In this document: piece by piece, positions 1 to 64,000 of the stretch
Position numbering within the stretch: position 1 is the first letter of the stretch
How the letters are laid out: each line of letters begins with the position of its first letter
Source: Actinomycetes bacterium
GTDB taxonomy: Bacteria; Actinomycetota; Acidimicrobiia; Acidimicrobiales; Palsa-688
Length of the DNA stretch: 64,000 bases
Direction: 5' to 3'
Assembly: GCA_021838445.1 (NCBI GenBank)
Contig: JAKCDU010000003.1
Location: forward strand, 1 to 64,000
The notes under the pieces: model-generated
The model's database searches: none
Told to the model about the DNA's origin: nothing
The model's input: the letters and a program-made list of their open reading frames with translations, nothing else
Translations under genes and position numbers: made by a program

Positions 1-445
1 CGACTATGGGGCTGGCCAGGGGCACCCCGCCGGTGGAGCCGTAGAAGTGGGCCGAGCCGAACGAGAACACCCCGCCGTCACTGGCCACCAACCAGTACCC
101 CGCCCCGCCCGGACCGGGCGCCATCCCCACCACCGGCTGAACCAGAGGCACCCCCCCGGTGGAACCGTAGAAGTGGGCCGAGCCGAACGAGAACCCCCCG
201 CCGTCACTGGCCACCAACCAGTACCCCGCCCCGCCCGGACCGGGAGCCATCCCCACCACCGGCTGAACCAGGGGCACCCCCCCGGTGGAACCGTAGAAGT
301 GGGCCGAGCCGAACGAGAACACCCCGCCGTCACTGGCCACCAACCAGTACCCCGCCCCGCCCGGACCGGGGGCCATCCCCACCACCGGCTGAACCAGGGG
401 CACCCCCCCGGTGGAACCGTAGAAGGACGCATCCCCGAAGCTGAA
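1..445 (-). repeat. 126-bp tandem coding repeats
   Basis: Matching points of the repeat (the GGCACC after each linker) fall at 21, 147, 273 and 399, exactly 126 bp apart. About three and a half units are present, each encoding one 42-residue GYW module. Units are almost identical at the DNA level, including third positions, while the similar modules at 7.2-7.9 kb are diverged. This points to recent expansion or gene conversion within this gene. Confidence 0.9.
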
Positions 446-745
446 CACGCCTCCGTCCGATCCGACGAGCCAGTACCCATTGTGGTCCGACGTGGCCGTG
501 ATCCCGACGGTACGGGCGTTGAGGGTGATCCCGTTGAGGGACCCGAGGGACGCGATGCCGTAGCCGAACACGTTCCCCGGCGACACCGACCTGGCTCCGA
601 CAGGGCTACCCACCTCCTGGGCGGCCACCCCGGGGGCGGCCTGGCCCGCCGCGACGGTGGCGTCGGGCATCACGGTCAGGGCCCCAGAAGCAGCCAGTAC
701 CGACGACACAACCAACCTGGCCGTTCCCTTGGACCCCAGCCGCAT
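1..745 (-). CDS. Secreted GYW-repeat protein (C-terminus beyond window)
   Basis: The gene starts at an ATG at 745 and runs off the left edge, so only about 248 residues are visible. A signal-peptide-like start (basic MRLGSKGTAR, then a hydrophobic stretch ending near AAGQAAPG) suggests export. From about residue 85 the protein is a tandem array of 42-residue units with the core GYWLVASDGGVFSFGSAHFYGSTGG shortened to GYWLVASDGGVFSFG, followed by a PLVQPVVGMAPGPGGA linker. The same module occurs in the protein at 7164-9428. Such arrays look like small beta-rich blades, a fold I infer rather than see. No catalytic motif is visible in this part. The complete product may carry another domain past the edge. 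Confidence 0.8.
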   Translation of the reverse strand, partial: MRLGSKGTARLVVSSVLAASGALTVMPDATVAAGQAAPGVAAQEVGSPVGARSVSPGNVFGYGIASLGSLNGITLNARTVGITATSDHNGYWLVGSDGGVFSFGDASFYGSTGGVPLVQPVVGMAPGPGGAGYWLVASDGGVFSFGSAHFYGSTGGVPLVQPVVGMAPGPGGAGYWLVASDGGGFSFGSAHFYGSTGGVPLVQPVVGMAPGPGGAGYWLVASDGGVFSFGSAHFYGSTGGVPLASPIV

Positions 746-925
746 CCAAACCCCTCGCGTGGAAACACCGGCCCGCGCCTCGGGACCGACAGATGCTGGA
801 GCATAACGGAAGGATCCGACACCGAGCCTCGCGGCCCCTTACTGTGCAGCGTGACACGACGCCGACCACGAGGGGGAAGTCACTTGACCGCACAGCCCAA
901 CCGGTTCCGGTACCGGTAGCCCGGG

Positions 926-1978
926 ATGCGAGCTTGGCAGGTTGTGCGCCACGGGCCTCCGTCGGTAGCCCTCGAGCTTCGCGCCGTGCCCGATGAGAGG
1001 CCTGGGCCCGGCGAGATCCTGGTCCGGGCTTCGGCCAGCGCGCTCAATTTCAACGAGGTCGACGGCTGCCACGGCCGCTACCTGACCATCGACCCGCCGT
1101 TGCCCTACACCTTGGGCATGGAATGCGTGGGAGAGGTGGTCGCCGCCGGAGCCGGGGCCGAGAGCTGGGTCGGCAAGCGGGTCACGGCCAGCAGCCGGGG
1201 GGCGGTCGGCGCCCACGCCGAGTTGGTGGCCGCGTCGACCGCCATGTCGTTCGAGGCCCCCGCCCAACTCGACGACGGCCAGGCGGCCGCGTTCTTCTAT
1301 CCTTTCCACCTGGCCTACCTGGGCCTCCACGAGAGGGGGCGGCTGGCCCCCGGGGAGACGGTCCTCATCCATGCCGGTGCGGGTGGGGTCGGCTCGGCGG
1401 CCGTCCAGCTGGCCGCGGCCGCGGGCGCCCGCGTCATCGCCACCGTGGGCCGCGACGACAAGCGGTCTCTCGTCGAGGAGCTGGGCGCCGATCTGACGGT
1501 CAACTACCGCACCGACGACTTCGTCCAGGTGGCCCTCGAAGCCACCTCCGGCCGCGGCGTCGATGTGTGCTTCGACGGCGTCGGGGGATCCACCACCGCG
1601 GGATCCCTCCGCTGCCTCGGGCGGGGTGGGAGGTACCTCTGCGTCGGTTTCGCCGCGGGCATCGAAGCCGAGGAGCAGTCGTTGATATCGGGCCGGGCTC
1701 TGTGTTTCGGCAACTTCGACATGGTCGGCGTGATACTCGCCTACGTGGACTCGGCCATCGCCGCCCACCTGACCGAGCACGTGGCCGTTCCGGTTCCCCG
1801 CTTCAACCCGCCCACCGACGCCATCGGCCGGCGGGTCCAGGACAGCCTGCTGGAGCTCCTCGACCAGGGCCGGATACGACCGGTGGTCGGAGCCACCGTA
1901 CCGTTCGAGGACCTGCCCCGAGCGCTGGAGGACATGGAAGCCCGACGAACCGTCGGCCGCACGGTGGTGACCCGTTGA
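926..1978 (+). CDS. Quinone oxidoreductase-like MDR family protein
   Basis: A 350-residue medium-chain dehydrogenase/reductase of the zinc-independent quinone oxidoreductase type. It has an N-terminal GroES-like half, including NFNEVDGCHGRY and PYTLGMECVGEV, and the NAD(P)H-binding glycine motif GAGGVG at residues 151-156, followed by an AVQLAAAAGARVIATVG helix. These enzymes reduce quinones or enoyl/unsaturated carbonyl compounds with NADPH in the cytoplasm. The next gene overlaps its stop codon (TTGA), and an acyl-CoA synthetase follows, so a role in lipid or xenobiotic acyl metabolism is inferred. The true substrate cannot be read from sequence. Confidence 0.88.
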   Translation: MRAWQVVRHGPPSVALELRAVPDERPGPGEILVRASASALNFNEVDGCHGRYLTIDPPLPYTLGMECVGEVVAAGAGAESWVGKRVTASSRGAVGAHAELVAASTAMSFEAPAQLDDGQAAAFFYPFHLAYLGLHERGRLAPGETVLIHAGAGGVGSAAVQLAAAAGARVIATVGRDDKRSLVEELGADLTVNYRTDDFVQVALEATSGRGVDVCFDGVGGSTTAGSLRCLGRGGRYLCVGFAAGIEAEEQSLISGRALCFGNFDMVGVILAYVDSAIAAHLTEHVAVPVPRFNPPTDAIGRRVQDSLLELLDQGRIRPVVGATVPFEDLPRALEDMEARRTVGRTVVTR

Positions 1979-2913
1979 CGGCCGGCACCCACCGGGCCGG
2001 CCCCCGAGAAGTGGCCCGCCTGCTGGGAGTGCCGATCCCCATAGTGCAGGCGCCTATGACCTACATCGCCGGAGCCCGTCTGGCGGCCGCCGTGTCCGAA
2101 GCCGGGGGGCTGGGCATCATCGAGACGGCGTCGCCCCAGGGACGGGCCGACCTGGCCGTGGTGAGGGACCTCACGGACAAGCCGGTCGGGGCCAACGTGG
2201 CTCTCGCCATGCGCAAGGACCCCGGCATCGTGGACGTCCTGGCCGCCCACGGCATCGGCTTCGTCACGACCTCCTCGGGCGACCCGGGGCTGCTCACCCC
2301 CCGCCTGCGCGATGCCGGCATCACCGTGTTCCACGTCGTCGGCACCCTCCAGAACGCCCGCAAGGCGGTGGATGCGGGGGTCGACGGCCTGGTGGTCGAA
2401 GGAGTGGAGGGCGGCGGATTCAAGAACCCGCTCGGCTCCTCGACGATGGTGCTGCTGCCGCTGGTCGCGACCCATGTCGACTTGCCACTGATCGCCGCCG
2501 GGGGCATCTGCGACGGTCGCTCGATGGCCGCCGCCCTCACCCTCGGCGCCGGCGGGGTGCAGATGGGGACCCGGATGCTGGCGTCGGTGGAGTCGCCGGT
2601 GCACCGCAACTTCAAAGCGGCGGTGGTCGGCGCCGACGACACGGGCACCATTCTCCTGTCCCTGCCGGGGTCGCCGACCATGCGGGTGGTCCGCACCGCG
2701 GCCGCCATCGAAGCGGCCACCGCAGGGCGGACCGGCTCGGGCCTCGAAGCGGCCCGCACCCTCTACTTCGAAGGCGACATGGACGCCGCTCTGGCCAATA
2801 CCGGTCAGGTCGCCGGTCGTATCGACGCCGTCGAATCGGTGGCCGCCATCGTGGCTGACACCTGGAATGGGTGCCGGGCCGTGCTCGACGAGACCCGCTC
2901 CCTTCTGGACTGA
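1975..2913 (+). CDS. Nitronate monooxygenase-like flavoprotein
   Basis: A TIM-barrel flavin enzyme of about 312 residues in the nitronate monooxygenase / 2-nitropropane dioxygenase family, also related to FabK enoyl reductases. Visible family landmarks are PIVQAPMTYIAGARLAAAVSEAGGLGII at the N-terminus (core VQAPM), PVGANVAL, the phosphate-binding IAAGGICDGRSMAAAL and LGAGGVQMGTRML. The usual EAGGH catalytic-histidine motif reads EGGGF here, so the His is Phe. I take the TTG at 1975, which overlaps the preceding TGA as TTGA. A GTG at 2011 is an alternative start. It probably forms an operon with the oxidoreductase upstream. Reduction of an acyl thioester is as plausible as nitronate oxidation. 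Confidence 0.82.
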   Translation: MTAGTHRAGPREVARLLGVPIPIVQAPMTYIAGARLAAAVSEAGGLGIIETASPQGRADLAVVRDLTDKPVGANVALAMRKDPGIVDVLAAHGIGFVTTSSGDPGLLTPRLRDAGITVFHVVGTLQNARKAVDAGVDGLVVEGVEGGGFKNPLGSSTMVLLPLVATHVDLPLIAAGGICDGRSMAAALTLGAGGVQMGTRMLASVESPVHRNFKAAVVGADDTGTILLSLPGSPTMRVVRTAAAIEAATAGRTGSGLEAARTLYFEGDMDAALANTGQVAGRIDAVESVAAIVADTWNGCRAVLDETRSLLD

Positions 2914-2980
2914 CCGGTCCGCCTCTCCGCTCGACGACGTGGTCTTCGACCCCCGGCCGGCCCAAGGTACCGTGGCGTCC

Positions 2981-4528
2981 ATGGCACGAATCTGCGACTC
3001 GGTGAGTGTTGATCACCCGGCGGTGGTCATCTTCGAGACGGGCGCCGAGGTGAGCTTCGGTGAGATGGAATCGCGGTCCCTGCAGCTTTCACGCCTCTTC
3101 GCCGACAGAGGCCTCGCACCCGGCGACCACATCGCCGTGCTGCTCGACAATCACGCCCGCTACCTGGAGATCTGCTGGGCCGCCCGCCGCTACGGCCTGT
3201 TCACCACGCCGATCAACTGGCATCTCGGCCCTGACGAGGCGGGCTACATCATCGAGGACTGCGGAGCTACGGCGCTCCTCGCCACCACCCGCCTCTCGTC
3301 GATGGTCAGCGCTTTGACCTCCTCACTGTCGGGGGTGGGTCTGCGCCTCGCCCTCGACGGGCCGCTCGAAGGGTTCGAGGACTACGAGACGGCGCTGCGC
3401 CGAATGTCCGGCGAGCCGATCGAGGACGAGCGGTACGGGCCGGTGATGTTCTACTCCTCGGGCACCACCGGGCGCCCCAAGGGAATCGAGTCGCGCCTCA
3501 CCGACGACCCCTTCGACACTCTCACCGCCTTCGACCATCTGATCCGGGGCGTCTACGGTTTCCGGCCCGGCGCGGTCTACCTGTGCCCCGCCCCCCTCTA
3601 CCACGCCGCCCCCCTCGGATGGTCGATGGCGGCACAGCGGGCCGGCGGCACCGTGGTGGTGATGCAACGCTTCGATGCCGAGGCCGTGCTCCAGGCCATC
3701 GAGCGCCACCGCGTCACCCACGCCCAGTTCGTACCGACCCACTTCATCCGGCTCTTGAAGCTCGACCCCGAGGTCCGGGCATCGTATGACCTGTCGAGCC
3801 TGGAGAAAGTGGTGCACGCCGCCGCGCCCTGTCCCGTCGAGACCAAACGGAAGATGCTCGACTGGCTCGGACCCATCGTCTACGAGTACTACTCGGGCAG
3901 CGAAGGGGTGGGATTCTGCGCTGTCGGGCCGGAGGAGTGGTTGGCCCACCCCGGGACGGTGGGGCGGTCCCTGATCGGCGTGCCCCACATCACCGACGGC
4001 GAGGGCCACGAGCTGCCCACCGGGAGCGTCGGCCAGATCTGGTTCGAGACCCCGAGCCGCTTCGAGTACCACAACGATCCCGAGAAGACGGCCAGCGTGT
4101 TCAACGACCGGGGCTGGGCCACCCTCGGCGACGTCGGATATCTCGACGAGGACGGGTTCATGTACCTGACCGACCGCGTATCGCACATGATCATCTCAGG
4201 GGGAGTGAACATCTATCCCCAGGAGATCGAGGATCTGCTGGTGACCCATCCTGGCGTCAGCGACGTCGGGGTGATCGGCGTACCCGACCCCGAGATGGGC
4301 GAGTCGGTACTGGCCGTGGTGCAGCCCGCCGACCCCGACGCCGACGAGCAGCAGCTGGCCAAAGTCCTCGACGATTTCTGCCGACAGCGCCTGGCCGGCT
4401 TCAAGTGTCCACGCCGTTATCGGTTCGCCGCCGAACTTCCGAGACTGCCCACCGGCAAGCTGCTCAAGCGCAGGCTGCGCGACGAGTACGGCGGGTCCTC
4501 GGCCGGCAGCGTCGTCGGTTCGGCCTGA
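2981..4528 (+). CDS. Acyl-CoA synthetase (AMP-forming)
   Basis: A 515-residue member of the ANL adenylating superfamily. The AMP/P-loop motif YSSGTTGRPKG is at residues 158-168. Further on are EYYSGSEG (A5-type), GWATLGDVGYLDEDGFMYLTDR (core TLGDVGYLDEDG, with the hinge Asp) and GVNIYPQEIEDLL. The C-terminal LPTGKLLKRRLR carries the catalytic Lys. It activates a carboxylic acid to acyl-AMP and then acyl-CoA. The start is the ATG at 2981, 67 bp past the previous stop. It sits behind the oxidoreductase and flavoprotein genes and converges with a TetR gene, so a regulated fatty-acid or aromatic-acid pathway is likely. Chain-length preference is unknown. Confidence 0.92.
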   Translation: MARICDSVSVDHPAVVIFETGAEVSFGEMESRSLQLSRLFADRGLAPGDHIAVLLDNHARYLEICWAARRYGLFTTPINWHLGPDEAGYIIEDCGATALLATTRLSSMVSALTSSLSGVGLRLALDGPLEGFEDYETALRRMSGEPIEDERYGPVMFYSSGTTGRPKGIESRLTDDPFDTLTAFDHLIRGVYGFRPGAVYLCPAPLYHAAPLGWSMAAQRAGGTVVVMQRFDAEAVLQAIERHRVTHAQFVPTHFIRLLKLDPEVRASYDLSSLEKVVHAAAPCPVETKRKMLDWLGPIVYEYYSGSEGVGFCAVGPEEWLAHPGTVGRSLIGVPHITDGEGHELPTGSVGQIWFETPSRFEYHNDPEKTASVFNDRGWATLGDVGYLDEDGFMYLTDRVSHMIISGGVNIYPQEIEDLLVTHPGVSDVGVIGVPDPEMGESVLAVVQPADPDADEQQLAKVLDDFCRQRLAGFKCPRRYRFAAELPRLPTGKLLKRRLRDEYGGSSAGSVVGSA

Positions 4529-4555
4529 ACCTCCTCGGGAGCAGTATCGCGTTTC

Positions 4556-4596
4556 GACCCGGGAGGGCGGCGCAAGGACCTACCGCCCCGGGGGTC
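4556..4596. terminator. Bidirectional terminator hairpin between convergent genes
   Basis: Arms at 4556-4570 and 4583-4596 can pair as GACCC/GGGTC, an internal loop, then GGGCGG/CCGCCC around a 12-nt loop. It lies between the stop of the acyl-CoA synthetase and the stop of the TetR gene. No U-run follows, which is usual in high-G+C actinobacteria. Confidence 0.55.
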
Positions 4597-5269
4597 AGTC
4601 CAGTCGTATGTCGCGCGCCGCGGCCTCGGCGCGAATCACCGCGGCTACGCCGTCGACCAACATACGGCTACTGGACCGCGGCGGGCGACGGCCGGCCACC
4701 CCGCGGGATATGAGGCCGCCGAGGAGGAAGCCTCGGAGCGCGTTGAAGGCGTATCCGACCAGATCGGCCTGCGCCGCGGCGTCGCCGAGGGCCTGCTCGA
4801 AGAGCGGCTTCCACGCCTGGAGCAGCTTGCGGCCGTGCTCACCAACGGCCTGGCGGGTGGCCCCGGACACCTTGGGGTTGCGGCTCAGGTCGAGGAGGAT
4901 CTGGATCTGAGCCAGTTCCTCCTCCCGACCGTAGTGCTCGGCCAGGACGGCCATGAGGTTCTGGAGCCGGTCCTCGAGGCTGTCACCACCCACGCGAGCG
5001 TTTGAAACCAGTTCCTGAAGGCGGTCCCAACGATCGTTGACCACCTCGAGCAGCAGCGCTTCGCGGGTACCGAACTGGTACTGCAGGGCCCCCCACGTCA
5101 CGCCCGCGCGCCGGGCGATCTCGTTGGTGCTGGCCTCGTAGTAGCCGAGCTCGAGGATGGCCGCCACGGCGGCGTCGAGCACTCGGCGGCGGGTGACCTC
5201 GCCGTCGCTGCGACGGGCCCGGCTGGTCCTCGGCGCCCCCGGGCCTGTGAGGGGAGTCCGGCCGGGCAT
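4595..5269 (-). CDS. TetR family transcriptional regulator
   Basis: A 224-residue regulator. The N-terminal helix-turn-helix runs over about residues 25-75 (RRVLDAAVAAILELGY, then STNEIARRAGVTWGALQYQFG), the classic TetR arrangement. The C-terminal ligand-binding half is helical and variable. It converges tail to tail with the acyl-CoA synthetase, so control of the 926-4528 genes by an acyl-CoA or related ligand is a reasonable inference, with no operator identified. Confidence 0.9.
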   Translation of the reverse strand: MPGRTPLTGPGAPRTSRARRSDGEVTRRRVLDAAVAAILELGYYEASTNEIARRAGVTWGALQYQFGTREALLLEVVNDRWDRLQELVSNARVGGDSLEDRLQNLMAVLAEHYGREEELAQIQILLDLSRNPKVSGATRQAVGEHGRKLLQAWKPLFEQALGDAAAQADLVGYAFNALRGFLLGGLISRGVAGRRPPRSSSRMLVDGVAAVIRAEAAARDIRLD

Positions 5270-5336
5270 CGGCGCTCAGGCTAGCGGTTGGCCACCCCCG
5301 CGACGCGGGTCGGATCCCCGGCGGGCCGGCCCCGGC

Positions 5337-6251
5337 TCAGCTCCCCGCTGGGCCGTCGGCGACGGCCACGGCTCCCCACAGGGAGCCCAGGCGGCCGAGC
5401 TCCTCGGCCGCTTGGCGCACACCGGCCTGGTAGGCGGCCTCCACCTTGGCGAAGTTCATCAGGTCCAGTCCGAAGGAGCTGATCTCCAGCATCTCGGCCG
5501 ATGGCACCACTACCTCGACCCTCGCTCCGCCCTCTCGGAGCGCGTCGAGCGACCCGCGGGTCTGGTCGAACAGTGCCTGCAACGCCGGTTCGGCCAGACC
5601 CGGCGGCAGTTCCAGCAGGGTGCACGAGACCACCGCTACAGCATCGCTGCCGGCCGCCACGTCGGCGTTGAGAAGATCGCGGACGCCCCCATCCATGTAG
5701 CGGACGCCATCGATCTCGACCGGGGGGTAGACCCCCGGCACCGCACAGCTCGAGGCGACTGCCCGCTGCAGGGCCACCCGATCCGACCCGGTCCAGACCT
5801 TGAACTTCCCTTCGACCACGTCAACTGCGGTGCAGCAAAAGCTCGCCGGCCATTCGGCCCCGGCCAGCTCGGCGAACATCGACAGCCAGTCGTCCTCGCT
5901 GATGGTGCTGGCTCCAGCCGCGATCCGACCGAGCCTGGCCCTCACGGCGTCCGCCCCCGCCGGGTCGGAAGCCGCCTCTGCCACCGCGGCGATGAGCTGC
6001 TCCAGTGCTGATGCCGCCACCGGCGCGGTGTCCGCGCCGGCCGCGCGGCGGGCCTCGCCCAGCAGAGCAACGGCTTCGCTCGGCTCCCGCCCAGAGGCCA
6101 GGGTGAAGCCGACCACCGACCCGGCCGAGGTCCCGATGATGGTGTCGGCGTCGGCGAGGTCCACTCCGCCGAGGCGCAACCCCGCCGCCAGACCGGCCTC
6201 CCAGCCGATACCGACCGGTCCACCGCCGCCCAGAACCAGCGCTGAAGTCAT
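5337..6251 (-). CDS. Patatin-like phospholipase family protein
   Basis: A 304-residue patatin fold hydrolase. The oxyanion loop LVLGGGGPVG is at residues 6-14, the nucleophile elbow GTSAG puts Ser at 42, and the DGG motif (RYMDGGVRD) puts the catalytic Asp near 187. These form the Ser-Asp dyad of lipid acyl hydrolases. There is no signal peptide, so it is probably cytoplasmic or membrane-associated. It lies behind the TetR gene on the same strand. Substrate lipids are unknown. Confidence 0.9.
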   Translation of the reverse strand: MTSALVLGGGGPVGIGWEAGLAAGLRLGGVDLADADTIIGTSAGSVVGFTLASGREPSEAVALLGEARRAAGADTAPVAASALEQLIAAVAEAASDPAGADAVRARLGRIAAGASTISEDDWLSMFAELAGAEWPASFCCTAVDVVEGKFKVWTGSDRVALQRAVASSCAVPGVYPPVEIDGVRYMDGGVRDLLNADVAAGSDAVAVVSCTLLELPPGLAEPALQALFDQTRGSLDALREGGARVEVVVPSAEMLEISSFGLDLMNFAKVEAAYQAGVRQAAEELGRLGSLWGAVAVADGPAGS

Positions 6252-6374
6252 CGCCCCAGGCTACGGTGCGGCTGGCCCGGTCAGCCAGCGCGCTCGACCG
6301 CCGACCCGACCCGTTACGGCCCGGTCCGACCCTATCCGCTGATTCGGGGTCGGCGATGGGGGCATGATCTGTCC

Positions 6375-6707
6375 ATGCCGGTCGTTAGGTGGTTGATCAT
6401 CGTGGTGGTAGCCGGAGCGTTGGTTCTCGGCAGCGCGTCGCGCCCCGCCGGGGCCGCCCCCCGCCCGAGCTCGTCCCTGCATCCCGTCGCGGTGGCCAGC
6501 GCCAACGATGTGGCGGTATCCCGGCAGGACCTCACCGGGTCCTCGACGCGGGCGGCCGACTACCTGTTCATCACCGCCGGTGTGGGGGCCTGGGCGACTG
6601 TCACCATCTGGCTCGCGACCCGGCACCGGCGCCGCTTGTGGGCGGCCTTCGGCAGGGCTGCGGCGGGCCTCGGAGACGAGGCCGAGAAGTGGTTGCGGGA
6701 CCAGTGA
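6375..6707 (+). CDS. Small two-segment membrane protein, unrecognised
   Basis: A 110-residue protein that I do not recognise. It begins with a signal or anchor sequence (VVRWLIIVVVAGALVLGSAS, residues 3-22) with an ASRPAGAA cleavage-like site. A second hydrophobic segment (about residues 66-84, ITAGVGAWATVTIWLATR) is followed by a basic RHRRRLWAAF amphipathic tail. The tail probably faces the cytoplasm. It is divergent from the patatin gene and 46 bp upstream of the DUF2237 gene. Confidence 0.6.
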   Translation: MPVVRWLIIVVVAGALVLGSASRPAGAAPRPSSSLHPVAVASANDVAVSRQDLTGSSTRAADYLFITAGVGAWATVTIWLATRHRRRLWAAFGRAAAGLGDEAEKWLRDQ

Positions 6708-6753
6708 GGAGCGCCGTCTGGCCAAAGCGGCCGGCGGCGGCGATACTGGCCCG

Positions 6754-7146
6754 ATGGCAGAGCGGAACGTCCTGGGTGGCGAGCTGGAGCCCTGCGGAAC
6801 CGAGCCCCTCACCGGCTTCTACCGCGACGGCTGCTGCCGCACCGGTCCCGAGGATCTGGGGAGCCACACGATATGTGCCGTGGTCACCGCCGACTTCTTG
6901 GAGCACCAGCGTCGGATAGGCAACGACCTCGTGACTCCGGCTCCGGCCTACCACTTCCCCGGCCTGGTACCCGGGGACCGCTGGTGTGTCACCGCAGCCA
7001 ACTGGTTGCGGGCCCATCTCGACGGCCAGGCCGCTCTGGTGGTGCTCGCGTCCACCCATGAGCGGGCCTTGGAGATCGTCCCCCTGGAGGCCCTGCGCCA
7101 GCACGCCGTGGACGTCCCGGCCGACCCGAGCAGCCTCTCCGACTGA
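6754..7146 (+). CDS. DUF2237 family protein
   Basis: A 130-residue soluble protein with the DUF2237 pattern: NVLGGELEPCG, TGFYRDGCCRTGPEDLGSH (core GFYRDGCC), CAVVTADFLEHQRRIGNDL and PGDRWCVTAANWLRA. The family is conserved across bacteria and its conserved Cys residues are present. Its biochemical function is not established. The ATG at 6754 matches the conserved N-terminus. Confidence 0.85.
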   Translation: MAERNVLGGELEPCGTEPLTGFYRDGCCRTGPEDLGSHTICAVVTADFLEHQRRIGNDLVTPAPAYHFPGLVPGDRWCVTAANWLRAHLDGQAALVVLASTHERALEIVPLEALRQHAVDVPADPSSLSD

Positions 7147-7163
7147 CACCGGGCCGCCCGGTC

Positions 7164-9428
7164 TCAGCCCTCGGTGCCGAGGAGGGCCACCACCGGCCGG
7201 CTCAGCGCCACACCGCCGGTGGAGCCGTGGAACCCGGCGTCACCGAACGCGAACACTCCCCCGTCGGCGGCGACCAGCCAGTACCCGCCGCCATCCTCGG
7301 TGGGGGTGATCCCCACGATCGGTGAGCTCAGGGTCAGACCGCCGGTCGACCCGAAGAACGGCGCCCCGAAGGCGAACACCCCGCCGTCGGCGCCGGCGAG
7401 CCAGTACCCGCCCGTCGCCGGGTCCTCGGCCAAGGCGACGACGGGCGCACTCAGATGGGCGGAGCCGGCCGAGCCCTGGAACACGGCGTCGCCGAAGGTG
7501 AACACGCCTCCGTCGGCGGTGGCGATCCAGTAGCCCCGACCGTCGGCGGTCGCCGCCATGCCCACCGCCGGCCGGGTCAGGGGGTAGGAGCCCGCCGACC
7601 CGTCGAACCCGGCGTCACCGAACGCGAACACCCCCCCGTCGGCGGCCACCAACCAGTAGCCCTGACCGTCGGGGGTGGCCGCCATGCCGACCATCGGTTG
7701 GCGCAGAGCGATGTTACCGGTGGACCCGTGGAACGACGCCCCTCCGAAGCTGAACACGCCGCCGTCACGGGCCACCATCCAGTAGCCGCCGGTCGAGGGC
7801 GCTACCGCGCCACCGACCACGGGCTGGTTCAACCTCACCCCCCCGGTCGATCCGCAGAAGGGTGGCCCGAAGCTGAACACTCCCCCGTCGCTGGCCACCA
7901 GGTGGTACCCGGGCCCGGCCGCCACCGGCACCTCGCACGGGGGGACCGGAGCCAGGGGCGGCGCCCCGGCCACACCCGACAGCTGCGGATCGTGGTGGAA
8001 CATCGGCCACGAGCCGGCACCGACGGCCTCGGCGCCGTTGGAGCCGGCTATCTCGTAGTGGTAGACGACACCGTCGTTGTTGCCGTCGTAGCCGGCGATG
8101 GTGAGCCCGACCGCTCCGTCGGGGTCGTCGGTGACGAGCGGGGCGTTCTGGAAGCCCGCCGGGCTGAGCACCGCCACGACGGCACCGCTGCGGCCGTCGA
8201 CGATGTCGGTGCCGAAGGTGGTCGGCACCACCAGATCCTGGTAGCCGCCACCGGTGAGGTCAGCCGTGACCACCGAACCGATGACCCGCCCCGAGACCGC
8301 GGTGTGCCAGAGCGGGCGGCCGCTCGCCGCGTCGAGGACCCACACCGAACCGCCTCCGGACCCCAGGTCGGTGCCCTCGACGACCTGGAGGGCACCATCG
8401 CCGAGGACGTCGGCGAGAGCCGGGCTGGAAGACGTCACGCCGTCCAGTCGGGTGGACCAGACCCGGTGACACTGCGTATCGAAGGCCTCGACGGTGTCGG
8501 TATCAGCGGCCCCCGGCCAGTACTGGCCCGTTCCGGTGACGATACCGGTCGCCCCTCCGGCCAGGAAGGCGCCGACCGCCGGCGACGAGTCGACCTCCTG
8601 GTCGGTGTCGTAGTGGCAGATCAATCCACCCTCGGAGTTGAGGATCCGCAGGTGGCCCCCCTGCGGATAGATCTGGCCGAGGGCCCGCCCGGCCGTGGAC
8701 GCGCCCCCGACGACCAGGTCCGTCCGGCCCGTCCCGTAAAGGTCGGCGGTCGCCGCGGTGGAGAAGGTGCTGTCGGCGCTGAAGAAGGGCCAACCCTTCA
8801 AAGGGACGCCGGTCGTGGCCGACAGGGCCGAGCTCATCTGCCCCAGGGCACCGGCGAACACCGCGGTCTGTCCCTGCAGCGTCGCCACGGCGAGCGATGC
8901 CTGCACCCCGGCCGAGGGGGCGTAGTCGGTGACCGGGTCGGCGATCCTCTGGCTCCAGAGCCTGGCTCCGTCGGCGGCGAAGGCCTGGTAGCCGCCGGAG
9001 TTCGGGAAGTAGGCGTTGCCGGTGCCGACGAACACCTCGGTACCCGACGGGGTGGCCGCGACCGACGGCGTGGAGTCCACCGGTGCGCCGGCATCGACCG
9101 GCCAGCCGGCCACTGGAGTCCCGTCGGCGATGTGGAAGGCGTAGAGGTAGCCGGCCCGATCACCCACCACGACCGAAGGGCCCGACGTATCCAAGTTGGC
9201 CACCATCGGAGAGCCCTCGGCGATCGGCTCACCCGTATCGGCGAAGGGACCGGCCGACCACTTCAACGAGAAGCTGGCCGACGACAATTGCAGTCCCGTC
9301 GCCGCCGGGGCGGCCAGCACGGCCGGGGCGGCCAGCACGGCCGGGGCGCCGACCAGGCCAACGGTCGCCGCCACCACCGACGAAGCCAGGCTCCGCAAGC
9401 GGCTCCGCAACCCGAAGCGGCTCCGCAA
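7164..9428 (-). CDS. Secreted beta-propeller plus GYW-repeat protein
   Basis: A 754-residue exported protein. The TTG at 9428 is chosen because GAGGAAGGA lies about 9 nt upstream. The signal region itself contains short tandem repeats (FGLRSRLRS and APAVLA repeated). Residues of roughly 50-470 form FG-GAP/PQQ-like blades (for example MVANLDTSGPSVVVGD, VVTADLTGGGYQDLVVP, IAGYDGNNDGVVYHYE), a Ca-binding-type propeller. From about residue 500 there are six 42-residue modules of the GYW(L/M)VA-DGGVFAFG type, the same module as at 1-745 but diverged in DNA. Extracellular adhesion or matrix binding is inferred from architecture only. Confidence 0.85.
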   Translation of the reverse strand: MRSRFGLRSRLRSLASSVVAATVGLVGAPAVLAAPAVLAAPAATGLQLSSASFSLKWSAGPFADTGEPIAEGSPMVANLDTSGPSVVVGDRAGYLYAFHIADGTPVAGWPVDAGAPVDSTPSVAATPSGTEVFVGTGNAYFPNSGGYQAFAADGARLWSQRIADPVTDYAPSAGVQASLAVATLQGQTAVFAGALGQMSSALSATTGVPLKGWPFFSADSTFSTAATADLYGTGRTDLVVGGASTAGRALGQIYPQGGHLRILNSEGGLICHYDTDQEVDSSPAVGAFLAGGATGIVTGTGQYWPGAADTDTVEAFDTQCHRVWSTRLDGVTSSSPALADVLGDGALQVVEGTDLGSGGGSVWVLDAASGRPLWHTAVSGRVIGSVVTADLTGGGYQDLVVPTTFGTDIVDGRSGAVVAVLSPAGFQNAPLVTDDPDGAVGLTIAGYDGNNDGVVYHYEIAGSNGAEAVGAGSWPMFHHDPQLSGVAGAPPLAPVPPCEVPVAAGPGYHLVASDGGVFSFGPPFCGSTGGVRLNQPVVGGAVAPSTGGYWMVARDGGVFSFGGASFHGSTGNIALRQPMVGMAATPDGQGYWLVAADGGVFAFGDAGFDGSAGSYPLTRPAVGMAATADGRGYWIATADGGVFTFGDAVFQGSAGSAHLSAPVVALAEDPATGGYWLAGADGGVFAFGAPFFGSTGGLTLSSPIVGITPTEDGGGYWLVAADGGVFAFGDAGFHGSTGGVALSRPVVALLGTEG

Positions 9429-9487
9429 CCCGAAGCGTCCTTCCTCGCCGGCCGAGAAACTCGAGTCGCGGCCGAGCCGGGCCCGGG

Positions 9488-9733
9488 TCAGCGGGCGAGC
9501 CGCCGAAGCGGAGGGACGGTGGACGGAGGTTGGCGACGGCGCGGCAGCTCGCTCAGCAGCTGCGTCGTGGCCGCCGCCACCGCCTGGACGGCCCGCTCGA
9601 AGGCTGCTTCGGTCGGCGGGGTGGGTTTCTGCACACCGCTCACCTTGCGCACGTACTGCCGGGCGGCCGCTTCGATCTCGACGTCGGTGGCCTCGGGCTC
9701 GAGCCCCCGCAGGGTGGTTATGTTACGACACAT
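9488..9733 (-). CDS. DUF2277 domain protein
   Basis: An 81-residue protein starting MCRNITTLRGLEP, the DUF2277 signature, followed by AARQYVRKVSG and a helical C-terminus (AFERAVQAVAAAT). The function of the family is unknown. It ends beyond the start of the GYW protein and begins just before the STAS gene, all on the minus strand. Confidence 0.88.
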   Translation of the reverse strand: MCRNITTLRGLEPEATDVEIEAAARQYVRKVSGVQKPTPPTEAAFERAVQAVAAATTQLLSELPRRRQPPSTVPPLRRLAR

Positions 9734-9736
9734 CTG

Positions 9737-10036
9737 TCATTTCCTCCGGGTAACCGCGACGTCTCCCAGGCGGGTCACCTCGATCAGGGCCCGCACCACG
9801 GACTCCTCCTCGTACCAGATCTCCAGGGGTCCTCTCGCCGCCCGGGAGAACAGCACGGCCACACCAGCCGAGTCGATGTAGGTGACCCCGCTCAGGTCGA
9901 CCACCAGCGACGGCGAGTCCTCGTCGAGAGCCGCGCGGAACCGGTCGATATTGCTCAGATCGATCTCACCCGACACCAGCACCGTCGGGGCTTCGCCGGG
10001 TCCCGGCTCCACCCTCACCTCCATCGACGCCGTCAT
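9737..10036 (-). CDS. STAS-domain anti-sigma factor antagonist
   Basis: A 99-residue SpoIIAA/RsbV-type STAS protein. Landmarks are TVLVSGEIDLSN and VVDLSGVTYIDSAGVAVLF, with the regulatory Ser in the IDSAG loop (about residue 56). Such proteins bind an anti-sigma kinase when unphosphorylated. Its ATG overlaps the stop of the large kinase/phosphatase gene (ATGA), so translation is coupled. The upstream protein carries both an anti-sigma-type ATPase and a PP2C phosphatase, so STAS phosphorylation by the one and dephosphorylation by the other is the obvious model. No sigma factor gene is adjacent. Confidence 0.92.
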   Translation of the reverse strand: MTASMEVRVEPGPGEAPTVLVSGEIDLSNIDRFRAALDEDSPSLVVDLSGVTYIDSAGVAVLFSRAARGPLEIWYEEESVVRALIEVTRLGDVAVTRRK

Positions 10037-13000
10037 GGACCCACCTGCTTGACCATCCTCACCACGGTTCCCCCTCCGCCCCGCTCCACCGCCACCTCGT
10101 CGGCCAGCGCCCGCATTATGGCCAGGCCCCGCCCCCGGTTCTCCCCGCCCGACCCTTCCTTCCACTTCCCGTGGTCGGCCACGGTCAATGTCAAGGTCGT
10201 TTCGACCAGCGAGGCGTCCACTTCCACCAGCTGGTCCGGCTGAAAGCTGTAGGCGTGCTCGATGGCGTTGGCGCAGGCCTCGCCGCACGCGATGAGGACC
10301 TCGTTGACCTGGGACTCTTCGACCCCGCGGCACTCGAGCCAGTCGCGCAGACCCCTACGGAACGCCGACAGCTCGGCCGGATCGGATCGCACCGCCACCG
10401 AGAACCGGTCGCCCGACTCCGCCGCCGCCGGCCGCCGGTACAGGAGCACCGCGATGTCGTCCTCCTGCATGCGTCCCGGAACCATGTCGGCCAACAGATC
10501 GTCCACGACCTGTTCGGGCTCCTCGGCCATGGCCCGGACCAGGGATGTACGCAACCGCTCGATGCCCGTGTCGAGCGATTCGCTGCGCCTTTCGACCAGG
10601 CCGTCGGTGTACATCACCAGCGTGGATCCCGGTGCCAGGCAACAGGTCGCCTCGGGGCGCTCGGCTCCCGAGGAGAAGCCCAGCGGCACCCCCTGCCCGC
10701 GTCCCAACTCCAGACCGCTGCCGTCGGGGTTGACGACCAGCGCGGGCAGGTGACCGGCGCTCGTGTAGCGGAAGGTTCCGCTCGGTTGGTGGATGACCCC
10801 GCAGAAGACCGTCGTGCACATGGCGCTCGGCAGCCTCTCGGCGAAAGCGTCCAGGCCGGCGACCACCTCGGCCGGGCTCTCCGACTGGAGCAGCAGAGCC
10901 CGGCAGGCACTGCGCATCTGGCCCATGGTCGCCGCCGCGTTCAAGCCGCGGCCGGTGCAGTCCCCGACCACGACGGCCAGGTGGTCGCCTCCCAGGTCGA
11001 TGACGTCGTACCAGTCGCCGCCGACCTCGAGGGGCTGGACGGCCGGCAGGTACCGCACGGCCATGGAGGCGGGGACCTCGGTCGGGCCGAGGATGGAACG
11101 CTGCAGCGTGGTGGCGACGGTGCGGTGGTCCTCGTACAGCTCGGCGCGGGCGACGGCCTGCCCGAAGTACCCGCAGAGGACGGCGAACAGCGCCCGCTCG
11201 TCGCCTCGGAGCGGGCGCGGCGTGCCGAGATCGAGCCAGACCGCCCGCCGGCCGCGGCCCGGATCGAGCTGGGCGGCCAGCCCCCGGACCGATCTCCGAT
11301 CACTCTCCCATCCCATGACCGCGGTGACGTCCCGGCCGGCCTCCCGCATCACTTCTCCCAGATCGGGCGCCAAATCGGCGTCGTCGCGGCTGGAGGCCAC
11401 GATGGTCAGACCCGCCTGTCCGGCCTCGACTATCAGCGCCGCCGAGGCGTCGAACACCTGCGTCAGCTCGGTGAGGCCCGCTTCGTACACCTGCCGCACG
11501 TCGCCGGCCTCGGCCAGGCCGATCCCGAGCCGGGCCAGAGCGGCGTCGCGCTCGGCGGCGGCGACTTCGACGGTCACGTCGTGCAGGGCCACGACGTACC
11601 TGCGATCGTCCCCTTCCCCCACGGCGTTGGCGGCCACCGCCACCTCCACCCGACGGCCCTCCCGGTGACGGAGGGGGAAAGTGGCGACCAGCCGCCCGTC
11701 CGAGATCAGGCGTTGGTGGCCGTCGATGGCCGCCCGGGCCGCCTCCGGATCGGTCTCGGGGTCGTAGATCCACGGGAAGGGAGGCGGGTAGGGCAGGGCG
11801 GCACGCGGGTAGCCGAGTAGCTCCTCGAAGGCCCCGTTGGCCTCGATCAGCGTCCCGTTGCGGTCGAGCACGACCACCGCGTCGTAGAGCGATTCGATGA
11901 GCGCCCCCCGCCAGGCCGACTCGTGATTGCGCAGGGCGGCCAACTCCAGGTTGGACCGCACCCGGGCCAGTAGCTCGAGCCCGGAGAAGGGTTTCACCAG
12001 GTAGTCGTCGGCCCCCGCCTCGAGACCCTCGATGGCAGACTCCTCGCCGGCGCGGGCCGAGAGGAACACGATGGGGACCGTTGCCGTGACCGGGTTGGAC
12101 CGCACCGCACTGAGCAGGCCGAAGCCGTCCAGGCGGGGCATCATCACATCGGTGAGGACGAGGTCCGGTCGATGGCGGGTGATGACCTCGAGCGCCTCGA
12201 CCCCATCCGACGCCACCTGCACGTTCCAGTAGGGACGCAGGATGCGGGCCAGGTAGGCGCGCATATCGGGATTGTCGTCGACGACGAGCACCCGGGCTGC
12301 GGCGGTGGTTCCGGCCGCGCTGCGCACGAGGGTGGCGTCCACCGGCTCGGTCTGATCCGGCCCGACCCACAGAAGGGCCTCGTCCAGGTAGGCCGCGATG
12401 GACGACTCACGAGACCCGGCCGGAGTGGACCCGGTGAACGTGCCGTAGGGGACGACCACCTCGAAGGTCGATCCCTGCCCCTCGGAGCTGACGACCGAGA
12501 CGTCGCCGCCGTGCAGGCGGGCCAGCTCGGCGACCAGTGCCAGGCCGATACCGGTGCCCTCGTGGGATCGCCCGCCCGCCCCCGGCACCCGGTAGAAGCG
12601 CTCGAAGAGGCGGTCCTGGTGGTCCGCCGGGATACCGACGCCGGTGTCGGATACGGCGAGGACGACGGTGTCGTCGCGCCCGCGCAGCGAGACGTTTATG
12701 CCTCCCTCGAGTGTGAACTTGAGGGCGTTGGAGAGAAGGTTCAACAGGATCTTCTCCCACATGTCCCGGTCCACGTGCACCGTCGCGCCGAGAGGTTCCA
12801 GTTCGAGACTCAGGCGGAGTCCGGCCCTCTCGATGACCGGGGCAAAGGACATGGCCACATCACGGGTGAACTCCACCAGGTCGGTGGGGACCGTCTCGGC
12901 CGGTAGCCGGCCCCCCTCGATCCGGGCGAAGTCGAGCATGTCGTTGACCAATCGCCGTAGCCGCCGGGCGTTGCGGGCGATTATCTCCACCCGGGCGCGC

Positions 13001-14142
13001 TGCACTCCTTCGAGGGGAGCCAGGTCGTCTTTCATGGCGTCGTCGGCAGGAGCCAGTATCAGGGTCAGCGGCGTGCGGAACTCGTGGCTCACGTTGCTGA
13101 AGAACTCGGTCTTGGCCCGGTCGAGCTCAGCCAGCGATTCGGCCCGCCGCCGCTCGGCCTCGTAGGCGCGGGCGGCTGCCACTCCTGAAGCGACGCTGCC
13201 GGCGACCAGTTCGGCGAAGCCGCGGTAGTCGGCGTCGATCTCCCGGTACGGGTTCAACCCGGCGACGAAGACCCCGCTCGGCGCGCTCTGGCCGCCTTCG
13301 ACGAGGGGGACGAGGAGAGCCTGGCGCGATGGGTCGGCCCAGGCTCCTGTCGGGAGACCGTCGGGGCCGCCCGGTGAGGTCCACAGACGCGACGAGCGGT
13401 CCGCCGCGACCCGGCCGAGCGGCCAGGGGCCGTCGTCGCCCCGGGCGACCAGATGCGGAGCCACCCGGTCCCCGGGCCCCACACCGGTGGTGGCCACCAG
13501 GCGGGCGGCTCCGTCCCCTTCGAAGATGTAGGTGGCCGTGTAGGGCAGGTCCCACAGGTTCTGGCCGAGCACGGTGGAGGTGGCCTCGAACACCGCCGCC
13601 TCCGTACGCGCCGACGAAAGCTCGGACGCCAGATCGCGAAGGGTAGCCATCCGCCGCTCGGCGAGCACCCTCTGGGTCTCCTCGGTGACCACGCACAGCA
13701 TCCCGGCGACGGTCCCGTCGACGTCGACTATGGGACTGTAGGAGAAGGTGTGGTAGGTCTCCTCGCGGTACCCGCCCCGCTCGAGGAACAGCAGCAGGGC
13801 CTCGTCCCAGGTCGCCTCGCCTCCCTCCATCACCATCTGCAGCCGAGGTCCGATCTCGTCGTGGATCTCGGGCCAGACATCCCGGGTGGGTCGACCGAGG
13901 GCCCACGGGTGCTTGACTCCGAGCGTGGCCCGGGCATAGGCGTGGTTGTAGAAGAAGAGCAGATCCGGTCCCCACCCCATCCACATGGAGAAGCGGGACG
14001 AGACCACCACGTTCACCATGGTGCGCAGGAGCGACGGCCACTCCTCCGGTGGGCCCAGCGGCGACTCGGACCAGTCGCGCGCCGCCAACACGGCGGCCAG
14101 GTCGTCGTCGGAACGGGCAGGCACCCTCGGCGTGTCGGTCAT
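10033..14142 (-). CDS. Hybrid sensor kinase / PP2C phosphatase / anti-sigma ATPase fusion
   Basis: A 1369-residue cytoplasmic signalling protein without obvious membrane segments. Order: PAS-like (about 35-160), GAF (165-330), HisKA with FSNVSHEFRTPL (His 353), HATPase_c with NLLSNALKF, DTGVGIP and GTGIGLALV (460-565), receiver domain with DD at 622-623, phospho-Asp 665 (LTDVMMP) and Lys 717. A second PAS (752-860), a second GAF (865-1005), and a SpoIIE/PP2C phosphatase follow, with GGDWYD at 1041-1046, GDCTGRG and DD at 1228-1229. The protein ends with an RsbW-type HATPase (1250-1369; GEACANAIEHAY, GRGLAIMRAL). Known families suggest signal-dependent phosphorelay feeding a partner switch. 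The STAS partner is encoded immediately downstream with overlap. Confidence 0.93.
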   Translation of the reverse strand: MTDTPRVPARSDDDLAAVLAARDWSESPLGPPEEWPSLLRTMVNVVVSSRFSMWMGWGPDLLFFYNHAYARATLGVKHPWALGRPTRDVWPEIHDEIGPRLQMVMEGGEATWDEALLLFLERGGYREETYHTFSYSPIVDVDGTVAGMLCVVTEETQRVLAERRMATLRDLASELSSARTEAAVFEATSTVLGQNLWDLPYTATYIFEGDGAARLVATTGVGPGDRVAPHLVARGDDGPWPLGRVAADRSSRLWTSPGGPDGLPTGAWADPSRQALLVPLVEGGQSAPSGVFVAGLNPYREIDADYRGFAELVAGSVASGVAAARAYEAERRRAESLAELDRAKTEFFSNVSHEFRTPLTLILAPADDAMKDDLAPLEGVQRARVEIIARNARRLRRLVNDMLDFARIEGGRLPAETVPTDLVEFTRDVAMSFAPVIERAGLRLSLELEPLGATVHVDRDMWEKILLNLLSNALKFTLEGGINVSLRGRDDTVVLAVSDTGVGIPADHQDRLFERFYRVPGAGGRSHEGTGIGLALVAELARLHGGDVSVVSSEGQGSTFEVVVPYGTFTGSTPAGSRESSIAAYLDEALLWVGPDQTEPVDATLVRSAAGTTAAARVLVVDDNPDMRAYLARILRPYWNVQVASDGVEALEVITRHRPDLVLTDVMMPRLDGFGLLSAVRSNPVTATVPIVFLSARAGEESAIEGLEAGADDYLVKPFSGLELLARVRSNLELAALRNHESAWRGALIESLYDAVVVLDRNGTLIEANGAFEELLGYPRAALPYPPPFPWIYDPETDPEAARAAIDGHQRLISDGRLVATFPLRHREGRRVEVAVAANAVGEGDDRRYVVALHDVTVEVAAAERDAALARLGIGLAEAGDVRQVYEAGLTELTQVFDASAALIVEAGQAGLTIVASSRDDADLAPDLGEVMREAGRDVTAVMGWESDRRSVRGLAAQLDPGRGRRAVWLDLGTPRPLRGDERALFAVLCGYFGQAVARAELYEDHRTVATTLQRSILGPTEVPASMAVRYLPAVQPLEVGGDWYDVIDLGGDHLAVVVGDCTGRGLNAAATMGQMRSACRALLLQSESPAEVVAGLDAFAERLPSAMCTTVFCGVIHQPSGTFRYTSAGHLPALVVNPDGSGLELGRGQGVPLGFSSGAERPEATCCLAPGSTLVMYTDGLVERRSESLDTGIERLRTSLVRAMAEEPEQVVDDLLADMVPGRMQEDDIAVLLYRRPAAAESGDRFSVAVRSDPAELSAFRRGLRDWLECRGVEESQVNEVLIACGEACANAIEHAYSFQPDQLVEVDASLVETTLTLTVADHGKWKEGSGGENRGRGLAIMRALADEVAVERGGGGTVVRMVKQVGP

Positions 14143-14230
14143 GATCCTTCGACCGGAGTTTCTACTGCACTCCGGTGGGGACCGGAGCCCAAGCGATCGC
14201 CTCCCCCGTGCGGGTCCTCACGACGGCTCC

Positions 14231-14728
14231 TCAGATCGTCTCGATGCGGTGATCCACGATCCGCCCGGCCTCCACGAGCAGCCACCCGTAGCTCGGCCGG
14301 GGCTGCATCCGCCGCTGGGTGGGCGATCCCGGGTTGAACAGGAGCTGGTCCCCTTCCCCGCGCGTCGCCATCGGTTCATGGCTGTGGCCGAACACGACGG
14401 CGTCGCAATCGGGGAATCGGCGCTTCAGGCGTAACGCCCGCCCGGCCGAGCGGCCGCTGTCGTGGATGATCCCGATCCTCACCCCGGCGACGTCGACCAC
14501 CTTGGTCTCGGGGAGGATGCCGACGAGGGCCCCGTCGTTGTTGCCGAGCACGGCGTGCAAGGGGGCCGGGGCGGCCTGGCGACCCAAGCGCTCCAGCACC
14601 CCCCGGTCCAGCACGTCCCCGGCATGGAGCACCACGTCGGCGACGCGCATCTCCTCGGTGAGCGCGTCGGGCAACCATCCCGGGCGATCGGACCGGAGAT
14701 GGGTGTCGGCCAGTATCAGGACTCTCAC
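14231..14728 (-). CDS. YfcE/MJ0936-type metallophosphodiesterase
   Basis: A calcineurin-like phosphoesterase of about 165 residues. All metal-binding blocks are present in order: ILADTH, LHAGDV, VLGNNDG, IIHDSG and VFGHSH, then FNPGSPTQRR, typical of the YfcE/MJ0936 group. These hydrolyse phosphodiesters with Mn or Ni in the cytoplasm. I prefer the GTG at 14728, which forms a GTGA overlap with the preceding stop. A GTG at 14740 would add four residues. The physiological substrate is unknown. Confidence 0.9.
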   Translation of the reverse strand: MRVLILADTHLRSDRPGWLPDALTEEMRVADVVLHAGDVLDRGVLERLGRQAAPAPLHAVLGNNDGALVGILPETKVVDVAGVRIGIIHDSGRSAGRALRLKRRFPDCDAVVFGHSHEPMATRGEGDQLLFNPGSPTQRRMQPRPSYGWLLVEAGRIVDHRIETI

Positions 14729-15269
14729 GACCCCGGGCACAGCTCCGCTCCTCTTGCTCGCATGACCTGCAGCACGGCCTGATCGAGCCGCGGCTGGCTG
14801 AGTCGGGCGGTCTCCACGGCCCCGACGATGGCCGCCACTATCCCCGAGACGTCGGTCGCGAGAGGGCCGGGGGCGAGCCGGTCGGTGTCGAGCGCGGTGA
14901 GCGTGGAGCCGAACAGCACCATGTCGGCGCCGGCCTCGACCGCGGCCACGGCGGCCGTCGCCAGGTCGAAGCCGGCGGCCGATACGGCCCCGGCCGAGAG
15001 ACTGTCGGTGAGCACCAGGCCGTTGAAATGGAGCTGCTAGCCCCTCCCAGGCCGGGGAAGTGCTTCAGCACGGCCAGCACCCCCGCCTGGGCCAGGCCGG
15101 CGACGAAGGCCGACCCGTACTGCCCGGCGGTCGCCGGCTCGGCGCTGAACGAGCGGGGTCCGTCCGGGTCCCTCTGCGAGACGGCCGGCTCGGCGTCGAG
15201 ATCGAGCACGGGGGCCAGATCGACGGTGACCCCTAGGGCCCGGTCTACCAGCTGGCCGGCCGTGGGCAC
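14725..15269 (-). pseudogene. Decayed GH3 beta-N-acetylhexosaminidase (NagZ-like)
   Basis: Two reading frames together give parts of a glycoside hydrolase family 3 protein. Frame one (from 15269) has GVTVDLAPVLDLD, DPDGPRSFS and GVLAVLKHFPGLGGA. Frame two (to 14725) has HFNGLVLTDSLSAGAV and VEAGADMVLFGS. The switch is near 15035-15045. In intact family members some 60-80 residues separate KHFPG from the LVLTD block, and about 100 residues precede VDLAPVLD. Both stretches are missing here, so an internal deletion with frameshift and an N-terminal truncation have occurred. The KHFPG and TDSL blocks survive, but the protein cannot fold normally. Assembly error is the main alternative, as each junction lies at a CTAG. 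Confidence 0.8.
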
Positions 15270-15293
15270 TAGACCGTCAGGGGGTGGGTTGCA

Positions 15294-15803
15294 TCAGCGC
15301 GGCGCGCCCTCGGCGGTCGTGGACCGCCGGGTCGCCCGCCGCAACTGCATGATCCTCACCGACCCGACTGTGAACACGACCAGTCCTCCGAGCACCGACG
15401 CCAGAAGTAGGTCGATGGCCAGCGGAATCGACCAGGTGGCCCAGAAGAAGTGCACCCGCACCGATTTCAGGTTCTGGAGGATGAAGACCAACACGATGAC
15501 CAGAGCCACCATCCCGGCGGCCAGCGCCACCCACGCGGCCGAGATGCGGCTCCGGCCGGGCCCTCGTCGGGCCGGCTCGACGACCGGGACCTGCGGGCCG
15601 GCAGGCGGATCGGGGGGAAGGGACGAAGCAGTCCCTCCGGCAACCGGGCCGGCGCCGACCGAAGCGTCGACGCTGGAGCTGTGCGGATCCAACAGAGTGG
15701 GATGAGGCTCTTCGGTCAGGGGGGATGGCGGTGTCTGGCTGTCGCGGGCGAAACGTCTGAGGGCCACACTGGGAGTTCTACCCAATTCTGGGCTGCCGCT
15801 CAC
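15294..15803 (-). CDS. LapA-like (DUF1049) membrane protein
   Basis: A 169-residue protein with a Pro/Ser-rich cytoplasmic N-terminal half and two transmembrane helices in the C-terminal half (AAWVALAAGMVALVIVLVFI, then IPLAIDLLLASVLGGLVVF). The intervening FILQNLKSVRVHFFWATWSIPL is the LapA/DUF1049 signature (core QNLKSVRVHF). Related E. coli LapA works in lipopolysaccharide assembly. An actinobacterial role is not established. The start is the GTG at 15803. Confidence 0.82.
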   Translation of the reverse strand: MSGSPELGRTPSVALRRFARDSQTPPSPLTEEPHPTLLDPHSSSVDASVGAGPVAGGTASSLPPDPPAGPQVPVVEPARRGPGRSRISAAWVALAAGMVALVIVLVFILQNLKSVRVHFFWATWSIPLAIDLLLASVLGGLVVFTVGSVRIMQLRRATRRSTTAEGAPR

Positions 15804-15840
15804 CGGAGCCGCGAGATCAGGTGGCTCCCTCGGCCCTGGC

Positions 15841-16329
15841 TCAGTCCGGTACGACCGCCTCTATGGCAGACACCAGACCGGGGTCGTCGGGCGCGATCGT
15901 CGGGCGGAACCGCCCCACCACCGAGCCGTCAGGAGCGATCAGGAACTTCTCGAAGTTCCACTGCACATCTCCGGCCTCGCCCTTGGAGTCAGCCGTCTTG
16001 GTCAGCTCGGAGTAGAGAGGATGGCGGTGGGGCCCATTGACATCGACTTTCTCGGTCATGGGGAACGTCACGCCGTAGGTGGTGCTGCAGAAGGTAGCGA
16101 TCTCCTCGGCTGAACCCGGCTCCTGTCCGGCGAACTGGTTGCAAGGGACTCCCAAGACGCTGAACCCCCGGGCCTTGTAACGCTCGTGCAGCTGCTCGAG
16201 GCCTTCGTATTGGGGGGTGAGCCCGCACTTGGACGCCACATTGACGACGAGCGTGGCCTTGCCGGCGAAGTCGGAGAAGTCAAGGGGGCTGCCGTCGAGT
16301 GCGCCTATGGAGGTGTCGGTGATGGCCAT
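15841..16329 (-). CDS. Glutathione peroxidase family protein
   Basis: A 162-residue peroxidase with the full family pattern: NVASKCGLTPQY with the peroxidatic Cys at 35, VPCNQFAGQEPGS with Gln at 70, and WNFEKFLI with the catalytic Trp. Actinobacterial homologues usually use thioredoxin or mycothiol-linked reductants rather than glutathione, so the electron donor is uncertain. The ATG at 16329 matches the family N-terminus (MAITDTSIGALDG). It detoxifies H2O2 or lipid peroxides in the cytoplasm. Confidence 0.92.
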   Translation of the reverse strand: MAITDTSIGALDGSPLDFSDFAGKATLVVNVASKCGLTPQYEGLEQLHERYKARGFSVLGVPCNQFAGQEPGSAEEIATFCSTTYGVTFPMTEKVDVNGPHRHPLYSELTKTADSKGEAGDVQWNFEKFLIAPDGSVVGRFRPTIAPDDPGLVSAIEAVVPD

Positions 16330-16456
16330 GCCCCGCCCAACCCCGGCGAGGTATGCCCTATTCCCGCAACCCCGGACCCTCTCCGACCCGACGTAAGGGC
16401 CCTGTGCCCGGCGCCACCGACCGCTCCGCCCGCGGCCGCCGCCGGTCACCGCCGCA

Positions 16457-16485
16457 GATGGCCGGCCGCGGTGATGCCGGCCATC
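16457..16485. promoter_or_regulatory. Perfect 10-bp inverted repeat upstream of AI-2E transporter
   Basis: GATGGCCGGC at 16457-16466 and GCCGGCCATC at 16476-16485 are exact reverse complements separated by 9 nt. The element is 38 bp before the ATG at 16524, in the 194-bp divergent gap. It could be an operator or a leader hairpin. Confidence 0.5.
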
Positions 16486-16523
16486 GCGCCGTCGGGGTCG
16501 GCCGGTAGGGCAGGCTGTGGGGC

Positions 16524-17726
16524 ATGAGCTCCAGCGAACCGGCGGATCCGGCGGCCGCCGGGAGGACCACCTACCCGGGCGCGGTCATCCGGATCGCCGC
16601 CGACTACTCGTGGCGCCTGATCGCCATCGGCACGGTGGTGTACTTCGGAGTGAGGCTCCTGTCCCGGCTGTCCGAGGTCGTCATCCCCTTCATCGTCTCG
16701 ATCCTCATCACCGCCGTCCTGCAGCCGCTGGCCGAAAGACTGAAGCGGGCCGGCCTGGGTCGCGGCCTGGCCACCGTGGTCACCATCTTCACCGCGCTGG
16801 TGCTGCTCGGAGGCCTCATCACCGTCGTGGTCATCCGCGCTGCACAGCAGGCACCGCAGCTGGGCAACGAGATCAACAACCTCCTCCCCCACATCAAACA
16901 CTGGCTCATCCATGGCCCGCTCAAGATCAACCCCGACACCGTCAACAACCTCAACAAGACGGTCAGCAACGACATCACCAAGAACAGCTCGGCCATAGCC
17001 TCCAAGGCTCTTTCCACCGGCAAGACGGTCCTGGCGCTCCTGACCGGGCTGCTGCTGGCCGTCTTCTCCACCATCTTCTTGGTCTACGACGGGGACCGGG
17101 TGTGGGCCTTCCTGCTCAGGGGCACACCCGCCCGGGCCCGCCCCGGTCTCGACGCCGCGGCTCGGGCGGCCTGGACCACCATCAGCTACTACATACGCGG
17201 CACCCTCATCGTGGCCCTCTTCCATGGGCTGGTGGTGGCCGTCACGTTGACCATCCTGGGGGTTCCCCTCTCGTTCCCCTTGGCCGTGCTGGTCGCCCTC
17301 GGCAGCTTCATCCCGTTGGTCGGGGCGGTGGTCACCGGGGTTCTGGCCGTCGCCGTGGCCGGGCTGTCCAAAGGTCTCGTCGCCTCGATCGTCGTGGTGG
17401 CGGTCCTGCTCCTGGACAATCAGATCGAAGCGCACGTGCTCCAGCCCTTCGTCGTCGGCCGCTATGTGCGCATCCACCCCCTCGCCGTGGTGCTTTCACT
17501 CGCCGCCGCCGGCATCCTGTTCGGGCTCGTAGGAGCTTTCATCGCCGTGCCGGTGGTGGCCACGATCAACGGCGCCGTGCGCGCCGCGTTGGCCCTCGGG
17601 GAGGAGGGCCGACCGGAGCGGGACCGGTCCGCTCCCCACAACGCCCATCCTCCGCCGCCGGCGCCTTCCACTCGGGCGGCTGGCGGGGAGCTCACCACGG
17701 AACATCCGCCCCTCGAAGGAGGATGA
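16524..17726 (+). CDS. AI-2E family transporter (PerM/TqsA-like)
   Basis: A 400-residue polytopic membrane protein. It shows the AI-2E/DUF20 pattern: an early helix pair (RLIAIGTVVYFGVRLL; VVIPFIVSILITAVLQPL), a soluble segment (about 110-165), then LAVFSTIFLVYD, IRGTLIVALFHGLVVAV, PLAVLVALGSFIPLVG and a C-terminal GILFGLVGAFIAVPV. Family members have been linked to autoinducer-2 export or Na+/H+ exchange, and the label alone does not settle substrate. The C-terminal 40 residues are polar and Pro-rich. It is followed by the LiaFSR-like genes. Confidence 0.9.
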   Translation: MSSSEPADPAAAGRTTYPGAVIRIAADYSWRLIAIGTVVYFGVRLLSRLSEVVIPFIVSILITAVLQPLAERLKRAGLGRGLATVVTIFTALVLLGGLITVVVIRAAQQAPQLGNEINNLLPHIKHWLIHGPLKINPDTVNNLNKTVSNDITKNSSAIASKALSTGKTVLALLTGLLLAVFSTIFLVYDGDRVWAFLLRGTPARARPGLDAAARAAWTTISYYIRGTLIVALFHGLVVAVTLTILGVPLSFPLAVLVALGSFIPLVGAVVTGVLAVAVAGLSKGLVASIVVVAVLLLDNQIEAHVLQPFVVGRYVRIHPLAVVLSLAAAGILFGLVGAFIAVPVVATINGAVRAALALGEEGRPERDRSAPHNAHPPPPAPSTRAAGGELTTEHPPLEGG

Positions 17727-17779
17727 TTCCAACCGGGGGAGGATGACGGATCAGCGGTGGCCGCCGTAGCTTGGACGGC

Positions 17780-18874
17780 GTGCCGAGCGACGAGGAGTTC
17801 CGGAAGGTCGCCGAGGATGTCCGGGCCCTGGCCCGGTCCTTGGCCCGGGACCTGAAGGACGCGGCGCGGGCCGCCCACCAGGACGGGCGGCCAACGGCCG
17901 AGGCCTTTCGCGACGGGCTGCGCGACGCGGCCCGGGAGGCTCGTCAGGAGCTCCGCAGGGGCGTAGGCGGCTACCGTCCCGGTTTCGGCCACCACCGAGG
18001 CCCCACCCCCTGGCGCGGCCGGGGCCGGTATCGGGGCTGGGAGGCCTATCGCGGCTGGGGCCCGCCTCCCAGCTGGGGTCCTCCCGGTGGCTCCGGGCCG
18101 GGCGGCGGTCCGCCTGGAGGGCCCGGTGGCGACCGGGCCGGGTCGTCATCTACCCACCCACCGGTCGTCGGGCGCCCCGGACCCGGGCCGTGGTGGCCCG
18201 ACGGCGAGCCGTGGCGCCGACGCCCGCCGCGCCGCCGCGACCTCCCCCCCGTCCGCCGCAGGTGGGACGCCACCGTGCTGGTCGGCCTGTTGGTCGTGGG
18301 GTTCGGGCTGGCGTGGCTGCTCACCGCAGCCGGCGTGGTGCACCTCTCCGTCGAGTCGGTGGTGGCCTGCGGGATGATACTGCTCGGTGCCACCATGGTC
18401 GTCGGCGGGCGAACCGACTGGAGCATCAGCCGCCACGCCTGGCCCATCCTTCTCGGCGCCATCATGGTCGTGGTGCTGTTCGCTACCTCGAGCACCTTCG
18501 GGGTCCCAGGTGCTCTGTCCCACATGTCCTTCGGGGACATGACCGCCACCGCCCGGACCGGCTCGACGGTGTACGGAGGCTTCGGGAAGCTCACCGTGGA
18601 CGCCACAGGTGTCGGGCCGGGCGGCACCGTGCACGTCGAGAGCATCGCCGGTCGGACCGACATAGAAGTACCGGACGGGGTGGCGCTGACCGTCGACGCC
18701 AAGGTCCTCGCCGGTCAGGTCTGCATCCACGGCCGTACCTACACGAGCGGGATCGGGGCCTCCACGGGGCCGGTCACTTGGCAGCCGCCGGGCAGCGCGG
18801 TGTCCTCCAGACCGGTCACCGTGGACGTGCACCAGTCACTGGGGCAGGTCCGCATCGGAAGCGAAAGCTGCTGA
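17780..18874 (+). CDS. LiaF-like membrane regulator with Gly/Pro/Arg-rich linker
   Basis: A protein of about 364 residues. It has a charged helical N-terminus (EEFRKVAEDVRALARSLARDL), a long low-complexity segment rich in Gly, Pro, Arg and Trp (about 70-170), three hydrophobic helices (VLVGLLVVGFGLAWLLTAAG, VACGMILLGATMVVGG, AWPILLGAIMVVVLFAT), and a C-terminal beta-rich domain (TVYGGFGKLTVDATG to LGQVRI) like the LiaF/VraT cell-envelope sensor domain. GTG at 17780 is chosen, with TTG at 17771 as an alternative. It is followed after 5 bp by a histidine kinase and then a regulator, so it probably acts as the membrane inhibitor of a LiaFSR-type envelope-stress system. Confidence 0.78.
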   Translation: MPSDEEFRKVAEDVRALARSLARDLKDAARAAHQDGRPTAEAFRDGLRDAAREARQELRRGVGGYRPGFGHHRGPTPWRGRGRYRGWEAYRGWGPPPSWGPPGGSGPGGGPPGGPGGDRAGSSSTHPPVVGRPGPGPWWPDGEPWRRRPPRRRDLPPVRRRWDATVLVGLLVVGFGLAWLLTAAGVVHLSVESVVACGMILLGATMVVGGRTDWSISRHAWPILLGAIMVVVLFATSSTFGVPGALSHMSFGDMTATARTGSTVYGGFGKLTVDATGVGPGGTVHVESIAGRTDIEVPDGVALTVDAKVLAGQVCIHGRTYTSGIGASTGPVTWQPPGSAVSSRPVTVDVHQSLGQVRIGSESC

Positions 18875-18879
18875 TCGAA

Positions 18880-19812
18880 GTGACCGCCGCCCCCGCCATC
18901 GCCGCCCCTGACCGCGGCGAGACCCAGCTTTCCTACCGCTACCGCACGTCACGGGTGGCGTTCGGCATGTTCTTCCTGCTGATGGGTACGGCCTTCCTGC
19001 TCGACAGTCTCGGTGCGTTCCGCGTGACCACTGGGATCTTCTGGCCGCTGTTCGTCATCTCCCTCGGCACCGGGCTCCTGCTGCACCGGGCCCGCCGGCT
19101 GATGGTCGAGGAGGACCGCAGCGCCCAGCTCGCGGTGGCCGAGGAGCGGGTGCGCATCGCCCGCGAGCTGCACGACATCGTGGCCCACGGGGTGTCGCTC
19201 ATGACCATCCAGATCGCCGCCGCCCGTCGGGTCTCGGCCAAGGATCCCGGCTCGGCCACCGAGGCGCTCGAGGCGGCAGAGGAAACCGGCCGCCAGACCC
19301 TCTCGGAGCTCGAGGGCATGCTCACCGCCCTGCGGGGCGCCGATGCCTCCATCGGCGCCGCCGCCCGCAGCGGGTACGGCGCCTCCGCCCCCAGCTCCCG
19401 GGCCCCGCTGCCCCGCCTCGCCGACCTGGAGACCCTCGTGGACACCGTACGCCAGACCGGCCGGGAGGTGAGCTTCAACGTGCTCGGCGACGTGCCCAAC
19501 CTACCGACCAGTGTCGAGACCACCGTCTACCGGCTGGTGCAGGAGGCTCTCACCAACGCCGTCCGCTACGCCGGCGACGCGCCCATCGACGTCCAGGTGA
19601 TCTTCTCCCCGGCCGCAGTGACGGTATTCGTGGACGACCAGGGCCCCGGCACCGGGCCGCCCCGCCAGGGGGCCGGTCCGGGTCACGGCCTGACCGGCAT
19701 GCGGGAACGGCTGGCCGCCATCGGGGGGACGATGGAGGCCGGTCGGCGGGACCCGGGGCCGGGGTGGCGGGTCTACGCCACCATCCCCCTGATCCTCCTC
19801 CACACCGACTGA
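18880..19812 (+). CDS. LiaS/NarL-type sensor histidine kinase
   Basis: A 310-residue kinase starting at GTG 18880. Two transmembrane helices (AFGMFFLLMGTAFLLDSL; GIFWPLFVISLGTGLLL) are joined by a very short loop, an intramembrane-sensing layout. The HisKA_3 motif RIARELHDIVAHGVS carries the phospho-acceptor His. The HATPase has VQEALTNAVRYAG, DDQGPG and GHGLTGMRERL. It lies between the LiaF-like protein and the response regulator. A Gly/Ala/Ser-rich insert separates the dimerisation and ATPase domains. Confidence 0.93.
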   Translation: MTAAPAIAAPDRGETQLSYRYRTSRVAFGMFFLLMGTAFLLDSLGAFRVTTGIFWPLFVISLGTGLLLHRARRLMVEEDRSAQLAVAEERVRIARELHDIVAHGVSLMTIQIAAARRVSAKDPGSATEALEAAEETGRQTLSELEGMLTALRGADASIGAAARSGYGASAPSSRAPLPRLADLETLVDTVRQTGREVSFNVLGDVPNLPTSVETTVYRLVQEALTNAVRYAGDAPIDVQVIFSPAAVTVFVDDQGPGTGPPRQGAGPGHGLTGMRERLAAIGGTMEAGRRDPGPGWRVYATIPLILLHTD

Positions 19813-19907
19813 CCGGCCGAGCCGCGATCCCGGGGATCCCCTTCGCCGCCGCCCATCGGGGCCGACCCACATCCCGCCGGGGCGCGGCGGCTGTCAGACT
19901 CACAGGA

Positions 19908-20570
19908 GTGATACGCCTACTGATCGCCGACGACGAGGCCATGGTCCGCCGGGGTCTGCGCATGGTGCTCGAAGCCGAGGACGATCTGCAGGTCGTGGGC
20001 GAGGCGGCCGACGGGTACGAGGCGGTGGAGGAAGCCCAGCGGCTGCACCCCGACGTGGTCCTGATGGACGTCCGCATGCCCCGCATGGACGGCGTCGAGG
20101 CCTGCCGGAGATTGGTCGCCGACAGCTCCACCAAGGTGGTCGTGCTCACCACCTTCGATCTCGACGAGCATCTCTTCGCGGCGGTGCGAGCCGGTGCGAG
20201 CGGGTTCCTGCTCAAGGCCTCCCGCCCCGAGGACCTCGTGGTCGCCATCCGAGCCGCGGCGGCCGGCAACGCCCTGGTCGAGCCCCGCATGACCAAGCGC
20301 CTGCTCGAGGAGTTCGCCCGGCGGCCGGCCACCCCCGATGCCGACCATCTGTTCGCCGATCTGACCGAACGGGAGCTCGATGTCCTGCTCGAGGTCGCCC
20401 GGGGGGCCAGCAACGCCGAGATCGCCGAGCGGCTCTACATCAGCGAGACCACGGTCAAGACCCACATGAACCACATCCTCACCAAGCTCAACGTGCGGGA
20501 CCGCATCCAGGCCGTCGTTCTCGCTTACGACCACGGGCTGGTCGAGCCCGGTGGCGGCCGCAGCACCTGA
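19908..20570 (+). CDS. LuxR/NarL-family response regulator (LiaR-like)
   Basis: A 220-residue regulator with receiver domain (LLIADDEAMVRRGL, phospho-Asp in [12 protein letters not shown], Thr in VVVLTTFD, Lys in FLLKAS) and a C-terminal LuxR helix-turn-helix (LTERELDVLLEVARGASNAEIAERL, core SNAEIAERLYISETTVKTH). The GTG at 19908 directly follows CACAGGA. It is the cognate regulator of the kinase upstream and probably controls envelope-stress genes, possibly including the small membrane protein that follows. Confidence 0.93.
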   Translation: MIRLLIADDEAMVRRGLRMVLEAEDDLQVVGEAADGYEAVEEAQRLHPDVVLMDVRMPRMDGVEACRRLVADSSTKVVVLTTFDLDEHLFAAVRAGASGFLLKASRPEDLVVAIRAAAAGNALVEPRMTKRLLEEFARRPATPDADHLFADLTERELDVLLEVARGASNAEIAERLYISETTVKTHMNHILTKLNVRDRIQAVVLAYDHGLVEPGGGRST

Positions 20571-20724
20571 GGACCACGTCGTCGGCCCCGCCTCGCCCCA
20601 CCCGACCGGTGCGAAGCCCAGGATCGGGACCACGATCCGCCCAGGGGTGGATGGAGCAATCAATCCCGGGGACGATGTGGCGGATGCGGGACGGGCTTAG
20701 GTTGAGCGGTGCCAAGGAGGAACG

Positions 20725-21003
20725 ATGCACGAGAACCCGTCGGCCCGGTCGTACCAGACATATGAGGAGCATGACCCCTATGGACGCGGTCGGGGCGGCC
20801 GCCGGTCACGTCCTCTGGGGACCCTGCTCACCTGGGTCGTCTTCGCCGTGGCGGCGCTGCTGGCCCTGGCCGCCCTGGGATGGATCCTCGGATTGGTGTT
20901 CCATGTGGCAGCGCTGCTGATCAAAGTTGCGTTGGCTACGGCGGTGATCGCCTTCGTGTGGCGGGCCGTGGCCGGCCGAAGGACCCCGAAAAGCCCGATG
21001 TGA
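20725..21003 (+). CDS. Small two-helix membrane protein
   Basis: A 92-residue protein with a strong Shine-Dalgarno (AAGGAGG about 7 nt before the ATG). The N-terminal 30 residues are polar and Arg/Gly-rich. Two hydrophobic helices follow (LLTWVVFAVAALLALAALGW and LVFHVAALLIKVALATAVIAF), then a basic tail. I do not recognise a family. It lies 154 bp after the response regulator, on the same strand, so it may be a target of that system. Confidence 0.7.
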   Translation: MHENPSARSYQTYEEHDPYGRGRGGRRSRPLGTLLTWVVFAVAALLALAALGWILGLVFHVAALLIKVALATAVIAFVWRAVAGRRTPKSPM

Positions 21004-21006
21004 CCC

Positions 21007-21035
21007 TTGACACCAGAGGTGTCCGGGCGTTGAAT
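21007..21035 (+). promoter_or_regulatory. Sigma-70-type promoter with overlapping palindrome
   Basis: A consensus -35 TTGACA at 21007-21012 is followed after exactly 17 nt by TTGAAT at 21030-21035. A perfect inverted repeat, GACACC (21009-21014) and GGTGTC (21018-21023), overlaps the -35 and spacer, well placed for a repressor. Transcription would start near 21042 and read into the structured region that follows. Confidence 0.65.
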
Positions 21036-21041
21036 GAGGGG

Positions 21042-21340
21042 TGAACGACAGAAGTTCGAAGTCCCTCGGGGACGGAAAGGAGGGCACCGTGGCGACATGG
21101 AGCTCGTCCGAGGAGGACGGTCCACCCCGCTGATGAGGGGTGCCGGCAGCATGGGAAACCCTGCCAGGCGCCCAGCCAGCGATCGTCGGGCGGCTGCACG
21201 CTCGGAATCGGCCGGCCCTATGGCCGGATGACGTTGCGGCGTGATCCGGGACGAGGCGGTCCCAAAAGGTAGAGCCAGGTCGTCCCGACGAAACTCAACC
21301 GGCACAGGAGTGGCTGCGAAGCTGTCCTGTGCCGGTTGCG
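21042..21340 (+). ncRNA. Candidate structured small RNA, unrecognised family
   Basis: This 412-bp interval has no plausible gene. Between a good promoter and a strong terminal hairpin it contains several helices: CACCCC/GGGGTG (21123-21128 with 21137-21142), GGCAG/CTGCC (21145-21149 with 21161-21165), CCGGCC/GGCCGG (21212-21217 with 21222-21227) and CGGGACGA/TCGTCCCG (21247-21254 with 21280-21287). I looked for RNase P, tmRNA, SRP RNA and common riboswitch signatures and saw none. It could instead be a long leader for the gene at 21416, but the terminal hairpin argues for a free RNA of about 300 nt. Confidence 0.5.
21297..21337 (+). terminator. Strong hairpin with GNRA-capped apex
   Basis: A 13-bp perfect stem (21297-21309 with 21325-21337, AACCGGCACAGGA and its complement) encloses an inner GCT/AGC closed by a GCGA tetraloop. 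No U-run follows. It lies 79 bp before the GTG at 21416 and would end the candidate RNA. Confidence 0.65.
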
Positions 21341-21415
21341 CGTCCCCGCCTGGGCCAAGGGCCAAGCGGTACCGCCCGTATGGCTTTGCGCTCCCGGCCA
21401 TGGGACCATGGAAGG

Positions 21416-22105
21416 GTGAGCGAGTTACAGCGGTGGGACCGCGCCGGTCACCTCCCCGAGGAGGCCTCCCTGGACCGGCTTCCCGACCGACGCCGCGATT
21501 CCCGCCTGCCTGCCGTGGACCGCAACCGGGGCCGTGGGCTGGATCTCAGCCCGGCCGAGGTGGTGGCCCGGCGCTCCAACCGCCGCTGGATGCTGTTCAT
21601 GGTGGTGTCATCGGTGGTGATCCTCGTGCTGGCCCTGATCGCCACGGCGGTCTTCGTGAGCAACGAGCCGAGCGGGCCCAAGATCAGCGTCCCTGTCGGC
21701 TACCAGGCCATCAACGACGGTTACTTCAGCTACGCCGTCCCCCGTGCCTGGAAGAACAACCCGTCCAACACCGACCAGGCCGGCGACGTCGACACCTCGG
21801 GACCCACCGGTTTCGCCGGTGAGCACATTGCCTACAGCGCCTCGGCTCCCGTCCTCGGCGCCACTCCGCCCGTCGCCCTCGAGGCCCTCGGAGCCTCCCA
21901 ACCCACGCCTTTCGACCTGACCGGCGGCCGGCCGGTGGCCATAGCCGGGACCAGCGCCGCCTTCGTCTACACGGCGACCCGGCCAGGCGGCTTCCAGGCG
22001 ACGGTCGTCAACGCCTACGACTACAAAGCCGCCGTCGAGCTGTGGCTGATGATCCAGGCGCCACCGTCGGTAACCGGGATCATCGTGTCGTCCCTGCGGG
22101 CCTGA
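21416..22105 (+). CDS. Single-pass membrane protein, unrecognised
   Basis: A 229-residue protein starting at GTG 21416. The N-terminal 60 residues are charged and cytoplasmic, followed by one transmembrane helix (WMLFMVVSSVVILVLALIATAVFV, about 61-83). The outside domain of about 145 residues contains GYQAINDGYFSYAVPRAWKNN (core YFSYAVPRAW). That resembles the start of LpqN/PsbP-like lipoprotein domains, a weak resemblance. It converges with the peptidoglycan hydrolase gene. Confidence 0.65.
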   Translation: MSELQRWDRAGHLPEEASLDRLPDRRRDSRLPAVDRNRGRGLDLSPAEVVARRSNRRWMLFMVVSSVVILVLALIATAVFVSNEPSGPKISVPVGYQAINDGYFSYAVPRAWKNNPSNTDQAGDVDTSGPTGFAGEHIAYSASAPVLGATPPVALEALGASQPTPFDLTGGRPVAIAGTSAAFVYTATRPGGFQATVVNAYDYKAAVELWLMIQAPPSVTGIIVSSLRA

Positions 22106-22173
22106 ACCGCCCCCGGGCGGGCCCCTGCCCCCATCCCGGCCCACCGCGAGGAGCAGGAGGGGAGGAGGAGGGG

Positions 22174-23148
22174 TCACCCGCCCGGAGCGGTGGCGCCGAG
22201 ATACACCTCGTCGCCCCACGGGGCTCCCGGCACCGTGGGGAACCACTCGACGCGTACTACAGCCCCGGGATGGGGTGCGTCGACCATCACGCCGCGTGGG
22301 TCGACCACCAGCCCGACGTGGTCGGCGATTCCCCCCGGCACCCCGAAGTAGACCAGGTCGCCCGGCACCAGCGTCTGTCCGGAGGGGACCGGACGGCCGG
22401 CGACCATCTGGTCCTCGGCCACCCGGGGTAGGTCGACGCCGGCCTGCCGCCAGGCCGCCTGGGTCAAGCCCGAGCAGTCGAAGGCCACCCCGGGAGCCTC
22501 GGCTCCCCACCGGTAGGGAATCCCCACCTGCGACAGGGCGAAGCGCAGCGCAACTGAGCCCGGGTCGGGGGCCGCCACGGACTCCCACGAGAGGCCGAAG
22601 CCCTGGGCCAGGGCCAGGACCCGGGCCACGTAGGCCCCCGAATGGTTGTAGGAGAATATGGCCGAACCGAGCCGCGACGGGTCACCGGCGCCATCGGCGC
22701 ACAGCATCCGGGCCGCCGCGAACACTGCGTCGGCAGGGTCGTAGGGCGACGGCGGCACGGCCCCTCCGGGAGGGGTCGGCTCGTCGTACTCGGCGAACGT
22801 GGCCGGCTCGAACTGCATGGGGCCTTCGGCACCGGCCGCGTTGGCTCCGGAACGAACCCCGGGCAGGTCGGACCGCCCGTGATCGGATTCGACCTCCCCA
22901 ATGGCCGCCAGCACCGTCCACGACAGCCCCGGGCAGGTGGCGGCCGCCGCCGAGTAGAGCCTCAACATGGCCGCCGGAACCGATGCCAGGGAGGCGGCCG
23001 GACCGACCGCGGAGACGGCATCGTCTCCGCCCCCGGCCGACGTGACCCCCGGCAGGGACCTGACGGCCGCCAGCACCATCAGGATCAGGCCGGCCCCGGG
23101 GAGGACCGACGTGAGGACCCCAGTTACTGCCATCTTCATAACTTTCAT
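22174..23148 (-). CDS. Secreted muramidase-like / NlpC-P60 peptidoglycan hydrolase
   Basis: A 324-residue cell-wall hydrolase with an N-terminal signal/anchor (VTGVLTSVLPGAGLILMVLA). The first domain (about 65-200) is lysozyme-like: the catalytic Glu lies in IGEVESDHGR, followed by AEGPMQFEPATF and FSYNHSGAYV. The second (about 215-324) is NlpC/P60: YRWGAEAP, FDCSGLTQAAW with the catalytic Cys, and DHVGLVVDP with the His. Together these cut glycan strands and stem peptides. ATGs at 23148, 23139 and 23133 are in frame. A TATAAT overlaps the first, so a leaderless transcript starting at 23139 is possible. Confidence 0.9.
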   Translation of the reverse strand: MKVMKMAVTGVLTSVLPGAGLILMVLAAVRSLPGVTSAGGGDDAVSAVGPAASLASVPAAMLRLYSAAAATCPGLSWTVLAAIGEVESDHGRSDLPGVRSGANAAGAEGPMQFEPATFAEYDEPTPPGGAVPPSPYDPADAVFAAARMLCADGAGDPSRLGSAIFSYNHSGAYVARVLALAQGFGLSWESVAAPDPGSVALRFALSQVGIPYRWGAEAPGVAFDCSGLTQAAWRQAGVDLPRVAEDQMVAGRPVPSGQTLVPGDLVYFGVPGGIADHVGLVVDPRGVMVDAPHPGAVVRVEWFPTVPGAPWGDEVYLGATAPGG

Positions 23149-23174
23149 TATATTTCATGTTACCTCGACCGCAA
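23147..23174 (-). promoter_or_regulatory. Consensus -10 promoter for the peptidoglycan hydrolase
   Basis: On the minus strand TTGCGG (23174-23169), 16 nt, then a perfect TATAAT (23152-23147). The predicted transcript start, about 23140, coincides with the in-frame ATG at 23139, which suggests a leaderless mRNA. Confidence 0.5.
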
Positions 23175-23210
23175 TCTTACGGTCCGCGGGATCCCGGTAC
23201 GCTCGCGGCC

Positions 23211-24017
23211 GTGCGGGTTTCGATCGCCGACTACGAGGTGGCAGAGCCGTGGGCTCGGGAAGGGTGCTACGTCTGCCGGCCGCCGGCGCGCCTCGGGCGC
23301 CCCGGCCCGGTGCTGGTATCGGAGTTGGACACCGACGCCGACGGGTGGCCCCAACTCTGCGACCACCTGGTTCGCCTGGCGGCGGCCAACCCGGCCGGCC
23401 TGCTCGAGGCCCTCGAGGTGGGGCCCGATCCCGAGACGAAGCGGGTATTCCTCGTGACCGAGTACGCCGAGCCGGCTGCGGCCACCGACGGCAGTAACCC
23501 CGGCTGGAACCTGGGCACGGCGATGACCGCGGTGGCCGGGGTGGCCCGCTGCGCCCATGCGCTGCACGAAGCCGGCCTCACCCACGGCTCTATCCACTCC
23601 GGACGCATCCTGCGGGCCGAGCGCGCCACGCGGCTCGACCTGCCCCGCCTCGACGCTCCGCCCGGCACCATCACCCGCACCGGGCCGTGGGCGGAGATGG
23701 TGGCTGTCAGCCCTGAGCTCTTTGCCGGCGAGACGGCGTCGCGCAGCTCGGACGTGTGGGCTCTGGGCGCCACGCTCCACACCCTTCTCAGCGACCGTCC
23801 CCTCTACACCGGTATCGACCGTGACGAGCCGGTGACCGCCGTGCAACGCATCATGTTCACCAGGCCCGACCTCGACCCTGCCCTCCCGGGGAGTGCCGCC
23901 GAGGTGATCGCCGCTTGTCTCGCTTTCGACCCGGCGGAGAGGCCTCAGACGGCGGCCGAGGTCGCCGACCGCCTCAGTGGTGCGGTCGACTCGTCAGGGT
24001 CGGAGACGGCCCGATGA
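23211..24017 (+). CDS. Protein kinase-like pseudokinase
   Basis: A 268-residue protein with a Ser/Thr kinase C-lobe layout. ALHEAGLTHGSIHSGRILR sits where the HRDxxxxN catalytic loop should be but has no Asp. A degenerate LDLPRLD replaces DFG. Intact elements are the substrate-binding SPELFAG (APE-like) and SSDVWALGATLHTLL. The N-lobe is too divergent to show the Lys or Gly loop with confidence. It is therefore predicted to be inactive. GTG at 23211 is the probable start. Its stop overlaps the start of the FHA gene (ATGA), so the two products are likely partners. Confidence 0.78.
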   Translation: MRVSIADYEVAEPWAREGCYVCRPPARLGRPGPVLVSELDTDADGWPQLCDHLVRLAAANPAGLLEALEVGPDPETKRVFLVTEYAEPAAATDGSNPGWNLGTAMTAVAGVARCAHALHEAGLTHGSIHSGRILRAERATRLDLPRLDAPPGTITRTGPWAEMVAVSPELFAGETASRSSDVWALGATLHTLLSDRPLYTGIDRDEPVTAVQRIMFTRPDLDPALPGSAAEVIAACLAFDPAERPQTAAEVADRLSGAVDSSGSETAR

Positions 24018-25411
24018 TCGAGCGCCTGGAAGTAACCCCCGGCCCCGGCACGGTCATCCGGTTCGGGCATGTCATGGCGTGGGTATCGCCGGCGGCGTCG
24101 CCCTCGCTGGTCAGCTTCCTCGTCGAGTCGGCCCGCAACCTGGCTTCCTCCCCGGCCGGGGGTGACCAGCTGGCCCAGCACCTGGCCGGGGTCCTCGGCC
24201 AGCGCGACCCCGAACCTCATGTGCCTTTCGTCACGGTCGGGCCGGGGTCGCAGGGGTGGGCGGCCCTGCTGCACGGACCGGTACAGGTGTGGGACGGGGC
24301 CGCCTGGACCACCGCCGAGCCCCGCCCGGGATGGCTGCACACGGTCCTGCTGCCGCGTCCGGGGCTCTCGGTCTCCATGGCCGGGACCCGCATCCCCAAC
24401 ATGTCACCCGACTCGCTGCTCGACCTCGAGGCCGGGGTGGTGCCCGGGGGCGGGTTCGTCATGTTGCCGGCTGCGGCTGCCCCCCAGGATGGCGCTCTGG
24501 AGGCGGCCCCACCCCGCGACGCCGGAACGGCGACCGACGACACCGCCAGCTCCAGCGATAACACCGCCAGCCCCACCGAAGACAGCGGCGCCCCGCCCGA
24601 GGACACCGCCAGCCCGGTGGCCGGCCACGCCTCCGGTGCAGCCGACGAGGGCGGCACCGCTGCGCCACAGACGGAGGGCAGGGGCCAGACCGACCCCGTG
24701 CCCGACGTTTCTGGCGCCCCCGAAGACCGGGCCGGCCCGGGAGCAGCGGGGGCCCCGGGGACGACACCTGGCCCCGCGACCGGGGAGCCCGATCACCGCG
24801 CCGCGGAGCAGGCCCCCCCGGGGGTGCTCAACCTGCGGGACCCGGCGGTGCGCTCCCGGGTGGTCACCTATCCCCCGCTCCCACCGGGGGGGGACGCGCC
24901 CGGACCGACCCCGGGCGCGCCGGTGGTCGCCGGGGTGCCGTGTCGGAGGGGCCACGTCAACCGGCCCGGTATGACCAGGTGCGCCCGCTGCGGGGAGCCC
25001 CTGGCTGTCGACGGCAGCTACCAGGTCAGCGGGACCCGGCCGGCGTTAGGGTGCCTCATAACCGATGAGGGATTGGTCCTCCGCCTCGACTTCGCCTACC
25101 TGATCGGCTCCGATCCGGCCCGGGACCCGACCGTGCGGGGGCGTCTGGCCCGCCCCCTGGTACTCGAGGGCGAGGACGTGGCCGCCACCCATGCCGAGAT
25201 ACGTCTGCACGACTGGGACGTGGTCGTCACCGACAGATCGACCGAGACCGGGACCCACGTGTACCCGCCCGGTGCCACCGCCTGGGATCTGCTTCCGCCG
25301 CACCTGCCCCGGGTGCTGGTACCGGGGACCCACGTGGCCGTGGGTCAGAGGGTGCTGACCTTCGTCAGCCCCTGGGCCGTCACCATCCCCGGGGGCGGCG
25401 ACGGGCGCTGA
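24014..25411 (+). CDS. FHA domain protein with zinc ribbon and disordered linker
   Basis: A 465-residue protein. An N-terminal domain (1-150, MIERLEVTPGPGTVIRFGHVMAW at its start) has no family I recognise. Residues of about 160-300 are an acidic Asp/Thr/Pro/Ala-rich linker. Next is a four-Cys zinc ribbon (CRRGHVNRPGMTRCARCGEPL, with CxxGH and CxxC), then a C-terminal FHA fold (YLIGSDPARDP, ATHAEIRLHDWDVVVTDRST), which binds phosphothreonine. The GSDPARDP loop replaces the usual GR.....I pattern. Coupled by ATGA overlap to the pseudokinase. It resembles scaffold proteins of actinobacterial kinase or secretion systems. Confidence 0.82.
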   Translation: MIERLEVTPGPGTVIRFGHVMAWVSPAASPSLVSFLVESARNLASSPAGGDQLAQHLAGVLGQRDPEPHVPFVTVGPGSQGWAALLHGPVQVWDGAAWTTAEPRPGWLHTVLLPRPGLSVSMAGTRIPNMSPDSLLDLEAGVVPGGGFVMLPAAAAPQDGALEAAPPRDAGTATDDTASSSDNTASPTEDSGAPPEDTASPVAGHASGAADEGGTAAPQTEGRGQTDPVPDVSGAPEDRAGPGAAGAPGTTPGPATGEPDHRAAEQAPPGVLNLRDPAVRSRVVTYPPLPPGGDAPGPTPGAPVVAGVPCRRGHVNRPGMTRCARCGEPLAVDGSYQVSGTRPALGCLITDEGLVLRLDFAYLIGSDPARDPTVRGRLARPLVLEGEDVAATHAEIRLHDWDVVVTDRSTETGTHVYPPGATAWDLLPPHLPRVLVPGTHVAVGQRVLTFVSPWAVTIPGGGDGR

Positions 25412-25437
25412 CCGGCCGGGGCCCTGTCCGCGGGCGG

Positions 25438-25785
25438 TCAGGACACGAGAGACTTGTACTGGGGGCAGTAGTTGTCCGCCGCCGAGGTGATCACCGCGCC
25501 CAGGTCCGATGGTGACAAGGTGTCGGAACCGGCTTCTATGGACAGCCGGTCGGCGACCTCCTGGTAGGAGGCGCGGGCCCGGAAGTCGTCGCAGACGGCA
25601 TGACCCAGGCGGATCAGCTGGGTGTCGCTGCGCAGCGCGCTGATATCGGGGGCGACGCCGATCACCTCGGCGAGATAGGCCTGGTCGGTGGCCGGGTTCG
25701 ACCCCGGCGCGCCCGCCCCACAGGCCCCCAGCGTGGCGGCGAGGAGAGCGGCGACCAGCGCCGGGGCGAGCACGGGTGTCCTCAT
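25438..25785 (-). CDS. DUF732-like lipoprotein
   Basis: A 115-residue exported lipoprotein. The signal peptide ends in a lipobox LGAC (Cys about 22). The mature part has GHAVCDDFRARASYQEVADRL (core GHAVCDDFR) and ends in ADNYCPQYKSLV, with a Cys pair typical of the small DUF732 proteins of mycobacteria. The function of these is not established. Start at the ATG 25785. Confidence 0.75.
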   Translation of the reverse strand: MRTPVLAPALVAALLAATLGACGAGAPGSNPATDQAYLAEVIGVAPDISALRSDTQLIRLGHAVCDDFRARASYQEVADRLSIEAGSDTLSPSDLGAVITSAADNYCPQYKSLVS

Positions 25786-25826
25786 GCTCGTGCCCGGGCC
25801 GTAGTGTGGGAAGGGCTGATGGAACG

Positions 25827-26213
25827 ATGACTGATAGCCCCACACTGTACGAGCGCGTCGGCGGTCGCCCATTCTTCGAGGCGCTGACCGTACGTTTCTA
25901 CGAGACCGTGACCGACGACCCGGTACTCAGCCGGCTCTACCCCTCGGACCCCGAGGAGCTCGAAGCGGCCCGCCGCCACCTCGAGCTGTTCCTGGTGCAG
26001 TACTGGGGCGGCCCCGACGACTACAACCAGACCCGTGGGCACCCGAGGCTGCGGATGCGTCACGCCCCGTTCGCCATCGGCCCCGCCGAACGGGACGCAT
26101 GGGTCGCCGCCATGGGCGACGCGGTCAAGGCTGGGGGCCTCTCCCGGTTGGACGAGATGCAGATGTTGAGCTACCTGACGACGGCAGCCGCTCACCTCGT
26201 CAACCATCCCTGA
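25827..26213 (+). CDS. Truncated haemoglobin, group II (GlbO-like)
   Basis: A 128-residue 2-on-2 globin. It opens with TLYERVGGRPFFEALTVRFYE (core YERVGGRPFF), with Tyr B10 about residue 25. The proximal His is at 79 in RMRHAPFAIG, and the group II Trp G8 is at 97. The YWGGPDDYNQTRGHPRLR block is characteristic of GlbO. These proteins bind O2 and take part in redox or nitrosative-stress reactions in the cytoplasm. Confidence 0.92.
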   Translation: MTDSPTLYERVGGRPFFEALTVRFYETVTDDPVLSRLYPSDPEELEAARRHLELFLVQYWGGPDDYNQTRGHPRLRMRHAPFAIGPAERDAWVAAMGDAVKAGGLSRLDEMQMLSYLTTAAAHLVNHP

Positions 26214-26312
26214 GCCGCCCGGCCACCGCGGCTCCACCAGGGATCCGGGCCCGGGTCGCCCGGCTGGTAGCTTGACGCGGCCCCGAGGAGATCGCCGGGG
26301 CTCCACCCGACG

Positions 26313-26621
26313 ATGATCCCACCATGCCTGCGCGACCCCGCCTCATCGCAACCGGCCCGGCCGATACGATCAGCGCGCCGGCAACACCAGAAGCGGCTGC
26401 TGGCCGTACGGTCGGTCCGCGAGAGCCTGATCTCCCTCGCCGGCCTGGTCGGCACTCCGGCCATCAATCAGGCCGACCCGCCCAACCGGCGCAGCCTGCT
26501 CGGCGCCGCCGCCAACGGGCCAATGTTCAAGGTGGTGCCCACCATCTCGGTGGTGGCGGTGGCTTTCATGGCCATCACGTTGGTGGTCCAGACCCTGCTC
26601 GGGTGGTTCGGGCTTGGCTGA
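26313..26621 (+). CDS. Small membrane protein, unrecognised
   Basis: A 102-residue protein with a basic N-terminus (RPIRSARRQHQKRLLAVRS), a stretch VRESLISLAGLVGTPAIN, and a single C-terminal transmembrane helix (VVPTISVVAVAFMAITLVVQTLL). The true start could be later than the ATG at 26313. Its end overlaps the start of the hydrolase gene by 8 bp, which supports it being translated. Confidence 0.55.
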   Translation: MIPPCLRDPASSQPARPIRSARRQHQKRLLAVRSVRESLISLAGLVGTPAINQADPPNRRSLLGAAANGPMFKVVPTISVVAVAFMAITLVVQTLLGWFGLG

Positions 26622-27429
26622 GCGGTCCGGCCTGTACTGCGAGGTGCGCCCCGGCGGCTCCACGGCGGTGGTCCTGCTCCACGGCCAGCCCGGCACGTCG
26701 GAGGACTGGCAGTGGGTCACGCCTCTGCTCGACGAGCGCTACACGCTGATCCTGCCCGACCGACCGGGCTACGGCCGCAGCGGCGAAGCGGCCACCGGTT
26801 TCGCCGGTAACGCCGCCGCTTTGGTCGATCTGCTGGACCGCCTCGAGGTGGGCAAGGTCCTGGTGGTCGGCTACAGCTGGGCCGGAGGCGCGGCCCTGGC
26901 TCTCGCCGCCGACCACCCCGAACGGGTCTCGGGCCTGGTGCTGGTCTCCTCGGTGGGGCCAGACGAGCCGACGACCTGGGCCGACCGCCTACTGGCCCAA
27001 CCGCTGATCGGCGAGGCCGCCGCCGCGCTCACCATCGGCGGCCCTGGCTGGCTGCTGCGCCGACCGCGGGTGCAGAGCCTGGCCACCAGGCGGTTGAGGG
27101 GCCGACCCATGGACGCGGTGACGGCGCTGGTGCGCCTCAGCCGCGACGGGACGCGGATGTGGCGGTCCTTCGCCGTAGAGCAGCGGGCCCTGATCGGCGA
27201 GCTCCCGGGGCTGGCCCGCGGGCTGGGCGCCATCGGGGTCCCGACGGCGGTGGTCCACGGCCGGGCCGACCACGTCGTGCCCCCCGGGGTCGCCGAACAT
27301 CTCGCCGGGTCCATCCCGGGGGCCACCCTCGAGCTGGTCGCCCGGGTGGGTCACCTGCTGCCCCACGACCGGCCCGAGGAGGTGGCGGCCGCCATCGAGG
27401 CGGTGGCGGCCAGGGCCGGGCGGGCCTGA
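26614..27429 (+). CDS. Alpha/beta hydrolase
   Basis: A 271-residue alpha/beta hydrolase. LLHGQPGTSEDW is the oxyanion HG motif, LPDRPGYGRS follows strand 4, and the nucleophile elbow is GYSWAGG with the catalytic Ser. VVHGRADHVVP supplies the Asp and VGHLLPHDRP the His. The TTG at 26614 starts inside the preceding gene. The substrate cannot be predicted. It converges with ftsX. Confidence 0.88.
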   Translation: MAERSGLYCEVRPGGSTAVVLLHGQPGTSEDWQWVTPLLDERYTLILPDRPGYGRSGEAATGFAGNAAALVDLLDRLEVGKVLVVGYSWAGGAALALAADHPERVSGLVLVSSVGPDEPTTWADRLLAQPLIGEAAAALTIGGPGWLLRRPRVQSLATRRLRGRPMDAVTALVRLSRDGTRMWRSFAVEQRALIGELPGLARGLGAIGVPTAVVHGRADHVVPPGVAEHLAGSIPGATLELVARVGHLLPHDRPEEVAAAIEAVAARAGRA

Positions 27430-27446
27430 GGGGTCCGGGTCGGCGA

Positions 27447-28334
27447 TCAGACGGCGAGGTAGCGGCGCACCGCGAAGGCCGAGCCGAGAGCTCCGACCAC
27501 GACGCCGACACCGAGCAGCACCACCCCGGTGAGTATGGCCTCGACCGGGGAGACGTAGAGCCGGTTGGGCCCGAGGATGGTCGGGTCGGAGGCGAACGAG
27601 GCGATCCAGTTGCGCAGCCCGTAGGTCAGGCCGAAGGCGAGGAGCGCCCCGGTGATCCCGTGGATGAACCCCTCGAGCATGAACGGCACCCGGATGAACC
27701 AGTTGGTCGCCCCCACCAGCTTCATGACCGCCACCTCTCGGCGCCGGGCGAAGATGGCCAGTTGGATGGTGTTCACGATTAGGGCCACGGCGGCGATCAG
27801 GACGCCGATGGCCAGCGCCGCGCCGAGAATCCGCCATCGGTGGAACTGATCGAGGAGGCTTTGGATCTCCTGGGCCGCGTAGGAGACCTTGAGCACGCCC
27901 GGTTGACCCGAGAACTGGTGGCCCAACTCGTTGATGTTCTGGGCCCGGCTGGGCACCACCCGGAACGACGGCGGCATGTCGGCGGCGGTGAGAACCCCGG
28001 TGATGTCGCTGTTGCCGCCGAAGATGGTGCGGAACTCCCGGTAGGCCGCCGCCTTGTCCACGTAGTGGAACTTGGAGACCCCGGGTGTGGTCGAAAGCTC
28101 CTGGCGGATGGCCGCCGTCTGGTTGGGTGAGACGTTCGGGCTGAGGAAGATGGCCATCTCGACGCCGCCCCGCCACTGCACCGACGCCTTGTTGATGGCC
28201 TGGCGCATGATCAGCACCCCGCCGAGGGCCGTCAACGAGACGGCTATGGCGATGATGGCCGCGGCCGTCATCCCGGCGTTGCGGCGCAGATTGCCCCCGG
28301 TCTCCCGGAAGACGTAACTGCTGGACAGGGCCAA
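27447..28334 (-). CDS. ftsX: Cell division protein FtsX
   Basis: A 295-residue permease-like protein with the FtsX layout: a cytoplasmic N-terminus (YVFRETGGNLRRNAGM), TM1 (about 22-45), an extracellular domain of about 120 residues, then three helices (ALAIGVLIAAVALIVNTIQLA; FIHGITGALLAFGLTYGL; ILTGVVLLGVGVVVGALG). With FtsE it couples ATP hydrolysis to activation of peptidoglycan hydrolases at the septum. The TTG at 28334 is 2 bp after the ftsE stop. Confidence 0.95.
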   Translation of the reverse strand: MALSSSYVFRETGGNLRRNAGMTAAAIIAIAVSLTALGGVLIMRQAINKASVQWRGGVEMAIFLSPNVSPNQTAAIRQELSTTPGVSKFHYVDKAAAYREFRTIFGGNSDITGVLTAADMPPSFRVVPSRAQNINELGHQFSGQPGVLKVSYAAQEIQSLLDQFHRWRILGAALAIGVLIAAVALIVNTIQLAIFARRREVAVMKLVGATNWFIRVPFMLEGFIHGITGALLAFGLTYGLRNWIASFASDPTILGPNRLYVSPVEAILTGVVLLGVGVVVGALGSAFAVRRYLAV

Positions 28335-28336
28335 CC

Positions 28337-29023
28337 CTAGGCCCCCATCCCGTACACGCCCCGGGCTTGGTCCCGGATCACCGTGCCGCGGTCGAGCTCG
28401 ATCACCCGGCGCCGCATGGAGTCGACGATGGCATTGTCGTGGGTGGCCATGAGGACGGTGGTGCCGGTCCGGTTGATGCGGTCCAACAGGCGCATGATGC
28501 CCGCGGTGGTCGCCGGGTCGAGGTTCCCGGTGGGCTCGTCGGCGAGCAGGATCAAGGGGCGGTTGACGAAGGCCCGGGCGATGGCGACCCGCTGCTGCTC
28601 TCCACCGGAGAGCTCATGGGGCAGGTTCTGCAGCTTCTTGCCCAGACCCACCAAGTCGAGGATCTGCGGGACCTGGGAGCGCACCACCTGGCGGGGCCGC
28701 CCGATGACCTCGAGGGCGAAAGCCACGTTCTCGTAGACGGTCTTGGTGGGCAGCAGCCGGAAGTCCTGGAAGACGCAGCCGATGTTGCGACGCAGGTAGG
28801 GGACCTTCCAGGACGAGAGCGAACCGACCTCCTTGCCGGCCACCCAGACCTGACCACCGTCGGTCTGCTCCTCCTTGGTCACGAGCCGCAGGAAGGTGGA
28901 CTTACCTGAGCCCGAAGGGCCCACCAGGAACACGAACTCGCCCTTTTGGATGTCCACCGAGACGTCCCGGAGAGCGACAGTCGTACCCTTGTATGACTTG
29001 GTGACGTGGTCGAACTTGATCAT
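28337..29023 (-). CDS. ftsE: Cell division ATP-binding protein FtsE
   Basis: A 228-residue ABC ATPase. Walker A is GPSGSGKST (about 35-43), the Q-loop CVFQDFRLL, the signature LSGGEQQR, Walker [14 protein letters not shown] and the switch His ATHD. FtsE partners FtsX in the divisome. It sits between prfB and ftsX on the minus strand, the common actinobacterial order. Confidence 0.96.
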
Positions 29024-29112
29024 GGCGACGATTGAGCCTGTGGCGATTTGACGGACCGGATCACGTTCCCCCTCGCCGACGTTCGGGATTTCACGCTAGC
29101 CGCGGCGAGAGC

Positions 29113-30231
29113 TCAGCTGGGGTCACCTCCGGCACCCGCCCTCCTCCAACGCAGGTAGGCCTCCATGAACGGGTCGAGGTCACCGTCGAGCACGGCCGAC
29201 ACGTTGCCGGTCTCGTGCTCGGTGCGCAGGTCCTTGACCTGCTGGTAGGGGGCGAGCACGTAGGAGCGGATCTGAGACCCCCAGCCGACCAGAGCCTGCT
29301 TGCCGGCCATGGCCGACAGCTCCGCCTCCCGCTCCTGGCGCTGCAGCTCGGCCAGCTTGGACGCCAGGATCTGCATGGCCTTGGCCTTGTTCTGGTGCTG
29401 GGACCGCTCGTTCTGCACGGCTACGACCGTCCCGGTGGGCAGGTGGGTGATCCTGACCGCCGAGTCGGTCACGTTGACGTGCTGACCCCCCGCTCCCGAC
29501 GAGCGGTAGGTGTCGATGCGGAGGTCTTTCTCCTCGATCTCCACCTCGCCGGAGAGGTCCTCGAAGAACGGCACGACGGTCATCGAGGCGAAGCTGGTCT
29601 GGCGGCGGGCCTGGGAGTCGAACGGGGATATCCGCACCAGCCGGTGAACCCCCCGCTCCGAGGCCAGCAGACCCGACGCGTAGCGCCCCCGGACGATGAA
29701 GCTGGCGGAGAGGATGCCGGCCTCCTGGCCTTCGCTCACGTCCTCCACCTCGAACTCGAAGCCCCGCCGTTCGGCCCACCGCTGGTACATGCGGACCATC
29801 ATCTGGGCCCAGTCCTGGGCGTCGGTTCCCCCGTCCTTGGCGTGGACCTCGCACACGGCGTCGTGCTCGTCGTGCTCGCCGGTGAACAGCGAGCGCATCT
29901 CCAGGCGGTCCAGTTCGGACGTCACCCGGGCCAGGCCGGAGCGCAGCTCGGGCTCCACCGACTCGTCGTCCTCCTCGATGGCGAGCTGGTGGAGGGTCTC
30001 GGCGTCGGAGAGGGCCGCCGCCAGGCCGTCCAGCACGTCCAGGTCGCCCTTGACCTGGTTGTACTCGCGGGTGACCCGCTGGCCCAGCTCGGTGTCCTCC
30101 CACAGGTCCGGGCGCGACAGCTCGGACTCGAGGCGGGGGAGGCGGACCCGCAGATCGGCAGCGTTCAGGTACTTCTCGGCCTCGGTGAGTCTCTGGCCGA
30201 GGGCGGCCAGGTCACCGGAGTAGTCACGCAC
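29113..30231 (-). CDS. prfB: Peptide chain release factor 2
   Basis: A 372-residue class I release factor. The stop-codon reading motif SPF at 202-204 marks RF2 (UGA/UAA), and GGQ at 248-250 is the peptidyl-tRNA hydrolysis loop. [19 protein letters not shown] (core DAQDWAQM) is also typical. The GTG at 30231 lies 2 bp after the secA stop and matches the family N-terminus ([11 protein letters not shown]). There is no in-frame UGA near codon 26, so the programmed frameshift control of enterobacterial prfB is absent. Confidence 0.95.
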
Positions 30232-30233
30232 CC

Positions 30234-33032
30234 CTACCGGCCGTGACAGAACTTGAACTTCTTGTCGCTCCCGCACGGGCAGGGATCGTTGCGTCCCACC
30301 CGGTCGAAAGACGAGTCGAGGACCATCGGCCGTTGCCGCGGCGCCTCGTCGATCTGGTTGACCGCGGCCGGCGAACGGGAGTTATCCGTGGAGGTCGGGT
30401 CGGGAGCGAAGATGATCTCCTCGCCGGGAGCCGGGCCGGCGGCCAGGGCCCGCTCGATACCCGAGGTGCCCTGCACGGGGTCGTCGGCCGCCTGGTACTG
30501 GGCGCCGGCCAGCGGCTGCTGGTCGGTCGGGACCTGCTCCAGCACCTGAACCTGGGCGTGCATGACGATCTTGACGTAGTCGTCGTCGATGCTGGCCATC
30601 ATCTGGCCGAACATCTCGTACCCGTCCTTCTGCCAGGCCACCAACGGGTCCTGCTGGCCCATGGCCCGCAGGTTGATGCCCTCCCTGAGGTAGTCCATCT
30701 CCGAGAGGTGCTCGCGCCACTTCTGGTCGATGAGCTGCAGCATGACCTCGCGTTCGAGGGCCCGCATGGTGTCCTCGGGGGACCCTTCGGCGGGGGCCGG
30801 CATGCCCTGCTCGCGCTGCTCGTAGTAGTCGATGGCCTCGGCCGCCAGCAGCTCGTAGATTTCGTTGCTGTCGCGCATGTCGGCCAGACGCTCCTTGGTC
30901 GCCGCAGCCGGGAAGTACTGGCGGGTCTCGGTCAGCAGCCCGTCCAGGTTCCAATCCTCGGAGTCCTCCCCCGAAGGGCAGTTGGCGGTGACGATGCTGT
31001 CGATGGCCGAGCTCAGCACGTCGATGGTGCGGGTCCTCAGGTCCTCTCCTTCGAGGATCTGCTGGCGCCGGGCGTATATCACCTTGCGCTGCTCGTTCAT
31101 CACCTCGTCGTACTTGAGCACGTCCTTGCGGATCTCCGCGTTGCGGGCCTCCACGGTGTTCTGGGCCCGTTCGATGGCCTTGCTGACCATCTTCGAGTCG
31201 ATGGGCACGTCGTCGGGGAGGGTGCGGCTCATCACCCACTGCATGGCCCCGGTGGCGAACAGGCGCATCAGTTCGTCCTCGAGGGACAGGAAGAACCGGC
31301 TCTCGCCGGGGTCACCCTGGCGGCCCGCCCGGCCCCGGAACTGGTTATCAATGCGCCGGGACTCGTGGCGCTCCGATCCGAGCACGTAGAGCCCGCCCAG
31401 CTCGAGGATCCTGGCCCCCTCGGCCTGGCACTCCTCCTCGAACTTGGGCAGCAGTTCCTGGCGCAGAGCCTGGCCGTCGTCGGTGTCGGGATCGAGCCCG
31501 CGGGCCCGGACCTCCTGATCGGTGAGCAGCTCGGGGTTGCCGCCGAGCAGAATGTCCACGCCGCGGCCGGCCATGTTGGTGGCCACCGTCACCGCGTGGA
31601 GACGCCCCGCCTGAGCGACGATCTGGGCCTCCCGGGCGTGCTGCTTGGCGTTGAGCACGGTGTGGGGGATGCCCCGCTTCTCGAGCAGTCGCGACAGCAC
31701 CTCGGACTTCTCCACCGACGCGGTGCCCACCAGCACGGGCTGGCCCAGTTCGTGGCGCTCGATGATGTCGTTGACCACCGCGTCGAACTTGGCCGCTTCA
31801 CTTTTGTAGATGAGGTCCTGCTCGTCGCGCCGGACCATCGGCATGTTGGTCGGGATGGGCACGACCTGCAGGTTGTAGGTGTTGGCGAACTCGGCGGCCT
31901 CGGTCTCGGCTGTGCCGGTCATGCCGGCCAGCTTCTCGTAGAGGCGGAAGTAGTTCTGGAGGGTCACCGTCGCCCAGGTGTGGTTCTCCTCCTTGATCGT
32001 CACCCGCTCCTTGGCTTCGACCGCCTGGTGCAGACCGTCCGACCAGCGGCGACCCTCGAGGATGCGCCCGGTGAACTCGTCGACGATCTTCACCTCGCCG
32101 TCGGCGACGATGTAGTCCTTGTCCCGCCGGTAGAGGTCCTTGGCCTTGAGGGCCTGGGTCAGCTGGTGGACGTAGTTCGACGAGACCAGGTCGTAGAGAT
32201 TGTCTATGCCGAGGGCGCGCTCGACCTTCTCGATACCCGCTTCGGTCGGCGCGACCGTCCTCTTCTCCTCGTCGACCTCGTAGTCGAGGTCCCGGCTGAG
32301 CGATCGGGCCACGCCGGCGAACTGGTAGTAGAGGCGGGCCGACTCAGACGACGGACCGGAGATGATCAACGGGGTGCGGGCCTCGTCGATGAGGATGGAG
32401 TCGACCTCGTCGACGATGGCGTACTTGTGACCCCTCTGCACCATGTGCTCGAGGGCCCGGGCCATGTTGTCCCGGAGGTAGTCGAAGCCGAACTCGGTGT
32501 TGGTGCCGTAGGTGATGTCGCAGTTGTAGGCGTCCTTCTTGGCCTCCCAACCCTCGAGCTCGGGCGACACCCGCCCGACGGTCAACCCGAGGAAGCGGTG
32601 GATCTGGCCCATCGACTCGGCGTCGCGACGGGCCAGGTAGTCGTTGACGGTGACCACGTGGACACCCTCGCCGGCCAGGGCGTTCAGGTACACCGGCAGG
32701 GTGGACACGAGGGTCTTGCCCTCGCCCGTCTTCATCTCGGCGATACCGCCGAGATGGAGCGCCGCGCCGCCCATCAGCTGCACGTCGAAATGGCGCTGGC
32801 CGATGGTCCGCCGGGCCGCCTCGCGAACGGTGGCGAACGCCTCGATGAGCAGGTCGTCGAGCGTCTCGCCCCGCTCGAGGCGCTCCCGGAACCGGACGGT
32901 CTGGGCTGCCAGGTCCTCGTCGGAGAGGGCCTCCATCTCCGGTTCGAGGGCGTTGATATCGGGCACCAGGGCCTTCAGGGCCCGGATCTTGCGCCCTTCG
33001 CCGGCCCGCAGGATCTTGGTGAAAACACTCAT
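30234..33032 (-). CDS. secA: Preprotein translocase ATPase SecA
   Basis: A 932-residue SecA of normal length. Walker A MKTGEGKT is at 100-107, the DEVD box at 208-211. TATNMAGRG-type motif reads [16 protein letters not shown], and [23 protein letters not shown] (core RGRAGRQGD) is motif VI. The C-terminus [16 protein letters not shown] is the zinc/SecB-type CxCx8CH motif. It drives proteins through SecYEG. The ATG at 33032 has GGGAG 8 nt upstream. It heads the secA-prfB-ftsE-ftsX run. Confidence 0.97.
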
Positions 33033-33054
33033 GACGGCTCCCGGACGGTTCCTG

Positions 33055-33098
33055 CCTCCTGCCGACCGCTTCGGTCGGACCGCCGGGGGGGCAGGAGG
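33055..33098 (-). promoter_or_regulatory. Nested hairpin in the secA leader
   Basis: A 7-bp stem capped by 3 nt (CCGACCG at 33062-33068 with CGGTCGG at 33072-33078) sits inside a 9-bp outer stem (CCTCCTGCC at 33055-33063 with GGCAGGAGG at 33090-33098). The two overlap at 33062-33063, so they compete in part. It is 23 bp upstream of the secA ATG. The role is unknown. Confidence 0.45.
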
Positions 33099-33231
33099 AA
33101 CTGTGAGATGTCTCTGGGGCCGGACGGGGCGCCAGTGGGGTCGTGGGGCATGGCGGGTCAATGCTACTTCTGACCGACGCCCCCGGCGGCTCGCCCCCGG
33201 GCGGACCCGGGTAGGCTCTGCCGTGGTCCGC

Positions 33232-34806
33232 ATGGTGAGGCTCACCCGCACCCTCGATTCCCCAACTCGGGGCTCCCGGAGCTCGGGCCACCGACTCGCC
33301 CTGGTGCGCTCCGTCGCGGTGCATGTGCCGGTGGCCGCCGCCATCGCCTTCTTCTTCATCCGCTTCGCTCTCCTGTCGGTCCAGGTACAGGATGCCTACG
33401 GGGCGCCCGGCTTCGACATGGGGATCTTTGATCAGGGAGTGTGGCTGCTCAGCCACTTCCACGCCCCCTACGTCACCGTGATGGGCCGGGACCTCTTCGG
33501 CGACCACACCTCCTTCGTCCTGCTGCTGGCCGTGCCCCTCTACTGGGTCTGGCCCGAGGCCCAGACCCTGATCGTCTTGCAGGCGTTCCTCCTGGCGGCC
33601 GCCGCCGTACCCATCTACCTGCTGGCCCTGCGCCGGCTGCAACGAGTCGGGCTGGCGACCGGCCTGACCGTGGCCTACCTGCTCAACCCGGCCCTTCAGC
33701 GCGGCAGCCTGGAGGCGGCCGGCCCGTTCCACCCCGAGTCGTTCCTGGTGCTGTTCCTGGCCGTGGCCCTCTACGCCGCCATCGAGTGGCGGCCACGGCT
33801 GCTGGTGGTCGCCACCGTCGGCTGCCTCCTGGTCAAAGAGGACGTGGCCCTGCTGGTCGTTCCCCTGGCCCTGTGGGTCTTCTGGCGCCGGGACCGACGC
33901 CTCGGCGGCTGGATCGCGGCGGCCGCCCTCGCTTACGCCGCCTTCGCCCACTTCGTGGTGATCCGCCTCCTGCTCGGTACGTCGTCGTTCTACGCCGACC
34001 GGGTCCCCTTCGGCGGGCTGACCGGCCTGCTGGCCGCGCCGGTCGTGCACACCGGCAGGTTCATCTCCTACCTGAAGAACGGCTACCGGCCGTTCTACGT
34101 GTGGCAGATGGGTGTGTCGTTCGGCTGGGCCTTCCTGGTCGGTCCCGAAGTGGCCGCCATCGCCGTTCTCACCCTGGCCGAGAACGTCGTCAGCAACTTT
34201 CCCTACATGCAGCAGATCCAGTACCACTACTCGCTGTCACTGGTCCCGGTACTGGCCATGGGCACGGTGTACGCCATCGCCCGCGTGTCGAGCCGGTCCG
34301 CCCGCAACGCGCTGACCGCCTACGTGGTGGTCGTGGCCTTCCTGGCCTGCTGGATGTGGGGCCTGGCCCCCTTCTCCCGCTATCCGACCTTCCCCCACGA
34401 CCCACCCGGCGGCCCCGTGGTGGCCGCCGAGAACCTGGCGCTGCGAGCCGTTCCGGCCCACGCCGACATCAGCGCCGCCTACCCCTACATCTCCCACCTC
34501 GACCACCGCGTCGAGGTCTACCAGTGGCCCACCCCCTTCCGGGCCACCTACTGGTACCTCTACCAGCAGGAAGGCCAGACCCTCCCGATGGCCGCCCAGG
34601 TCCAGTACCTGGTCATCCCCACCCAGCTGTCGAGCTCCGACGCAGCCGTGTTCGCGGCGATCGCCGACCAGTTCCACCTCGTCGCCCAAGGCGGAGGGGT
34701 CAGCGTCTACCACCGGGTCGTCCCGGCCCCCCCGAGCCCCCAGACCCACCTGATCCCCCGGTCTCCGCAAAGCACCCGGTCTCCGCAAAGCACCCGGTCT
34801 CCGTGA
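33232..34806 (+). CDS. DUF2079 polytopic membrane protein
   Basis: A protein of about 524 residues with some ten transmembrane helices. [17 protein letters not shown] and [21 protein letters not shown] (core [10 protein letters not shown]) after TM1 match DUF2079, a GT-C-like family of predicted membrane glycosyltransferases. Asp and His in these loops are the candidate catalytic residues. GTG at 33223 is an alternative start. The C-terminus ends in a three-unit 6-residue repeat. It is divergent from secA, and a transferase role fits the glycan genes further on. Confidence 0.82.
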
Positions 34807-34813
34807 AGCACCC
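34760..34813 (+). repeat. Three 18-bp tandem repeats at the end of the DUF2079 gene
   Basis: Units of 18 bp start at 34760, 34778 and 34796 and encode RSPQST-type hexapeptides. In the third unit CGCAAA has become CGTGAA, which creates the TGA stop used by the gene. Confidence 0.85.
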
Positions 34814-34842
34814 GATCCCCTGAGCGCCCGGTCCCCCTCGGA

Positions 34843-35502
34843 TCAGTCGTGGGGGTCCAGCAACCGCCTGCGAACGGCGTACATGACCGCCTCCATGCGA
34901 CTGTGGAGGTGCAGCTTCTCCAAGATGTTGCGCACGTGGTTCTTGACGGTGTTCTCGGAGATGAACAGCTCCTCGGCCACGTCCTTGTTGCTCATGCCCC
35001 GGGCCACCAGCTTCAGCACCTCCAGCTCCCGGGCGGTGAGGACCGGGGCCGGCAGCTGCTCACGTTCGGCCGCGGCCCGGGCCAGGGCATTGAACTCGCC
35101 CAGCAGCTTGGCTGCCATCGACGGTGAAATCCGGCTTTCGCCCTGCACGGCCGAATGGATGGCCGAGCCCACCTCCTCGACGGATATCTCCTTGAGCAGA
35201 TAGCCGTTGGCCCCGGCCTTGATGGCGTCGAAGAGGTCCTCCTCCTCGTCGGACACGGTCAACATCAAGATTCTCGTCGTGGGCAGCGCGGCGCGTATAC
35301 GCCGGGCCGCCTCGATGCCGTTGAGCCGGGGCATCCGCACGTCCATGAGGACCACGTCGGGGGCCAGCTCCTCGGCCCGCTCGACCGCCTCCTCGCCGTC
35401 CTCGGCGTCGGCCACCACCTCGATGTCGTCCTCGGAAGCGAGGACCGCCTCCAGCCCCCGGCGGAAGACCGCCTGGTCGTCGGCGATCAGGACCCTGATC
35501 AC
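34843..35502 (-). CDS. LuxR/NarL-family response regulator, orphan
   Basis: A 219-residue regulator. The receiver domain has [13 protein letters not shown], phospho-Asp in [21 protein letters not shown] and the Lys in YLLKEI. The LuxR-type HTH is [25 protein letters not shown] (core [20 protein letters not shown]). No kinase gene adjoins it. The GTG at 35502 fits the receiver start. In actinobacteria a regulator of this type often lies near secA and hpf. The structured interval upstream (35527-35761) is a possible leader. Confidence 0.92.
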
Positions 35503-35526
35503 CGAATCACCCGACGACCCGTTCAC

Positions 35527-35761
35527 GGGACCTGAAGCTAGTCGAAAGTGACTAGCGCATCCGGGTCCCTCAGCGGCTGACCTGGTCTTTGACCCCACAC
35601 CCGCCTGGAACGCCCGAGGCCCCGGTGGCCTCATCACGGACCAGGACTTACTTCTAAGCCGCACCATGATCAGCGCCTCGGTACTACCCGAACCGCCTTA
35701 CGTGGGTCGTTTCGCCTGCGACTGGCTTCGACTTTCAACCACAGACCCGCTGAGGGACCCG
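35527..35761 (-). ncRNA. Candidate structured RNA or leader, family unknown
   Basis: This 301-bp gene-free interval is closed by a perfect 15-bp inverted repeat (CGGGTCCCTCAGCGG at 35562-35576, complement at 35747-35761). Inside are CCTGGTC/GACCAGG (35581-35587 with 35639-35645) and GAGGCC/GGCCTC (35616-35621 with 35627-35632). Nearer the regulator gene, GCTAGTC/GACTAGC (35537-35543 with 35550-35556) lies within GGGACC (35527-35532), which can pair with GGTCCC at 35564-35569. That pairing excludes the 15-bp stem, a riboswitch-like choice. Size and neighbourhood (secA, LuxR regulator) allow a raiA-motif RNA, but I cannot confirm it. Confidence 0.5.
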
Positions 35762-35803
35762 ATCAGACTAGTACCTGCGGGCCATCGACGGGATAGGAGC
35801 CGG

Positions 35804-36859
35804 TCAGGGACCGGCCAGCTGCTGCTTCAGGTCGGACAGGATGGGCACCGGTCCGGGGTCTACCCCACTCTGGACGGCCACCCACAGGGATACGTAGTCC
35901 CCGAAGAGGATGAGGTCGAACAGCTGGGCCAGATCGCCGTCGCCGTCGGCCCGCACCTCAACGATGTCGGCCACCACCTCGCGCATGGTCTCGCCGATCA
36001 GGTCGAACCGCCGGCCCACCTGGGGGTGCTCGCCGTCGTGGCGTAACGCCACGGCGGTGATCACCTGCCGGGTGACGTCGCCGTTCACCCCCCAGCCGCA
36101 GACCTCGTTGTGGCACAGCTCGGGCTGGGTCGCCCAGAAAGCCGGGGCCTTGGCGTTCTCGTTGATCTGGGTCTTCCAGCGCTGCGCCGCCGTCGCCCCT
36201 ACCGCCCCGCCCCCGTGGACGAGGGCGATGGAGCGACCGATGCGTTGAGCCACCCGGGCCGGGGCGCTGGCCTCCGCGGCGGCCTCGATCTCGTCCCGGC
36301 GGCGCTTGAGCTGTTCCACCGCGGCGGAGATCCACGACGATCCGCCCCGGTACAAGCCGAGATGGTCGAGCACGACGAGAGCCGGGACGGACAGGGCCCC
36401 CAGGGCGGCCCGCGGCTGGGGGATGGTCGCGGGAACCGGGAAGATCGGCGCCCCCCAGTGCGAAGCCAGGTCGGCGAGCTGCCCGCCGCTGGTCACGACG
36501 ACGAGCTGGGCACCGGCCGATTCGGCGTCGGTGGCGGCCTGCACCGTCTCTTCGGTGTTGCCCGAGGCCGAGACCGCGAAGACCAGGCTCTCGGGGCCCA
36601 CGAAAGCGGGGCACTCGTAGGACTTCGAGACCACCACCGGGACCGGCACGAGCGGCTCGGCCACCGCGGCGAGCACGTCGCCGCTGATCCCGCTGCCGCC
36701 CATCCCGAGGACCACGATGTTCTGCACCTCGGCCGGCTCGACCTGCGAGACGAGCTCCCGGGCGGCCGCGGCGGCCGTCTCGACCTGTTCGGGGAGCCCC
36801 GCGGTGAGCGCGAACATTCCCACCGTGTCGAGGCGGCCGGTCGACTCCCCGATGGTCAC
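35804..36859 (-). CDS. Bifunctional phosphoglucose/phosphomannose isomerase-type SIS protein
   Basis: A 351-residue double-SIS protein. NIVVLGMGGSGISGDVLAAV (core GMGGSGISGD), SYECPAFVGPESLVFAVSASGNTEET (core SASGNTEET) and the substrate region INENAKAPAFWATQPELCHNEV (core NENAKAPAF, with Glu and His) match the PGI/PMI family that interconverts glucose-6-P or mannose-6-P with fructose-6-P. It precedes a Trm112-like protein and phosphomannomutase in an overlapping series, so mannose-6-P supply for GDP-mannose is its likely job. Confidence 0.88.
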   Translation of the reverse strand: MTIGESTGRLDTVGMFALTAGLPEQVETAAAAARELVSQVEPAEVQNIVVLGMGGSGISGDVLAAVAEPLVPVPVVVSKSYECPAFVGPESLVFAVSASGNTEETVQAATDAESAGAQLVVVTSGGQLADLASHWGAPIFPVPATIPQPRAALGALSVPALVVLDHLGLYRGGSSWISAAVEQLKRRRDEIEAAAEASAPARVAQRIGRSIALVHGGGAVGATAAQRWKTQINENAKAPAFWATQPELCHNEVCGWGVNGDVTRQVITAVALRHDGEHPQVGRRFDLIGETMREVVADIVEVRADGDGDLAQLFDLILFGDYVSLWVAVQSGVDPGPVPILSDLKQQLAGP

Positions 36860-37119
36860 GGGGCCGACCCTTCGGAGGCCTCCGGGGCGGTCCAGTTGAA
36901 GCCGATCTGCTCACTGTCGGATCGGGCCATCAACCGGGCGTGCTCGGCGTCGTCAGTGACTTGGGCCTCGTCGGCGAGCATCACCGGGATGCCGTCGTCG
37001 ACCCGGTAGCGCAGCCTCGAGCGCGGGTTGTACAGCACCCCCTCGTCGGCGAAGTAGATCAGCGGGCCCTTGTCCTTCGGACAGGCCAGAATCTCGAGCA
37101 GCTTGGGATCGAGGGCCAT
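36856..37119 (-). CDS. Trm112 family (UPF0434) small protein
   Basis: An 87-residue protein starting MALDPKLLEILACPKDKGPL, the Trm112/YcaR signature, with YNPRSRLRYRVDDGIPVML (core RYRVDDGIPVML). Eukaryotic Trm112 activates methyltransferases. Bacterial members are poorly known. It overlaps both neighbours (1 bp with phosphomannomutase, 4 bp with the isomerase) and so is cotranslated with them. Confidence 0.88.
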   Translation of the reverse strand: MALDPKLLEILACPKDKGPLIYFADEGVLYNPRSRLRYRVDDGIPVMLADEAQVTDDAEHARLMARSDSEQIGFNWTAPEASEGSAP

Positions 37120-38498
37120 CAGGTGTTCCGGTTCCTTTCGACGAGGGCGAGGACCTCGGCCGTGCGGGCCTCGCAGGACGGCCGGTCCCCGGCCTCCAGG
37201 TTGAGCCGCAGGAGCGGCTCGGTGTTGGAGGGGCGAAGGTTGAACCACCAGTCCCCGAAGTCCACGGTGAGTCCGTCGAGTCGGTCCTGCTCAGCCCGGG
37301 GATAGGCGGCGGCCACGGCCTCGATGACCCCGGCCGGATCGGCCACCTCGGTGTTGATCTCGCCGGAGGCGGCGAAACGCTCGAAGTCCTTGCGGATCTC
37401 CGACAGCGGACGCCCGTCCCGGCTCAGCACCTCCAGCACCACGAGGGCGGCGATGGACCCCGAATCGGCCCGGTAGTTCTCCCGGAAGTAGTAGTGCCCC
37501 GAGTGTTCACCGCCGAACAGCGCCCCCGTGTCAGCCATCACGGCCTTGATGTAGGAGTGCCCGACCCGGGTCCGGACCGGTACGCCGCCTCGCTCCCGGA
37601 TTATCTCGGGGACGGATTTCGAGCAGATCAGGTTGTAGAGGATGGTCGAGCCCGGGCGCTTCTCCAGCATGGCCGCCGCCACCAGGGCCGTGGTGGTGGA
37701 ACCCGACAGAGGCACGCCTCGGTCGTCCACCAAGAAGCAGCGGTCGGCATCACCGTCGAAGGCCAGTCCCACGTCGGCTCCGCGGGCCCGGATGCGCTCC
37801 TGCAGGGACCTCAGGTTCTCCGGCTGGATGGGGTCGGCCGGGTGGTTGGGGAACGTGCCGTCCAGTTCGCCGAAGAGGACCTCCAGCCGTATCGGCAGGC
37901 CGGCGAACACCGCCGGCACCACCAGGCCGCCCATCCCGTTGGCCGTGTCGGCGACCACCTCGAGAGGCCTCAGAGCCGACTCGTCGACGAACGACCTCAC
38001 CTTGGCGGCGTAATCGGCCAGCACGTCCTGCCTGGTGATGCGGCCCGGCTCGGCGGCGGAGGGACGAGGGCCGCCGTCGGCCAGCGAGGCCGCCACCACC
38101 GCCTTGATCTGCTCCAGGCCGGTCTCGGCGCCGATCGGGCGGGCCCCGGCCCGGCACAGCTTTATCCCGTTGTACTGGGCCGGGTTGTGCGAAGCGGTGA
38201 ACATCGCCCCGGGGGCGTCGAGGGAACCGGAGGCGAAGTACATCTCGTCGGTCGAGCACAACCCGAGGTCGACGACATCGACCCCGACCCCGGTGGCCCC
38301 CTCGGCGAAGGCCGTGACGAGGTCGGGCCCCGACGGGCGCATGTCCCTCGCCACCAGCACCCTGGGCGCCCCGGCGAACGCCGCGAACGCGGCGCCGACG
38401 GCCCGGGCCAGATCGACGTTCATCTGGTCGGGGACGGTGCCCCTGATGTCGTAGGCCTTGAAGATCCGGTCCAGGTAGCTGAGATCAGCAGGTGCCAT
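37119..38498 (-). other. manB: Phosphomannomutase module with possible internal start
   Basis: Residues 823-1281 of the fusion, or a separate 459-residue product from ATG 38498. It starts APADLSYLDRIFKAYDIRG. The phosphoserine loop is TASHNPAQYNG (Ser 103 of the module), the Mg site DGDADR at 248-253, the sugar loop GGEHSGHYYF and the phosphate loop RPSNTEPL. It interconverts mannose-6-P and mannose-1-P, or glucose phosphates. The length equals a normal free-standing enzyme. Confidence 0.85.
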
Positions 38499-40964
38499 GA
38501 GACCCGGAACCTTACCGTCCCCGCCGTAGCGGTCCCACCCGTTGCCGCTCGGGGACGGCCACCCGGCCGGTCTCGCCCGCCGCAGCCGGACGCGGGCCGG
38601 CGCGAAGCGCACCGGAGCGGCGGTGGTCATGAAGCCGACCGCCCCGAGCCCGAGGATGGTGAGCACGATGCCCAGCCAGTCGACGGGGGTGGTCCCGTAG
38701 TCGAGGGTGACGTGTGCGGCGGTGGGGACCACCAGCATCAGGTTGGGGGCGACCCGGTACACGCCTTCGGCCCCGTGCACCTCCCAGTTGGGGAAGTACG
38801 ACTCCTTGACCAGGATGGGCACACCGGTCCGGCTCACGTCGAAGGATATGGACTGCGTCCCCTTGCGGACGTTGCTCACCGTGACCGACGGCTCGGGCTT
38901 GACCGGCAGCGTCGTGGCGGTGGGTGCCACCCGGGCCCAGTTGGCCGGCCCCGATGCCGCCTCGTAGACGTTCCAGCGCGACGGGTCCAGGTACCACGAC
39001 TCGGCGGCGGTCAACCACACCTGGGGGTCGCGTGACTGCACCCCCTGCATCACCACCGGCTGATTGGTGAGGGGCTGCACCAGTTCAGAGCCTCGAACCT
39101 CGTAGATCTTCCAGGTGCGTTCCTTGACGCCGGTCAGGTCCTTGCAGAGCTTGTCGGAGTAGTTGACCGGGAACGGCCCGACCGAACCGACCAGCCTCAG
39201 GTTGGGGTTGGCGTCGGCGGCAGCCTCGATGTCGGGGGTCTCGGCCATGAAATACCGGTCCCCCATCATCTGCATGTGCTGCACCCCTTCGGCCACGTTG
39301 GCGGTGGCCGGGTAGTCGAGGCCGCGCACCGGGTTCGACGGGCACTCCGACAGCTCGGCGGTGTTCAGGAAGTGGTAGGGGGTGGTGGCCGACGACTCGT
39401 AGTAGAGGCCTTCCTCCGAGCCGATGCACCCCTGCGTCCAGTACGGCAGCAGCATGAGGGCGTCGGGGGTGCCCATGTCGTTGAGCTCCCCCTCGTACTG
39501 CCATTCGGCCTGGCCGCACCCGTACTGCTGGCCGACCTTGCCCATCTCCCCGACGAGGGCGAAGTACTCGGCGCGCCTCGACTTGTCGATGTTCTGGTAG
39601 CCGCTGTAGTTCCAGTACACCCAGTCCCGCACGAAGGACGTGGTCTTGGTCGTCAGGCCGAGGAGGGTCCACTGACCCGAAGCGGTGGTGTGCTCCCCCA
39701 GCCACTGGAGACCGCCCACGGGATAGAGCACGAACGAGCCGAAGCCGACGATGCTGAGCAGGGCCACCGCCACGAACTGGTTGGGCGCCTCGTCGCGGCG
39801 GGGCCGGATCATCTCCACGAGCATCGTGCCGCCCTCGAAGACCAGGACCCCGACCAGCAGGTAGAGGCACAGGAACCAGAAGGGCAGGAGCCGGGCGTTC
39901 CACAGCCGGGACGCCGGCATCAGCCGGAAGCCCAGTGCGGACAGGGAGGCCATGATGCCGAGCCACACCCCGATCTGGTTGAAGCGGATGCAGGCCAGGA
40001 TGAAACCGGCCAGGGCCAGCCCGATGAGGACGTCGTCCTTGTGGGTCAGGTAGGCGACGTACTGGGTGTACTTGCCGTAACCCATGTTGGTGGCATACGG
40101 GAGGCGCCAGACGAACGGCAGGGCCCAGAAGGCGATGAGCATCCCGGCGGTGACGAAGACCGGTATGCCCCATCTGAGACGGCGCCAGTCGCGTGTGGTG
40201 ACGAGGGCCATGGCCACCAGCACCCCGGCGCCGACGAGGGCGAAGAAGAGGGGGAGGATGTGCGAAAGCCCGCAGCAGGCCAGCACGACCGACGCCGACG
40301 CCCGGTGGCGGCCGTCCTGCAGACCGCGGGCGACCAACCCGAGGAAGAGGACGGCGAACGACAGCGAGATGGAGAAGCAGAACTCCCCGGCCATGGTCGA
40401 GGCGATGTTGCCCCCGAAGATGGTGAACTCCCGGGAGAAGATGAACGGGAGGGTGGCGGCCGCCAGGATGGCCGGCATGGGGAACCTCATGCGAGCCAGG
40501 CGCCCGAAGGCGTAGGCGGCGAGTGGGAGGGTGATGAGACCGGCCGACGCGATCAGCTTGAACGCGATGTCGTAGGGGATCACGTACGACACCAGGGCTA
40601 TGAGGACGATGGGCAGCGGGAAGTAGAAGGTGAGGGCGGGGAACCCGTCGTACCAGTCGGGGGTCCAACCGGTGATGTTGAAGTGAGGGAGCAGGGCCCG
40701 CTTGACGTAGGCGGGCAGCCACACGTGGGCGCCCATGTCGCCCCCGGCCGGCGTCGTGTTCTTGAACATCTGGGACGGCTCGAGAGCCCAGAAGGTGATG
40801 ACCATCGACGCCGCCACCACGAAGAAGGTGACCAGCCCGGCGAAGGTGAGACGGTCCATGGTGAGACGTTCCAATGGCCTGGTCCAGCGCGGCCACTCCC
40901 GCGGCGGGGGCCAGATGTCGCGCTGTTCGCCGGCGTCGGCGTCGGTCTCCTGGGTGGCCGTCAT
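37119..40964 (-). CDS. PTPS-related membrane protein fused to phosphomannomutase
   Basis: One uninterrupted 1281-codon frame. Residues 1-822 form a polytopic membrane protein with about 10-12 helices. GGDMGAHVWLPAYVKRALLPH (core GGDMGAHVW) and DWYDGFPALTFYFPLPIVL (core YDGFPALTFYFP) match the 6-pyruvoyl-tetrahydropterin-synthase-related membrane family, which resembles GT-C transferases. Then come a soluble domain of about 350 residues and a last helix (VDWLGIVLTILGLGAVGF). The final 459 residues are a complete phosphomannomutase. The two are usually separate genes. The linker is basic (RVRLRRARPAGW) and has no stop. Translation could also begin inside, at ATG 38498. Confidence 0.85.
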   Translation of the reverse strand: MTATQETDADAGEQRDIWPPPREWPRWTRPLERLTMDRLTFAGLVTFFVVAASMVITFWALEPSQMFKNTTPAGGDMGAHVWLPAYVKRALLPHFNITGWTPDWYDGFPALTFYFPLPIVLIALVSYVIPYDIAFKLIASAGLITLPLAAYAFGRLARMRFPMPAILAAATLPFIFSREFTIFGGNIASTMAGEFCFSISLSFAVLFLGLVARGLQDGRHRASASVVLACCGLSHILPLFFALVGAGVLVAMALVTTRDWRRLRWGIPVFVTAGMLIAFWALPFVWRLPYATNMGYGKYTQYVAYLTHKDDVLIGLALAGFILACIRFNQIGVWLGIMASLSALGFRLMPASRLWNARLLPFWFLCLYLLVGVLVFEGGTMLVEMIRPRRDEAPNQFVAVALLSIVGFGSFVLYPVGGLQWLGEHTTASGQWTLLGLTTKTTSFVRDWVYWNYSGYQNIDKSRRAEYFALVGEMGKVGQQYGCGQAEWQYEGELNDMGTPDALMLLPYWTQGCIGSEEGLYYESSATTPYHFLNTAELSECPSNPVRGLDYPATANVAEGVQHMQMMGDRYFMAETPDIEAAADANPNLRLVGSVGPFPVNYSDKLCKDLTGVKERTWKIYEVRGSELVQPLTNQPVVMQGVQSRDPQVWLTAAESWYLDPSRWNVYEAASGPANWARVAPTATTLPVKPEPSVTVSNVRKGTQSISFDVSRTGVPILVKESYFPNWEVHGAEGVYRVAPNLMLVVPTAAHVTLDYGTTPVDWLGIVLTILGLGAVGFMTTAAPVRFAPARVRLRRARPAGWPSPSGNGWDRYGGDGKVPGLMAPADLSYLDRIFKAYDIRGTVPDQMNVDLARAVGAAFAAFAGAPRVLVARDMRPSGPDLVTAFAEGATGVGVDVVDLGLCSTDEMYFASGSLDAPGAMFTASHNPAQYNGIKLCRAGARPIGAETGLEQIKAVVAASLADGGPRPSAAEPGRITRQDVLADYAAKVRSFVDESALRPLEVVADTANGMGGLVVPAVFAGLPIRLEVLFGELDGTFPNHPADPIQPENLRSLQERIRARGADVGLAFDGDADRCFLVDDRGVPLSGSTTTALVAAAMLEKRPGSTILYNLICSKSVPEIIRERGGVPVRTRVGHSYIKAVMADTGALFGGEHSGHYYFRENYRADSGSIAALVVLEVLSRDGRPLSEIRKDFERFAASGEINTEVADPAGVIEAVAAAYPRAEQDRLDGLTVDFGDWWFNLRPSNTEPLLRLNLEAGDRPSCEARTAEVLALVERNRNT

Positions 40965-41023
40965 GCGGCCCCTATCCTGCCCGCTCGCAGCCCCGTGGCG
41001 GGGTCAGCCGGGACCGGTGTGGG

Positions 41024-41194
41024 TCAGGCGCTGGCCGACGCGATGTCGAGCACCGAATCCAGGCTCAGCGTGCCCTCCATTCCCTGCCACCACCTCCGGT
41101 CGCAGTGCGAGCAGGAGAACATGGTCACCGGCTCCCCCCCGACCTGGATTTCGATGACGACGAGCTGGCGGGTTCGGCAAGCCGGGCACTTCAT
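41024..41194 (-). CDS. Small zinc-ribbon protein
   Basis: A 56-residue protein (ATG 41194), with a GTG at 41224 giving ten more residues. MKCPACRTRQLVVIEIQVGG (core CPAC) and FSCSHCDRRWWQG form a CxxC...CxxC zinc ribbon of the TFIIS/DUF-type found in actinobacteria. Function unknown. Two copies of a 12-bp direct repeat lie just upstream. Confidence 0.75.
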   Translation of the reverse strand: MKCPACRTRQLVVIEIQVGGEPVTMFSCSHCDRRWWQGMEGTLSLDSVLDIASASA

Positions 41195-41241
41195 GCACTC
41201 GTTGTCGGACGAACAGGGACCCACCTTGACAGGTAGTGGCC

Positions 41242-41270
41242 CGATATCCGAACCGAGGCGATATCCGAAC
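41242..41270 (-). repeat. Pair of 12-bp direct repeats before the zinc-ribbon gene
   Basis: CGATATCCGAAC occurs at 41242-41253 and again at 41259-41270, 17 bp apart. The second abuts the stop of the CPBP gene. The copies are in the short gap upstream of the zinc-ribbon gene, so they may be a regulator binding site. Confidence 0.6.
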
Positions 41271-41959
41271 TAGTGAAAATGGGCGGTCGACAGGACGGCC
41301 ACCGTGTTGAAGCTCACATGGGCGGCGATGCCCGGGCCCAGTCGGCCCAGGCGGTGGGCCAGGGCGCCGAGGACGATGCCGAACACGGCCAGACCGGGGA
41401 ACTGGAGCGGCTCGAAGTGGGCCAGGCCGAACAGCAGGCCCGATACCACCACGCCGACGGCCGGGTTGGTCCAGCCCACCAGGGACCGCAGGAGCAGCCC
41501 CCGGAAGAACAGTTCCTCGGCGAGGGGAGCGCCGACGGCCAGGAACAGGAGCAGCACGACCAGCGACAGGTTCGAGTGGGCCGCGCCGACCACTTTCTGG
41601 GCCGGCTGCCCCAACTGCTTGGTGACGTTGTGGTCGAAGTGCTCGAACGGTCGGTAGAGCACCACCAGCCCGTACTGGCAGGCCAGGCCGACGGCCGCAC
41701 CCAGCAGGAGATCCCACCAGGCGCCCAGTCGGTAGCCGAAGTCGGTGCCGAGCCGGCCACTGCCGTGGCGGCGGCTCCACCACAGAGCGGCGCCGACCAG
41801 GCCCACCCACAGTCCGGCCACATCGGCGCAGGTCACCGCCACCGGCATCGGGCCCGATCCCGAGCTCCGGTAGCCGACCAGTTGGCCGGCTACGGCGGCC
41901 GTGAGGCTGGCCAGGACGATGCCGACCGCGAACCCGCCCACGGCGAAGGCCACCCCCAT
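41270..41959 (-). CDS. CPBP family intramembrane protease
   Basis: A 229-residue polytopic protein. The CAAX-protease/bacteriocin-processing motifs are all present: EELFFRGLLLR (EExxxR), FGLAHF (FxxxH) and HVSFN (HxxxN). About seven helices. Such proteases cut within the membrane. Substrates are unknown. The start is set at ATG 41959. Upstream codons lie in the DUF3499 gene. Confidence 0.88.
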   Translation of the reverse strand: MGVAFAVGGFAVGIVLASLTAAVAGQLVGYRSSGSGPMPVAVTCADVAGLWVGLVGAALWWSRRHGSGRLGTDFGYRLGAWWDLLLGAAVGLACQYGLVVLYRPFEHFDHNVTKQLGQPAQKVVGAAHSNLSLVVLLLFLAVGAPLAEELFFRGLLLRSLVGWTNPAVGVVVSGLLFGLAHFEPLQFPGLAVFGIVLGALAHRLGRLGPGIAAHVSFNTVAVLSTAHFH

Positions 41960-41994
41960 CCGGCCGAGGGTCCGCTCCGGTAGAGCCGGGGAGC

Positions 41995-42234
41995 TCAGGA
42001 AACCAGGCTGGCCGGCGGCTCGTACCGGCCCGGGCGAACCACCCGCCGGTCGACCAGCGCCCAACCCTGGGGCGGGCGCAGGCGGCCGGCGTGGCCGCCG
42101 CAGAGGGCCCATTGGTCGCCGGCGTCGGAGGGAGAGTCGTCGAGCCAGACCCGCTGTCCGGCGTAGTCGTAGGTCAGCCATGCCACCGTGGCACCCTGGC
42201 AGCCAGGGCGGGCGCACAAGGCACGGCGGCTCAT
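41995..42234 (-). CDS. DUF3499 family protein
   Basis: A 79-residue actinobacteria-specific protein. MSRRALCARPGCQGATVAWLTYDYA (core CARPGCQGATVAWLTY) and WALCGGHAGRLRPPQGWALVD carry the Cys/His residues expected to bind zinc. In mycobacteria the homologue adjoins phosphomannomutase and the same association holds here, so a link to envelope sugar metabolism is inferred. It is divergent from ftsH. Confidence 0.88.
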   Translation of the reverse strand: MSRRALCARPGCQGATVAWLTYDYAGQRVWLDDSPSDAGDQWALCGGHAGRLRPPQGWALVDRRVVRPGRYEPPASLVS

Positions 42235-42285
42235 GGCGCGAATGCTACTGCCCTTGCAGCCCGAAATCGGAGACCCAGACGTACG

Positions 42286-44241
<1,956 letters not shown>

Positions 44242-44258
44242 TCGTCACCGTCGTCGCG

Positions 44259-44343
44259 GGGGCCTTCGCCGTCGGCGGGCCTTCGCCGTCGGCGGGCCTT
44301 CTCCGTCGGCGGGCCTTCGTCGGCGCGGGGGCCTTCGTCGGCG
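44259..44343. repeat. 17-bp tandem repeats between ftsH and DUF5719 gene
   Basis: About three 17-bp units (GGCCTTCGCCGTCGGCG phase) and two decayed ones fill most of the 117-bp gap between the convergent genes. Each unit contains CGCCG/CGGCG, so the transcript can fold. It may act as a bidirectional terminator. Confidence 0.7.
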
Positions 44344-44358
44344 GGCCGCCGCCGACGA

Positions 44359-45864
44359 TCAGCGCTGCGGGACCGCCGAGGAGAGGCTGAAGGCGGCCGG
44401 GGTGCCCGCCCCGAGGAGGTCGTACTCGACATAGACGGCCTCCGACGCGGTAACGGCCAAGGCCGCGTCGGGACCGTCGGGCACGTTCACCGAGGCTTGC
44501 CCGGCCGGGGCCACGGTCACCGTCTGGGGCGTGGCGCTACCCGCCACCGTGGCGGTCAGGGCCGTGGTCCCCGGGTTGAACACCACGATGTGGCCCTGCA
44601 GGCCGGGATGGGTGGCGGTGACCGGGATCACCCAGGCCTTCGAAGTCAGGCGTTCGCCGATCAGGGTGCCGATGCCGCGCCGGGGTGTCACCCCACTGGT
44701 CACCGAGGACGCGGACACGCTGCGGGCCGCCACCACCGGGACGCCGTTGGTGGACACCACCGTGGCGGTGTGAGCCACCCCGGCCGGGATGCGGGCGGTC
44801 CCCTCCGAGACGATGGCGGTCTCCGAGTAGGGCCCGACGGTGATGGCGAAGGGCTCCGCGCTCCCCTGCTGGAGGCCCACCGAGATGCGCACCGCGGCGG
44901 TCTGCGCGCCGGGGTTGTAGATCAGGTACTGCTCGTCGATTCCGTCACCGGACAGGCCATCGGGGAAAGCCCAGGTGGTGCCCGTGGAGGGGGCTCCGAG
45001 GGTGACCGACACTCCGGTGTCGGGCGACGCCGGGTCGGCCAGGGGGGCGGCGGCCGCGGCGGTCCCGAGGATGGGCGCGTCGGACGGCGGCGGTGTCACC
45101 AACTCGGTCTCCCACGCCACGATGTCGCCGGTCCGGGCCGAAGCGGTGGTGGCGATGGAAGTCCGGCGGCGGAGGTGGCTGCCGAGGGGTAGCGCCACCA
45201 GGGAGTTACCCGGCACGTCGATGCTCTGGAAGTCCTGGGGGTTCTCGCTGCCCTGGTCGGTCACGAATGACAGGTCCACGATGCTGTCGGTCGGGAAGGG
45301 GTTGAGCAGGAGAACCGTGTCCGAAACGTTGATGCGGGTCTGGCCGGCGGGCAGGTACCAGTGCTGGGAGCCGGAAGTGGCGCAGGGGCTGACGGATCGG
45401 CCCAGTTGGCCGTCCACCACCTGGCTCACCGCCACCATGCCTCCCTGGGCGTCCACGATGGCACCGGTCCACGGGGCCCCCTTGGCCACGGTCTCGGGTA
45501 CCGACGTCGACGCCTTGGCGGCCACCGTCACCGTGGTCGTCGAGGATGAGCCGTCGGAGCCCACCACCCTGACGTCAGCGGAGACCGGCGCCGCCCCCTC
45601 GTTGGCGATGACCACCCGCCCCGGGGCGTAGTTGCTGCCCGAGTCGGTGGCCCCGGCGCAGAACCACGAGGAGGAGATGGCCCCGGCGGGGGCGACGACG
45701 GGTACCGGCTGGACGGCCTCGGCGTTGACCGCGGAGTTCACCGAGGGCCCTCCCATCCGGTCCAGGAGACCTCCGACCACGAGCACGGCGGCCAGCCCGA
45801 CCAGCACCGGCGCCCGGCGCACCGCGCCGCCGGCTGACCCCGAGGAACTGTCGGACCTATGCAT
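44359..45864 (-). CDS. DUF5719-like secreted or anchored protein
   Basis: A 501-residue protein with one N-terminal transmembrane/signal helix (APVLVGLAAVLVVGGLLD, about 22-40). The rest is beta-rich with repeated domain segments such as VVIANEGAAPVSADVRV, VLLLNPFPTDSIVDLSFV, YLIYNPGAQTAAVRI and IVVFNPGTTALTATV. These look like four related Ig-like strands pairs. It starts inside the glycosyltransferase gene (8-bp overlap). In actinobacteria DUF5719 proteins accompany this large glycosyltransferase, so a partner in extracytoplasmic glycan assembly is inferred. Confidence 0.72.
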   Translation of the reverse strand: MHRSDSSSGSAGGAVRRAPVLVGLAAVLVVGGLLDRMGGPSVNSAVNAEAVQPVPVVAPAGAISSSWFCAGATDSGSNYAPGRVVIANEGAAPVSADVRVVGSDGSSSTTTVTVAAKASTSVPETVAKGAPWTGAIVDAQGGMVAVSQVVDGQLGRSVSPCATSGSQHWYLPAGQTRINVSDTVLLLNPFPTDSIVDLSFVTDQGSENPQDFQSIDVPGNSLVALPLGSHLRRRTSIATTASARTGDIVAWETELVTPPPSDAPILGTAAAAAPLADPASPDTGVSVTLGAPSTGTTWAFPDGLSGDGIDEQYLIYNPGAQTAAVRISVGLQQGSAEPFAITVGPYSETAIVSEGTARIPAGVAHTATVVSTNGVPVVAARSVSASSVTSGVTPRRGIGTLIGERLTSKAWVIPVTATHPGLQGHIVVFNPGTTALTATVAGSATPQTVTVAPAGQASVNVPDGPDAALAVTASEAVYVEYDLLGAGTPAAFSLSSAVPQR

Positions 45865-48800
45865 CCGTGTGCGCCTCGCTCTCGGTGGGCCCGTCGGGAC
45901 CTGCCCCGCTCTCGGTGGGCCCGTCGGGAGGGGTCGTCCCGGGCGGGTGCTCGGCTCGGTGGGCGCCGCGGCGAACTCTTGCCCGGCGGGCCCCCTGGTC
46001 CACCATCGGCGCGAACCAGGCCCCGTCGGCGACCTCCGAGTACCCCTCGTCGCCCAACCGGCGGTGGCGTTCCAGGAAAAGGGCGGCGATGGTGACGGCC
46101 CACAGGACCAGCTCGATGACATAGCCGGCCCTCACACCGCCCGGCGCCGTGTAGCGCAGCGCGGCGGGGGCCGTTCCGGTGCCGGAGGGCAGGTCGAAGG
46201 CCATGGCCCAACCGAACGAAGGGCGCGGCCGGAGGGTCCGCCCTTCGACCACCAGCCCCCAGCCCGAGGCCCGGGTGGAACCGACCGCCACGGTGGACCC
46301 GAGGGGGACCGGTCCCGACACCGACGTCTCGGAGTCACCGTTCAGCACCGGCTTGGACGCGTGCAGATCGGTCGTCTGCAGCACCCGGGCCCCGGTCGGG
46401 CCTTGACTGGCGGCACGGGCGCCGGTCGCCAGGACGGACCGGACGGGGACCCAAGCGGCGTTCTGATAGACGGTGTAGTCGGGATCGGCGGGGGTCGCCG
46501 TGAGGTCGGTCTGGAGGCTGAGCCCGGCCAGCAGCGAGTTGGGCACCGGCACCGGACGCCCACCGGCGCCGCTCGGTCCCACATGGTTGGGCACCACGAC
46601 GTAGCGAATACCTGCAGGAGCCAGCAGGTGGCCCAGCTTGGTGGTCAGCTGACCCTGGACCAGCGTCAGGTCGCCGGCCAGGACCGGTGCCGCCCCCGCC
46701 CCACCACTGACCCAGGCGTCGGAGAGACCGGGTTGGCCGTCGTAGCTGGTGGCATAGGCGAAGCCGGGCTCGAACTGCCGCCCGGCCAGCGGCAGAGCAT
46801 CGGGTGATCCCACCCACAGGACCCGGTAGTCCCCCGAACGGGTCCCCGGCAGGAGCAGGGCGGAGGAGGCGTCCGCCCCGGGCAGGTCCCAGCGACCGCC
46901 GCCCGCCGCCCCGATCCAGGGGATGGCGGCCAGGGCCAGGCAGACGCCGGCAACGCCGGCGGCGGCCTGACGCCAACCGAAGTTGTAGCCGGGGAGGTCG
47001 ATCTCGAAGGCCACCACCCCGAGGGCCGCCGACGCGGCCACGGCCGCTGCGGCGGGCGCCAGCAGCACCCCGGGAGGGGCGGCCGGGATCCATCCCCTCG
47101 AGCCCAGCCAGGTGAGACCGAAGAACACCACCGCGACGGTCCACAGCCGGGCGGCCCAGGCCAGCCGCCACTCCCGGCCCACGAAGAGAGGCAGAGCCGC
47201 GGCGACCAGGATCAGCCACTCCCAGTTGCCCGAACCGAAAGGCCCGGTGTGGAAGCGCAGCACCTGGCCCAGACCCAGCCGGCCGGCGGGCCCGGGATCG
47301 ACACCGAAGACGGCCGACCGTGACCACACCACGGTGGCTGACCACGGGAGCAGCAACACGAAGGCGGCCAGGGCGGCGACGAGGCTCACCACGAGCACCC
47401 GGGCCGACGACCGCGCCCCGCCGGCCAGGGCCGAGCCGGCGGCCAGGCCGAGACCCATGACCGGCACCGCGTACAGGTAGCTCGGAGCCACCGACGCCAC
47501 GACCGCCACCAGCAGCCCCAGCCCGAGAACCCGGCCCCATATGCGCCCCCGGCGCGAGACCGGCAGCGGGACGAGCGACGAGACCCGCCACAACAAGGAG
47601 AACACCCACGGGGTGGCGGCGAAGGCGACGAGCCCGTCCCAGTGCCCGCCGGCCAGGTCGTTGTAGGGCAGCGGGACGATGGCATAGGCGACGGCGGCGA
47701 TCATCCGGGCCCGTGGAGACCCCCAGAGCCGGACGGCCCGGTAGGCGCCGAGCGGTCCGAGCACCAGCGGCGCCAGGACCAGCACATGCTCCAGGGTGCC
47801 GACCGCCCCGAACAGCACCGAGCCGAGCAACCCGATCAGCGCCAGGGCCGGGCTGCTCGGAGCGGCCACCCCCAGGCCCCCCGGCTGCCACGCCGACCAC
47901 CAGGAGTGCCAGATCGCCGCCAGCCCCTGGGACGTGTCGGGCAGGGTGGCGATCTGGGGAATGCCCTTGCCGAACAGCGAACGGGTCCCCACCACGAACA
48001 CCACGAGGAGGATCGTGACCAGGACCCGGCTCAGGCGGTACCGCCCACCTTCGGCTACCGCCGACGACCCGGGCGCGGCCACCGCTCGCCCATCGGCGTC
48101 GGGGTCGGGGCCGCCCACTTCGAGCGATGCCACTCTCGGGCGCGCCTGCTGCTCGAATCCGGCCCGGACCCCGTCGAGGCGGCCCTGCAGGTAGCTCCTC
48201 AGCCGGGCGTTGCCACGCACCTGCAGATCTCTCAGCGCGCCGTCGGTGACCTGGCGCTGCCGCTGGGTCCGCCGGCGCGCCCTCCACAGGCCGGGCTGGC
48301 GGGGCGCTCCCACCATCGAGCCGAACACCACGCGGGCACTCCCGACGCGCCCCTGGGCCAGAAGCATCAGCGCTTCGGCGGTGGCCCACAGGGCCACGAG
48401 GGGCATCAACCACGCCAGCGTGTACCACCGGTAGCAGGTGAGCAGGAGCCGGTAGCGGTTGCGCTCCCTCCGTCGGGGATCGGGCGCCGCCTGGCGCCGT
48501 CCGTTGAGCGCCGCTTCGAGATGGCGCACCCGGGCGGCCGGAGCGACCAGCACCCGGGCGCCGCACAGCCGGGCCCGCCACGACAGGTCGGCGTCCTCCC
48601 CGTCGCTGCCAACGGCCTGATCGAACCCGCCCAGGGTGGCGAAGAGGTCGGCGCGCACCAGGGTCGCCCCGCCGGGGGCCACCAGGACCTCGCGGACGGT
48701 GTCGTGCTGCTCCTGATCGAGGTCTCCGGGCTCGATCAGGTCGCGGGGTACACCCGCCTTGTCGGTGGTGGCACCGACGGCGAGGAGTCGGTCGGGGGCG

Positions 48801-49186
48801 TCCCAGCGCACGTACTTGGGGGAGACCATCCCGGCGTTGGAGCGAAAGGCTTCCTCGACCATCAGGCGCAGCGCATCGGGCGCCAGGCTCACGTCGTCGT
48901 GACAGAACAGGTAGTGCGACGCCCCCTCGACGATCTGCAGGACCTCGTTGGCCGCGGCGGCGAAGCCGTCCACGTGATCGGGGCGCCGGACGAAGGCGCC
49001 GGGCATTATCTCGGCGACCCGGCGGGCCAGGTCATCGCCGCTGCCGACGTCGACCACGAGCACCGACAGGTTGGGGTAGTCCTGGGCGGCCAGCGACGAC
49101 AGCGACTCCTGGAACCAGTCGCCGGGGTCATGAGCGACGACCACGGCCACTACGGCCGGCGCCGGCGGGGAGGATTCGATTGCCAT
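45857..49186 (-). CDS. Large GT2 glycosyltransferase membrane protein
   Basis: A 1109-residue protein. The N-terminal GT-A domain (about 1-250) has VVAVVVAHDPGDWFQESLSSL (core VVAHDPGDW), the nucleotide-binding VDVGSGDD, CHDDVSL (DDx motif) and DGEDADLSWRARLCGA (core EDADLSWR). A helix near 265 and, from about 390, roughly ten further helices follow, then a C-terminal extracytoplasmic domain of about 330 residues ending in a helix and a repeated GPDGPTES tail. Probably makes or exports an envelope polysaccharide from a lipid-linked sugar. Cotranslated with the DUF5719 gene. Confidence 0.87.
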   Translation of the reverse strand: MAIESSPPAPAVVAVVVAHDPGDWFQESLSSLAAQDYPNLSVLVVDVGSGDDLARRVAEIMPGAFVRRPDHVDGFAAAANEVLQIVEGASHYLFCHDDVSLAPDALRLMVEEAFRSNAGMVSPKYVRWDAPDRLLAVGATTDKAGVPRDLIEPGDLDQEQHDTVREVLVAPGGATLVRADLFATLGGFDQAVGSDGEDADLSWRARLCGARVLVAPAARVRHLEAALNGRRQAAPDPRRRERNRYRLLLTCYRWYTLAWLMPLVALWATAEALMLLAQGRVGSARVVFGSMVGAPRQPGLWRARRRTQRQRQVTDGALRDLQVRGNARLRSYLQGRLDGVRAGFEQQARPRVASLEVGGPDPDADGRAVAAPGSSAVAEGGRYRLSRVLVTILLVVFVVGTRSLFGKGIPQIATLPDTSQGLAAIWHSWWSAWQPGGLGVAAPSSPALALIGLLGSVLFGAVGTLEHVLVLAPLVLGPLGAYRAVRLWGSPRARMIAAVAYAIVPLPYNDLAGGHWDGLVAFAATPWVFSLLWRVSSLVPLPVSRRGRIWGRVLGLGLLVAVVASVAPSYLYAVPVMGLGLAAGSALAGGARSSARVLVVSLVAALAAFVLLLPWSATVVWSRSAVFGVDPGPAGRLGLGQVLRFHTGPFGSGNWEWLILVAAALPLFVGREWRLAWAARLWTVAVVFFGLTWLGSRGWIPAAPPGVLLAPAAAAVAASAALGVVAFEIDLPGYNFGWRQAAAGVAGVCLALAAIPWIGAAGGGRWDLPGADASSALLLPGTRSGDYRVLWVGSPDALPLAGRQFEPGFAYATSYDGQPGLSDAWVSGGAGAAPVLAGDLTLVQGQLTTKLGHLLAPAGIRYVVVPNHVGPSGAGGRPVPVPNSLLAGLSLQTDLTATPADPDYTVYQNAAWVPVRSVLATGARAASQGPTGARVLQTTDLHASKPVLNGDSETSVSGPVPLGSTVAVGSTRASGWGLVVEGRTLRPRPSFGWAMAFDLPSGTGTAPAALRYTAPGGVRAGYVIELVLWAVTIAALFLERHRRLGDEGYSEVADGAWFAPMVDQGARRARVRRGAHRAEHPPGTTPPDGPTESGAGPDGPTESEAHTDA

Positions 49187-49317
49187 CCGGGTGGATAACA
49201 GTAGTGAACGGCCGGGGCCCCACAGAGTCGCCCCGTCCCCGAGGGTCGGTGAGGTCGCCCGGCCGAGGGGGGAGGGAGCGGCCCATGAAATCGGTCACAG
49301 ACCCCGCCGACTGCTTG

Positions 49318-49358
49318 CAACTGCTATATAGTGCTAGCTAGCAGTTAGCACTGTATAG
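49318..49358. promoter_or_regulatory. AT-rich nested palindrome upstream of 49385
   Basis: CTATATAGTGCTA (49324-49336) and TAGCACTGTATAG (49346-49358) are inverted repeats with 12 of 13 matches. A second pair, AACTGCTA and TAGCAGTT, and a central GCTAGCTAGC overlap them. The block is markedly AT-rich against its surroundings and ends 26 bp before the GTG at 49385. It looks like a regulator binding site within the promoter. Confidence 0.65.
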
Positions 49359-49384
49359 CGCTGCCCACCTCCAAGGAGAACCCC

Positions 49385-49768
49385 GTGCCCGACGTGAGAT
49401 TCCCGTCCATCGACTTCCGTGCCCTCGACGTGGACAAGGCCGCCGCCGAGTTGAACAAGGCCCTGCGTGAAGCGGCCTACGTAGCCGTCGGGCTCGGCGT
49501 CATCGGCCTCCAGAAGGCCCAGGTACAGCGGGTGGAACTGACCCGTCAGCTCGAGTCCCAGGTCGACACGGCCGCCCTGCGGTCCCAGCTCAGTGACCTG
49601 GCCCGCTCGGTCGACGAAGCCATCACACCCATCCGGGGCCAGATCAACGAAGGCCTCGACCGCCTCGAGGAGGCCCTTCCGACCACCGCCAGGGAGGTCG
49701 TCCACACCCTGCGTGACGCCGCCGCCTCCCAGGAGCAGGCCGTGCGCCAGGCCATCGGCCTGTCGTAG
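49385..49768 (+). CDS. Small helical protein, unrecognised
   Basis: A 127-residue protein starting at GTG 49385 with AAGGAG 6 nt upstream. It is almost wholly helical, with one moderately hydrophobic stretch (AAYVAVGLGVIGLQKAQVQ) followed by amphipathic heptad-like segments (LTRQLESQVDTAALRSQLSDLARSV, core RQLESQV). I do not recognise a family. It is short and highly expressed-looking, with its own palindromic promoter, and lies alone between envelope genes. Confidence 0.75.
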   Translation: MPDVRFPSIDFRALDVDKAAAELNKALREAAYVAVGLGVIGLQKAQVQRVELTRQLESQVDTAALRSQLSDLARSVDEAITPIRGQINEGLDRLEEALPTTAREVVHTLRDAAASQEQAVRQAIGLS

Positions 49769-50677
49769 TCAGCCCGTTTCGGCCAGCCCTCCGGCCTGCC
49801 AGAAGCCGAGGACATCGGCCAGGGTTTCGTCCAGGGTGTAGACGGGCTTCCAGCCCACCGCCGCCCCGATGCGGCTGGCATCGCCGCGAAGCTCGGCGAT
49901 CTCCACCGGGCGGACCCGGGAGGGATCGACCACTATGGGGATGTCCACCCCGGCCAGGGCCAGCAGGCGCTCGGCGACTTCCCGGATGCTCACCGCCTCG
50001 CCCCGGCAGACGTTGTAGACCTCACCGGGTCGGCCGCGCTCGATGAGCAGGCGGTAGGCCCGGACCACGTCACGCACGTCGGAGAGGTCCCGGCGAGCCT
50101 GCAGGTTGCCGGTGCTCAGCTGCGTGGCCCCCGAGACGGCCGCCCGGGCGATCTGGGCGGCGAGGGCGGGGACCACGAAATCCGGGCGCTGCCCGGGGCC
50201 GGTGTGGTTGAACGGACGGACCCGGATCACCTCCAGGCCCGAGCCCAGCCAGGTCTGCAGACCGATCATCTCCGCCGCCGCCTTACTCGCGGCGTAGGGA
50301 CTGACCGGCGCGAATGGACGATCCTCTCCTAGAGGTAGCTCCTCGGGGGTGACCCGCCCGTAGACCTCCGACGAGCTGACGAGCAGCACCCTGGGGCGAT
50401 CCCGGCAGGCCAGCGCGGCGTCGAGGAGGTTGGCCGTACCGACGGTGTTGACCTGGTAGGTGGCCGCCGAGTCACCGAACGACGCGGCCACACTGGCCAG
50501 GGCGGCCAGATGGCAGATGGCGTCGGGGGCGGCGGCGGTGACGGCCTCGCGCAAGGCCCCGGCATCGGTGACGTCCACTTCGGCGTCGAGACCGATCACC
50601 TCGTCGCCCTCCGCCTCCAGATGGGCGATGAGCCAGTGCCCGACGAAGCCTTTGCTTCCGGTGAGCAGGACCCGCAT
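49769..50677 (-). CDS. NAD-dependent epimerase, GDP-6-deoxy-4-keto-mannose reductase-like
   Basis: A 302-residue extended SDR. TGSKGFVGHWL is the NAD(P) glycine motif (GxxGxxG variant). VSSSEVYG, YAASK (catalytic Tyr and Lys) and RPFNHTGPGQRPDFVVPALAAQI (core NHTGPGQRPDFV) are the pattern of GDP-4-keto-6-deoxymannose reductases (Rmd) and GDP-mannose 4,6-dehydratases. It probably makes GDP-D-rhamnose or a related 6-deoxy sugar. No separate dehydratase gene is near. Confidence 0.85.
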   Translation of the reverse strand: MRVLLTGSKGFVGHWLIAHLEAEGDEVIGLDAEVDVTDAGALREAVTAAAPDAICHLAALASVAASFGDSAATYQVNTVGTANLLDAALACRDRPRVLLVSSSEVYGRVTPEELPLGEDRPFAPVSPYAASKAAAEMIGLQTWLGSGLEVIRVRPFNHTGPGQRPDFVVPALAAQIARAAVSGATQLSTGNLQARRDLSDVRDVVRAYRLLIERGRPGEVYNVCRGEAVSIREVAERLLALAGVDIPIVVDPSRVRPVEIAELRGDASRIGAAVGWKPVYTLDETLADVLGFWQAGGLAETG

Positions 50678-50680
50678 TCC

Positions 50681-51844
50681 TCAGGACCCTACCGTCTGGT
50701 ACACCGCCCGGGTGGCCTCGGCCATGGCCGCGGCGCTGAAGAGGCGGCTGCGGTCCACCCCCGCCCGCCCGAGGCGGGCCCTCTGGCCGGGGTCGTCGAC
50801 CAGCGCGTCGATGGCGTCGGCCCACTGCTCGGGCCGCCCGGCCGGGACGAGGACGGCGGCGTCACCGGCCACCTCCCGCATCACCTCGATGTCCGACGCG
50901 ACCACGGCTGCGCCCTGGCTCATGGCCTCGACCACGGGCAGACCGAAGCCCTCGTGGCGGCTCGGGAAGGCGAATACGGTGGCGTGGCGGTAGAGCGCCC
51001 ACAGCACGGCGTCGTCGATGCGCCCCAGTTCGATCAGAGACGACCCGAGGGCCGCTCGGTCCCCCTCGGTCACCAGGTCGTCGTTCAGCCACCCCTCGAA
51101 TCCGGCCAGGACGGTCACCACGTCGTCGTCGGGGCGGCGGCGGCGGCGGACCACCATGGCCTGGATCAGGGTGTCCACCCCCTTGCGGGGCTCCAGGCTG
51201 CCCACCCAGAGCACGTAACGCCGCCCGGCCAGGCCGACCCGGGCGAGGATGGCGGTGTCCTCCTCGTGGGTCTTCGGGTGGGGGACGGGGGGGTCGACAC
51301 CGTTGGGCACGACGTGGATGCGGCCGGCGGCTATGGGGGTCCGGGCGGCGATCTCGGCGGCGGCCGCCTGGCTGACGGTTATGACCGCGTCGGCCCTCCG
51401 GGCGACCACCTCCAGGGCCCGTCGGTGGAACCGCCGCCCGTGAGGCGTGAAGGCGTGCGGAAACAGATCGGGCCCGGCGTCGTGCACGGTCACGACCAGG
51501 GGCAGACCCCCCGAAGGGGGCACCGCCACCGAGGGGGCGTGGACGAGGTCCAGGTCGTGCACCCCGCGCAGCCTCGGGCGGCCCCACCGCAGCCAGCCCT
51601 CGTAGAGGAGCGGGGCCGGCCACGGCTGCACGGCCAGCGAAGCAACCGTTCCCGGTCGGACCCCCAGCGCGTCGAGGCGGGCGGCGATCTCGGAGCGGGG
51701 GTGGCGGGCGGCGAGGGGCACCATGTCGCAGTCCGGGCAGGTGGCGGGCAGTACTGTGAGCAGCTGGGCCGTGTACCGCCCGATGCCGCCCGGTGAGCGG
51801 TTCAGGAGTTGCTCTGCATTGACCGCCACTCGCAACCGGCGCAT
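50681..51844 (-). CDS. GT4 family glycosyltransferase
   Basis: A 387-residue GT-B glycosyltransferase. VAVNAEQLLNRSPGGIGRYT is a typical start (core SPGGIGRYT), VLWVGSLEPRKGVDTLI opens the donor domain, and PSRHEGFGLPVVEAMSQG contains the E(x7)E donor-binding motif. It transfers a sugar from a nucleotide donor, probably in polysaccharide building. ATG 51844 overlaps the divergent gene's start by 26 bp. Confidence 0.88.
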   Translation of the reverse strand: MRRLRVAVNAEQLLNRSPGGIGRYTAQLLTVLPATCPDCDMVPLAARHPRSEIAARLDALGVRPGTVASLAVQPWPAPLLYEGWLRWGRPRLRGVHDLDLVHAPSVAVPPSGGLPLVVTVHDAGPDLFPHAFTPHGRRFHRRALEVVARRADAVITVSQAAAAEIAARTPIAAGRIHVVPNGVDPPVPHPKTHEEDTAILARVGLAGRRYVLWVGSLEPRKGVDTLIQAMVVRRRRRPDDDVVTVLAGFEGWLNDDLVTEGDRAALGSSLIELGRIDDAVLWALYRHATVFAFPSRHEGFGLPVVEAMSQGAAVVASDIEVMREVAGDAAVLVPAGRPEQWADAIDALVDDPGQRARLGRAGVDRSRLFSAAAMAEATRAVYQTVGS

Positions 51845-52964
51845 CCTCTCTGTGCAACCCGTCGGGGACGGTGGCGGATCGGAGCACGCCCTGATCCAGA
51901 TGATCCGCCAGCTCGGCACCGACGGGTGGGAGTGCCACGTGGTCATCCCGGGCCCGGCCCGGCTGGCCTCAGAATATGCCGCCGCCGGTGCCGTGGTGCA
52001 CCACCTGGCGATGGCCAGTCTGACGACCTCGGGCCGCCCGACCAGATGGCTGCGTTACGCCTCGGCGTGGCCGGTGACGGTCCTGCGCCTGGCCCTGCTC
52101 GGGCGGCGCCTAGGGGTCTCGGTGGTGCACTCCAACTCCCTCCACTCCTGGTACGGGTGGGCGGCGGCCCGCCTGCTGGGCCACCCCCACGTCTGGCACG
52201 CCCGGGAGATCGTGTTCCAGTCCGGCGCGGCGCTGCGCCTGGAACGCTTCCTCGCCCGCCACTTCGCCCAGCAGGTCATCGCCGTGTCGAGCGCGGTGGC
52301 CGCTCAGCTCGACCCGGGCAACGTGGTGGTCGTCCTCGACGGGGCCGACCCCGACCGCTTCACCCCCCACCGGGCGGGCCGGTTCCGCGCCGCCGCCGGA
52401 GTGGACGACGGGGTGGCCCTGGTCGGGTCGGTGGCCCGCCTCGACACCTGGAAGGGTTTCGACGTCCTGCTCGACGCCTGGCCCCGGGTCCGGAGGCGCC
52501 GACCCGACGCCGAACTGGTCGTCGTCGGCGGCCCGGTCGCCGGCAAGGAGAGCTACGCCGAGGCGTTGGCCGCCCGGGCCGCCGACCTGCCCGGGGTGCA
52601 CTGGATGGGGCGGCGCGACGACATCCCGGAGGTGATGGCCGACCTCGACGTGTTCGTGCAGGTCTCCACCGAGCCCGAGCCCTTCGGGCTGGTCCTGGTG
52701 GAGGCGCTGGCCAGCGGGTGCCCGATCGTCGCCGGCGCCGCCGGGGGCCCACTGGACATCCTGGGGCCGGCCGCAAGCCGAGGATTGACCGCGGCCGGGA
52801 CGCTGGTCCCCCCCGGAGACGCCGAGGCCCTGGCCGAGGCGGTGCTGGCCCTCCTGCCCGATCGTTCGGCGAGCGCGGCCCGCCGGGCCCGCCGGGCCCT
52901 GAGCCCACCCTCCGCCGGGCGCTTCGGCCCGGTCTTCGCGCAGGCGGTTCAGCGCCGGGGTTGA
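51819..52964 (+). CDS. GT4 family glycosyltransferase
   Basis: A 381-residue GT-B enzyme. ILSVQPVGDGGGSEHALIQM (core GGGSEHAL) is the acceptor-domain start, VHSNSLHSWYG and HAREIVFQSG follow, and TEPEPFGLVLVEALASGCPIV (core EPFGLVLVEA) is the donor-binding motif. TTG 51819 is chosen because AGGAG lies about 10 nt upstream. GTG 51852 is possible. The gene's 3' end overlaps the convergent GT4 gene by 16 bp. Confidence 0.87.
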   Translation: MTATRNRRILSVQPVGDGGGSEHALIQMIRQLGTDGWECHVVIPGPARLASEYAAAGAVVHHLAMASLTTSGRPTRWLRYASAWPVTVLRLALLGRRLGVSVVHSNSLHSWYGWAAARLLGHPHVWHAREIVFQSGAALRLERFLARHFAQQVIAVSSAVAAQLDPGNVVVVLDGADPDRFTPHRAGRFRAAAGVDDGVALVGSVARLDTWKGFDVLLDAWPRVRRRRPDAELVVVGGPVAGKESYAEALAARAADLPGVHWMGRRDDIPEVMADLDVFVQVSTEPEPFGLVLVEALASGCPIVAGAAGGPLDILGPAASRGLTAAGTLVPPGDAEALAEAVLALLPDRSASAARRARRALSPPSAGRFGPVFAQAVQRRG

Positions 52965-54058
52965 GCCGCCGCGGCCAGGCTGCGGTAGGCGTCGACCAGG
53001 CCGTCGGCGGTCCGGTGCCCGCCGAACCCCGCCACCCGGGCGTGACCGGCGGCGATGAGGTCGTCCCGGCAGGCTCGGTCCTCGACCAGGCGAGACAGGG
53101 CGGCGGCCAGCCCGTCGGCGTCGTGGGGGTCGGTGAGCAGGGCAGCCGGGCCGACCACCTCGGGCACGGCCCCCGCCCGAGTGGCGACCACCGGCACCCC
53201 CAGGGCCATGGCCTCGAGGGGGGGGAGTCCGAACCCCTCGTAGAGCGACGGGTAGGCGAAGACTGTCGCCCCGCCCACCAGGCCGACCCGGTCGGGCACC
53301 CACCCGGTGCGCTCGATGCGGTCCCGGTGGTGGGCCGAGGCGATCGACGCGGCCAGCTCGTCCTCGCCCCAGCCGACCGGACCGGCCAGCTTCAGCTCCA
53401 GATCGGGATGGTCGGCGGCCATCGAGTCGAAAGCCCGGACCAGCACGGGTAGGTCCTTGCGCGGCTCGGCCCGGCCCAGGGCCAGGATGTAGGGGCGGCC
53501 GGCCGGTCGCCCGGGCCGCAAGAGGGAGGGCACGCCGACCGCCGGCGCCACCACCCGCACCCGCTCGGCGGGCACTCCGAAGTGCTCGGTGACCTCCTCG
53601 GCCACGAAGGCCGAGGCAGTGTGGACCCACGCCCCCGTCCTCACGGCCCGGGTCACGAGGGCCGGGTACCGCAGCGACGTGGGGGTGCACAGCTGCGGGT
53701 AGCGCACCGCAGTGAGGTCCCAGACCGACACCAGTCGGGCCGAGCGACGGGTCGGTGGCACCACGAAGTTGGTGCCGTGCACCACCTGCGGCCGCCCTGT
53801 CCACCACGATCCCGAGGGCCGGTCCCACCGGTCCCAGCAGCGCAGCAGCAGCCCGGCCGGCGCCGGGCGACCGACCACCTCGATGGCGTCACCTGGCACC
53901 TGCCCTCTCAGGCGGGCCCAGCCCCGCAGGGTGAGACCGTAGGCCGACAGCTCGAGCTCGGGGCGCCCGGCGAGGTGACGGAGGAAGCCTTCGACCGCCA
54001 CTCCGATACCGGTCCGCTGCCCGAGTAGGGGGGTGGCGTCGAGGGCAACGGTCAGCAC
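52949..54058 (-). CDS. GT4 family glycosyltransferase
   Basis: A 369-residue GT-B enzyme starting at GTG 54058 (VLTVALDATPLLGQRTGIGV, core DATPLLGQRTGIG). YILALGRAEPRKDLPVLV and YPSLYEGFGLPPLEAMALGVP (core YEGFGLPPLEAM) give the donor domain and E(x7)E motif, close to mannosyl/rhamnosyl transferases of the wbpY/mfpsA type. It is divergent from cofD by 23 bp. Confidence 0.88.
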   Translation of the reverse strand: MLTVALDATPLLGQRTGIGVAVEGFLRHLAGRPELELSAYGLTLRGWARLRGQVPGDAIEVVGRPAPAGLLLRCWDRWDRPSGSWWTGRPQVVHGTNFVVPPTRRSARLVSVWDLTAVRYPQLCTPTSLRYPALVTRAVRTGAWVHTASAFVAEEVTEHFGVPAERVRVVAPAVGVPSLLRPGRPAGRPYILALGRAEPRKDLPVLVRAFDSMAADHPDLELKLAGPVGWGEDELAASIASAHHRDRIERTGWVPDRVGLVGGATVFAYPSLYEGFGLPPLEAMALGVPVVATRAGAVPEVVGPAALLTDPHDADGLAAALSRLVEDRACRDDLIAAGHARVAGFGGHRTADGLVDAYRSLAAAAQPRR

Positions 54059-54081
54059 CCCGCCGAGGATAGGGTTCTTCG

Positions 54082-55038
54082 ATGATCGTGGCTCTGGCGG
54101 GTGGAGTAGGGGCGGCCCGCATGCTGAGCGGCCTGGTCCAGGTCGCACCCCCCGAGCAGGTGACCGCAGTGGTCAACACCGGGGACGACACGGTGATGCA
54201 CGGCCTGTATGTCAGCCCCGATCTCGACACCGTCACCTACACCCTCGCCGGGATGATCAACCCGACGACCGGGTGGGGTCTGCGGGACGAGACCTGGGCG
54301 GCCATGGAGGAGCTGCGCCGCTACAGCGACGGGCGGCTGGCCTGGTTCAACCTCGGTGACCGGGACCTCGGGACCCACCTGTACCGCACCAGCCGGCAGC
54401 GCGAAGGTGCCGCGCTGAGCACCGTGGCCACCGAGATTGCCGCCCGTTGGGAGGTCGGGGTCCGCATCCTGCCCATGAGCGACGACCGGGTGGAGACCCG
54501 GGTGGTGCTCGACGAGGGAACCGACGGTCGGGAGGTGGGCTTCCAGGAGTACTTCGTCGGCGCCCGCCACGACGTGCCGATACGGGGCGTACACTTCGCC
54601 GGGATCGAGACCGCCCGACCGGCGCCCGGGGTGCTCGAGGCCATAGCCGGGGCGTCCAAGGTGGTCATCTGCCCCTCCAACCCGGTGGTGTCGATCGGCC
54701 CGGTGCTGGCCGTTCCGGGGATCGCCGATGCGGTGACCGCCCGCCGGGCCGAGGTGGTGGCCGTCTCCCCCATCATCGCCGGCCGGGCGCTCAAGGGTCC
54801 GGCCGACCGCATGCTGGCCGAGCTGGGCCACGACTCCTCCGTCGTCGGGGTGGCCCGGATGTGGGCGCCCTACGCGGCCACGCTGGTCATCGACACGGCC
54901 GACGCCGGGATGGCCGCCCAGGTCGAAGCGGAAGGGATGCGGGCGGTGGTGGGACCCACGGTGATGAGCGGGCCCGACCAGGCCGCCGCCCTGGCCCGCC
55001 TGGTGCTCGGCGCCAACGCCGCAGGGGGCCCGGTTTGA
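54082..55038 (+). CDS. cofD: 2-phospho-L-lactate transferase (F420 biosynthesis)
   Basis: A 318-residue CofD/FbiA. LAGGVGAARML, VNTGDDTVMHGLYVSPDLDTV (core NTGDD, YVSPDLDT) and WFNLGDRDLGTHLYRT (core LGDRDLGTH) are family signatures. CPSNPVVSIGPVLAVPG supplies the second site. It joins the phosphoenolpyruvyl/lactyl moiety to the deazaflavin FO to give (dehydro)F420-0. It is coupled to cofE by a TTGA overlap. This F420 pair sits within glycosyltransferase genes. Confidence 0.95.
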   Translation: MIVALAGGVGAARMLSGLVQVAPPEQVTAVVNTGDDTVMHGLYVSPDLDTVTYTLAGMINPTTGWGLRDETWAAMEELRRYSDGRLAWFNLGDRDLGTHLYRTSRQREGAALSTVATEIAARWEVGVRILPMSDDRVETRVVLDEGTDGREVGFQEYFVGARHDVPIRGVHFAGIETARPAPGVLEAIAGASKVVICPSNPVVSIGPVLAVPGIADAVTARRAEVVAVSPIIAGRALKGPADRMLAELGHDSSVVGVARMWAPYAATLVIDTADAGMAAQVEAEGMRAVVGPTVMSGPDQAAALARLVLGANAAGGPV

Positions 55039-55730
55039 CCATCACGTTGATCCCGGTGCACGGGCTCCCCGAGGTCCACCCCGGCGACGACCTGGCCGAG
55101 ATGATCGCCGGTCACGCCGCCCTCGAGGACGGCGACGTGGTAGTCGTCACCCAGAAGGTCGTCTCCAAGGCCGAGAACCGTCTGGTCGAGGTGGACCCCG
55201 CCGACCCGCTCTCGCACAAGGCCCACGTCGAAGCCGAAGCGGTGCGGGTGCTACGCCGCCGAGGCGACCTGGTCATGACCGAGACCCGGCACGGCTTCGT
55301 GTGCGCCAACGCCGGGGTCGACCTCTCCAACGTGGCCCGGGGCTGGGCCGCCCTGCTGCCGGTGGACCCGGACCGCTCGGCCCGCTGGATACGCGACGGA
55401 TTGAGGGCCCGCACCGGGCTGACGCTCGGCGTGATCGTGTCCGACACGTTCGGGCGGACCTGGCGGAGGGGGGTGACCGATGTGGCCATCGGCACCGCCG
55501 GTATCGCCGGCATCGTCGACCTGAGAGGGACGACCGACGCCCTGGGGCGGGAGCTGGCCGTGACCGAGGTGTGTGTGGCCGACGAGCTGGCCGCAGCCGC
55601 CGAGCTGGTGATGGGCAAGGCATCGGGCATACCGGTGGCCCTGGTGAGAGGCGTCGAGCGTCAGTGGCTGCGCGAGTCCTCGGTGCGGGCCGAGATCGTC
55701 CGGCCCCCCCACGAGGACCTGTTCCGCTAG
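55035..55730 (+). CDS. cofE: Coenzyme F420-0:L-glutamate ligase
   Basis: A 231-residue ligase that adds glutamates to F420-0. VVTQKVVSKAENRLV, VCANAGVDLSN and VIVSDTFGRTWRRGVTDVAIG (core SDTFGRTWRRG) define CofE. The start is TTG 55035. Mycobacterial FbiB is about twice as long, as I recall, with a C-terminal nitroreductase-fold domain that reduces dehydro-F420-0. That domain is absent here, so a separate reductase is expected elsewhere. Confidence 0.95.
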   Translation: MTITLIPVHGLPEVHPGDDLAEMIAGHAALEDGDVVVVTQKVVSKAENRLVEVDPADPLSHKAHVEAEAVRVLRRRGDLVMTETRHGFVCANAGVDLSNVARGWAALLPVDPDRSARWIRDGLRARTGLTLGVIVSDTFGRTWRRGVTDVAIGTAGIAGIVDLRGTTDALGRELAVTEVCVADELAAAAELVMGKASGIPVALVRGVERQWLRESSVRAEIVRPPHEDLFR

Positions 55731-55740
55731 AGGTCGGGGT

Positions 55741-56676
55741 TCAGGCCGGGTCGGCCCGCCACCATTCGAGGAGGGAGGCCGTGCCCTCGGCGAGGGTCGT
55801 CCACGGTTTCCACCCGAGGTGGATCGACGCCCGACCCGGGTCGAGGGCCAGGCGGCGGATGTCGCCGGGGCGCGCCGGGCCCCGATCGGCGGTCGCCGGG
55901 CCGCCGGCCTGAGCGGCCATGGCCCGGTACAGATCCCTCACCGCAGTCTCGTGGCCGCTGCCCACGTTGATCAGCAGGCCCCCGCCCCGGGTCCCCGCCC
56001 GGGCCAGGGCGTCGACGGCGTCGTCCACGTAGAGGAAGTCCCGGGTGGCCCCACCGGTGCCGTGGATGACACTCGGCCGCCCGGCGACCAGATCGGAAGC
56101 GAAGGTCGTGACCACCGGACCCCCGACCCCGGGTTTCTGGCGGGGCCCGTACACGTGGGCCAGGGCCAGGGCGGTGAACTCGAGGTCGTAGGTCTCCCGG
56201 TAGGCGTAGAGGTAGTCGGTGACCGCCTTCTGGGCCACCCCCACCATGGTGCAGGGGCGCTGCGGGTGGGACTCCCGAAGCGGCAGGTCGCTCGGGTCGG
56301 GGTTGCCGTAGATGGCCGCCCCCGAGCTGTAGACCACCTTGTGGACCCCGGCCTGACGGGCCGCCTCGAGAACCCTGGTGGACCCGACCACGTGGCTCTC
56401 GGCCGATTCGACCGCTCCCGCCGCCGGTTTCGGCGCGGCCAGGTGGAACACCACCTGAGGCCGGCACCGGCGCATCAACTGCACCAACGCCGGGTCCCTC
56501 GTGTCCATCTGGTGGAAGGTGAGCCCTCCCCCCGAGACCCGCCGGGCGTCAGCCAGGTTGGCCAGACTCCCGGTGGAGAGGTCGTCGACCACGTCCACCT
56601 CGTGCCCCTCGGCCAGCAACCGGTCCGCCAGGTGCGACCCGATGAACCCGGCTCCGCCGGTGACCAGGGCTTTCAC
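55741..56676 (-). CDS. NDP-sugar epimerase-like SDR lacking catalytic Tyr/Lys
   Basis: A 311-residue extended SDR starting at GTG 56676 (GTGA overlap with the upstream gene). The NAD motif is VTGGAGFIGSH, then YSSGAAIYG, ALAHVYGPRQKPG and ATRDFLYVDDAVDAL (core RDFLYVDDAV), all close to UDP-glucose 4-epimerases. Where relatives have SPYGVAKKA, it reads CTMVGVAQKA, so the YxxxK Tyr and Lys are Val and Gln. It may bind NAD and sugar nucleotide but should not catalyse the usual chemistry. Last gene of the sugar operon. Confidence 0.85.
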   Translation of the reverse strand: MKALVTGGAGFIGSHLADRLLAEGHEVDVVDDLSTGSLANLADARRVSGGGLTFHQMDTRDPALVQLMRRCRPQVVFHLAAPKPAAGAVESAESHVVGSTRVLEAARQAGVHKVVYSSGAAIYGNPDPSDLPLRESHPQRPCTMVGVAQKAVTDYLYAYRETYDLEFTALALAHVYGPRQKPGVGGPVVTTFASDLVAGRPSVIHGTGGATRDFLYVDDAVDALARAGTRGGGLLINVGSGHETAVRDLYRAMAAQAGGPATADRGPARPGDIRRLALDPGRASIHLGWKPWTTLAEGTASLLEWWRADPA

Positions 56677-57635
56677 ACCGGCTGCGGGAGCCGCGCCTCC
56701 GACAGCTCGGCTCCCGGCTCCACGGCGTAGCCCTGGCCTATCACCGAGCACCCGGTCACCCGGGCTCCCGCCCCGATACGGGCACCCGGCCCGACGAGGG
56801 AGTCGGCGACCTCGGCCCCGGCCTCGATCACGGCTCCGGCCATCAGCACCGAACGCTGGACCACGGCGCCGGGGGCGACAGACGCGTCGTCGGCCACCAC
56901 ACTGGCCGTCACCCCGGCGTGGGGAGGTCCCAGGGGGGCGTAGGCCAGGTTGGCGGCGAGCAGCGTCGACGGCGTCCCGGCGTCGACCCAGGCGGCGTCG
57001 GAACCCAGGGCGTAGAGCCGTCCCTCGGAGACCATCTCGGGGAAGGTCTCCCGTTCGATGGAGACCTTCCGCCCGGAGGGGATCCGGTCCAGGACCGACG
57101 GTTCCAGTACGTAGGTGCCGGCGTTGATCAGGTTGGTCGGGGCCTGCCCCGGTGGCGGCTTCTCGATGAAAGCCAGTACCTGTCCGCGCTCGTCGGTGGG
57201 CACCACCCCGTAGCGGGAGGGGTCGTCCACCGGGGTGAGGGCGATCGACGCCTCGGCCCGGCGCTCGTGGTGGAACCGGACCAGGCCGGACACGTCGAGG
57301 TCGGTGAGCACATCGCCGTTGACGACGACGAACCGCTCGGACACCCCGCCCTGGAGGGCGGCGAAGCGGATGGCTCCGGCCGTGTCGAGAGGGGAATCCT
57401 CCACGGCGTACACCAGGCGCACCCCACACGCCTCCCCCCGCGGGTAGGCCTGCAGGAAGGCGTCGGGCCGGTAGCCGAGCGACAGCACCGCCTCCTCCAC
57501 CCCGTGGGCCGCCAACCATTCGAGGACCCGCTCGATCATGGGGCGCCCGCCGACGGGCAGCATCTGCTTGGGGACGGTCAGGGTCAAAGGACGCAGCCGG
57601 GTGCCCTCGCCCCCGACCAGGACCACCGCTTTCAT
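56673..57635 (-). CDS. Sugar-phosphate nucleotidyltransferase
   Basis: A 320-residue enzyme. VVLVGGEGTRLRPLTLTVPKQMLPV (core GGEGTRLRPLT, PKQMLPV) is the nucleotidyltransferase signature, VVVNGDVLTD holds the metal Asp, and FIEKPPPG and INAGTYVLEP follow. The last 80 residues are a short left-handed beta-helix (hexapeptide) tail. Position next to wbbL-like and upstream of F420 genes matches the mycobacterial mannose-1-P guanylyltransferase, so GDP-mannose synthesis is likely. Glucose-1-P is an alternative. Confidence 0.9.
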   Translation of the reverse strand: MKAVVLVGGEGTRLRPLTLTVPKQMLPVGGRPMIERVLEWLAAHGVEEAVLSLGYRPDAFLQAYPRGEACGVRLVYAVEDSPLDTAGAIRFAALQGGVSERFVVVNGDVLTDLDVSGLVRFHHERRAEASIALTPVDDPSRYGVVPTDERGQVLAFIEKPPPGQAPTNLINAGTYVLEPSVLDRIPSGRKVSIERETFPEMVSEGRLYALGSDAAWVDAGTPSTLLAANLAYAPLGPPHAGVTASVVADDASVAPGAVVQRSVLMAGAVIEAGAEVADSLVGPGARIGAGARVTGCSVIGQGYAVEPGAELSEARLPQPV

Positions 57636-58453
57636 GGACCGGCGGTACTGGAGGTGGTCGCCTTGGCGGTGGTGGCGGTGGTCGCGGCCGCGGTGGAAGG
57701 GGTGGTCGCCGGCGCCGCCGTCGAGGGCGTGGTCGCCGCCGAGGGGGTGGTGGACGATGAGGCCGCCGCCTGCTGGCTGACCAGCTTGGTGAGGTTGGTG
57801 ATCACGTAGCTCGGGGGCGGGGGGATCTTGACCGCGTCCTGGGCCGGGACGAAGGCGATCACCACCATGGCGCCGTTCTTCAGCGGCACGAGGGCCGGGT
57901 CGAGCTTGGGCAGCTGGCCCTTGGCGCCGTTGTAGAGGCTGCCGACGGTGTCGGCCGTGTCGGCGAACTCCTTCACGAACACGTGCCCGGGCGAGCCCTC
58001 GCAGGCGTTGCCGTCGAGGTAGCGGTGACCGCCCGGCAGTTGCAGCTCGGCCGCGTTGAGGGTCATGCCGACGGCACCGGCGAACTTCCCGAGAGTGGCG
58101 TTGTGCCCGGCGGCGGCCTTCACCTTGGGGTCGATGTTGATGATCCCCTCGGTGCTGGTCGTGATGCCCTGCGGGTTGGGGGCGTTCTTCCAGTTGAGGG
58201 CATTCACGAACTTGCCGCACTCGTAGACCGCGTAGCCTTCCTGCCAGACGGTGCCGACGGTGGGCGCGACGGTCCCGGCGCCGTTGATCTGGCTGATCCG
58301 ACGCTGCCGGCTGGCGTAGGTCGTGACCACCCCGAGGATGACGATCAGGGCGATGATCCCGTAATACCCCCACGGGGTCTGGCGACGATGGATCCGGCCG
58401 CCGCCGATACCGGCGGCGCGCGCCACCTTCTTGCTCGAGGATGCTCTGCCCAT
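57632..58453 (-). CDS. Single-pass membrane protein with Ala/Thr/Ser tail
   Basis: A 273-residue protein. A basic N-terminus (SSSKKVARAAGIGGGRIHRR) precedes one transmembrane helix (about 30-47). The outer domain has VWQEGYAVYECGKFVNALNWKN (core GYAVYECGKF) and two Cys. The last 45 residues are almost only Ala, Thr, Ser and Pro, a wall-spanning or glycosylated linker. I do not recognise a family. Its stop overlaps the nucleotidyltransferase start (ATGA). Confidence 0.75.
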   Translation of the reverse strand: MGRASSSKKVARAAGIGGGRIHRRQTPWGYYGIIALIVILGVVTTYASRQRRISQINGAGTVAPTVGTVWQEGYAVYECGKFVNALNWKNAPNPQGITTSTEGIINIDPKVKAAAGHNATLGKFAGAVGMTLNAAELQLPGGHRYLDGNACEGSPGHVFVKEFADTADTVGSLYNGAKGQLPKLDPALVPLKNGAMVVIAFVPAQDAVKIPPPPSYVITNLTKLVSQQAAASSSTTPSAATTPSTAAPATTPSTAAATTATTAKATTSSTAGP

Positions 58454-58460
58454 AGCGGGT

Positions 58461-59359
58461 TCAGGCTAGCGGGCGGCGGCCACGCGGCCCAGCCGGGAAC
58501 GCGAAGCGGCGCGCCGAGGCGACGGCGAGGCGCGCCACCAGGCCGACCCCGACGACGGGCAGGGCCAACCGTCGGGGCCCGGCGCTGCTGCGACGGGCGA
58601 AGAGCCACATGGATCGGTGGTGGGCGGCGAGCATGCGGTAGGGGTGCTGGTCGGCGGAGACCCCCTGGGTGTGGACCACCACCGCGGCCGGTTCGTAGCC
58701 GACGGCCCAGCCGGCCCGGCCCAGCCTCCAGCAGAGATCGACGTCCTCCATGTACATGAAGAACGCCGGGTCGAAGCCGCCGACGGCGTCCCACGCCGAC
58801 CGCCGCGCCAGGAAGCAGGCGCCCGACACCCAGTCGACGCGGGCCGGTTCGGAGTGGTCCCAGTCGAGCAACCGGTAGCGCCGGGTGAAGCGGTTACGGG
58901 GCGCGATCAGGCCCAGCGCGCCGTGACCGACGGCATCGAGCAGGTTGGGGAAGGTACGGGCGGAGGGATACAGCGATCCGTCGGGGTTGTGCAGGCGGGG
59001 CCCGACCACGCCCAGGGCCGGGTCGCGCTCGAGGGCCTCGACCAGGGCGGCCACCGCCCCCGGGGCCACCTCGATGTCGGGATTGCAGATCAGCAGGTGC
59101 AGTCCCCCGTCCCGGCCCAAGACGTCGGCCCCCCGGTTGGCCGCCCGGCCGTAACCCAGGTTGGCGCCCGTCGGGCACCACGTCGCGCCGGCCGCCGCGG
59201 CGACGGCGTCGGAGCCGTCGTCGGATCCGTTGTCGACCACGACGACGCGCGCCACCCCGGCCGCGGCGAGCGACGCCAGGCACCCCTCGAGGTGGCGCCG
59301 GCTCTTGTAGTTGACCACCACCGCGGCCACGTGGTGGGCGCCGTGGTGGCCGGCGTCGC

Positions 59360-59363
<4 letters not shown>
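58461..59363 (-). CDS. GT2 glycosyltransferase, WbbL-like rhamnosyltransferase
   Basis: A 300-residue GT-A enzyme starting at TTG 59363 (TTGA overlap). VVVNYKSRRHLEGCLASL, VVDNGSDDGS and GANLGYGRAANRG are nucleotide-binding blocks, ICNPDIEVAPG has the DxD-like metal site, and FFMYMEDVDLCWRLGRAGW (core EDVDLCWR) has the catalytic Asp. This group includes WbbL, which adds rhamnose to GlcNAc-PP-decaprenol. Rhamnose synthesis genes are in the same operon, so the assignment is plausible but unproven. Confidence 0.87.
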
Positions 59364-60300
<937 letters not shown>

Positions 60301-60301
<1 letters not shown>

Positions 60302-61620
60302 CAGGAGCGGCCCATTCCGGTGTAGGCCATCCCCGCGACGCGGGCGGCCTGCGGATGGAACATGTTGCGGGTATCGACCAGCTCGGCCCGCACCATGAGC
60401 GAGGCGGCCCGGACCAGGTCGTAGTCGCGGAACTCGGGCCATTCGGTGAGCACGACCACCGCCGACGCACCGCGACAGCACTCGTACGGGTCGTCGACGA
60501 GTTGCAGGTCCAGCCCGGCCAGGTGCCCGTTGCCCGGGGCCGGCCGGGTCGGGTCGAAGGCCCGGATCACGGCCCCCCGGCGCCGGATCCGCTCGAGCAC
60601 CGACAAGGCCGGCGAGTCCCGCAGGTCGTCGGTGCCGGCCTTGAAGGTCAGCCCCCATGCCGCCACGGTCACCCCGTCGAGCGACCCGCCGACCGCTCTT
60701 TGGACCTGCTCGGCCACGTAATCGAACTGCGCCTCGTTGGCCGAGACGGCTTCGCGCAGCAGGGCGAAGTCGTAGCCGTGATCCTGGGCGATGCGGATCA
60801 GCGCGGCGGTGTCCTTGGGGAAGCAGGAGCCGCCCCAGCCCGGCCCCGGCGCCAGGTGGTCGGCGCCGATGCGGCGGTCGTAGCTCATGCCCTGGATGAC
60901 GTCGACGGCATCGGCACCGACCGCGGCGCAGAGGTTGGCGATGGCGTTGACGAACGAGACCTTGGCCGCGAGGAAGGCGTTGCAGGCGTACTTGATGGTC
61001 TCCGACGAGGCGGGGTCGGTGATGAGCACCGGTGCGCCGAGCGGCTCGTAGACCCGGGCCAGGCGCTCACCGGCTCGGCGGTTCTCACTGCCTATCACCA
61101 CCCGGTCGGGATGGAGCCAGTCGTGGACGGCGTTTCCTTCGCGCAGGAACTCCGGGTTGGATACCACCGCCACGTCGGGGCGGCCGAGGGCCTCCACGAC
61201 CCGGCCCGCCGACCCCACCGGAACGGTCGACTTGGTCACGACCACCGCCCCCGGCTTCAGGTGGGGCGCGATCTGGGCCGAGGCCTCCTCCACGAAGTGC
61301 AGGTCGGCGGCCCCATCGGCGCCCTGCGGCGTCGGCACGCAGAGGAACACGAAGTCGGCCGTCCGCGACGCCTCGGCGGGGTCGGTGGTGAAGGCCAGGC
61401 GACCCGAGTCGAGGCCTTCGCGCAGCAACGCCTCCAGTCCCTCCTCGAGGATCGGGGGTTCGCCCCGGGACATGCGTTCGACCTTGGCCCGGTCCACGTC
61501 CACGGCGAGCACCCGGTTGCCCAGGTGGGCCAGGCACACCGCCGTGGTCAGCCCGACGTAGCCGGCGCCGATCACCGCGATATGGGCGGGAGCGAGTTGT
61601 GAAGGGGTTTCTGTCGTCAT
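60301..61620 (-). CDS. UDP-glucose 6-dehydrogenase
   Basis: A 439-residue enzyme. The NAD motif is VIGAGYVGL, followed by CVPTPQG, KSTVPVGS, NPEFLREG and the catalytic Cys 266 in GGSCFPKDT. It oxidises UDP-glucose to UDP-glucuronate. The length and all blocks are normal. It overlaps both neighbours by 1-4 bp. Confidence 0.94.
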
Positions 61621-62468
61621 CGATTCAGCAGCGCTTTCACCGTTCGTTCCAGCGATTCGTGATGGTCGGGCAGGAGCGGCACCCCGCTCAGCCGGAGGGC
61701 GGCGTTGTCGAGCACCGAGTTGGCCGGTCGCCGCGCCGGCCGCGGCGGCTGCATCTCGGCGGTGCTTATGGGCCGGACCCGATCGGGATCAGCCCCGGCC
61801 AGGGAGAGGGTGTCGCGCGCCAGGCGGTACCAGGTGGTGGGCCCCTGGTTGGTCACGTGGAACACCCCCGGGCGGCGGCCCACTCCGAGCTGCAGCAGCA
61901 TGCCCGCCAGGTCATCGGTGAAGGTCGGGCAGCCGTGCTGGTCGTCCACGAAGCGCAGTTCTCCCTCGCCGTCGGCGAGACGCAGGATGGTCTTCACCAT
62001 GTTCGAACCGTGACGGCCGCACACCCACGCCGTGCGCACGATGGTGGCCTCGGGCAGCAGCCCCTGAACCTCCCGCTCACCGGCCAGCTTCGAGCGTCCG
62101 TAGACCGAGAGGGGACCGGGATCGTCCCACTCCTGGTAAGGCTCGGCTTTGGCGCCGTCGAAGACGTAGTCGGTGGACACCGCCACGAGGTGGGCCCCGG
62201 CCAGCCGGGCCCCTTCGGCCACGTGGCGGGACCCGAGGGCGTTGACCCGGTAGGCCCGATCCGGATCGTGCTCGCAGGCGTCGACCGCGGTCCAGGCGGC
62301 GGCGTGGATGATGAGGTCGGGCACAGCGGAGGTGATGGCGGCCAGGGTGAGGTCCCGGTCGCCGACGTCGAGCATGGCGCTGGTGGCCGCGATCATCTGG
62401 TGGTGACCCCCCCGGGCGACCAGGTCGGTCCCCAGCTGACCCCCTGCTCCGGTGACCAGGATCCTCAA
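61617..62468 (-). CDS. rmlD: dTDP-4-dehydrorhamnose reductase
   Basis: A 283-residue SDR starting at TTG 62468 (TTGA overlap with rmlB). ILVTGAGGQLGTDL, HAAAWTAVDACEHDPDRAYRVNA (core AAWTAVDACE), STDYVFDG and YGRSKLAGE are RmlD hallmarks, with Tyr and Lys present. It makes dTDP-L-rhamnose from the 4-keto sugar. Confidence 0.93.
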   Translation of the reverse strand: MRILVTGAGGQLGTDLVARGGHHQMIAATSAMLDVGDRDLTLAAITSAVPDLIIHAAAWTAVDACEHDPDRAYRVNALGSRHVAEGARLAGAHLVAVSTDYVFDGAKAEPYQEWDDPGPLSVYGRSKLAGEREVQGLLPEATIVRTAWVCGRHGSNMVKTILRLADGEGELRFVDDQHGCPTFTDDLAGMLLQLGVGRRPGVFHVTNQGPTTWYRLARDTLSLAGADPDRVRPISTAEMQPPRPARRPANSVLDNAALRLSGVPLLPDHHESLERTVKALLNR

Positions 62469-63436
62469 CGGGGGACGGCACTCTTCAGCGGTTCCCACCA
62501 CCACCGGTTCTCCCGGTACCAGGCGAAGGTCTCCTCCAGGGCCCGGTCCAGGCTGTGGGTGGGGGCCCAGCCGAGGGCCCGCACCTTGGTGGTGTCCACC
62601 GAGTAGCGCCGGTCGTGGCCGAGACGGTCCTCCACGTACTCGATCCGATCCGGCCCGGCTCCGGCCAGGGCCAGCAGGCGTTCGGTGAGCTCCCGGTTGG
62701 ACAGCTCGTTGGCCGCCCCGATGTTGTAGATCTGCCCGGCCTCGCCCTGCCTGAGCACCGTGTCCACGGCCCGGCAGTTATCGGCCACGAACAGCCAGTC
62801 TCGCCGGTTCAGGCCGTCGCCGTAGAGAGGGACCTTCAGGCCGTCGAGCAGGTTGGTGGCGAAGAGGGGGATCACCTTCTCGGGGTACTGCCACGGCCCG
62901 AAGTTGTTGGAGGAGCGGGTGACGGTGACCGGTAGCCCGTAAGTGGTGTGGTACGACAGGGCGATGAGGTCGGACCCAGCCTTGGACGCGCTGTAGGGCG
63001 AGCGGGGCTCCAGCGGGTCGCTCTCGAGGCTGTCGCCCTCCTCCACCGAGCCGTAGACCTCGTCGGTCGAGATGTGCACGACCCGCTCGACGCCGAGCTG
63101 GCGGCAGGCGTGCATCACCGCGTTGGTCCCGACGCAGTTGGTGACCACGAAGTCCTCGGGACCGGCGATCGACCGGTCGACGTGGCTCTCGGCGGCGAAG
63201 TGGAGCACCGCGTCGTGTCCCTCGGCGGCGGCGGCGAAGGCCGCCATGTCACAGATGTTGGCGTGGACGAAGCGGTAACGCGATGGGTGATCCTCGGCCA
63301 CCTGGGCCAGCGTCGAGAGGTTCCCGGCGTAGGTCAGGGCGTCGTAGACGGTCACCTCGTCGTCGGTGTTGGCGAGGACCCACCGGACGTAGTTGGAGCC
63401 TATGAATCCGGCCCCGCCGGTGACCAGCAATTTCAT
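62465..63436 (-). CDS. rmlB: dTDP-glucose 4,6-dehydratase
   Basis: A 323-residue SDR. VTGGAGFIGSNYV, FAAESHVDRSI, ISTDEVYGSVEEGD (core TDEVYG, Asp and Glu of catalysis), SPYSASKAGSD and SNNFGPWQYPEKVIPLF (core NNFGPWQYPEK) define RmlB. It forms dTDP-4-keto-6-deoxyglucose. It is followed directly by rmlD. No rmlC is found in the window. Confidence 0.95.
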   Translation of the reverse strand: MKLLVTGGAGFIGSNYVRWVLANTDDEVTVYDALTYAGNLSTLAQVAEDHPSRYRFVHANICDMAAFAAAAEGHDAVLHFAAESHVDRSIAGPEDFVVTNCVGTNAVMHACRQLGVERVVHISTDEVYGSVEEGDSLESDPLEPRSPYSASKAGSDLIALSYHTTYGLPVTVTRSSNNFGPWQYPEKVIPLFATNLLDGLKVPLYGDGLNRRDWLFVADNCRAVDTVLRQGEAGQIYNIGAANELSNRELTERLLALAGAGPDRIEYVEDRLGHDRRYSVDTTKVRALGWAPTHSLDRALEETFAWYRENRWWWEPLKSAVPR

Positions 63437-63457
63437 GGCAGCTGAGACTACTTGGCC

Positions 63458-64000
63458 CTACTGCAGGTCGATGGTGCCGTGGTCCCCGACCATCAGGCGG
63501 GTGGCTCTCGGGCGCCGCTCGCTACGGGTCACCTCGACGTGGTGGCCGAGCAGGGAGTCCTCGAGGCGGCCGGCCCGGACGACCCGGCAGTCGTCGAGCA
63601 CGACCGAGTGTTCGACCTCGCTGTGCTCGATGACGCAGCGCGCCCCCACCGCCGAGAAGGGGCCGATGAAGCTGTCGATCACGGTGGTGTCGCGGCCCAC
63701 GATCACCGGGCCCCGTATCCGGCTGCGCACGATGCGGGCGCCGGGGGCGATCACCACCCGCCCGTCGAGATCGGACTCCTCGTCCACCTCGCCCTCCACG
63801 CAGCGCTCGAGGATCTCCAGTATCAGCCGGTTGGCCTCCAGCAGCGGGGTGAGCTTGCCGGTGTCGATCCACCACCCGTCCAGCACCTCGGTCCGGACCC
63901 GCAGTCCCCGGTCGACCAGCCACTGGATGGCGTCGGTGATCTCCAGCTCGCCCCTCGCCGACGGCTCGATGGCGGCCACCGCCTCGTGGATGCGGGCGTC
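63458..64000 (-). CDS. RmlA-like glucose-1-phosphate thymidylyltransferase, C-terminal part
   Basis: The last 180 residues of a gene that enters from the right edge. PSARGELEITDAIQWLVDRG (core GELEITDAIQWL) and GWWIDTGKLTPLLEANRLIL (core WWIDTGKLTPLLEAN) are the end of the catalytic domain of long (StrD/RmlA-type) enzymes. A left-handed beta-helix of hexapeptides follows (VVIAPGARIVRSRIRGPVIV, core SRIRGPVIVG). It produces dTDP-glucose for RmlB. First gene of the operon within view. Confidence 0.87.
   Translation of the reverse strand, partial: DARIHEAVAAIEPSARGELEITDAIQWLVDRGLRVRTEVLDGWWIDTGKLTPLLEANRLILEILERCVEGEVDEESDLDGRVVIAPGARIVRSRIRGPVIVGRDTTVIDSFIGPFSAVGARCVIEHSEVEHSVVLDDCRVVRAGRLEDSLLGHHVEVTRSERRPRATRLMVGDHGTIDLQ

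Follow-up and report, generated by a model that had tools for sequence, protein, structure and literature searches.

Comparative sequence evidence supports positions 21004-21415 of the window (the whole 64,000-nt stretch of DNA that was analysed) as the site of an RNA gene, about 300 nt long, that had not been described before. Its predicted transcript appears both to fold and to yield a tiny peptide. An earlier note on this DNA had proposed an undescribed structured RNA gene of about 300 nt in a gene-free interval. The structured RNA gene is borne out by its own promoter, a terminal hairpin, covarying structure and the lack of an Rfam match, but the element appears to be coding as well: the interval indeed contains no gene of ordinary size, although a 14-codon open reading frame (ORF) with a strong Shine-Dalgarno (SD) sequence had been overlooked. 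A non-coding label is not supported by the sequences, since the most conserved part of the gene is this micro-ORF, that is, the SD and 14-15 codons, and the nucleotide conservation is in part codon conservation. Taken together, we propose that the element is a stand-alone dual-function RNA of about 300 nt, serving both as the mRNA for a peptide of 14-15 residues and as a structured RNA, with translation coupled to the 3' domain. We favour this reading tentatively, at a little short of an even chance.

The interval, read directly, lies between ORFs for a 92-aa and a 229-aa membrane protein, both on the plus strand, as the earlier note had described (Table 1). Homologues of the 92-aa protein were found 5' of the element at 7 loci, all in clade A, and homologues of the 229-aa protein 3' of the RNA at 12 clade A loci, with other genes at that place elsewhere. 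The LiaFSR-like genes reported nearby are likewise present in the window, where genes for a LiaF-like protein, a histidine kinase and a LuxR-type response regulator follow one another at 17771-20570; this neighbourhood is not constant, and the flanking genes vary by lineage. The near-consensus promoter that had been claimed (TTGACA, 17 nt, TTGAAT) is there too, and transcription is expected to start near 21042. A promoter of the same kind, with a TTGACA-like -35 box and a -10 box 5' of the SD, was detected by comparison with dinucleotide shuffles in 32 of 39 relatives (p<=0.05). A strict promoter scan misses the promoter of the window because its -10 box has no A at position 2, and a few distant members have no clear promoter.

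Comparison of the relatives also argues for the micro-ORF and its frame. The motif [AG]GGAG is kept in all 39 relatives, 5-8 nt 5' of the start codon, and GAAAGGAG is invariant in the 18 rows of alignment A1. The window frame reads GTG GCG ACA TGG AGC TCG TCC GAG GAG GAC GGT CCA CCC CGC TGA; among the 39 relatives the start codon is GTG in 26 and ATG in 13. An in-frame stop occurs at codon 15 or 16 in 38/39, with TGA, TAG and TAA all in use, although only 2.0 percent of the DNA beyond the frame consists of stop trinucleotides. This exchange of stop type at a fixed place is the strongest single argument for the ORF. No internal stop was observed where about 10 would be expected, and column shuffling gave a z of 2.3 for the frame (12 of 2000 shuffles were as good), statistics whose significance is somewhat overstated because the relatives are not independent. 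Conservation of the predicted peptide is low at the N-terminal end and peaks near the C-terminal end at S-[ST]-E-E-x-[GDAT]-P-P, a core followed by the stop one or two codons on; a few distant members have longer frames, of about 13-27 codons. These comparative data point to an ORF under selection, and hence to putative translation, as expected of a dual-function sRNA.

Codon 11 ends in T in nearly all of the 39 relatives, whatever the amino acid (GGT, GAT, GCT or ACT). This T directly precedes CCR-CC and is not explained by GC-rich codon usage. A programmed frameshift from the micro-ORF was considered and rejected, as the +1 and -1 frames are unrelated in length (medians of 39 and 30 codons) and share no product. 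A second ORF around 21229-21273 (MTLRRDPGRGGPKR) was rejected as well, its frame being broken in one relative (L009) and not kept in other clades; the conservation of that region is better explained by a helix.

Table 1. Features of the element and its neighbours, with positions in the window.
Feature	Positions	Strand	Basis or remark
Upstream neighbour, 92-aa membrane protein	20725-21003	+	Outside the element; no Pfam match
Sigma70-type promoter, TTGACA-17-TTGAAT	21007-21035	+	Read directly; -35 box 21007-21012, -10 box 21030-21035
SD of the micro-ORF, AAAGGAGG	21076-21083	+	Conserved in relatives
SD hairpin: SD paired with ORF codons 5-7, loop GCGA (GNRA) at the start codon	21079-21109	+	MFE fold, consensus folds
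Putative micro-ORF, GTG...TGA, 14 codons, VATWSSSEEDGPPR then stop	21089-21133	+	Translation
Stem-loop right after the stop codon	21137-21173	+	MFE fold, stem search in relatives
Internal domain: GGCCGGCC (21210-21217) paired with GGCGGTCC	21210-21267	+	Consensus fold
Terminal hairpin, 14 bp plus inner 4-bp stem, GCGA loop (GNRA)	21296-21338	+	Fold, relatives
Downstream neighbour, 229-aa single-pass membrane protein	21416-22105	+	Outside the element; no Pfam match

The same layout, consisting of a sigma70-type promoter, an SD, an ORF of 14-15 codons, an SD hairpin and a 3' terminal hairpin, was observed in homologues at 39 loci, and most lineages have a further hairpin near the stop. A DNA search gave matches in 22/61 genomes. 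A model built on sequence alone from the 5' 64 nt matched strongly (E below 1e-7) in 22 of the 32 genomes of the same family, spanning 13 of its 16 genera. Its further matches lay in a few other families, giving a patchy distribution over the order Acidimicrobiales; those that were translated by hand have the peptide core in common. When about 85,000 species genomes of bacteria and archaea were scanned with a pattern, 53 matches were obtained. The core [ST]-E-E-x-x-P-P is carried by 29 of them, all of which stop at codon 15 or 16, and none of the remaining 24 stops there. All 29 core-bearing matches appear to belong to Acidimicrobiales; their record titles read Acidimicrobiales, Acidimicrobiaceae, Acidiferrimicrobium or unclassified Actinomycetes, apart from one MAG titled Acidobacteriota. 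This MAG (L085, JAGWSF010000026.1) bears the same element as the window and is probably mislabelled. Among the carriers, Acidiferrimicrobium is a cultivated relative. Outside the order, neither the pattern scans nor the model searches returned a convincing match. The one match of a phylum-wide pattern search beyond the window (G052) has a stop inside the frame and was taken as chance, and the weak model matches (E = 1e-5 to 1e-2) were mostly chance, several having been inspected and rejected.

The internal helices described by the earlier note and the compensatory changes that it named as possible support were both seen: several helices are present, with compensatory changes in those of the relatives, and the fold is far better than that of shuffled sequences (z -4.9). 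For 21030-21345 the folding energy was -164.8 against a mean of -135.8 (sd 6.0) for dinucleotide shuffles (z -4.88, 0/100), and for 21042-21348 the z was -4.93. At the 5' end, the SD and the bases that follow it pair with codons 5-7 (xxC UCx UCC), and the start codon sits at the loop of this hairpin, which is a GNRA loop in many members. The pairs differ by lineage, being GGGC/GCUC in clade A, GAGC/GCUC in clade B, GAGUC/GACUC in clade C and GAGCC/GGCUC in L044, and pairing of the SD with codons of its own sequence is stronger than pairing with swapped ones (permutation z -5.1, or -4.9 with distinct sequences only; 0/5000), comparative evidence for the SD hairpin. In most relatives, though least often in clade B, a stem search recovered a stem that begins 3-8 nt beyond the stop; this stem contains a covarying pair in alignment A4. 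Farther 3', the helix of the internal domain encloses a hairpin CCGGAT...ATCCGG (21224-21249), and its GGCGGTCC strand sits within the conserved GAGGCGGTCCCAAAA (21253-21267). Compensatory changes in this domain were found in the consensus fold of 11 relatives from clade A; a motif like GAGGYGGTCCCAA occurs in clades A and B, and a similar helix in another clade.

The terminal hairpin had also been claimed, as 13 bp with a GNRA-type apex; the apex is as described, and we counted 14 contiguous pairs. Nearly all relatives have it 140-260 nt 3' of the stop, and its 5' arm takes 31 distinct forms in 33 species, all still pairing (arm-swap permutation z -17.4, 0/5000). It is probably a transcription terminator. 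In the window it is followed by a conserved CGCGTC; a U-tract is absent after it save in a low-GC relative (L154), which has a T-rich tail there and keeps the TTGACA box, supporting the promoter and terminator reading. A CGCGTC(C) tail recurs across clades instead of a U-tract, in L003, L008, L012, L095, L111 and others. The 3' domain cannot be confidently aligned between clades. Within clade C, where four helices were counted, 93 percent of cells are paired and 11 pairs have changed on both sides; the covariation score was 0.294, against 0.189 for shuffled alignments (0/500) and 0.057-0.098 for slid ones, a slid control that leans in favour of the structure because the structure was derived from the same alignment. 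Six clade C members (L095, L081, L086, L110, L111 and L088) have a second covarying hairpin about 130-220 nt after the micro-ORF stop, GGCCGU-(G)GAGC..GCUC-ACGGCC, which resembles the SD hairpin (GGAGC...GCUCGU). Two further pairings were discarded: that of the Pro-codon region with the GAGGYGGTCC motif is contradicted by covariation, and a stem closing the 5' and 3' ends (GGGGACG/CGTCCCC) is found in the window and not retained in relatives.

The genes downstream of the element, named here from their translations and not from a family search, differ from clade to clade. Clade A has a same-strand membrane protein (12 loci), clade B a convergent photolyase-like or prolyl-oligopeptidase-like gene, and clade D a same-strand Lon-N-like gene; clade C has long gaps and mostly convergent genes, and the downstream gene is convergent in L044 and L045 as well. 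Because these genes vary, and in several lineages run convergently, the element reads as a stand-alone transcription unit, independent of the gene downstream. Such a unit, bounded by its own promoter and terminator, is a further mark of a dual-function sRNA, found here by comparison of relatives. A constant leader function would be unlikely for the element, since its neighbours differ among lineages.

That the element matches no RNA family was confirmed for Rfam 15 when the search proposed in the earlier note was run: no Rfam 15 family reached its gathering threshold in the interval, and a relaxed search of it gave weak matches only. The best of these, the Guanidine-II riboswitch (RF01068; 24.4 bits against a threshold of 32), is on the minus strand and covers the variable terminal hairpin, the arm sequences of which are not conserved in relatives. 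Rfam searches at the loci of 19 relatives likewise gave no family match to the element, the sole match being a tRNA far away. 6S RNA (RF00013) has no match in the window or in the whole genome, and tmRNA (RF00023) and RNase P (RF00010) are both located elsewhere in the genome, with no match in the interval. Ms1 RNA genes neighbour genes of the HAD-IB hydrolase and oxidoreductase type (PMC9130861), and these conserved neighbours are absent around the element. No description of the RNA was found in a literature search, from which subscription papers were mostly out of reach. Elsewhere in the window, a raiA RNA (RF03072) was identified at 35568-35755 on the minus strand, with a score of 141.7 bits that clears the threshold by a wide margin. 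It shares positions with the start region of an ORF for a NarL-type response regulator (34843-35667, minus) and lies just downstream of a SIS/phosphoglucose-isomerase-like ORF (35804-36859, minus), both named from their translations.

In the mechanism that we propose, the RNA would be transcribed from its own sigma70-type promoter and would end at the terminal hairpin. Initiation would be gated by RNA folding, with the SD and start codon held in a hairpin whose other strand consists of codons 5-7 of the same ORF. A ribosome that has entered would read S-[ST]-E-E-x-[GDAT]-P-P and stop one or two codons on. A pause at the end of the frame, beside the following stem, may be favoured by the Pro-Pro pair, and the SD-like GAGGAGG a few codons 5' of the Pro codons could strengthen it. 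The next stem, starting within a few bases of the stop, would lie at the edge of the terminating ribosome. Through initiation, pausing and release, translation would determine how the 3' domain folds or how stable it is, and this domain may then act in trans, alone or together with the peptide. Our analysis found no target of the RNA, which we count against the dual-function reading, as we do the longer ORFs (18-27 codons) or unclear promoters of a few distant members and the tail that, save in the low-GC relative, has no U-tract. As in nascent-chain pausing peptides, conservation of the micro-ORF peptide is concentrated at the C-terminal end, and we count this in favour of the dual-function reading. 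Ribosomes are known to pause at Pro-Pro motifs, with codon choice modulating the pause (PMC8129111). A more specific version, which we consider rather unlikely, is that the element is a free-standing sensor of translation state, in which a Pro-Pro pause before the stop of a self-gated 14-codon frame would refold the 3' domain. The RNA, once released, would act in trans, perhaps jointly with the peptide, and such a sensor would be an attenuator-like device without a gene to attenuate.

The main rival to the dual-function reading is a plain micropeptide mRNA, for which the peptide of 14-15 aa would be the sole functional product and the 3' part a UTR with a terminator. It fits well with the finding that the ORF and its SD are the most conserved part and that the 3' region diverges strongly between clades; the poor alignability of the 3' domain, which we count against the dual-function reading, would also suit a loosely constrained 3' UTR. 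However, the 3' sequence of about 200 nt varies little in length and has both a conserved GAGGYGGTCCC motif, in clades A and B, and compensatory pairs, all of which exceeds what a terminator needs. We regard this rival as unlikely overall, if a serious contender. The converse explanation, a non-coding RNA with an accidental ORF, gains something from the nucleotide constraints that also act on codons 5-9, namely the SD pairing and the nearly invariant T before the Pro codons. It is nevertheless highly improbable in view of a stop that is fixed in position and changing in identity, the exchange of ATG and GTG starts, the SD spacing and the frame test.

It is also conceivable that the element is a cis-acting leader, in which translation of the ORF would control attenuation of the downstream gene, in the window that of the 229-aa membrane protein. 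In the window and two clades, the gene that follows the hairpin has the same orientation and lies within about 60-150 nt of it, and a uORF, a stem and a terminator form the layout of ribosome-dependent attenuators. Against this stand the convergent downstream genes in clade B, most of clade C, L044 and L045, and the fact that the downstream gene encodes a different protein in each lineage. Moreover, such attenuators have a regulated gene on the same strand and a run of codons for one amino acid, whereas convergent genes and only a Pro-Pro pair are found here. A cis leader is thus possible in some lineages and is rejected as the shared function; as an account of the element it is improbable. 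An RNA that binds RNA polymerase, like Ms1 or 6S, would agree with the similar length, the stand-alone gene and a genome in which no 6S was detected, but the gene neighbours of Ms1 (PMC9130861) are absent, 6S gives no match, the long closing stem typical of 6S is not conserved, and a translated ORF is not known for Ms1. This is the least probable of the explanations considered.

Read as a dual-function RNA, the element adds a new family of RNA genes, one that Rfam 15 lacks, to Acidimicrobiales, an order in which regulatory RNA seems, to our knowledge, to be little studied. Its frame of 14-15 codons is, as far as we know, among the shortest coding frames with comparative support, and falls below the size that standard gene finders can handle. 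Covariation of the SD with codons of its own ORF offers a concrete, testable case of a gene gating its own translation. If the RNA does act in trans according to translation of its ORF, ribosome-based sensing would here be separated from a cis-regulated operon.

Several known systems resemble the proposed RNA in part. An sRNA bearing a 14-codon ORF is known from Sinorhizobium meliloti, in which both the RNA, rnTrpL, and the 14-aa peptide, peTrpL, act in trans (PMC7298713); the likeness considered here is one of layout. rnTrpL is made by attenuation before trpE(G), is leaderless and has Trp codons, whereas the RNA described here has an SD, lacks a run of codons for any one amino acid and is not followed by a constant operon. 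Translation-arrest peptides and Pro-Pro motifs (PMC8129111, PMC10987492) share with it a short frame, conserved C-terminal residues and Pro-Pro before the stop, but the known regulatory arrest peptides sit 5' of the regulated gene, which the present frame does not consistently do, and pausing is in our case predicted. Ms1 of Actinobacteria (PMC9130861) is likewise a stand-alone RNA of about 230-300 nt, but the present RNA differs in its gene neighbours, in its putative translated ORF and in that a 6S-like closing stem is not conserved. In combining a small ORF with a structured part in a stand-alone sRNA, the element is similar to the dual-function RNA VcdRP (PMC8672173) and to other sRNAs with coding ORFs (PMC5521070); the class of VcdRP has a base-pairing or structured part, and compared with VcdP (29 aa) the peptide predicted here is half as long and comes from a different phylum.
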